From: a virus
IMG/VR virus record: IMGVR_UViG_3300009684_000171
Span: 1 to 24,173 of that record
Reading direction: 5' to 3' (one strand)
Length of the DNA stretch: 24,173 nucleotides
The notes below the pieces were generated by a model, which was given only the letters and a program-made list of their open reading frames with translations, was not told where the DNA came from and ran no database searches. This document shows, in pieces, positions 1 to 24,173 of the stretch (position 1 is the stretch's first letter; every line of letters begins with the position of its first letter). Made by a program: the position numbers and the translations under genes.

Positions 1-354
1 AGTCGTGTCTATGCTCAACATCTATATGCTGCCATGTGCAATAATGATTTCCAAAAACTAGAAGTTTGGCCTATACTCAAGGATGATCGCTGGAGTGCCA
101 GCTGGAGATATGCCGGCGGCATTGTGGCAGACATGCGTGGAGAAGGTGATTATATTGATTGGTACTGCTCAGGTATTAGGAATCTTGAACCATTAGAACC
201 TGGCGAATGGGAAGGCTTGACACAGGAACAGCAAACTTACTACAAAGAAGGTCAAGCCTTTGTAGGCGAAGGCATGATCACTGATGAGATCAAAGCAGAC
301 CTAAAGAAACTAGGTTGGATCTTCCGTGAAGGTGATTTTGAGCAGATGACATGA
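1..354 (+). CDS. Small phage hypothetical protein, 5' end outside window
   Basis: The frame is open from base 1, so the gene very probably starts upstream; the first ATG inside the window (base 34) has no ribosome binding site and would cut into well-formed coding sequence. The visible protein is rich in Trp and acidic residues, with the stretch WSASWRYAGGIVADMRGEGD followed by a DWYCSG motif, and ends in DEIKADLKKLGW. From memory it resembles a small soluble protein of unknown function common in T4-like cyanophages, which shares the SWR.AGGI.AD and DWYCSG patterns; I could not verify this by search. No signal peptide or membrane helix is seen. Its TGA stop overlaps the next ATG (ATGA at 351-354), suggesting translational coupling. 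Confidence 0.75.
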   Translation, partial: SRVYAQHLYAAMCNNDFQKLEVWPILKDDRWSASWRYAGGIVADMRGEGDYIDWYCSGIRNLEPLEPGEWEGLTQEQQTYYKEGQAFVGEGMITDEIKADLKKLGWIFREGDFEQMT

Positions 355-644
355 GCAAACAGTTAATTCTAACTATGAAATCTTGGGACACCATCCATGG
401 TCTCATTCAAGAAAAGTACCCGCCTAGCGTGTTACTGATCCGCAGTAAGATGAAAAGAGTTCTGGGATTTACTACCAGACAGCACGAAGAGTGGTTTCAT
501 AGAAATGCTGAAAGTAAAAATTTAGGATATGGTATAATGTATCATGAAACTTATATGCATTTGGACTTCTATGATGAGCCAAAACGCACAATGTTTCTGC
601 TCAAATACTGCGATTATATAGAAATTGGTAAAACCGAGACTTGA
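351..644 (+). CDS. Hypothetical protein, 97 aa
   Basis: An ATG overlapping the previous stop by four bases (ATGA) opens a 97-residue frame. The protein is basic in its first half (KSKMKRVLGF) and aromatic/His-rich in the middle (EEWFHRNAE, GYGIMYHETYMHLDFYDEP). I do not recognise the family and see no membrane helix or catalytic motif. Codon usage and overlap with its neighbour make it a believable gene, probably the last of a transcription unit, because a strong promoter (641-669) starts exactly at its stop codon. Confidence 0.7.
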   Translation: MSKQLILTMKSWDTIHGLIQEKYPPSVLLIRSKMKRVLGFTTRQHEEWFHRNAESKNLGYGIMYHETYMHLDFYDEPKRTMFLLKYCDYIEIGKTET

Positions 645-669
645 CAACTGTCCAGAAATGCTGTATAAT
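641..669 (+). promoter_or_regulatory. Sigma70-type promoter
   Basis: Perfect TTGACA at 641-646, a 17-base spacer and perfect TATAAT at 664-669 in the context TGTATAATTAGTACT. The same 15 bases around the -10 box recur upstream of the UV endonuclease gene. It lies 34 bases before the 704 start and should drive that gene. Confidence 0.85.
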
Positions 670-703
670 TAGTACTTAGACGCAGCAACACTAGGAGTAA
701 TAT

Positions 704-1939
704 ATGGCAACAGTAGCAGGAATCAAAATTAAGGCTAAACCCGCAGTTAAAGCGGTACCAAAGAAGACCACTCGCGTGACTAGTCAGAGCATTCGTGAAA
801 ATGCCAAGCGCGATCTGAGCCCAAAGTGGGACGGCGCAGAATCCTGGTCGGCTACTGAATATGCAACAATGTTCCGTGAAGCATTGAAATACTACCGCTT
901 GGAAACCAGTGCCAAAGATTTGAAACCCAAGGTCATTGACTGGATGGGTCGCAATGGTTATGCTCGTGACCAAATTGCAGAATTTAAGAAGACCAAAGAC
1001 TGGCGTTGTAACTTGACCATGGGCTCTATTGCAGCCTGTTTGTTGCGTGGCATGCCCGAAGTCAAGCAGGGATTCAACGGCAATCGTAGTGCCGCAGACT
1101 GGTTAAAAGAGCAAATTGCCGAAGCAGTCAAGCAGGGACGTTTTGATATTGAAGAAGTTGAAACAGTCAAGGCAACAAAGGTCACAGCACCTGTTATGAA
1201 CATTCAAGATCGTATCCGTGAACAAGCAGGTATCATGAGTGAAGAAATTGACTATGCTATTGATTCATGGATCATGGATCCAGAGTCATTTGACCCTAAG
1301 GCATTTAAAATGGTTAGTCTGTTGCGTGGCAAAGGTGCTAAGGCAGCACAGGCTCGCTACATCAAGAGTTTCTTTGTGTCGGGACAAACTGAACTGTTGA
1401 CCCTGGCAAGTGGTGAGGCTGATGACCAATTGCGTGAAGCATACAAACACCTGCCACGCAAGCATGTTAAGAAGTTGATTGACTTTTATGAAAGCATCAT
1501 GGTGGCTTGTGAGCAAATTATTGCTGAAGCCAAAGTTTTGAAGAAACCCCGTGCTGCCAAGATCAAACCTGCAGAAGATCAAGTCAAGAAACTCAAGTTC
1601 ATGCTGAGTGACACCAAGATGGGTATTACTTCAGTGCCTCCGGCAACTATCATTGGTGCTCAAACACTTGTGGTCTACAATACCAAGACTCGAAAACTTG
1701 GATACTACATTGCCAAGACCAGTTCTGGATTGGCAGTTAAGAATAGTAGCATTACTGAGTTTACTGAAAAGTCAACACAAAAAACTTTGCGTAAACCAGC
1801 AGAGCAATTGAAAGAGTTCAAAGAGCAGAACACACAAAAACGTTCAGAAGCATGGTTTGCCAAGAGTGTCAAGACCACAGAGACTTTGCTCAATGGGCGT
1901 GTTAGCGAAGATGTTGTAATTTTAAAGGTGTACAAATGA
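704..1939 (+). CDS. Hypothetical basic phage protein, 411 aa
   Basis: ATG at 704 follows a good AGGAG site and the strong promoter at 641-669. The protein begins with a Lys/Ala/Pro-rich, probably disordered basic segment (about residues 8-25), continues as a mostly helical region with many Lys, Glu and Ala residues, and has a second basic segment near residues 275-295 (KKPRAAKIKP). A beta-rich stretch follows around residues 310-345 (TLVVYNTKTRKLGYYIAK). No signal peptide or membrane helix is visible and I recognise no catalytic motif. The basic tails would fit a nucleic-acid-binding role, but that is inference only. The stop overlaps the next ATG by four bases, so it is cotranscribed and probably translationally coupled with the 141-residue gene after it. 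Confidence 0.8.
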   Translation: MATVAGIKIKAKPAVKAVPKKTTRVTSQSIRENAKRDLSPKWDGAESWSATEYATMFREALKYYRLETSAKDLKPKVIDWMGRNGYARDQIAEFKKTKDWRCNLTMGSIAACLLRGMPEVKQGFNGNRSAADWLKEQIAEAVKQGRFDIEEVETVKATKVTAPVMNIQDRIREQAGIMSEEIDYAIDSWIMDPESFDPKAFKMVSLLRGKGAKAAQARYIKSFFVSGQTELLTLASGEADDQLREAYKHLPRKHVKKLIDFYESIMVACEQIIAEAKVLKKPRAAKIKPAEDQVKKLKFMLSDTKMGITSVPPATIIGAQTLVVYNTKTRKLGYYIAKTSSGLAVKNSSITEFTEKSTQKTLRKPAEQLKEFKEQNTQKRSEAWFAKSVKTTETLLNGRVSEDVVILKVYK

Positions 1940-2361
1940 AAATTGGACTTAGCTACAGCCGATGTGTATTAGACATTGTTGAAGGACGAGTAGACATTGA
2001 TGATGTGTTGGTAGTTATTGCCCGCACCAACTTTGATCCCAACGATGACAAACAATGGGCAGGCATTTGGGACGGATATGTTTATGGTGGTATGACTCAT
2101 GCTGAGTGGAGCAATTATGCCTATGGCAGCAAAGAAGACGAAGCCAAGTTCCGTGATGTTAGTGTGTCATTGTGGGAACAGGGTAAGTTGCATCAGCCCC
2201 GCAAGTTTGGAGCAAATCCTTCTCGACGTCCCGAATACTGGTTGGAGACCTGCTTGCCTGATAGCGAGCTAGAGCGTAATCCCTCTGCAAAGATTGCTTG
2301 GGACAATTTTCAAGTGGTGGCTGCCTTAACTGGCATCAAAGTAGATAAAGAATATCGATAA
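1936..2361 (+). CDS. Hypothetical protein, 141 aa
   Basis: Starts at an ATGA overlap with the preceding gene. The protein opens MKIGLSYSRCVLDIVEGRVD, then has a Trp/Tyr/Gly-rich middle (DKQWAGIWDGYVYGGMTHAE) and an acidic, soluble C-terminal part. No family is recognised, and no membrane segment, zinc site or nucleotide-binding loop is visible. The N-terminal pattern of a short strand followed by DIV.G..DIDDVL..I is shared, as far as I recall, with small phage proteins of unknown function. Coupled translation with the 411-residue protein hints that they work together or are needed in similar amounts. Confidence 0.75.
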   Translation: MKIGLSYSRCVLDIVEGRVDIDDVLVVIARTNFDPNDDKQWAGIWDGYVYGGMTHAEWSNYAYGSKEDEAKFRDVSVSLWEQGKLHQPRKFGANPSRRPEYWLETCLPDSELERNPSAKIAWDNFQVVAALTGIKVDKEYR

Positions 2362-2371
2362 GGAAAATAAA

Positions 2372-2668
2372 ATGAAATTTCGTAAAAAGCCAGTAGTAGT
2401 AGATGCTATTCAGTTTGAATACTCTGCCAGTGGGATTGAAAAGTTAAAAGAGTTTTGCGGCGATGCCCTAGGCAGTACCAATAAACTACGTCATCCAAAA
2501 GCAGTTGGAGAAGCAGAAATACGCACACTGGAGGACGGTGAACATTTAACTGTTAAACATATTGCCACAGAAGGTGATTGGATTGTTAAAGGTGTACTAG
2601 GTGAGTACTATCCAGTTAAACCTGATATCTTTGAAGCCACATATGAACCGGTAAAGGAAGGAAAATAA
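2372..2668 (+). CDS. PGDYG-like small phage protein
   Basis: ATG at 2372 follows AAGGAAAATAAA, the leader type used before several genes here. The protein starts [15 protein letters not shown], has GDWIVKG at residues 68-74 and ends with [13 protein letters not shown] at 80-92. This order (K-P-V-x-V-x-A at the start, GDW-IV-KG, then a P.KPDIFE.TYE tail) is the hallmark of a widespread family of small phage and prophage proteins, often annotated PGDYG or just 'phage protein'. Its molecular role is unknown to me. It sits between an unknown gene and clpP, one base from the latter, so the two are almost certainly cotranscribed. Confidence 0.8.
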
Positions 2669-2669
2669 T

Positions 2670-3263
2670 ATGTCAGGACTTGTACCAATGGTAGTAGAGA
2701 AGACAGGTCAAGGTGAACGTGCATTTGACATCTTTTCAAGACTGCTGAATGAACGTATCGTTTTTCTAAATGGTGCTGTAGATGATCATAGCAGCAATCT
2801 GATTGTGGCACAGTTGCTGCATCTAGAAAGTTCAGACAGCGAAAAGGATATTCACTTCTACATCAATAGCCCAGGTGGTGTAATTACTTCAGGCATGGCC
2901 ATCTATGATGTTATGCAGTTTGTCAAACCCGATGTATGCACCTATGTCATGGGACAGGCCTGTAGCATGGGCAGTTTCCTTGCCCAGGCAGGCACTGCGG
3001 GCAAGCGTTATATGTTGCCCTATGCACGTCATATGATTCATCAGCCCAGCGGTGGTAGTCGCGGTATGCAGAGTGATATTGCTATCCAATATCAAGAGAT
3101 CACAAAAATGAAGATCATGCTTACTGAGCTATATGTTAAACATAATACAGCAGGTAAAACCTATGCTGAGTTTGAAAAGGACATGGACCGTGATACGTTC
3201 ATGAGTTCTCAAGAAGCCTTGGCCTATGGCTTGTGCGACAAGATTGTTGAGCAAAGGGCTTAA
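2670..3263 (+). CDS. clpP: ATP-dependent Clp protease proteolytic subunit (ClpP)
   Basis: A 197-residue serine peptidase of normal ClpP length. The catalytic Ser99 lies in [11 protein letters not shown], His124 in [10 protein letters not shown], and Asp171 by alignment in [10 protein letters not shown]. The oxyanion-binding Gly pair is in YINSPGGV (residues 64-71). ClpP forms double heptameric barrels that degrade unfolded chains delivered by ClpX/ClpA-type ATPases. No ATPase partner is encoded in this window, so the phage enzyme would have to use a host unfoldase or act alone, for example in virion protein maturation or host protein turnover; these are inferences. The N-terminus is short and lacks an obvious propeptide. 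ATG at 2670 has an AAGGAAAATAAT leader and lies one base after the upstream stop. Confidence 0.96.
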
Positions 3264-3318
3264 ACTACTGATAGAACTTTAATGAAAACGTGATTAAATA
3301 TTATGACAAGGAGAGCCA

Positions 3319-3633
3319 ATGACAGAAATATTTATTCACCAGGTAGCTAGGTTAAAAAAATTAAATATACAAAGAATCATTTGGCTTGTGCTAAGTGCAT
3401 TCTTTGTTATCTTTTTGGGAATAGTTTTTTTCACTTGGGATAGCCTAGTACAACTTCATAATATCAATGTATTACGCATCATAAGTATAATTGTTATATC
3501 TGTTACAGTAAGCTGGTGGTACTGGACCATGATATTAATCAACAAACTTATCTCTTATAGATCTGTTGAAATTCAAATCTTAAAAGAGATTACTAAAGAC
3601 CTTGTTGAATTAAAACAATTAATTAAAAAATAG
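3319..3633 (+). CDS. Small two-helix membrane protein, 104 aa
   Basis: ATG at 3319 follows AAGGAGAGCCA, a strong ribosome binding site. Two hydrophobic helices are clear at about residues 19-40 and 51-77, with a short loop (DSLVQLHNIN), followed by a charged C-terminal helix (residues 82-103, heptad-like EIQILKEITKDLVELKQ) probably forming a coiled coil. The N-terminus is amphipathic and basic, suggesting both ends face the cytoplasm. No signal peptidase site is seen. It could be a holin-like or superinfection-type membrane protein, but nothing specific supports either; treat it as an inner-membrane protein of unknown function. Confidence 0.75.
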   Translation: MTEIFIHQVARLKKLNIQRIIWLVLSAFFVIFLGIVFFTWDSLVQLHNINVLRIISIIVISVTVSWWYWTMILINKLISYRSVEIQILKEITKDLVELKQLIKK

Positions 3634-3646
3634 TTGCCCAAAACTA

Positions 3647-3674
3647 TTGACATTGGCCGTAAACTCTGTATAAT
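3647..3674 (+). promoter_or_regulatory. Sigma70-type promoter
   Basis: TTGACA at 3647-3652, a 16-base spacer and TATAAT at 3669-3674, again in the context TGTATAATTA. It is about 78 bases upstream of the QueD-like gene (3752), so that transcript would carry a leader of about 70 bases. Confidence 0.75.
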
Positions 3675-3721
3675 TATATACAGCGGTCTTTGGCATCACT
3701 CCCGCTATATAAATTCTGCTG

Positions 3722-3742
3722 CCTATGCTATAATAACATAGG
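3722..3742 (+). other. Small inverted repeat at the ribosome binding site
   Basis: CCTATG (3722-3727) and CATAGG (3737-3742) form a perfect 6-base-pair stem with a 9-base loop. The 3' arm overlaps the GGAG ribosome binding site of the gene starting at 3752, so folding could partly mask it. The loop region also contains a TATAAT-like string. Confidence 0.4.
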
Positions 3743-3751
3743 AGAACAAGC

Positions 3752-4201
3752 ATGGCAAAATACTATTCAACCAAGCATTACGGACACAACATTGGTCTAA
3801 GTGCGGTATTTAGACAACCCAACGCAGATCACAGCCACTGTCATTTGTTGCACGGCTACAGTCTAGCATTTACATTTACATTTGGTTGTGATCAATTAGA
3901 CAACAAAAACTGGGCGGTGGACTTTGGCGGACTCAAACCACTCAAGGCCTGGTTAGAAGATCACTTTGATCACAAGTTGGCCCTAGATCGCAATGATCCT
4001 TATCTGGCCAAGTTTCAAGAATTACAAGCATTGGATCTAGCAGAGATTAGAATATTTGACGGAGTAGGTGCAGAGAAGTTTGCCGAACACGCATTCAATT
4101 TTGCTGATCAATTGATCAGAAATCACACCAACAATCGATGCTATTGTGTTCGAGTTGAGTGTGCTGAGCATGGTGCCAATTCTGCAATATACGAAGGATA
4201 A
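3752..4201 (+). CDS. QueD/6-pyruvoyl-tetrahydropterin synthase-like protein, variant metal site
   Basis: A 149-residue member of the QueD/PTPS fold family, which normally converts dihydroneopterin triphosphate to a carboxy- or pyruvoyl-tetrahydropterin on the way to 7-deazaguanines or biopterin. Supporting motifs are HCHLLHGYSL (residues 29-38), NWAVDFGGLKPLKAWLED (53-70), FDHKLAL (72-78) and RVECAEHGANSAIY (134-147). Canonical enzymes bind zinc through the His of an FSAAH-type motif and both His of HGH. Here the first appears to be Phe20 in LSAVFRQ, and the second His of HGH is Tyr36. I recall a bacterial and phage subfamily with FRQ...HC..LHGY, so this is probably a divergent clade rather than decay. 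No other queuosine gene is in the window. The nucleotidyltransferase gene starts three bases after its stop. Confidence 0.82.
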   Translation: MAKYYSTKHYGHNIGLSAVFRQPNADHSHCHLLHGYSLAFTFTFGCDQLDNKNWAVDFGGLKPLKAWLEDHFDHKLALDRNDPYLAKFQELQALDLAEIRIFDGVGAEKFAEHAFNFADQLIRNHTNNRCYCVRVECAEHGANSAIYEG

Positions 4202-4204
4202 AAA

Positions 4205-4687
4205 ATGAAAATTGGATTTAATTGTAGCAGCTTTGACCTACTACACGCAGGGCATGTTACCATGCTCAAAATGGAAAAACAGTTATGTGATTACCTTATT
4301 GTGGCATTACAGATTGATCCCACCATTGATAGACCCGGTATCAAGAACAGGCCTGTGCAAAGCGCATATGAACGTCATGTGCAATTGCAGGCTTGCAAAT
4401 ATGTAGATGAAATTCTTATCTATGAAACAGAATATGATCTCTTACAACTACTACAAACTCAAACTATTCACATACGCTTCTTAAGTGACGAGTATTTGAA
4501 TAGAGATTTTACGGGCAAACAATGGTGTATGAACAATGGTATTGAATTACATTATCACAAACGTCAACACAATTACAGTTCAAGTGAACTACGTGCTAGA
4601 ACTGCACGTCTTGAGAATGATAAGAATGCAGGTTTTAGTAGTACCTTGCAACAATACAGCCCAGAACTTATTAAGGTTCCAGAATGA
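4205..4687 (+). CDS. HxGH cytidylyltransferase-like nucleotidyltransferase
   Basis: A 160-residue protein of the small nucleotidyltransferase superfamily (glycerol-3-phosphate cytidylyltransferase/TagD-like). The CTP/ATP-binding HxGH motif is His14-Ala-Gly-His17 in DLLHAGH. The second signature, normally (I/F)STSxLR, is YSSSELR at residues 124-130. The DFTGKQWC segment at 101-108 and the PSIDRP-like QIDPTIDRPG at 36-45 match a subfamily found near sugar and LPS genes. These enzymes activate a phosphorylated sugar or alcohol as its CDP or ADP derivative; the substrate here is unknown. The neighbouring SDR remnant (ATG at 4684, overlapping this stop) and the complete SDR at 5493 suggest a nucleotide-sugar pathway, perhaps for modifying host surface or phage glycans. 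Confidence 0.85.
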   Translation: MKIGFNCSSFDLLHAGHVTMLKMEKQLCDYLIVALQIDPTIDRPGIKNRPVQSAYERHVQLQACKYVDEILIYETEYDLLQLLQTQTIHIRFLSDEYLNRDFTGKQWCMNNGIELHYHKRQHNYSSSELRARTARLENDKNAGFSSTLQQYSPELIKVPE

Positions 4688-4722
4688 AAAAAGTATTAGT
4701 TACAGGTAGTGCTGGCTATTGA
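4684..4722 (+). pseudogene. 5' remnant of a sugar-nucleotide SDR gene
   Basis: An ATG overlapping the preceding stop (ATGA, 4684-4687) opens MKKVLVTGSAGY and then hits TGA at 4720-4722. This is the classic N-terminal beta-alpha dinucleotide-binding start (VTGxAGY) of extended SDR epimerases/dehydratases, cut before the third glycine. The cut coincides with the 3' end of the opposite-strand GIY-YIG endonuclease gene (4716). It is related to, but not identical with, the start of the complete SDR at 5493 ([12 protein letters not shown]). I read it as the stump of a gene interrupted or replaced by the homing endonuclease. Confidence 0.7.
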
Positions 4723-5363
4723 TTTCTTTTTGATTCTAAAGGATAACACATCCATCCTTTATGGTTTGATTGCCTATTGTAGGCCACTTTAATCATATTT
4801 GAATCATGCAGATTATTTTCTTGACAAAATGTTTTTAGATTTTTAACGATAAAAACATCACCATCAGGATTTACTATTTTCCAAGTTTTTGACATATTTT
4901 TGTCAGATCCTATTTCTCGTTTAGTAGCTAAAGATTTTGCTGCCGATTCTGATGTTGCTAAAGGTATTCCATTTTTTCTCTTAGTATCTACACCTTTTTG
5001 AGCACCAATTTTATCTGTTCCTCTTAATTTTTTAGTTATCTGTTGTTTTTTGGCGGCCTCTGTAGTACAGCCTCCTTCGCCAGATTCCGGTTTAAGATTT
5101 GCCCATATTTTTTTACCATTTTGATGTTTAGCATTTATAATATCCCAAAGATTACTATAATACAACCCCCACTCTTTGACTTCTTTTTTAGAGTAGCATT
5201 CTCGAATTATTTCTGTTGTATAATCTCTTCCGTGAATTTTGAGATGCGGGATCCAATATTCTCCAGATCCTGTATACTTATGTGGATCTTCTGATTTAGT
5301 GAATCCCAGATATTTTAAACCTGTTTTATTATGTGTCTTAACATACAACTTGTAAATAGTCAT
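4716..5363 (-). CDS. GIY-YIG homing endonuclease (Seg-like)
   Basis: A 215-residue minus-strand gene. The N-terminal catalytic GIY-YIG motif appears as KLYVK (residues 5-9) and KYLGFT (17-22), followed by the typical YTGSGEYWIPHLKIHG and EIIREC segments. A basic linker rich in Lys, Ser and Ala follows, then a C-terminal DNA-binding module (about residues 165-205) with a predicted helix-turn-helix, LKTFCQENNLHDSNMIKVA, ending in HKGWM. The latter resembles the modular IENR/NUMOD-type recognition domains of intron and free-standing homing endonucleases. Such enzymes cut a target in endonuclease-free relatives so that repair copies the gene across. No group I intron is evident, so it is probably free-standing. 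It starts at ATG 5363 behind AAGGA, in a leader shared with the HNH gene. Confidence 0.92.
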   Translation of the reverse strand: MTIYKLYVKTHNKTGLKYLGFTKSEDPHKYTGSGEYWIPHLKIHGRDYTTEIIRECYSKKEVKEWGLYYSNLWDIINAKHQNGKKIWANLKPESGEGGCTTEAAKKQQITKKLRGTDKIGAQKGVDTKRKNGIPLATSESAAKSLATKREIGSDKNMSKTWKIVNPDGDVFIVKNLKTFCQENNLHDSNMIKVAYNRQSNHKGWMCYPLESKRNQ

Positions 5364-5391
5364 GCTGATAGTTCCTTATAAACTGTTAGAG
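5364..5391 (-). repeat. Homing-endonuclease leader repeat, copy 1
   Basis: These 28 bases, directly upstream of the GIY-YIG start, are identical to 18246-18273 upstream of the HNH gene. On the minus strand the repeat begins CTCTAACAG, contains TTTATAAGGA (a ribosome binding site) and ends in ATCAGC next to the ATG. Just upstream, an imperfect stem can form from GTAGTT and AACTAC arms. Confidence 0.85.
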
Positions 5392-5492
5392 TAGTTGGAG
5401 AGGTAATGGGCTCGCGAACTACACCAATATTTATATTCTTATTGACTTTTCGGCTATTTGAATATAATATATGATATAATAAAAAGGATATT
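5392..5492 (+). promoter_or_regulatory. Leader of the SDR gene, weak promoter-like boxes
   Basis: This AT-rich stretch lies between the endonuclease leader and the SDR gene. It has TTGACT at 5442-5447 and TATAAT at 5463-5468 (spacer only 15 bases), a second TATAAT at 5475-5480, and an AAAAGGA ribosome binding site before ATG 5493. A promoter is plausible, because the opposite-strand endonuclease separates this gene from the upstream operon. Confidence 0.4.
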
Positions 5493-6425
5493 ATGAAACA
5501 AATATTAGTAACTGGGGGAGCAGGATTCTTAGGTAGCCATCTCTGCGAAAGATTGTTGAAAGACGGAAACTCAGTTATCGCAGTCGACAATTACTTCACA
5601 GGCAGCAAGCGGAATATTGCACACCTACTTGATAGTAAAAACTTTGAAGTAATTAGTCAAGACATCTGCATTCCGCTCTATGTTGAAGTGGACGAGATAT
5701 ATAATCTAGCCTGTCCAGCAAGTCCACAACATTACCAACATGATCCAATTCAAACAATGAAAACATCAGTAATTGGTGCTTTCAATATGTTGGGCTTGGC
5801 CAAGCGTACTGGTGCTAAAATCTTACAGGCCAGTACTAGCGAAGTCTATGGTGATCCAGCCGTGCATCCACAGCCAGAACAATATTGGGGTCATGTGAAC
5901 CCAATTGGTATTCGTAGTTGTTACGATGAAGGCAAACGTGCAGCGGAAACTCTGTTTGTAGACTATAATCGTGTGCATGATGTACGCATTAAAATCATGC
6001 GCATTTTCAACACTTATGGTCCTAGAATGGCGGAAAATGACGGCAGAGTTGTTAGCAATTTCATTATTCAGGCGTTAAAAGGCCAAGATATTACAGTATA
6101 CGGTACTGGCCTTCAGACACGTAGTTTCTGCTATGTTGATGATTTGTTAGATGGAATGATGGCACTCATGGCTACAGATGATACTATAACTGGGCCTGTC
6201 AACATTGGTAATCCGGGAGAGTTCACCATGTTGGAATTGGCTGAACAGGTAATCCAACTTACTGGTAGTAAGAGTCAGATTGTTCATATGCCCTTGCCTA
6301 AAGATGATCCAACTCAACGTAGACCCGACATCACTCGGGCTCAACAATTGTTAGCGTGGCAACCTGCGATTGATTTAAAACAAGGATTGTTAAAAACCAT
6401 TGAATATTTTAAAAATAACATATAA
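5493..6425 (+). CDS. UDP-glucuronate decarboxylase-like SDR (UDP-xylose synthase family)
   Basis: A 310-residue extended short-chain dehydrogenase of the usual length for UXS. It has the NAD-binding TGGAGFLG (residues 7-14), the family signature [12 protein letters not shown] (71-82), STSEVYGDP (114-122) containing the Ser/Thr and Glu catalytic residues, and RSCYDEGKR with the Tyr144-x3-Lys148 pair. NTYGPRM and GRVVSNFI follow, then [10 protein letters not shown] near the C-terminus, with the sugar-binding Arg. UXS oxidises UDP-glucuronate at C4, decarboxylates it and re-reduces it to UDP-xylose; a closely related specificity cannot be excluded. In a phage it could supply a pentose for glycan decoration. 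It follows the HxGH nucleotidyltransferase and the SDR stump, and ends before a large inverted repeat at 6429. Confidence 0.93.
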
Positions 6426-6428
6426 CCA

Positions 6429-6476
6429 AGTCTGGTCAAATTAGTAGTAAAATTTACTGTATTTTTTGACCAGACT
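6429..6476. other. Long inverted repeat after the SDR gene
   Basis: Twelve perfectly complementary bases (6429-6440 and 6465-6476, arms AGTCTGGTCAAA/TTTGACCAGACT) enclose a 24-base spacer, itself containing the near-palindrome AGTAAAATTTACT. It starts three bases after the SDR stop. No T-run follows on either strand, so it is a poor classical terminator; a processing site, protective 3' hairpin or operator are alternatives. Confidence 0.6.
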
Positions 6477-6584
6477 CAATTGATCACAATAGCAATTGAC
6501 TATACAATTAGTAACATACTAATTCAGAAGATATAATGCCCGTAAAATTGCATCATATTACTGAAGTACTACTACTACAAATGC

Positions 6585-6613
6585 TTGACAGTAGATAGTA
6601 CTATACATATTAA
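6585..6613 (+). promoter_or_regulatory. Sigma70-like promoter of the LuxR-type gene
   Basis: TTGACA at 6585-6590, a 17-base spacer and TATTAA at 6608-6613, 25 bases before the ATG at 6639, which has an AAGAGG ribosome binding site. This gives the regulator its own transcription start, separate from the SDR gene. Confidence 0.6.
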
Positions 6614-6638
6614 GTAATATAAACAAGAGGCAATTATC

Positions 6639-7334
6639 ATGCATCAATCTGATAATAACAATTTAACTATTCCAAGAGTAATTGCATTAAGATTCAAGAA
6701 AGACAATCAACTTGTCGAAGATATTTTGCAACAGGTAAGGACCAATATATATTATCATATTGATTTTTGTAGTTGTTGGGGGCAGTTTTCTGACACTTTA
6801 ACTCAAGAAACTAATCTAATATTATTTCACTGTAAGATTCTTGATAATCACGTAATAAGTCCTAACGAAATTTATGATCTAATTTCTTCCATGAGTCGAT
6901 TTACTATTGGTAAACAAATCAATATTGCAGCAGTGATAGATAATGATACTACACATGCTAGAATCAAAGAGCTACGTAAATTGGATATACGCGGCATAGT
7001 TCCTAGTAGTGAATTCTGGGGAGCAGAAGTTGGCGTATCAGCAGTGGTGTCTATATTAAGTGGCAATCAGTATTGGCCAAAAGACATCATTGATCAATTA
7101 CCCGGTGCTGTTAAAAAAGTTAAAACAAATACACAAGGTATCCGACTAACTGCTAGACAATTAGAAGTAATGGAACTGGTGTGCAAACGTGGATTGAGTA
7201 ACAAGGGTGTGGCCAAGATGTTAAAGATCTCCGAAAGCACAGTTAAAATTCATGTCAGTGCTGTAATGAAGGCTTATGGAGTTCGCAATAGAACGCAATT
7301 GGCCTTGACTGCATCCTCAAATTTTAAAGTCTAA
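6639..7334 (+). CDS. LuxR/NarL-type transcriptional regulator with degenerate receiver
   Basis: A 231-residue protein. Residues 159-224 form a clear LuxR-type helix-turn-helix: RLTARQLEVMELVCKRGLSN, then IAxxL-like VAKMLKISESTVKIHVSAVM with the recognition helix, and the YGVRNRTQL end. The N-terminal part (about 12-150) has the alternating strand/helix pattern and IRGIVPSSEFWG...SGNQYWP segment of response-regulator receivers. At the end of beta-3 (NLILFHCKI, residues 59-67), however, the phospho-acceptor Asp is not visible. It would therefore act without classical phosphorylation, or be modulated by binding or abundance. It lies directly upstream of two paralogous genes with duplicated leaders, which are the natural candidates for its targets. 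A phage-encoded LuxR-family protein at the border of a structural cluster could act as a late switch; this is inference. Confidence 0.88.
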   Translation: MHQSDNNNLTIPRVIALRFKKDNQLVEDILQQVRTNIYYHIDFCSCWGQFSDTLTQETNLILFHCKILDNHVISPNEIYDLISSMSRFTIGKQINIAAVIDNDTTHARIKELRKLDIRGIVPSSEFWGAEVGVSAVVSILSGNQYWPKDIIDQLPGAVKKVKTNTQGIRLTARQLEVMELVCKRGLSNKGVAKMLKISESTVKIHVSAVMKAYGVRNRTQLALTASSNFKV

Positions 7335-7433
7335 TACTGTTGTTGTGATCGTACTAATGCACAGACTATCTTTCCTGAATAAATTTTAAGTAATAGTGTA
7401 ACACAAATAGAAATGGGTTCTGTTTGCCGTTAC
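7329..7433 (+). promoter_or_regulatory. Duplicated leader element, copy 1, with hairpin
   Basis: About 105 bases that recur, diverged, at 8076-8183. Shared blocks include GTCTAATACT at the 5' end, a TGATGCACAGA-like block (here TAATGCACAGA) and a conserved block TTTTAAGTAATAGTGTAACA. The 23 bases at 7404-7426 fold into a 9-base-pair hairpin that is preserved in the second copy with a compensatory G-C to A-T change. It precedes the 7459 gene and probably lies in its 5' leader. Confidence 0.7.
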
Positions 7434-7458
7434 TAATTTTTACTCGAGGAAAAATAAA

Positions 7459-8019
7459 ATGGCTGAATTATCAACAGGAACCAATGCGTTCTTTTCATTG
7501 TTACAAAACGTACAGGGTGTTAAAGAAAAAGTAGCGGATAGCGTTTTTGAAAACTACAAATTACAAGTTGCTCAAGCAAACGATATTAACAATCGTGCTA
7601 TGCAAGTTGCATTACATGATGCTACGGCATTAGCTGACCTAAAGGCCGCTGCCTCTAAAGGTACATTAGAAACAATGTTGGCTGCTCAACGCACTGATGC
7701 TGCTATTGGTGCAACTGCTGCTGTAACACAACGTGATGTTGCTAGACAAGGTGAGTTCACACGTAATCTAGTAAATGAATTGAACACAATCAACTTGAAT
7801 ACTGCTCTAATCAACACCAATGTTGCATTTGATGGAATGAATAGTCAGTATTCTGATCTAGGTCTTGCTTACGGTGGAGCCGTTGGTGCTTACCAAAGTG
7901 CTAATAGTGTTAGCGCAATAAATGCAACCAAAAGTTCTGTAACTGGTCAACGTTTTGTTAATACTGGTGTATCAACCGGTACTGTACAATCTACCACATC
8001 TACAAGCATTGGCGGTTAA
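7459..8019 (+). CDS. Paralogous helical protein A, 186 aa, likely virion or abundant late protein
   Basis: ATG at 7459 follows GAGGAAAAATAAA. The protein is Ala/Asn/Thr-rich and mostly helical over residues 1-110 (FFSLLQNVQGVKEKVADSVF, then YKLQVAQANDINNRAMQVAL), with a Gly/Ser/Thr-rich C-terminal third. It is clearly paralogous to the gene at 8242 over its whole length, sharing NRAMQVALHDATAL, AAIGATAA and NLNTALINTNVAF. The C-terminus carries VNTGxxxGTxQ, a motif also found at the ends of the 8242 and 9049 products. I recognise no family. Its strong leader, strong terminator and duplication suggest a highly expressed protein such as a capsid decoration or appendage component, but this is inferred from arrangement only. 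Confidence 0.85.
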   Translation: MAELSTGTNAFFSLLQNVQGVKEKVADSVFENYKLQVAQANDINNRAMQVALHDATALADLKAAASKGTLETMLAAQRTDAAIGATAAVTQRDVARQGEFTRNLVNELNTINLNTALINTNVAFDGMNSQYSDLGLAYGGAVGAYQSANSVSAINATKSSVTGQRFVNTGVSTGTVQSTTSTSIGG

Positions 8020-8033
8020 TCCGTTACCAAATT

Positions 8034-8062
8034 AAAAACACTCCTTAGGGGGTGTTTTTTTT
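8034..8062 (+). terminator. Rho-independent terminator after paralog A
   Basis: An A-rich 5' arm running into ACACTCC (8038-8044) pairs with GGGGTGT (8049-8055), loop TTAG, followed by a run of eight T. It lies 15 bases after the 7459 gene's stop and would isolate that gene from the next unit. Confidence 0.9.
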
Positions 8063-8075
8063 GGCCGTAAATTTG

Positions 8076-8183
8076 GTCTAATACTCAAGCACTGATACAA
8101 CTGATGCACAGAATTTTTTTGATTCAAAAATTTTAAGTAATAGTGTAACACAAATAAAAATGGTTTTTATTTGTACAAGTTAC
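8076..8183 (+). promoter_or_regulatory. Duplicated leader element, copy 2, with hairpin
   Basis: Second copy of the 7329-7433 element, directly after the terminator. The hairpin at 8151-8173 has arms CAAATAAAAA and TTTTTATTTG around TGG, a perfect 10-base-pair stem. Relative to copy 1 the stem differs by a paired change (G-C to A-T) and by a G-T wobble becoming A-T, as expected for a conserved structure. It ends 58 bases before the 8242 start. Confidence 0.7.
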
Positions 8184-8241
8184 ACCTAGGGCTTTGCACA
8201 GTGGCAACAGTCCTGGCATTTTTACTTTAAGGAAAAATAAA

Positions 8242-8796
8242 ATGGCTGATATGTTAACAACTGATCCTTTCTTCTCTTTGCTACAAAACGTACAAGATGT
8301 AAAGACCAAGGTTTCTGATTCAATCTTTGAAAACTACAAACTACAAGTCGCACAAACAAACGACATCAACAACCGCGCTATGCAAGTTGCATTGCACGAT
8401 GCAACAGCATTGTCTGACCTAAAGCAATCTGTCGCCGAAGGCACACTACAGACTATGCTTGCTGCTGGTCGTACAGATGCTGCTATCGGTGCTACTGCCG
8501 CTGCAACTCAACGTGCAATCTTTGAACAAGGTGAAATGACTCGTGGTTTAATCAACGGTTTAAACACACAAAACTTGAACACTGCTTTGATCAACACCAA
8601 TGTAGCATTCTCTGGCCTAAATGGTCAATATGCTGGTTTAGGTCTTGCTTATGGTGGCGCAGTTGCTGCTGTACAAAGCGCAAACAGCGTAAATGCTGTT
8701 AATGCTCTAAACAGTGCTATTGCTAGCCAAGGTTTGGTCAACACCGGTACCATGACAGGTACTACACAGACTGCTACTCCAACTAGCATTCGCTAA
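8242..8796 (+). CDS. Paralogous helical protein B, 184 aa
   Basis: I take ATG at 8242 because it follows AAGGAAAAATAAA, matching its paralog; an in-frame ATG at 8194 lies inside the leader and lacks a binding site. The protein aligns end to end with the 7459 product: PFFSLLQNVQDVKTKVSDS, the NDINNRAMQVALHDATAL block, DAAIGATAA, LNTALINTNVAF and YAGLGLAYGGAVAAVQSANS. The C-terminal stretch NSAIASQGLVNTGTMTG followed by QTATPTSI is nearly repeated in the 9049 protein. The copies are strongly diverged at the DNA level, so the duplication is old and both are under selection. Function unknown; a virion-surface or other abundant late role is plausible. Confidence 0.85.
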   Translation: MADMLTTDPFFSLLQNVQDVKTKVSDSIFENYKLQVAQTNDINNRAMQVALHDATALSDLKQSVAEGTLQTMLAAGRTDAAIGATAAATQRAIFEQGEMTRGLINGLNTQNLNTALINTNVAFSGLNGQYAGLGLAYGGAVAAVQSANSVNAVNALNSAIASQGLVNTGTMTGTTQTATPTSIR

Positions 8797-8821
8797 TCAC
8801 TAACCCATAAGGAGGTCTATT

Positions 8822-8986
8822 ATGTATGGATCAAGATTTGGGTGGGGTGGCGTCTACGGAGGATATAGCCCTAGAGGATATCTGGCAGCAGGACTTGGTT
8901 ATCCATACCAAGGCGGCTGGGGTTATCCTGGATGGGGCTACGGCTATCCTGGTTTAGTGTATGGTGGTTACGGCTATCCATACTAG
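8822..8986 (+). CDS. Gly/Tyr-rich mini-protein, 54 aa
   Basis: ATG at 8822 follows AAGGAGGTCTATT, one of the strongest ribosome binding sites in the window. The 54-residue product has 19 Gly and 13 Tyr, with Trp and Pro making up much of the rest; repeats such as GWGYPGWGYGYPG are typical. There is no hydrophobic membrane helix and no charged domain. Such compositions occur in self-associating, adhesive or structural proteins; its role here is unknown. It shares a unit with the gene at 8242 and is followed at once by a strong terminator. The next gene (9049) begins with the same type of composition. Confidence 0.75.
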   Translation: MYGSRFGWGGVYGGYSPRGYLAAGLGYPYQGGWGYPGWGYGYPGLVYGGYGYPY

Positions 8987-9001
8987 GTTGTAAAACTTAA
9001 C

Positions 9002-9033
9002 ATAGGCCGACTCACAAGGTTGGCCTATTTTTT
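9002..9033 (+). terminator. Rho-independent terminator
   Basis: ATAGGCC (9002-9008) pairs with GGCCTAT (9022-9028). The stem extends inward through GAC/GTT to 10 base pairs around the loop TCACAAG, and is followed by six T. It closes the 8242-8986 unit. Confidence 0.9.
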
Positions 9034-9048
9034 AACAAGGGGAATAAT

Positions 9049-9267
9049 ATGTATTCAGGTTATATGTATCCGTTCTACAGAGGTTGGGGCATGGGTCAGC
9101 CAGGCTATGGTGTTGGTTATCCAACATGGGGCTTTGGTGGCTATTCTGGCTACGGTAGTTATGGCGGAATTAATTCTATTGGTAGTGCTATTGCTAATCA
9201 AAGCATAGTCAATACTGGTAGTGTAATTGGACTTACACAAACTGCTACACCAACAGTTATTTGGTAA
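9049..9267 (+). CDS. Chimeric Gly/Tyr-rich protein with shared C-terminal motif, 72 aa
   Basis: ATG at 9049 follows AAGGGGAATAAT. Residues 1-40 are Gly/Tyr/Trp-rich (GQPGYGVGYPTWGFGGYSG), like the 54-residue protein upstream. Residues 41-72 match the last 32 residues of the 8242 protein: NSIGSAIANQSIVNTG, then a short variable piece, then LTQTATPTVIW. The gene therefore looks like a fusion of the two compositions of its neighbours. The shared tail suggests a common binding partner, assembly site or processing signal. The downstream gene starts nine bases after this stop. No family is recognised. Confidence 0.8.
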   Translation: MYSGYMYPFYRGWGMGQPGYGVGYPTWGFGGYSGYGSYGGINSIGSAIANQSIVNTGSVIGLTQTATPTVIW

Positions 9268-9275
9268 CAAATAAA

Positions 9276-9992
9276 ATGTACAAAAAAATATCACACAATA
9301 TTGTTGAAGAGCATTTTGATCATCCGGCAGTACTGCCTGTCGGAATGATTGATAAACCCGTATCAATGTCTATGTTATCTAACGAATTAACACCGTTGCC
9401 TTCTGTGGTAATTAATGAACGTACATTGATTTTTCGTATGGATTCAAGAACTCTATGGACTAGATATGCATTGGGTATGATCAATTATTCAGTTAGTAGT
9501 TTTGGTAATATGCCCAGCACACCAGCTGTGGAAAAGAATCTCAGTAGAAATGCAGCAGGAATAGGAGATTATTTTATTCCTTATTATGGCATAACTGCTG
9601 GCACCAAGGTAGGTAACTTACTAGGTGTACTGTTGTTAAATGGAACGCGAGTGGTGGAAACTATTAAAAACAAGCAAACAGACATTGCAGTATACAAAGG
9701 AATCTGGAGCAGGCAGATTGATGATTTGGCTACATATCTAAACGAGCTAAATCCCAGTCAGTATCCCAGAGTTCTATTGATAGAGATGTTTACTAATCTT
9801 ACTAATTTTTGGACAGAAGATTTCATAGCTAGAGTTGCCAACAACTTTGCTACAGATGCCGTGGCACTAGATAACATAATGAAAGTGGCTGTAAGCGGTA
9901 TACCAAACCATGCCAACAAAGGTTACAGCAGTTTGGCTGATATACTCAGCAGAGGAATAGTTGCACAGTTTCCACTATTATTTTTGGAGTAA
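9276..9992 (+). CDS. Paralogous phage protein (MYKKI family), 238 aa, copy 1
   Basis: I chose ATG 9276 because its product starts MYKKISHNIVEEHFDHP, matching the paralog at 13536 (MYKKITHTIVEEHFDHP); an upstream in-frame TTG at 9261 overlaps the previous gene. Other shared points are FRMDSRT/FRLDART, YYGITAG/YYGTAAG, and a C-terminal part of the form SLADILSRGIVAQFP/GLADVFATGIIRQFP. Between them lie helical segments with Trp and Asn. No membrane helix or enzyme motif is seen. Both copies are followed by a gene for a Cys-containing coiled-coil protein, so the pair looks like a conserved two-gene module placed among fibre genes; I would guess a structural or assembly role. Confidence 0.8.
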   Translation: MYKKISHNIVEEHFDHPAVLPVGMIDKPVSMSMLSNELTPLPSVVINERTLIFRMDSRTLWTRYALGMINYSVSSFGNMPSTPAVEKNLSRNAAGIGDYFIPYYGITAGTKVGNLLGVLLLNGTRVVETIKNKQTDIAVYKGIWSRQIDDLATYLNELNPSQYPRVLLIEMFTNLTNFWTEDFIARVANNFATDAVALDNIMKVAVSGIPNHANKGYSSLADILSRGIVAQFPLLFLE

Positions 9993-9995
9993 ACT

Positions 9996-10247
9996 ATGAG
10001 CATACTACATATACCTACTGTATCGGATGGCGGTGGTGTTGAATCCACTGATTTAAAAACACACGTTTTACTTTGCGGTCAACGTTATGGAATGTTGTCT
10101 GATCGCCTTGATCGTATTGAAAAAAGCATTGACGATATCATACAGACCAGCAAAGAGAATAAAAAAATTATTATAGGTGCTTTTGTTACTGTGGTCACAG
10201 GAACAGCAACGTCTTTGATTACAATATTTCTTAAACTTTCTCAATAA
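9996..10247 (+). CDS. Coiled-coil plus membrane-anchor protein, 83 aa
   Basis: Starts three bases after the upstream stop. Residues 20-45 (KTHVLLCGQRYGMLSDRLDR plus IEKS) resemble the product of the paralogous second gene at 14227. A short coiled coil (about 33-53) is followed by a single hydrophobic helix (57-80, IIIGAFVTVVTGTATSLITI) and a short polar tail. The arrangement resembles XhlA/haemolysin-type or holin-accessory phage proteins (helical N-terminus, one C-terminal membrane helix), but no specific signature proves this. The paralog at 14227 lacks the membrane helix and is instead followed by a peptidase frame. Confidence 0.75.
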   Translation: MSILHIPTVSDGGGVESTDLKTHVLLCGQRYGMLSDRLDRIEKSIDDIIQTSKENKKIIIGAFVTVVTGTATSLITIFLKLSQ

Positions 10248-10262
10248 TATACAGGTTTAAAA

Positions 10263-11057
10263 ATGAGTAACATTGCTGATTATCAACAAAAAGCAGAGTT
10301 AATTAAAACTGCTCGTAGACAATTGTATGCTGAATATCTCAGTTGCCAGAAGCTGGGTTATAATACATGGGTTACTGAAGTTGATGTTGCTCGTAGGGCC
10401 AGCAAGAGCCTACCCGGATCTCCACTACTAAAACCGTTTCCTACAGAGCCAGATATAATTGCCAAGGCTCTAGAATTATACAATGCTACAACTGTTGCTA
10501 ATGCACCAGTAGCCGCAGATATTCCAGTGGCGGCTCCTCCTGCGGTTGCCACATATCTAGATAAGATACACGAAGTATATTCAACTCCTATTGTGTTACT
10601 TGATAAGGTACCTGGAGAGGAAGTTGCGCCCAATGCGGAACCTGCTTTGGTACCAGAACCAGAGCCACCATCAATTGGTGCTCAACTAGCTGCTGCATAT
10701 TACGGAAGTCCGTTAGATGTAGCCAGTGCACCAGGGGGTGAAATATCTGTATCTGATCAACTATCGGCGGTATATAACAGTAAGTTTATAGAACCAACAA
10801 TGCCAACTGTTACAGAAATTAGCACAGATCCAGTGCCCGAGTCAAGTGATACAGATACTGAACCAAATTTGGAAAAACTTGCCATAGATGATATTGAAGT
10901 AGAGATAGAACCAGAATCTATTGTAGAACCTGAGACAGAAGTTATTTTGGTGCCCGAGGTTGTAGAACCAGTTGAATCTAATCGATCCACATCAGGAATT
11001 CAACAGTTAATAGCAAAATTATTAAAAATGGATCAACAAGGACCTAAAAATGTTTAA
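10263..11057 (+). CDS. Hypothetical protein with Pro/Glu-rich linker, 264 aa
   Basis: The protein has three parts. A helical N-terminal domain (about 1-75) begins SNIADYQQKAELIKTARRQL. A long low-complexity region (75-240) is rich in Pro, Val, Glu and Ala with acidic blocks, and contains a short internal repeat (AQLAAAYYGS and DQLSAVYNSK). A C-terminal amphipathic helix (GIQQLIAKLLKMDQQ) closes it. It may be a flexible scaffold or tether, with the ends binding partners; this is inferred from composition. The 3' end overlaps the start of the collagen-like gene by eight bases, so the two are coupled. No signal peptide or membrane helix. Confidence 0.75.
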   Translation: MSNIADYQQKAELIKTARRQLYAEYLSCQKLGYNTWVTEVDVARRASKSLPGSPLLKPFPTEPDIIAKALELYNATTVANAPVAADIPVAAPPAVATYLDKIHEVYSTPIVLLDKVPGEEVAPNAEPALVPEPEPPSIGAQLAAAYYGSPLDVASAPGGEISVSDQLSAVYNSKFIEPTMPTVTEISTDPVPESSDTDTEPNLEKLAIDDIEVEIEPESIVEPETEVILVPEVVEPVESNRSTSGIQQLIAKLLKMDQQGPKNV

Positions 11058-11766
11058 TTCACTAGGTATATATTCTAACCCACTTACACCAGGAACACCA
11101 TCCAATCAAGGAGTTAGTCCACTACTACCTGTGGTAGTAGTTGCTGGTGGTGCAGGTAATAGCATAGGCGGATACGGCAATGACATTTTTAATAACGGTA
11201 CTATAAACAATGGCAACGGTTATACAGGTAGTCAAGGTATTCCGGGATCAGCAGGCGGATATACCGGAAGCCAAGGTGCTATTGGATACACCGGTAGTAC
11301 CGGATCTGGATTATCAAACTTTGGATTTGTGACCAGCAGTATAGATCAACTCAATCCTGTAGCCGGTAACATCAACAAGGTGACTTTTGACACAGTGAGT
11401 CCTGCTAGTGATGTGAGTCTAGCGGGTGGTGGTACTGAAATAACTGTGGTCAATGCTGGTGTCTATACCAAACTGTCCACTATCATTGTAAGTAAAACTA
11501 GTGGAGGAACCAGTGGTGTTAACATATGGTTACGCTATAACGGAGTAGACTTACCTGGCTCGGCACAGCCCCTACAATTAATCAATACCTTGAGTCAAAT
11601 TTTTGTCACAGGTAATTATACTCTTGTCATGGCAGCGGGTTCAAATATTCAAATGTGTTGGACCAGCAATGATACCACTATATCATTGGCAGTATTGGCA
11701 GCGGGAACTACACCGGTCAGCCCCACTGGTTACAGTGCCAAAGTCACACTGACCAGAATCAGTTAA
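11050..11766 (+). CDS. Collagen-like fibre protein with beta-rich head, 238 aa
   Basis: After an N-terminal segment rich in Gly, Val and Asn, residues 57-87 form short collagen-like Gly-X-Y repeats (GYTGSQGIPGSAGGYTGSQG and onward), expected to trimerise. The C-terminal part (95-238) is beta-rich, with YTKLSTIIVSKTSGGTSGVN, IWLRYNGVDLPGS and a Trp-containing stretch like those in the jelly-roll-type heads of cyanophage tail proteins. The layout, stalk plus head, suggests a virion appendage that contacts the host surface. The gene overlaps the previous stop by eight bases and is followed by a chain of related small fibre genes. Confidence 0.82.
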   Translation: MFNSLGIYSNPLTPGTPSNQGVSPLLPVVVVAGGAGNSIGGYGNDIFNNGTINNGNGYTGSQGIPGSAGGYTGSQGAIGYTGSTGSGLSNFGFVTSSIDQLNPVAGNINKVTFDTVSPASDVSLAGGGTEITVVNAGVYTKLSTIIVSKTSGGTSGVNIWLRYNGVDLPGSAQPLQLINTLSQIFVTGNYTLVMAAGSNIQMCWTSNDTTISLAVLAAGTTPVSPTGYSAKVTLTRIS

Positions 11767-11775
11767 GGAATCACA

Positions 11776-12078
11776 ATGGCTATTAATTATAACATTAAAC
11801 TAGTTACTACAACACCTTACATCGTACTAGATACAGACGAAGTGATATTGGTAAATGTAGCTGGCCCTGCCTCTATCATTCTACCCACTATAGTAACGGG
11901 AAAAAATACTGCGTTTTACGTCAAAGACTCTAGCGGTAATGCTTTGGCCAATCCTATCACCATCACTGCCATAGGTGGTGCAACAATCAATGGCATTGGA
12001 TTTGCTCTAATCAACGGCAATTACAGTCATGTTCAATTTGTATGGGATGGCTCAAATTGGCTAACACTAACCAATTAA
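11776..12078 (+). CDS. Single-domain beta-rich fibre accessory protein, 100 aa
   Basis: Consists almost entirely of one domain: TTTPYIVLDTDEVILVNVAG, then ILPTIVTGKNTAFYVKD, then TITAIGGATINGIG and a final VQFVWDGSNWLTLTN. The pattern (D-x-D-E at the start, I-x-L-P..G..xYVKD, a turn-rich middle, and an aromatic x-W end) recurs in the genes at 12083 and 12891. Phage tail proteins often carry such repeats, probably as small beta-barrels for trimerisation or glycan binding. It starts behind AAGGAATCACA and is followed four bases later by its neighbour. Confidence 0.78.
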   Translation: MAINYNIKLVTTTPYIVLDTDEVILVNVAGPASIILPTIVTGKNTAFYVKDSSGNALANPITITAIGGATINGIGFALINGNYSHVQFVWDGSNWLTLTN

Positions 12079-12082
12079 CATT

Positions 12083-12352
12083 ATGAATAACTTTTTTAAT
12101 ATAAAACTTACTGCTGTTAATTATACAGCAACTGATGTTGACGAGTATATAGGTGCTACTGCCAACGGTGTAACCATTACTCTACCACCAGGAGTAGTGG
12201 GGCGCTGGTATTATATAAAAAATCAAATCGCAGGTAGTGTCACGGTGCAAGGTACTGGAATAGACACCATCGACGGCAGTGCTTCTAAAACACTAAACAC
12301 CAATGCTGGCGTTATGCTAGTGTTTGATAATATACGTTGGAACATATTATGA
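12083..12352 (+). CDS. Second single-domain beta-rich fibre accessory protein, 89 aa
   Basis: Same module as the 11776 product: TAVNYTATDVDEYIGATANG, ITLPPGVVGRWYYIKNQ, VTVQGTGIDTIDG and the end LVFDNIRWNIL. It is even closer to the C-terminal half of the 12891 product, sharing DEYIG.TAN, TLP.GV.G and IKN/VKN...G. Its TGA stop overlaps the next ATG (ATGA at 12349), implying coupled translation and matched amounts with the downstream fibre protein. No membrane segment. The receptor or partner is unknown. Confidence 0.76.
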   Translation: MNNFFNIKLTAVNYTATDVDEYIGATANGVTITLPPGVVGRWYYIKNQIAGSVTVQGTGIDTIDGSASKTLNTNAGVMLVFDNIRWNIL

Positions 12353-12864
12353 CATACTTATTTCCCATAGCAACTACTTCAAGTGTAGGACTGGTTCAAG
12401 CCGGCACTAATATTTCCATTGATGCTGCTGGAGTAATATCTACCACCGGTGGGGGCAGTGCTACCATTGGTACTTGGACTCCGGGTATTACTTCTAGTAC
12501 ACCAGCTACTATCACAGTAATTGCTACAACTGCCAACTATTCCAAAATTGGACAACAAGTGACCTGCTACTTTGACATTACAGTGACAGTTGAATCTGGT
12601 GGTAGCGGTACAGGGACATTGTCCTTGAGTAATTTACCATTTACCAGTATTACCAGTACTGGATATGTGGGTAGCGTGATTATTTCTTATTTTGGAAATA
12701 CACAATCAAAAGAAACTACTATCACTGGATCAGTGATTGGTAATTCAACTAGAGCAAGCCTATGGAATGCACATGAAGTGTATGACATAAGTTGTCTAAT
12801 ACAGGACGACATACAGGCTACAACCAGACTGCAAGGTGCAGTAATTTACCTAAGCGCAATCTAA
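12349..12864 (+). CDS. Tail fibre-like protein, 171 aa
   Basis: I use ATG 12349 (overlapping the previous stop) rather than an in-frame TTG at 12337. The product starts TYLFPIATTSSVGLVQAG, then NISIDAAGVIST; the protein at 12891 begins almost the same way (SYLFPDATTTDLGVVQVG). This LG.VQ.G.NI.VD..GVIS pattern is a common repeat at the start of phage short tail fibres. The rest (residues 35-171) is Thr/Ser/Gly-rich beta structure ending in LQGAVIYLSAI. Its place between repeat-module genes points to an appendage component. Confidence 0.8.
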   Translation: MTYLFPIATTSSVGLVQAGTNISIDAAGVISTTGGGSATIGTWTPGITSSTPATITVIATTANYSKIGQQVTCYFDITVTVESGGSGTGTLSLSNLPFTSITSTGYVGSVIISYFGNTQSKETTITGSVIGNSTRASLWNAHEVYDISCLIQDDIQATTRLQGAVIYLSAI

Positions 12865-12890
12865 AACGACATTAACACAAGGAGAAATCA

Positions 12891-13508
12891 ATGTCATACT
12901 TATTCCCAGACGCAACCACAACCGATCTAGGTGTCGTACAAGTTGGAGCCAACATTGATGTTGATGCCAACAGCGTTATATCTATACCACAAAGCGTAGC
13001 AACTACAGCCACAGTTACATTTGGCACAGTCAATGTGTCCAATACCTTGACCCTAAATGGTGCCAGTGTTGTTACCAGGGTTACCCCAACAGCAGGGCCT
13101 GGAATTGGACTTTCTAATGTTGTATCAACTGGCACTGCAACTTCATTTACAATTAACAATACAGGTGTTACAAGTATTGTTGCAGGAACTAATATTAGTA
13201 TTAGTAACAGTACTGGTACAGTAACCATTACTGCTAGTGGCGCTGCATTGATTCAAACAACTGGCACAGCAGTGGCTTACCTGGCCACAGCCGACGATGA
13301 ATACATTGGTGTTACTGCCAACCCAACCATTGTTACATTACCCACAGGTGTTACAGGCAAGACATATATTGTCAAGAATGAAACTACTGGTAATACTACA
13401 GTAACTGGCACACTTGGACAACTTTTAGATAGTACTCTTACCAAGACTTTAGGGTCTAAAGCCAGTTTGACTGTTGTATTCCGTGCCGGACAATGGCGCA
13501 TAATCTAA
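12891..13508 (+). CDS. Modular tail fibre-like protein, 205 aa
   Basis: Starts behind AAGGAGAAATCA. Residues 1-31 are the LG.VQ.G.NI.VD module shared with the 12349 gene. Residues 35-120 are low-charge beta repeats (TVTFGTVNVSNTLTLNGASV, then SIVAGTNISISNSTGTVTI), and residues 122-205 are the DEYIG module shared with 12083 and 11776, ending VFRAGQWRII. The gene thus joins two modules that its neighbours carry separately, a sign of duplication and shuffling. The antisense strand is also open over long stretches here, but that is a by-product of the Thr/Val-rich composition. Confidence 0.82.
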   Translation: MSYLFPDATTTDLGVVQVGANIDVDANSVISIPQSVATTATVTFGTVNVSNTLTLNGASVVTRVTPTAGPGIGLSNVVSTGTATSFTINNTGVTSIVAGTNISISNSTGTVTITASGAALIQTTGTAVAYLATADDEYIGVTANPTIVTLPTGVTGKTYIVKNETTGNTTVTGTLGQLLDSTLTKTLGSKASLTVVFRAGQWRII

Positions 13509-13535
13509 TACATTTAACTATAAAGGAAAAATAAA

Positions 13536-14222
13536 ATGTACAAAAAAATTACTCATACCATAGTGGAAGAACATTTTGACCACCCCATGGCCGCGGAGAT
13601 CAAGGACCGTATGGAAAATTGCTCACCAACACCACCAGCAATGGCTGTTAACTTTGCTCAGGCAATCAAGTTTAGACTAGATGCTAGAACTTATTTTTCT
13701 GCACTACAGACCAAGGTAAGAAATCTTATCACTGATCTAGTTGAACCCAAAGACGAAGCTACTTCTGCTGTAAAATTAACTGATGTAGTTGATACTATCA
13801 ATAGATTGGGTTCAGTGGCAGCCATCTATTATGGAACTGCTGCTGGCGATCAACTGGCCACTCTGTTAAAAGATTTTGCATTGGCAGCGGCGGCACATGT
13901 TGGGATATTAAAAGCCAACGGTGATGCAACTGCGGCTAAAGCCAAATGTGCAGAAACCATTGCTGCAATTGCCAAATTTCTAAGCACCGCAAATCCTGAA
14001 TTTTGGCCAGCAACCGCAGTTACTGCCATCTTTACTGACTATTCTGATGCATTATTGGCACAGGCCGCTGCATTGATCAAGAAAGATGCCACAGCAGCAG
14101 TTGATGCAGAAAACACACAGCATGATGTTATCATGGGCAACACAATGGGCAAGGTAGGATTAGCTGATGTATTTGCCACTGGAATCATTAGACAATTTCC
14201 TGATCAATTCTCATTTAGATAA
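13536..14222 (+). CDS. Paralogous phage protein (MYKKI family), 228 aa, copy 2
   Basis: ATG at 13536 follows AAAGGAAAAATAAA, the same leader used by the genes at 7459 and 8242. It begins MYKKITHTIVEEHFDHP and matches the 9276 protein at its N-terminus, at FRLDART, at YYGTAAG and at the C-terminal GLADVFATGIIRQFPDQF. The middle is more Ala-rich and helical than in copy 1 (LAAAAHVGILKANGDATAAK). Copy 2 is followed by a small Cys-rich coiled-coil gene just as copy 1 is followed by a coiled-coil/membrane gene. Function is unknown; its position in the fibre cluster suggests virion assembly or structure. Confidence 0.82.
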   Translation: MYKKITHTIVEEHFDHPMAAEIKDRMENCSPTPPAMAVNFAQAIKFRLDARTYFSALQTKVRNLITDLVEPKDEATSAVKLTDVVDTINRLGSVAAIYYGTAAGDQLATLLKDFALAAAAHVGILKANGDATAAKAKCAETIAAIAKFLSTANPEFWPATAVTAIFTDYSDALLAQAAALIKKDATAAVDAENTQHDVIMGNTMGKVGLADVFATGIIRQFPDQFSFR

Positions 14223-14226
14223 TATT

Positions 14227-14403
14227 ATGTTTTTAAGACGTCAATGTTTTAAACACTTAGATGGACACTTGCACACTTGCAAGTGTTGCCAACGCTTTGA
14301 ACAACGATATGACATGCTAGCTGAAAGAATGTCAATGTTGGAACTGGCAACATCTGAATTTTTAAAACCAAAAAAAAAACTCACAACAACCAGTCCGGGC
14401 TGA
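14227..14403 (+). CDS. Small Cys-rich coiled-coil protein, 58 aa, possibly the N-terminus of the peptidase
   Basis: ATG at 14227 lies four bases after the previous stop. The product starts MFLRRQCFKHLDGHLHTCKC, giving a His/Cys cluster, and continues CQRFEQRYDMLAERMSMLE, which resembles the LLCGQRYGMLSDRLDRIE segment of the 9996 protein. It then runs through a Lys-rich stretch coded by an A10 tract and stops shortly after. If one A of the tract were lost or skipped, the frame would continue through SQQPVRADLYDSRDIIYQST into the peptidase, giving one protein of about 295 residues. Stand-alone function is therefore uncertain. Confidence 0.6.
   Translation: MFLRRQCFKHLDGHLHTCKCCQRFEQRYDMLAERMSMLELATSEFLKPKKKLTTTSPG
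14370..14379 (+). other. A10 tract at a reading-frame junction
   Basis: Ten consecutive A at the 3' end of the 14227 gene. Loss of one A (in the template, by transcriptional slippage, or as an assembly error here) joins that ORF in frame to the papain-like peptidase, which otherwise lacks a normal start. Confidence 0.6.
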
Positions 14404-14449
14404 TCTATACGACTCAAGAGATATAATTTATCAATCTACTGGTAAACAG

Positions 14450-15115
14450 TTGAGAGATCATGTTGATTTGAGAGAGTGGGCAAGTCCCATAGAGGAACAG
14501 TCCAGGCTGGGTAGTTGTGTTGGCAATGCCATAGTGGGTGCCTACGAGTTGTTGCTCAAGAAAGATTTTCCAGAAGAATTTTGCGATCTTAGTAGATTAT
14601 TTGTCTACTACAATGCACGGTTAATCGAAGGTACACCCGCAGTGGACAGTGGCGCTTATCTTAGAGATGGTATCAAGGCAGTTAGACAGAATGGAATTTG
14701 CCAGGAAAGCATCTGGCCCTATGATATCAAAAACTTTGCTGTAAGGCCTGGTGCAGCGGCCTACCTTGATGCACTACATAGAAATATTAAAAATTACCAT
14801 AGGCTAATCGGCACTGATCAGGTACTGGATGCATTGAACGACAATAGACCAGTGGTGCTGGCCTTGGATGTGTTTGATACGTTTGAATACATCAATTCCA
14901 TAAACAGTGTAATATCCATGCCCAAGCAATTCGAAACTGATCCTGGCGGACATGCTGTGTGTCTGGTGGGATATGATCTATCACGCCAGATGGTTTTGGC
15001 TAGAAACAGTTTTGGTCTAGAATGGGGTGATTCAGGATACTTTTGGATTCCGTTTGAATACTTACAAGCGCATACCTTGGATCAATGGGTGTTTGACATT
15101 GAACTGGCAAAATAA
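14450..15115 (+). CDS. Papain-like (C1 family) cysteine peptidase
   Basis: Numbered from a TTG at 14450, the catalytic residues are Gln17 and Cys23 in IEEQSRLGSCVGNA, His168 in DPGGHAVCLVGYD, and Asn186 in LARNSFGLEWGDSGYFWIP. This is a full papain-fold set. TTG is a poor choice of start: the same frame is open back to 14366, and its DLYDSRDIIYQSTGKQL stretch resembles the usual segment before the VDLR.W.SPIEEQ motif in bacterial and phage C1 peptidases. There is no ATG or GTG in that extension. Expression may therefore depend on slippage at the A10 tract. Phage C1-type peptidases are thought to mature virion proteins or modify the host; the target here is unknown. Confidence 0.82.
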   Translation: MRDHVDLREWASPIEEQSRLGSCVGNAIVGAYELLLKKDFPEEFCDLSRLFVYYNARLIEGTPAVDSGAYLRDGIKAVRQNGICQESIWPYDIKNFAVRPGAAAYLDALHRNIKNYHRLIGTDQVLDALNDNRPVVLALDVFDTFEYINSINSVISMPKQFETDPGGHAVCLVGYDLSRQMVLARNSFGLEWGDSGYFWIPFEYLQAHTLDQWVFDIELAK

Positions 15116-15128
15116 TATTGATTATTTG

Positions 15129-15158
15129 TTGACTTTGTATAGTCAAGGCTGTTATTAT
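15129..15158 (+). promoter_or_regulatory. Palindrome overlapping a promoter-like sequence
   Basis: TTGACT (15129-15134) and AGTCAA (15141-15146) form a perfect 6-base-pair inverted repeat. The first arm could be a -35 box for TATTAT at 15153-15158 (18-base spacer). If so, transcription would begin at about the ATG at 15164, making a leaderless message. A hairpin or operator is equally possible. Confidence 0.4.
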
Positions 15159-15163
15159 TAACT

Positions 15164-15400
15164 ATGACACAATACACTTTTAAAGACTCAACCCTACCCG
15201 ATCCCATAATATCTTTTGCTGGGCCGTTTGAACGCAATATTACATTCATCATAGGCGGCACCTCTGAAATACTCAAAATTACAGAAGACGGTTTTTATGT
15301 CAGGGGCAAAAAAGTTCCAGTAGATGAGGAAGAAGGTTTGGTCGTGTATTGTGCTTTTAAACAATTTTTAGTGCATCATGCACTTACTAAGGACTGGTAA
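15164..15400 (+). CDS. Small phage hypothetical protein, 78 aa
   Basis: Residues 20-50 (FAGPFERNITFIIGGTSEIL, then KITEDGFYVRGKKV) followed by an acidic stretch and YCAFKQFL match, from memory, a small protein of unknown function repeatedly found in T4-like cyanophages and relatives (pattern I.F.IG...EILKI..DGF.V.GK.V). The ATG has only a distant AAGG (15145-15148), so initiation may be weak or leaderless. No membrane helix. The gene is followed one base later by the 57-residue gene. Confidence 0.75.
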   Translation: MTQYTFKDSTLPDPIISFAGPFERNITFIIGGTSEILKITEDGFYVRGKKVPVDEEEGLVVYCAFKQFLVHHALTKDW

Positions 15401-15401
15401 T

Positions 15402-15575
15402 ATGAACAACCAAAAAATCTCATACACAATCAAATGGTCACAACAGTATCCTACTGATTATATTACCATTGATTTACGCAAGGTAAATGAAGAATTAATT
15501 GAAGAAAAATTAAAATCAAAAGAACAATTTCCAGAAGCACTGGAAGTGATCAACATGATTAGGAACAAAAAATGA
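15402..15575 (+). CDS. Small hypothetical protein, 57 aa
   Basis: ATG at 15402 has an AAGGA site (15389-15393) eight bases upstream, inside the previous gene; an in-frame ATG at 15378 is rejected for lack of a site. The product starts MNNQKISYTIKWSQQYPTDY and ends in a charged helix (EELIEEKLKSKEQFPEAL). The stop overlaps the next ATG (ATGA at 15572). Family unknown. Confidence 0.65.
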   Translation: MNNQKISYTIKWSQQYPTDYITIDLRKVNEELIEEKLKSKEQFPEALEVINMIRNKK

Positions 15576-15748
15576 ATAGTATTAAAGAATGGTTTAAACG
15601 TAATCAAACTCCAATTACATTGTTTATCATTGGCTGGATGACTGTTAGCGGAATTGAATCTCTAGTTGTAGGCAATTACATTTGGGCAGTAATTTACTTT
15701 TTATGTGTCTATCTTAATTTTATGAATCTTGGTGAGAAATCAGCATGA
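15572..15748 (+). CDS. Small membrane protein, 58 aa
   Basis: A 58-residue gene linked by ATGA overlaps to both neighbours (15572-15575 and 15745-15748). The product starts MNSIKEWFKRNQTP, a basic amphipathic head, followed by hydrophobic segments at about 15-30 (ITLFIIGWMTVSGIES) and 33-50 (VGNYIWAVIYFLCVYLNF). That fits one or two membrane helices. The tight coupling supports a real gene; its role is unknown. Confidence 0.65.
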   Translation: MNSIKEWFKRNQTPITLFIIGWMTVSGIESLVVGNYIWAVIYFLCVYLNFMNLGEKSA

Positions 15749-16403
15749 CAACACTAATAGATTTTTTAACAAAATTAAAAACCACTGGGTTAAGCATCAA
15801 TACCATATATGATATTGGAGCATGTAACGGAGTGTGGAGCCAAGAAATAAAAGGTAATGTTTTTCCAAACAGTGAATTTATAATGTTTGAAGCAAATGCT
15901 GCACATACCAACCAATTAAGGAATACCGGATTAAAATATTTTCAATCTATATTATCAAATCCTGGAAGAGAATATGTTGAATTTTATACAAGGAATGGCA
16001 CAGGAGATAGCTATTACAAAGAAAATTCAACACATTATGATCATATAACTAGCACACAATTACCATGTACTACTCTTGATAAAATCATAGCAGAACATAA
16101 TCTTCCTAAACCTGATTTTATTAAATTAGATACACAAGGTTCAGAACTTGATATATTAGCAGGTGCTGAGAGTGTTATTATACAACAAAATTAATCTATA
16201 CCGAATGCCCAATTACTCAGTATAATATAGGGTCTCCAAATATAAATGATTATTTGGAATATTTTAAATCAAAGGATTTTTTACCTATAGATATACTAGA
16301 AATTCACAAAGCAGAAGAATTGCTAATTCAAGTAGATATAATGTTTATGAAAAAAGAATATAAAGAACAAATTTTTGGAAAGAGCATTACTCATAGACTA
16401 TGA
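15745..16403 (+). pseudogene. FkbM-type methyltransferase, broken by a one-base frameshift
   Basis: The first frame (149 residues, stop at 16192-16194) has the SAM-binding motif YDIGACNGVWS (residues 22-32), the acidic FEAN at 48-51, and the FkbM hallmark KLDTQGSELDILAGAE (127-142). It stops at IIQQN. The -1 frame then continues without a break to 16403 with KLIYTECPITQYNIGSPN, DYLEYFKSKDF and ILEIHKAEELLIQVDIMFMK, the normal C-terminal part of this family. One extra A in the AAAA at 16187-16190 restores a 219-residue enzyme of usual length. FkbM-type enzymes O-methylate sugars or small molecules and are common in polysaccharide loci. The site is not a canonical slippery heptamer, so this is either a recent mutation or a sequencing error. 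Confidence 0.82.
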
Positions 16404-16420
16404 GTAATTATTAATAAATT

Positions 16421-16612
16421 ATGACAACTACAGCAACATCTTGGACAATTACAGTAGAAGAAGATCCAGAAACTGGCGATCTATTGCTACCCTTACCTGA
16501 TGACTTTTTGGCCACGCAAGGATGGGTTGAAGGCGACGTTCTAGACTGGACGGATAATCTAGACGGTTCGTGGTCTATATCAAAAGTTGATAATCCAACC
16601 AACTTGACATAA
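16421..16612 (+). CDS. Small AbrB-like phage protein, 63 aa
   Basis: The product reads SWTITVEEDPETGDLLLPLP, then DDFLATQGWVEGDVLDWTDN, DGSWSISK. From memory this pattern (W.V.VEEDPE.GDL.LPLP, GW.EGD.L.W, DG.W...K) belongs to a small family frequent in cyanophages and other T4-like phages, with the swapped-hairpin AbrB/MazE-type look. AbrB-like proteins bind DNA or act as antitoxins, but no toxin gene is adjacent. The ATG lacks a clear ribosome binding site. A strong promoter for the next gene (-35 box at 16604) overlaps its last codons. Confidence 0.78.
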   Translation: MTTTATSWTITVEEDPETGDLLLPLPDDFLATQGWVEGDVLDWTDNLDGSWSISKVDNPTNLT

Positions 16613-16632
16613 TTGCAAGATTCATGTATAAT
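16604..16632 (+). promoter_or_regulatory. Sigma70-type promoter of the UV endonuclease gene
   Basis: Perfect TTGACA at 16604-16609, a 17-base spacer and perfect TATAAT at 16627-16632, in the same TGTATAATTAGTACT context as the promoter at 641. It is 28 bases from the 16661 start. Confidence 0.85.
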
Positions 16633-16660
16633 TAGTACTCAGTAATTAATAAAGAGTACT

Positions 16661-17683
16661 ATGAAACGAATTGGTTTTGCATGTAAATGGTTGAATGATC
16701 CCAGCGAATGTGGTGGCATGAAAGTAAATGCTGTGGATCGAGATCTAAACGGACGCAGCACTACTATGCGCTGGCTGCGTGAACATGCCGCCGAAGCCGA
16801 ACAGCGTCAGTGGGATATTATGAATCACAACGCAACCGCAGCACTCAACATGGTTGAGCGAGTAGGAAGTTTGGCTCCAAATCTGCGTATGGTGAGGTTA
16901 GGTAGTGAAATGCTGCAAGGATATACACACGAGGATTGGATCCCATTTTGGAAACAGGCTGATGTGCAAGCACATTGCGAAAAAATCTTTGCTCCTGTAG
17001 GCGAGGCTGCACGTAGACTGGATGTTAGACTAAGTTTCCATCCCGGACAATTCTGTGTGTTAGCAAGTGCTAATCCTGGAATTGTGGAGCGTAGTATTTT
17101 AGAATTTGAATATCACGCTGACATGGCTCGTTGGATGGGATATGGAAAGTCTTTTCAAGATTTTAAAATCAATGTACACATCAGTGGTCAACGCGGACCT
17201 GAAGGTTTTAGAGAAACCTACAGCAAACTCAGCAACGAAGCAAGAAATTGCATCACAATTGAAAATGAAGAAAACTCTTGGGGATTAGATGATTGTCTTA
17301 CTATTAGCGACTTGGTGCCTATCGTTCTGGATGTGCATCACCATTGGATCAAAACAGGAGATTACATCTCACCCTTGGACAGCCGTGTTGATCGCGTGGT
17401 TCAGTCTTGGCGTGGTGTCCGGCCTACTATGCACTATAGTGTCAGCCGTGAAGATTACCTCGTGGATCATGACACTGATGTAATGCCAGATTACAAATTG
17501 TTGTTAGAAACCGGATATAAAAAACAGAAGATGAGAGCTCATTCAGATTTTATGTGGAATAGTAGTGTTAACGAATGGGCATTAAGTTTTCTCAACACAC
17601 ACGATATTATGGTAGAAGCTAAAGGTAAAAATTTAGCCAGTTTTGCTTTGGCAGAACAAGCCCAACAATTAGGACTGTTGTAG
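16661..17683 (+). CDS. uvsE: UV damage endonuclease (UvsE/UvdE)
   Basis: A 340-residue TIM-barrel endonuclease of the UvdE family, which nicks DNA 5' to pyrimidine dimers and other lesions and starts alternative excision repair. Visible motifs in order: IGFACKWLN at the N-terminus, LSFHPGQF (His127), NVHISG (His173), ITIENEE (Glu201/203), LDVHHHW (Asp224 to His228), TMHYS (His258), AHSDFMW, and VEAKGKNLA near the end. These supply the His/Glu/Asp metal ligands of the family. Phages of photic waters often carry it to repair their own genomes. It has its own strong promoter. The opposite-strand HNH gene overlaps its 3' end by 15 bases, but the C-terminus looks complete. Confidence 0.94.
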   Translation: MKRIGFACKWLNDPSECGGMKVNAVDRDLNGRSTTMRWLREHAAEAEQRQWDIMNHNATAALNMVERVGSLAPNLRMVRLGSEMLQGYTHEDWIPFWKQADVQAHCEKIFAPVGEAARRLDVRLSFHPGQFCVLASANPGIVERSILEFEYHADMARWMGYGKSFQDFKINVHISGQRGPEGFRETYSKLSNEARNCITIENEENSWGLDDCLTISDLVPIVLDVHHHWIKTGDYISPLDSRVDRVVQSWRGVRPTMHYSVSREDYLVDHDTDVMPDYKLLLETGYKKQKMRAHSDFMWNSSVNEWALSFLNTHDIMVEAKGKNLASFALAEQAQQLGLL

Positions 17684-18244
17684 CATCCATCCTTTTACAG
17701 ATTTATATCTGCCTTTTAATAATTCACATATATTACCTTGATTTAGATCGTACGTTTTTATTAGATCGTATCTAGTAGCACTGAGAGTTATTCCTGTTTT
17801 TTTGTTATACCAGTTATATATTGTATGATCAAACATCCAATGCTTCTGTCCGTGTTGATCTATTTTTTGGAAATTATGTTTGCCCTCTTTTACCAATTTA
17901 TTAGTACCGGCACGAAACCCTTCTACTGCCTGAGATTTAATCGTGGCATAAACTCTGGATGTTAACGGTGTATTATATCTTTGGTGATTTTTATGACTAG
18001 ACCTCATCATAACAAGTGCCATACACATTTTCATCTTATGTTGGCCTTCTGTCATTTTAGTTAATAGCCAGTGGCATATAAAATGTTCTCTAGCGGTAAG
18101 AGCAACTATATTAAATTTTTTATTAGATCCGCCCAGACTTTTTGGAATAATATGATGACGCTCAGTATAGCCTTCTATATTTCTATTCTGGGCAGAAGAA
18201 ATGATAGAATTATACCATCGGGTATACTTGTTTTGTAAATACAT
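17669..18244 (-). CDS. HNH homing endonuclease
   Basis: A minus-strand gene of 191 residues from ATG 18244, behind AAGGA in a leader shared with the GIY-YIG gene. A longer in-frame start at 18304 would translate the conserved leader itself and is less likely. The HNH motif is RHHIIPKSLGGSNKKFNIVA (first His pair and the Asn), then LTAREHFICHWLL with the final His. The C-terminal part (about 140-188) has the same kind of DNA-recognition module as the GIY-YIG enzyme: a strand, a helix-turn-helix (LIKTYDLNQGNICELLKGRY) and an SVKGWM end. It would spread by cutting endonuclease-free relatives, probably near uvsE. Its 3' end overlaps uvsE by 15 bases without disrupting it. Confidence 0.92.
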   Translation of the reverse strand: MYLQNKYTRWYNSIISSAQNRNIEGYTERHHIIPKSLGGSNKKFNIVALTAREHFICHWLLTKMTEGQHKMKMCMALVMMRSSHKNHQRYNTPLTSRVYATIKSQAVEGFRAGTNKLVKEGKHNFQKIDQHGQKHWMFDHTIYNWYNKKTGITLSATRYDLIKTYDLNQGNICELLKGRYKSVKGWMLQQS

Positions 18245-18245
18245 A

Positions 18246-18273
18246 GCTGATAGTTCCTTATAAACTGTTAGAG
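18246..18273 (-). repeat. Homing-endonuclease leader repeat, copy 2
   Basis: Identical over 28 bases to 5364-5391 and placed identically, with the HNH ATG one base further away. On the minus strand it contains TTTATAAGGA and ends ATCAGC. Upstream, a small stem (GTCC...GGAC) can form, comparable in place with the stem in copy 1, and both have CGCG about 20 bases before the repeat. Confidence 0.85.
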
Positions 18274-18321
18274 CTGATGGTCCCTGCCAGGACGCGATCG
18301 GCACTTTTATTTAGTTATAAG

Positions 18322-18341
18322 AAGCCCCAGTTAAGGGGCTT
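18322..18341 (-). terminator. Probable terminator of the Lys/Pro-rich gene
   Basis: AAGCCCC (18322-18328) and GGGGCTT (18335-18341) form a 7-base-pair GC-rich stem with a 6-base loop, nine bases beyond the stop of the minus-strand gene. The tail on the minus strand (CTTATAAC...) has only a weak T content, so efficiency is uncertain. Confidence 0.55.
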
Positions 18342-18350
18342 GCCAAAGAA

Positions 18351-18680
18351 TCAAACCTTCTTTGATTTAGAAGATTTAACTACTGTTAGTTTAGGAGCAG
18401 TCTTGGGAGCCCGGGCTTTTGCTGGGGCTTTTTCTTTAACTGTCTTAACAGGTTTCTCTGCAACCACTGTTTTAGGAGTGCGTGGTTTGCGAGGTTTTTT
18501 AACAGGCGTTGCAATTTCGGCGGCAACTGGTTCTGCTTTGACTTCTGGTAAAACTGTGGGCACAAGTGGAATTATTGTAACAGCAGGCGGCTCAGGCAGC
18601 TTATATGGGGCAGAAACTAATTGAGGCTGTGCCGCAGTAGCTGGCTTGCCTACAAAGAATTCTTTGATTTTTTTGAACAT
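18351..18680 (-). CDS. Lys/Pro/Ala-rich basic protein, 109 aa
   Basis: Starts at ATG 18680 behind AAAGGAAATAAA, the house-style leader. An amphipathic N-terminus (MFKKIKEFFVGKP) is followed by a Pro/Val-rich neutral part and, from about residue 60, histone-H1-like basic repeats (VKKPRKPRTPKTVV, then KAPAKARAPKTAP, ending SSKSKKV). No folded domain is evident. Such tails bind nucleic acid or acidic partners; DNA condensation or packaging is a reasonable but unproven idea. It is followed by a hairpin at 18322 and is the only non-endonuclease gene on the minus strand. The reverse strand is also open here because of the repeats. Confidence 0.75.
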   Translation of the reverse strand: MFKKIKEFFVGKPATAAQPQLVSAPYKLPEPPAVTIIPLVPTVLPEVKAEPVAAEIATPVKKPRKPRTPKTVVAEKPVKTVKEKAPAKARAPKTAPKLTVVKSSKSKKV

Positions 18681-18718
18681 TTTATTTCCTTTAGAATAAT
18701 GTGTATATATTTAACATC

Positions 18719-18726
18719 GATAAATA
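18719..18726 (+). promoter_or_regulatory. T4-type late promoter-like octamer
   Basis: GATAAATA, 43 bases before the ATG at 18769, between divergent genes. It matches the NATAAATA form known for late promoters of T4-like cyanophages. Two similar octamers precede the next fibre genes (19011 and 22194). Confidence 0.5.
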
Positions 18727-18768
18727 CCTATGTGAAAAAAACTGTCACCAACATATTGGAAAATGTAA

Positions 18769-18993
18769 ATGTCTAACAATGCACTAGAAAATATCGTAGA
18801 AATAGAAGAATACGAAGAAGATAATGAGTTAGATCGTGATGATTTTTCTTTTATCATTGGTCCAGATGGTAACTTAAAATCTATGCTAATTCCCGAACAC
18901 CTAATGAAAGACCCCCCGGAAGAGGTCAAAATGATTCTAGAAATGTTTGGCATTGATGATTTACACCAGATAGGCAATAGAATACTGCATTAA
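18769..18993 (+). CDS. Small acidic phage protein, 74 aa
   Basis: The first 25 residues are strongly acidic (ENIVEIEEYEEDNELDRDD). The core FSFIIGPDGNLKSMLIPEHL followed by PPEEVKMILEMFGIDDL resembles, from memory, a small unnamed protein family of T4-like phages (D.SFII..DGNLK...LP.....P..V..IL..FGI.D). No membrane helix or catalytic motif. A late-promoter-like octamer lies upstream and another between this gene and the tail fibre at 19048, so it probably belongs to the late set. Confidence 0.72.
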   Translation: MSNNALENIVEIEEYEEDNELDRDDFSFIIGPDGNLKSMLIPEHLMKDPPEEVKMILEMFGIDDLHQIGNRILH

Positions 18994-19010
18994 TTCTCTG
19001 GGCGGGTTTC

Positions 19011-19018
19011 GATAAATA
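19011..19018 (+). promoter_or_regulatory. T4-type late promoter-like octamer plus small hairpin
   Basis: GATAAATA lies 29 bases before the 19048 start. Directly after it, CTATAA (19021-19026) and TTATAG (19033-19038) can form a 6-base-pair stem next to the AGGAAA ribosome binding site. Confidence 0.55.
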
Positions 19019-19047
19019 CTCTATAAACTATGTTATAGAGGAAATCC

Positions 19048-20124
19048 ATGACCCAAAAACTAATTAATGTCGGCGAAGGTGCCAACAGCGGCACTGGCGA
19101 TAGCATCCGTGATGCGTTTGTCAAAGTTAACGATAACTTTAACGAGCTATATTTCAACGGCGTAACCGGTATCATTGAACAACGAGTACAAGAATTCATT
19201 GGTAATCTTAATACCACTAGTTACATTTCAACCACTACAATGAATGTGCTGGCTAATTTGCTATATCTCAGCACAGCAACATTGACCACTAGAGTGGGTG
19301 TTGTAGAAACCAGGGTTAATACATTAACTAATAGAGTTTCTTATTTGGAGGACACTATATCCACTGGATTGAGCACAGCCAACTCAAATCTTAATTCAAC
19401 AGCTCTGGGATTAGTTACAATTGTTAATACATTAACCACCACTGTAACTAATCTAACTACCCGTGTGGATAATATAAAAACTGCGGCTACTACTTTAACA
19501 AATACTGTAACCAATATATCTATTGCATTGAATACATTAACTTCTACGGTAACCAATCTAACTACTGCACTGAATACATTAACCACCACTGTAACCAATA
19601 TATCTACTGCACTGAATACATTAACCACCACTGTAACCAATATATCTACTGCACTGAATACATTAACCTCTACGGTAACTAATTTGGCCACTCGCTTAGG
19701 AACTGCAGAAGGATTTTTAGTGCCTAAAGGTGTTATCATGATGTGGTCTGGTGCGTCAAATGCTATACCTACTGGATATGTAATATGCAATGGACAAAAT
19801 AGTACACCGGATTTGAGAAATAGATTTGTTGTTGGTGCGGGAGATACATACACAGTTAATGCAACTGGTGGCAGTGCAGATGCAATTGTAGTCAGCCACT
19901 CTCACACATTCACAGGTAATGCACTACCGGCACACACGCATAGTTATAACACTTCTCTTGGCCCGTATGGAACATCAGGGGGTGGCGGAACTGGTGCCAA
20001 CCCAGGAACCACAGGAGCAGCTTCCGCCGGTACTCCAACAGGAACAATCAGTACCACTGGCAGCAGCGGCACCAATGCAAACTTGCCACCCTACTATGCG
20101 CTTTGCTACATAATGAAAACCTAA
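19048..20124 (+). CDS. Tail fibre with coiled-coil shaft and tail-collar tip
   Basis: A 358-residue protein in three parts. The N-terminal attachment module starts TQKLINVGEGANSGTGDSIR, then DAFVKVNDNFNELY, a common start of phage fibres. The shaft (about 70-220) is a Thr/Asn/Leu heptad repeat (TALNTLTTTVTNIS units, 14 residues each) expected to form a trimeric coiled coil. The C-terminal tail-collar domain begins VPKGVIMMWSGASNAIPTGY and continues ICNGQNSTPDLRNRFVVGAG. It then carries SHSH (283-286) and HTH (296-298), like the metal-binding HxH loops of T4 short tail fibres, and ends LPPYYALCYIMK. It probably binds the host receptor. A late-type octamer precedes it, and the next gene starts one base after its stop. 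Confidence 0.93.
   Translation: MTQKLINVGEGANSGTGDSIRDAFVKVNDNFNELYFNGVTGIIEQRVQEFIGNLNTTSYISTTTMNVLANLLYLSTATLTTRVGVVETRVNTLTNRVSYLEDTISTGLSTANSNLNSTALGLVTIVNTLTTTVTNLTTRVDNIKTAATTLTNTVTNISIALNTLTSTVTNLTTALNTLTTTVTNISTALNTLTTTVTNISTALNTLTSTVTNLATRLGTAEGFLVPKGVIMMWSGASNAIPTGYVICNGQNSTPDLRNRFVVGAGDTYTVNATGGSADAIVVSHSHTFTGNALPAHTHSYNTSLGPYGTSGGGGTGANPGTTGAASAGTPTGTISTTGSSGTNANLPPYYALCYIMKT
19522..19689 (+). repeat. 42-base tandem repeats in the fibre shaft
   Basis: Four copies of a 42-base unit starting at 19522, 19564, 19606 and 19648, each coding 14 residues (two heptads). The copies at 19564 and 19606 are identical; the others differ by a few bases. In-frame gain or loss would change shaft length by two heptads. 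Confidence 0.9.
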
Positions 20125-20125
20125 G

Positions 20126-22156
20126 ATGACCATACCACAATGGATCACACCTGCAGGTACACTGGCCACTGTAACAGGTGAAGTTGCTGTTGCTACTTCT
20201 GTATCTGCCACGGGCAACAACACAGTCTATAGTATCATTGCTGGCGCCTTGCCCAATGGTATAACTCTTACCAGTGGAGGCACGATTGCCGGAACCACAG
20301 TGCCCGATGTAAAAACTATAGATAGTGTATTTGTGGTGCGGGCAGCAGACACGCAGACTGGTATCAATACTGATAGAACATTTCAGATAATTGTACTTGG
20401 TTCAGCAGCGCCTGTGTGGCCACCAATACCAGGATTTATCAAAGAAGGAACTACTGTACAAGGATATTATTTAGAAAACGAGTGGATCAAGATTGAATTG
20501 CTGGCACATGCACCAGCAGTTTCACCTGCAGATTATCCTATTACATATTCCGTAGCACCAGGAAGTCACGGATTGCCTGAAGGCATAACATTAGTAGATG
20601 GAACATTATCTGGAATATTTGCCACAAATGTCAATGATGGCAAAGTTAAATCTTATAATTTTACAATTTTAGCCAGCAATAGTGTTGCAAGTTCCACACA
20701 GACATTTAATATTTCTGTAGTAAGCCCAAATGTTTTTAGAGCAGATTCTACAGTTTTAATATTAGGGTCAACTTCGAGCTATTTAGATTTAACTGTACCG
20801 GGTACAGTTAATTCAAGTCCATTACAGAATTTGCAATTCCTAAATGGCACTGATTTGGGCACTGTTAATTCCGACGACAATCAATCTATACCAGTAACTG
20901 TTTATGATCCAGAACCGTTATTGGGACCTGTAACTTACCAATTGATTCCTGGTATGGGTATACTTAATAATCTACCACCTGGATTATTGCTAGATACCAA
21001 TACTGGCTATATCACAGGATTTATTCCATATCAAGCTTCATATTCAAATACATACAATTTAACTGTAAAGGCTACCAAGTCTTCTAGTACGCAGGATTTT
21101 ATCGCTGCTGTTAATACATTTACTCTCACTGTAAAAGGACAGGTGGATAGCAATTTAGAATGGGTTAGTAGCAATAATTTAGGCAGCATAGAAGTTGGAA
21201 CAATTAGTGAAATTTCAGTAGTGGCTCGTCAGATTAATAGTGATTATACTGTAAAATACCGACTGGCACAGGGACAGTTACCCCGGGGTCTAGAAATAAA
21301 TCGTGCTGGCAACATACAAGGTAGAGCCAATACAGGCACAGCTGGCACCTATACGTTTGATGTTGAAGCTAGCGACGTCTATAATTTTGGTGCAGTAAGC
21401 CAAACATTCAATCTCATAGTGACACAAACTACTGCTACTACATATACGGAAATATATGTCCAGCCCATGATGTCAAGAGCAGCCAAGTCAGCATATCAAA
21501 ATTTCATCAACAATGAATTTACTTTTGCTGCTGATTTAATTTATAGATACTATGATCCTAACTTTGGTATACAGCACACGCCACGAATGATTGTAGAATT
21601 TGGTATTGAACAATTAAATCTACGATACTATGTGCCAGCACTAACTGAAAACTTTTATCGTAGAAAATTTAATTTTGGCGATGTTAAAGTTGCAGTGGCT
21701 AAAGATATTCACGGTAAGATAATATACGAAGTAGTTTATGTGGATATTATTGATACATTGTCCAATTCTTCAGGTGCAAGTGTTGATGCTGCAATAACTG
21801 CCAATGGTAAAATCTACTATCCTGCTAGTATTGCCAATATGCGAAAGAGATTGCAATCATTGGTCAATGCTGATAATAAGATTATCAGTGTAGACGAATA
21901 CCAAAATCCTAAATTTATGCGTACTGCACAGGCATCAAGTTATAAACCCCCGGGTTATCTACATATATTACCAATATGTTATGCACTTCCGGGACAGGGT
22001 AATAGGATAGTCAGCAAAATTCGACTCAGTGGGTTTGATTTCAAGCAAATCAACTTTGAAGTAGATAGGTTAATTGTACAGCATCTTGAGAACAATATGC
22101 TAGATAAATATCTGATGCTAGGTAAAGACTCGATAACAGACAGACCGGGACAGTAG
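20126..22156 (+). CDS. Large tail/appendage protein with putative Ig-like repeats, 676 aa
   Basis: Four Ig-like (He-PIG-type) repeats can be followed by their LPxG-[IL]-x-[LI] strands: LPNGITLTSGGTIAGT (42-57), LPEGITLVDGTLSGIF (150-165), LPPGLLLDTNTGYITG (283-298) and LPRGLEINRAGNIQGR (385-400). Each is followed by a strand with a V.A.D or A.S pattern. Residues about 440-676 are a different, mixed domain (PMMSRAAKSAYQNFINNEFT, then FGIEQLNLRYYVPALTENFY and ILPICYALPGQGNRIVSKIR) that I do not recognise but believe is conserved in large phages. Ig-like repeats in phage proteins usually decorate tails or capsids and stick to carbohydrates. The gene lies between two fibre genes and follows the collar fibre by one base, so it is probably part of the same appendage. 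Confidence 0.85.
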   Translation: MTIPQWITPAGTLATVTGEVAVATSVSATGNNTVYSIIAGALPNGITLTSGGTIAGTTVPDVKTIDSVFVVRAADTQTGINTDRTFQIIVLGSAAPVWPPIPGFIKEGTTVQGYYLENEWIKIELLAHAPAVSPADYPITYSVAPGSHGLPEGITLVDGTLSGIFATNVNDGKVKSYNFTILASNSVASSTQTFNISVVSPNVFRADSTVLILGSTSSYLDLTVPGTVNSSPLQNLQFLNGTDLGTVNSDDNQSIPVTVYDPEPLLGPVTYQLIPGMGILNNLPPGLLLDTNTGYITGFIPYQASYSNTYNLTVKATKSSSTQDFIAAVNTFTLTVKGQVDSNLEWVSSNNLGSIEVGTISEISVVARQINSDYTVKYRLAQGQLPRGLEINRAGNIQGRANTGTAGTYTFDVEASDVYNFGAVSQTFNLIVTQTTATTYTEIYVQPMMSRAAKSAYQNFINNEFTFAADLIYRYYDPNFGIQHTPRMIVEFGIEQLNLRYYVPALTENFYRRKFNFGDVKVAVAKDIHGKIIYEVVYVDIIDTLSNSSGASVDAAITANGKIYYPASIANMRKRLQSLVNADNKIISVDEYQNPKFMRTAQASSYKPPGYLHILPICYALPGQGNRIVSKIRLSGFDFKQINFEVDRLIVQHLENNMLDKYLMLGKDSITDRPGQ

Positions 22157-22170
22157 TCAGTTGTGTATTC

Positions 22171-22210
22171 GTGCTAGCAAAAATCAGTAAAATAATAAAT
22201 ACACTAGCAC
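22171..22210 (+). promoter_or_regulatory. Late promoter-like octamer inside an inverted repeat
   Basis: AATAAATA at 22194-22201 lies 30 bases before the 22232 start. GTGCTAG (22171-22177) and CTAGCAC (22204-22210) form a perfect 7-base-pair inverted repeat around it. The hairpin may also help end transcripts of the preceding gene, though no T-run follows. Confidence 0.5.
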
Positions 22211-22231
22211 TACAAATATAGGTACCTAAAA

Positions 22232-24173
22232 ATGGCCGCAAGACAAGACTTAACCGTACTACCAGCATTAACTAAACCTACCCAAGGCGAAACACAGTTC
22301 ATTGTCAAAGATTCAGGCATTGAACAAATATTAACTGTAGCTGCTGCCAAGAGTCTATTAGGCACCAAAGGTGATCAGGGCGCACAAGGAAGAACTGGAT
22401 TCACTGGAAGTTTAGGATATACAGGTAGTGTAGGTTTTACAGGTAGTCGCGGTGTTGGATTTACCGGCTCAAAAGGCGCCGATGGTAATTCAATTAGTAT
22501 CAAGGGATCAGTAGACACATCTGCTAGTTTACCCACTACGGGTAAAACATTAGGTGATGGTTATATTGCAACTGATACTGGTCATCTATGGATATATACA
22601 AATACCAATGCAGATGGTAGTGTACAGGGATTTATTGACATTGGTAGCATACTAGGACCAATAGGTCCTATTGGTTATACCGGTAGTATCGGTTATACCG
22701 GTAGTATTGGTTATACCGGATCAGTGGGGTATACTGGATCAGTGGGGTATACTGGATCAGTAGGGTATACTGGATCAGTAGGGTATACTGGATCAGTAGG
22801 GTATACTGGATCAGTGGGGTATACTGGATCTAGCGGAATAAAAGGTTTTACAGGCAGTGTGGGTTATACAGGCAGTGTGGGTTATACAGGATCAGCCGGC
22901 ACCGGTCTAAATATTATCGGAACTTTGAGCACATCTGCAGATTTGCAAGCAATTTCTAACAGTGTAATGGGCGATGGTTACATTGTTGCCGCTAATGGAC
23001 ATTTATGGGTATATACTAGTTCAGTTGCTGGTGGTTCAGTCAATGGATTTACCGATGTAGGAAATATTGTAGGTCCAAAAGGGTATACTGGCAGTACTGG
23101 TTATACTGGATCAAGTGGCTCAATTGGATATTATGGTAGCGTTGGGTACACTGGCTCAATTGGATATTATGGTAGCGTTGGGTACACTGGATCACGTGGC
23201 CCAATCGGATATTATGGTAGTGTTGGTTATACCGGCTCTATGGGTAGCTTTACAGGAACCACCGACCAAGCAGTTAATATTACAAACACCACATCAGCCA
23301 CATCAACTACAACTGGTGCATTAATTGTTGCCGGCGGGGCTGGTATCGGTGAAGCATTATACGTTGGTGGAAATATATACTCCAACAATTCGCAAGTAAT
23401 AACTACTGATACACTAGGATTGTTAACTAGTGGAAATTCAGATAAAGTATTTATAAATGCAGTTACAGCAGGTACTACTTATTATGTAGGTTTAACTGAA
23501 TTAACTGGCAATTATTCTCCAATTGATAGTGATTCCACACTGGCCTATGATACTACAGATAATAAACTAAGTTCTACTCGATTGGCAGTATCCGGAACAA
23601 CTTCTGCTACCAGTACAATTACAGGTGCATTAACTGTTGCTGGCGGTGTTGGTGTTGGTGGTGATTTGTATGTAGGTGGTAATATTACTGCCAATAAGTT
23701 AACAATCCAATACACTACGATTACTACAACTCTAGTCACTACTGATGATATTATTAGTACTTCAAATACTACAGCGTCTACATCAACTACTACTGGTGCA
23801 TTGACTGTTGCCGGCGGCGTTGGTATCGGTGGAGCATTGTATGTTGATGGAGATATTTATAGAAATGGCATTGCCATTGGTTATGGATATCAAGGCGCTC
23901 AAGGATTCCAAGGATATCAAGGAGCCCAAGGACAACAAGGCTATCAAGGCGCAACTGGATCACAAGGATTCCAAGGATATCAAGGAGCCCAAGGACGACA
24001 AGGCTATCAAGGTAATCAAGGATATCAGGGCAATCAGGGCAATCAAGGATTCCAAGGTGCGCAAGGCGCACAGGGTAATCAAGGCTACCAAGGCAATCAA
24101 GGATATCAGGGCGCACAAGGTGCTCAGGGCAATCAGGGATTCCAAGGTAATCAAGGATATCAGGGCAATCAAG
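22232..24173 (+). CDS. Giant collagen-like tail fibre, 3' end outside window
   Basis: ATG at 22232 opens a frame with no stop through the window end (647 codons visible). Order of parts: an N-terminal module ([20 protein letters not shown], then [10 protein letters not shown]); a first collagen-like stretch of [11 protein letters not shown] triplets; a globular insert ending [14 protein letters not shown]; nine GYTGSx repeats (22673-22834); a second copy of the insert with [25 protein letters not shown] repeats; three [15 protein letters not shown] repeats; and finally Gly-X-Gln repeats ([10 protein letters not shown]) to the end. Such proteins form thin trimeric fibres on phage tails or heads. 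There is almost no Pro, so stability must come from Thr, Ser, Gln and charged or aromatic pairs. A late-type octamer lies upstream. Confidence 0.92.
22673..22834 (+). repeat. 18-base tandem repeat, nine units (GYTGSx)
   Basis: Nine in-frame 18-base units. The five from 22727 to 22816 are nearly identical, differing only at one synonymous third base (GTG or GTA). The region is prone to unit gain or loss and to assembly collapse. Confidence 0.92.
23117..23233 (+). repeat. 36-base repeat in the collagen-like gene
   Basis: Two identical 36-base units (23117-23152, 23153-23188) coding [12 protein letters not shown], then a diverged third unit (23189-23233) with an extra GSRGP piece. Confidence 0.85.
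23879..24173 (+). repeat. Gly-X-Gln collagen-like repeat tract
   Basis: Nine-base based repeats of GGNxxxCAA type coding GYQ, GAQ, GFQ and GNQ triplets, with longer near-identical blocks such as the one starting at 23906 and again at 23966. The tract continues past the window end. The complementary strand is accidentally open because of the repeat structure. Confidence 0.9.

Follow-up and report, generated by a model that had tools for sequence, protein, structure and literature searches.

The window, by which we mean the whole stretch of 24,173 nucleotides that was analysed, contains a gene for a predicted regulator followed by two paralogous genes, A and B, that code for rod-like proteins, each of the latter preceded by a leader. 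The features of this region, all on the plus strand, are as follows.

6559-6585, plus strand: operator candidate of the regulator gene, with box 1 TACTGAAGTA at 6559-6568 and box 2 TACAAATGCT at 6576-6585 (composite match 36.7, spacing 35/17)
6610-6616, plus strand: late-type core TTAAGTA of the regulator promoter (predicted +1 A6622, 17-nt leader)
6639-7334, plus strand: gene for a NarL/LuxR-type regulator of 231 aa (GerE helix-turn-helix, pseudo-receiver N-terminal domain)
7335-7361, plus strand: operator candidate of leader 1, with box 1 at 7335-7344 and box 2 at 7352-7361 (composite match 41.2, spacing 35/17)
7384-7392, plus strand: late-type core TTTTAAGTA of leader 1 (predicted +1 G7398)
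7398-7433, plus strand: predicted 5'-terminal stem-loop of leader 1 (MFE -12.4 kcal/mol, z -4.0; covariation)
7459-8019, plus strand: rod-protein gene A, coding for 186 aa (its family spans 40 viral contigs; paralogue of the gene at 8242)
8036-8062, plus strand: terminator-like hairpin and T run between gene A and leader 2 (AAAACACTCC TTAG GGGGTGTTTT, T run; read directly from the sequence)
8082-8108, plus strand: operator candidate of leader 2, with box 1 at 8082-8091 and box 2 at 8099-8108 (composite match 44.3, spacing 35/17)
8131-8139, plus strand: late-type core TTTTAAGTA of leader 2 (predicted +1 G8145)
8145-8183, plus strand: predicted 5'-terminal stem-loop of leader 2, with inner hairpin 8151-8173 (fold of 8145-8244: MFE -25.8, z -3.4)
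8186-8216, plus strand: second stem-loop, from the fold, in leader 2 and not in leader 1
8242-8796, plus strand: rod-protein gene B, 184 aa (predicted single helix of about 150 residues)

The leaders, 7329-7433 and 8076-8183, align with 82 matching bases over 105/108, against 53% identity at the third codon positions of genes A and B, and are thus better conserved than these positions, as an earlier note on this DNA had claimed. The same note described a duplicated leader with a covarying hairpin, and this is real: the 20-base block TTTTAAGTAATAGTGTAACA occurs exactly twice, with 0.03 occurrences expected by chance when up to 3 mismatches are allowed, and the inner hairpins at 7404-7426 and 8151-8173 are each a perfect 9-bp stem, differing by the compensatory change G-C to A-T and by a change of U-G to U-A. 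Calling the paralogues strongly diverged was an overstatement, since the two proteins are 72% identical. The hairpins are as described, but the element was framed too narrowly on either side: the outer stem GUAAC/GUUAC lengthens them to 7398-7433 and 8145-8183, and paired boxes lie upstream, box 1 of leader 1 beginning directly past the stop codon of the regulator. Read from its sequence, each leader is tripartite, with two dyad boxes, a late-promoter-like core, and a stem-loop at the predicted first transcribed base. Second hairpins like the one at 8186-8216 are present in many long leaders of relatives, and the positional profile of fold z dips at +30, to a mean of -1.8. The terminator-like element at 8036-8062 is not among the listings of the consensus scan, and no Rfam family scores above its gathering score in the window.

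The rod proteins have relatives in 40 IMG/VR contigs, a set that a profile search returned unchanged; no relative was found among cultured phages or in the bacterial genomes of the GTDB collection, and a structure search against a viral library gave no match. The AlphaFold model of the gene B product is a helix over residues 9-161 (mean pLDDT 76, above 90 over approximately residues 31-110, pTM 0.32), and such a long helix is compatible with a structural role. The larger relative contigs are T4-like myoviruses, with Gp23 in two of them and gp55 in three (G002, G008, G009), and their gp32 is closest to that of jumbo phages such as Phosso, PA5oct, GAP32 and RaK2. The window, itself only a fragment, does not contain gp55.

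The regulator has a GerE domain (PF00196, E 3e-14; nearest profile NarL 1a04), and its AlphaFold model (pLDDT 84) has LiaR 5hev as top Foldseek match (E 4e-9). Its phosphoacceptor aspartate is not conserved: over 15 regulator sequences, only M1 and G119 are invariant outside the helix-turn-helix. Cultured phages yielded only partial, NarP-like matches to it. In two relatives (L007:2862-4010 and L020:3693-4844) the pseudo-receiver domain is duplicated.

The boxes have the form RTACT-NN-AGYAY and come two per leader, 17-18 bp apart. In nearly all leaders that go with a regulator gene, the distance from box 2 down to the TAA of the core is 35 bp, which places the centre of this box at -41.5 from the predicted +1 in T4 numbering. 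A composite matrix was trained on the leaders of the rod-protein genes alone, the regulator promoter being held out. Applied to the window, it gives three strong sites, with scores 44.3, 41.2 and 36.7; the next best scores 12.7, and the reversed control 6.6. At other loci, too, the regulator promoters carry these boxes and this core. The regulator leader of the window has no hairpin, the fold of 6622-6641 being unstructured. One lineage's regulator promoters (L016:4060-4123, L032:3370-3430, L031:2050-2108) have their TAAGTA core flanked by an extra inverted repeat, such as GTTCTCC...GGAGAAC, which may be a second site of autoregulation.

The cores at the leaders are TTTAAGTA or TTTAACTA, and TTAAATAA in two loci. 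The first matches the T4 late promoter TATAAATA at 6/8 positions; the window leaders thus lack an exact TATAAATA. The canonical form is found at the same place in relatives without the regulator gene, and only there, these relatives amounting to only two lineages. In most of six large relatives, ATAAATA ranks first or close to first among the sense-strand heptamers that lie upstream of genes; TTTAAGTA is rare, and we rejected it as a general late promoter. The likeness to T4 late promoters, which depend on gp55, extends to an 8-base core and to the lack of any detected -35 element, and may extend to a purine start 6 nt downstream, at the predicted +1, and to gp55, which is present in larger relatives. 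The leaders differ from their T4 counterparts in the core TTTAAGTA itself and in the added paired-box element, upstream at a fixed distance. Transcript starts are predicted by T4 numbering, 6 nt past the core; at the base so predicted, 34/35 distinct leaders have a purine.

The hairpin begins at this predicted start. We call a leader flush when a stem-loop of -5 kcal/mol or better leaves at most 2 unpaired nucleotides at the 5' end. By this measure 31/35 distinct leaders are flush, compared to 5.7 +/- 1.9 (maximum 9) in shuffles, although many leaders are interrelated and the counts overstate independence. The predicted +1 base is itself paired in 25/35 leaders at -5 kcal/mol or better, and the profile of fold z by position has a sharp minimum at +1. 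Genes kept with the pairing lost, the case that would have spoken against a functional RNA, were looked for and are rare.

Since stems of unequal length misalign, RNAalifold found no consensus structure in the full 22-sequence alignment of the main lineage, a problem solved by anchoring on the loop. In this anchored alignment 180/198 stem cells are paired, versus 149 (maximum 168) when the 3' arms are permuted and re-registered; in the non-redundant set, 113/126 are paired versus 97 (maximum 109) with permuted arms. An 11-sequence alignment agrees, with 90.5% paired and 0/500 shuffles. G-U makes up 15% of the stem pairs, and many arm columns are conserved no better than chance. Arms that drift while pairing is kept, G-U included, indicate that the hairpin acts as RNA and not as an operator, and the fixed position at the predicted transcript start also supports the functional RNA of the earlier note. 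At the canonical-core loci L005, L041 and L042, hairpins of unrelated sequence occupy the same position: structure and position are kept, sequence is not. A search of 725 kb with the covariance model R1 matched only at these leaders, so the element is not a dispersed one.

Boxes and core could be separated from the hairpin with about 30 further contigs, previously unused, obtained by a regulator-profile search. Where these have boxes and core, the hairpin is flush at 10/12 target promoters and at 0/13 regulator promoters; some of the new contigs have no clear composite site. The first set of regulator promoters had given 0/19, and the pooled values, whose counts are not fully independent, are 41/47 for target versus 0/32 for regulator promoters. 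The near-identical L179 and L180 have a different neighbour gene, without hairpin. Boxes and core thus appear to be signals for transcription that both kinds of promoter share, the hairpin being a property of the target message, though the very short regulator leaders might by themselves preclude a hairpin.

A scan of all ATAAATA sites brought up two further genes as candidates. In the contigs of these phages, the leaders that follow ATAAATA are flush at 5/5 gp32 and 6/6 hsp20 loci (11/11, of which 5 had prompted the idea, leaving six fresh loci), with hairpin sequences that differ. Among general ATAAATA sites only 12/100 are flush, and the hairpin was rejected as a general property of late promoters. 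T4 late leaders are without the flush hairpin of the leaders described here (1/20 flush). Among the gp32 leaders of nine cultured jumbo phages, those of Sinorhizobium phage Phosso, Cronobacter phage GAP32 and Xanthomonas phage XbC2 are flush, and that of BF is near-flush. The gp32 genes of these phages thus have a structured leader, as does T4 gene 32, whose autoregulatory pseudoknot is among the post-transcriptional controls of T4 (PMC3014915); unlike that pseudoknot, the structure here stands flush at the position where a late-type promoter is predicted to start transcription.

The reading that we favour, with a probability of roughly 60%, is that a regulator of the NarL type, which also activates its own gene, drives noncanonical late promoters, and that the hairpin is a 5'-end stabiliser of the ompA type. 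The regulator would bind the two tandem dyad boxes, centred near -41.5 and -58.5, and activate, both at its own gene and in front of genes A and B, the noncanonical core TTTAAGTA that stands in for ATAAATA. Activation would work via a phage-modified RNA polymerase, presumably at late times. Its sign is inferred from the position of the boxes and from the analogy with NarL, which at E. coli ogt activates from tandem dyads, with sites at -44.5 and -77.5 (PMC7419079); the regulator may repress instead. With regulators of the NarL/LiaR/RcsB type it shares the GerE domain, the receiver-like fold and two upstream dyad sites, the near one at about -42. It differs from them in being phage-encoded, in a receiver-like domain without the invariant aspartate, in a compact TACT-NN-AGTA dyad box, and in being apparently dedicated to its own gene and the neighbours.

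Transcription of the rod-protein genes would then start about 6 nt past the core, so that the first base of the message would already be paired. With almost no single-stranded 5' end, 5'-end-dependent decay would be hindered; a pathway of the RppH and RNase E type is assumed here. The outcome would be a long-lived message for a presumably abundant protein, and we consider that the hairpin probably shields the rod-protein messages from decay. Messages of proteins required in large amounts that carry a flush stem at +1 are consistent with a stabiliser that impedes RppH, as a 5' hairpin does in E. coli, where it stabilises bla mRNA (PMC3997798). The stabilisers of E. coli ompA and papA (PMC3997798) consist of a stem-loop at the extreme 5' end, with few or no unpaired nucleotides, a free stem sequence and an open ribosome-binding site. 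The present leaders have the same traits: a stem-loop flush with the predicted start, independence from stem sequence, and an unoccluded ribosome-binding site. They differ from ompA and papA in lying on phage late-type transcripts and in recurring at several phage genes. Of the functions put forward in the earlier note, a stability element fits best, with a longer half-life as a prediction, and a translation enhancer receives no specific support. The loop AAUNG, invariant in one lineage, counts against a pure end-block, which would not require it.

Possibly, though this is doubtful, the core works together with the regulator as a -10 element of the ordinary host type and is not a late-sigma promoter; the stabilising hairpin could stand in that case as well. 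TAAGTA does differ from the genome-wide ATAAATA, and ordinary holoenzyme activated in the class II manner would agree with a box 2 at -41.5. However, the consensus scan has no sigma-70 promoter pair at the leader cores, and relatives without the regulator have the canonical TATAAATA at the same place. A reading that we consider less probable still is that the NarL-type pseudo-response regulator would have become dedicated to activating the T4-type late polymerase in class II fashion, so that this polymerase could use the otherwise poor TAAGTA core at the regulator gene and its neighbours, and that the loop of the flush hairpin on target messages would be read by a phage protein. If true, a late sigma without the usual region 4 would be served by an upstream DNA-bound activator, unlike the clamp-dependent activation of T4.

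The AAUNG loop also bears on the conjecture that the hairpin is an RNA operator through which a specific protein, the rod protein or another phage protein, controls translation, as do the MS2 coat protein and T4 gp43. The loop is invariant in the 22 main-lineage leaders while stems drift, but these leaders were partly picked by eye, a choice that favours a common loop and makes its conservation only suggestive. Moreover, loops differ in L005, L034 and L039-L043, and the hairpins at gp32 and hsp20 are unrelated. In the window, where the leaders run 64 and 100 nt to their genes, both 5' stem-loops end upstream of the ribosome-binding site: 7398-7433 stops ahead of the purine-rich site of gene A at 7445-7452, without the overlap seen for MS2 and gp43, and in leader 2 the second stem-loop sits between the 5' hairpin and the site. 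We judge an RNA operator unlikely.

As the part of these phage late-type transcripts that would be synthesised first, the hairpin might act on the elongating polymerase by pausing or antitermination, in the manner of HK022 put RNA, and not on decay. A polymerase-binding RNA is expected to conserve the sequence of its stem, and here stem sequences are not conserved; furthermore, the terminator-like element at 8036-8062, after gene A and ahead of leader 2, makes the units look short and separately terminated. This leaves an action on polymerase with little probability. Least probable is the proposal of the earlier note that the inverted repeat itself is the DNA operator of the LuxR-type regulator: the regulator gene does adjoin the leader and NarL-type proteins do bind dyads (PMC7419079), but the arms vary freely with pairing kept, G-U included, the regulator's own promoters have boxes and core with a flush hairpin in 0/32, and relatives without the regulator retain a hairpin. 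What stands of the proposal is a candidate site in the leaders, placed by sequence match further upstream, at 7335-7361 and 8082-8108.

If 5'-end stabilisation under a NarL-type activator is correct, its component parts are of known kinds and their combination is new; our literature search on 5'-terminal hairpins of phage late messages found nothing specific. T4-like and jumbo phages may set ompA-type 5' end protection at late-type promoters, those of gp32, Hsp20 and the rod protein, unlike the model phage T4, and a bacterial-type regulator apparently acts on a late-type promoter. The spread over large phages offers a testable regulatory module across uncultured phages, with contigs up to 400 kb, and part of it is open to test in the three cultured phages with a flush gp32 leader.

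Other genes of the window deserve a brief mention. The rod protein of gene B and a small Gly/Tyr-rich protein (9049-9267) have a common C-terminal tail NTG..G.TQTATPT.I, with similar tails in relatives. Two otherwise diverged proteins (9273-9992 and 13536-14222) have a common N-terminal MYKKI(S/T)HxIVEEHFDHP, resembling a targeting or processing signal. A gene for a papain-family cysteine protease (PF00112, 14450-15115) lies within a phage structural region, and a long reading frame at 22100-24173, still open at the window end, codes for collagen-like Gly-X-Y repeats. On the minus strand, two mutually unrelated predicted homing endonuclease genes, GIY-YIG-like at 4716-5363 and HNH-like at 17669-18304, start with an identical 28 bp (5364-5391 and 18246-18273) that includes the ribosome-binding site.

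Follow-up and report, generated by a model that had tools for sequence, protein, structure and literature searches.

A papain-like peptidase gene interrupted at an A10 tract in a metagenomic virus record is probably an ordinary fused gene with a one-base insertion

The start-less papain-like peptidase frame in the 24,173-base virus record analyzed here (the window) and the 58-residue ORF that precedes it are shown, by comparison with the nearest relative, to be parts of one gene (14227-15115), because in that relative (L002, 68% identical) a single 295-aa ORF, MYLRRKCFKHSDGHLLTCRCCQRFEQRYD...LKLKKNSKYKVQADQYDGRD..., spans both halves of the window arrangement with nine A at the junction. Since the A9 form of L002 is in frame, the window represents "A9 plus one." We consider it probable that this is an ordinary fused peptidase gene in which the tenth A is an accidental one-base insertion, either an error or a real mutation. 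The initial annotation had proposed expression of the peptidase by slippage on the A10 tract, with a one-base assembly error as the main rival; given the in-frame A9 of L002 and a second frameshift in the nearby FkbM methyltransferase gene, slippage is not favored over that rival.

No other homopolymer in the window is as long as the A10 tract; 0.14 runs of at least ten A are expected (first-order expectation). The 58-residue ORF, the product of which reads MFLRRQCFKHLDGHLHTCKCCQRFEQRYD...KPKKKLTTTSPG*, stops just 3' of the tract, and the peptidase frame, displaced by +1 relative to this ORF, remains open for 249 residues, lacking an ATG or GTG both near its beginning and ahead of the catalytic region. 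The tract, the short ORF that stops just after it, and the start-less peptidase frame had been described in the initial annotation and were confirmed here. Direct calculation showed that transcripts with A9 or A12 give a fused product of ~295 aa, as had been anticipated for removal of one A, whereas those with A8, A10, or A11 do not (Table 1).

Table 1. Features of the peptidase gene and its surroundings in the window
Feature	Position	Strand	Comment
Upstream cassette gene, MYKKITHTIVEEHFDHP... family, 228 aa	13536..14222	+	Directly 5' of the peptidase in relatives
58-aa ORF, forming the N-terminal module of the fusion: a Cys/His-rich start followed by a long helix	14227..14403	+	68% identical to L002 residues 1-50
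Papain-like (C1, xylellain-type) peptidase frame, without ATG/GTG start	14366..15115	+	Fused coding part 14378-15115
A10 tract	14370..14379	+	A9 at the orthologous position of L002, frame continuous
TTG, first and only NTG codon 5' of the catalytic Cys	14450..14452	+	Inside the family-conserved region
Oxyanion-hole Gln	14498..14500	+	Invariant in homologue alignments
Catalytic Cys	14516..14518	+	Invariant in homologue alignments
Catalytic His	14951..14953	+	Invariant in homologue alignments
Catalytic Asn	15005..15007	+	Invariant in homologue alignments
FkbM methyltransferase, split	15745..16403	+	15745-16194, then 16182-16403 in another frame

The peptidase frame matches the Pfam family Peptidase_C1 (E-value = 2.3e-13, 51.2 bits, above the curated cut-off of 20.7) and, as originally annotated, contains the complete catalytic set, which is conserved among relatives. 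The best solved homologue by both sequence and fold is xylellain, a papain-like cysteine protease from Xylella fastidiosa (PDB 3ois), with which the phage peptidase shares an identical catalytic set (sequence match 1.4e-34 for the window frame and 1.5e-39 for L002). AlphaFold modeling from a 31-sequence alignment headed by L002 (pLDDT 91) yielded a structure for which xylellain was the best solved match (Foldseek 3.2e-25, TM 0.75-0.83), and the best viral model in the fold search was a Peptidase_C1 protein from an uncultured phage. Judging from the domain match, the catalytic residues, and the predicted fold of the L002 orthologue, the window protein is a papain-like C1 peptidase of the xylellain type. 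A search of bacterial genome contigs with this peptidase returned no matches. In the model, a long helix spans residues 19-50, and the tract-encoded KLKKN lies at the end of this helix, at its boundary with the peptidase. The proteins of the window and L002 thus add to the peptidase a Cys/His-rich segment and a long helix (residues 1-50) that are unmatched in xylellain; the initial annotation had predicted a His/Cys cluster, a coiled coil, and a peptidase, and in L002, the cluster, a long helix, and the peptidase are indeed encoded in the one ORF.

The DNA alignment of the window and L002 contains a single gap at the junction, the tenth A (CTA AAA AAA AAC TCT in L002 versus CCA A10 C TCA in the window), and among the genes that the two share, this is the only frameshift. 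By first, second, and third codon position, there are 11/9/24 differences upstream of the tract, 7/5/13 from the tract to the TTG codon, and 17/9/42 in the peptidase; third positions diverge most on either side of the tract, so that divergence is coding-like on both sides. The stretch between the tract and the TTG codon aligns to xylellain and to L002, in line with the earlier observation that the frame upstream of VDLREW is family-like, and is genuine family sequence. A search of the collections and 23 records detected the N-terminal module only in the window and L002; in 22 other related virus records it was not found. L002 is accordingly the only orthologue with this module available for comparison of the junction (n = 1), and a search for the exact junction pattern with a variable A run identified no second copy in viral contigs. 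A bacterial match of 15 residues (L142) was discarded as spurious, the frame being full of stops.

The family of the upstream cassette gene is the neighbor of the peptidase also in L002, L003/L004, and many other relatives. The product of this gene carries a conserved N-terminal tag, MYKKITHxIVEEHFDHP, which heads proteins of different lengths, including those encoded at 9279-9992 and 13536-14222 in the window, at 3834-4001 in the related locus L060, and in many other related loci. The tag may serve in targeting to the virion or as a processing signal.

We propose that 14227-15115 would encode a protein of ~295 residues, consisting of a short Cys/His-rich segment, a long helix, and a xylellain-type peptidase, and that this gene would belong to a virion/tail-fibre gene cassette. 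The ancestral, normal form would have nine A at the junction and be read straight through; the tenth A would be a one-base insertion that arose either as an assembly or sequencing error or as a true mutation, by replication slippage, in the phage that was sampled. The second frameshift bears directly on this proposal. The FkbM gene is broken by one base at ~16182-16194, 1.8 kb downstream of the A10 tract, whereas in viral relatives (L129, L131, and L134-L137), the FkbM ORF is intact, with ~220-aa products that match both window halves at ~50-60% identity. A comparison with Pelagibacter phage Mosig over the C-terminal part of FkbM gave no useful information, closer viral relatives being needed. 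With two one-base frameshifts less than 2 kb apart, both in genes that are intact elsewhere, recent mutation or indels in the record are favored rather than programming. A published survey of frame transitions in prokaryotes expects a singleton to be a sequencing error when fused homologues validate its frameshift (PMC3711429). The initial annotation had suggested that a fused ORF with a non-homopolymer Lys stretch in related phages would point to an error; the fused ORF was found and speaks for an error, but the non-homopolymer stretch was not, L002 retaining a run of nine A. This long run, kept through ~30% protein divergence, counts against an accidental insertion. Its conservation was rejected as a sign of selection, being weak evidence given that AAA is the commoner Lys codon (124 AAA versus 85 AAG in the sampled genes) and that the window and L002 share ancestry. 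On balance, we infer an accidental insertion, with the fused product as the functional form.

Whatever its origin, the A tract is a plausible slippage site, with ten A located in the overlap of two ORFs that slippage could join. Under a transcriptional slippage mechanism, programmed or rescuing, the A10 would be real and would specify the 58-aa product, with slippage to A9 or A12 restoring the frame and yielding the ~295-aa peptidase; we regard this as unlikely. In L002, the roles would be reversed, A9 giving the long form, and one extra A leading to a stop two codons on and a product of ~52 aa. Such an arrangement would be consistent with the position of the tract exactly at the domain boundary of the AlphaFold model, and there are precedents. 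In Citrobacter rodentium tssM1, an A11 run precedes a premature stop, transcripts carry 10-15 A, and 20-25% of the product is full-length, from the +1 frame (PMC4256274). The likeness to the window is close: an interrupted gene, an A run just before the premature stop, and a C-terminal domain in the +1 frame. The two cases differ in that the tssM1 work measured the RNA heterogeneity along with both proteins and verified the premature stop by resequencing (PMC4256274), and in that the closest relative of the window is in frame. Similarly, the in-frame A9 of Thermus thermophilus dnaX is aligned by the A10 of split dnaX genes in other species (PMC3711429), a pair that the A9 of L002 and the A10 of the window mirror, but the A10 arrangement of dnaX is common to many species, and that of the window is a singleton. 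Several observations weigh against slippage: the out-of-frame layout is not conserved in the sole orthologue that has the N-terminal module; the tail of the short product differs between the window and L002 (KL* versus KLTTTSPG*) and so is not conserved; the FkbM gene on the same contig carries another one-base frameshift; and slippage on A/T runs in Escherichia coli and Buchnera consists mostly of single-base insertions (PMC5574713), which here would produce A11 and a dead frame.

To place the junction in a broader context, we compared 80 homologous loci and 30 more from a second search. In most relatives, the peptidase begins with an ATG of its own, placed at the preceding gene's stop or close to it, which favors an ordinary gene with an insertion in the window; the sequence in L003/L004, for example, is TAAATG. 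Besides the window, start-less peptidases were found in L060/L062 and, more weakly, in L018. L060 and L062 are separate records that are identical over 8,714 bases. In these (L060 3834-4720), a 55-aa ORF that carries the conserved tag MYKKITHYIIEEHFD terminates directly 3' of an A8 run (GGAGGAAGGCCTAAAAAAAAGTTCATAG), and the start-less peptidase continues at -1, with a slippery A_AAA_AAA heptamer in the upstream frame (CTA AAA AAA AGT) and a Shine-Dalgarno-like GGAGG 7 nt upstream of it; 3' folding was not better than that of shuffled sequences (z = 0.17). The arrangement resembles the -1 frameshift cassettes of the dnaX and IS type (SD plus A_AAA_AAN heptamer), and on its sequence features, L060/L062 is a candidate for -1 ribosomal frameshifting and a better recoding candidate than the window. 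In L018 (3375-4735), the peptidase frame has no NTG start and opens at the end of an upstream 202-aa gene across TTTTAAAAAAG (a T4A6 run), again in the -1 frame. For the window, -1 ribosomal frameshifting was rejected: the peptidase frame lies at +1, so that the direction is wrong and a shift of +1 or -2 would be needed, to which the dnaX/IS-type mechanism is unsuited. Folding of the window 3' of the junction gave z values of -0.64 to -1.26, with no significant stimulatory RNA structure, and Rfam and tRNA scans gave no matches.

Unexpectedly, start-less peptidases do recur, in L060/L062 and in L018, and these two further lineages count against an accidental insertion in the window. Runs of at least eight A occur at the peptidase junction of the window, L002, and L060, that is, in two independent lineages (window/L002 and L060), which also fits slippage; such runs are rare in 84 loci, with 0.23 expected by density (P ~0.02 for two independent lineages, post hoc). 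In this group of uncultured phages, the peptidases might have repeatedly lost their own start and be made only as frameshifted C-terminal extensions of an upstream virion-cassette ORF at A runs. The recoding routes would differ, with transcriptional slippage in window/L002 and -1 ribosomal frameshifting in L060/L062, and L018 might be a further case. We consider such a history quite improbable. If it is true, the amount of peptidase joined to the virion module would be limited.

A genuine null mutation is conceivable as well, with the A10 real and the peptidase decaying or unexpressed in the window phage. The neighboring FkbM gene is likewise broken, but the 249 peptidase codons contain no stop or other lesion and keep all catalytic residues; because the frame is intact, any loss would be very recent, and we rate this reading as very unlikely. 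Least probable of all is that a non-AUG codon (TTG 14450, or an ATT or ATA nearby, which are rarer starts) serves for translation of the peptidase alone, with coupling to the stop of the upstream ORF: many relatives do begin the peptidase right at the stop of the upstream gene, but no in-frame ATG, GTG, or TTG lies upstream of this TTG, which sits within the conserved region, 22 residues N-terminal to the catalytic Cys. A start there would drop conserved N-terminal family sequence, including a DxRD motif shared without exception by 31 homologues.

Several other features of the window were recorded. A 35-nt direct repeat (91% identical) is present at 5364-5398 and 18246-18280, 12.9 kb apart, each copy adjoining a minus-strand ORF that by eye resembles a homing endonuclease (GIY-YIG-like at 4716-5363 and HNH-like at 17669-18304). 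A 41-nt element in two copies (639-679 and 16602-16642) contains consensus-like sigma-70 boxes (TTGACA...TATAAT) 5' of genes. A collagen-like ORF with Gly repeats (22232-24172) runs off the contig end and likely encodes a tail-fibre or virion surface protein.

The comparison with L002 corrects the annotation of this phage group, in that an orphan 58-aa ORF and a start-less peptidase are to be read as one gene. If no recoding is involved, the window illustrates how, in a metagenomic virus record, a one-base homopolymer indel can pass for recoding. If recoding does occur, this would be one of the rare phage examples in which protease dosage is controlled by producing the enzyme as an extension of a second protein.
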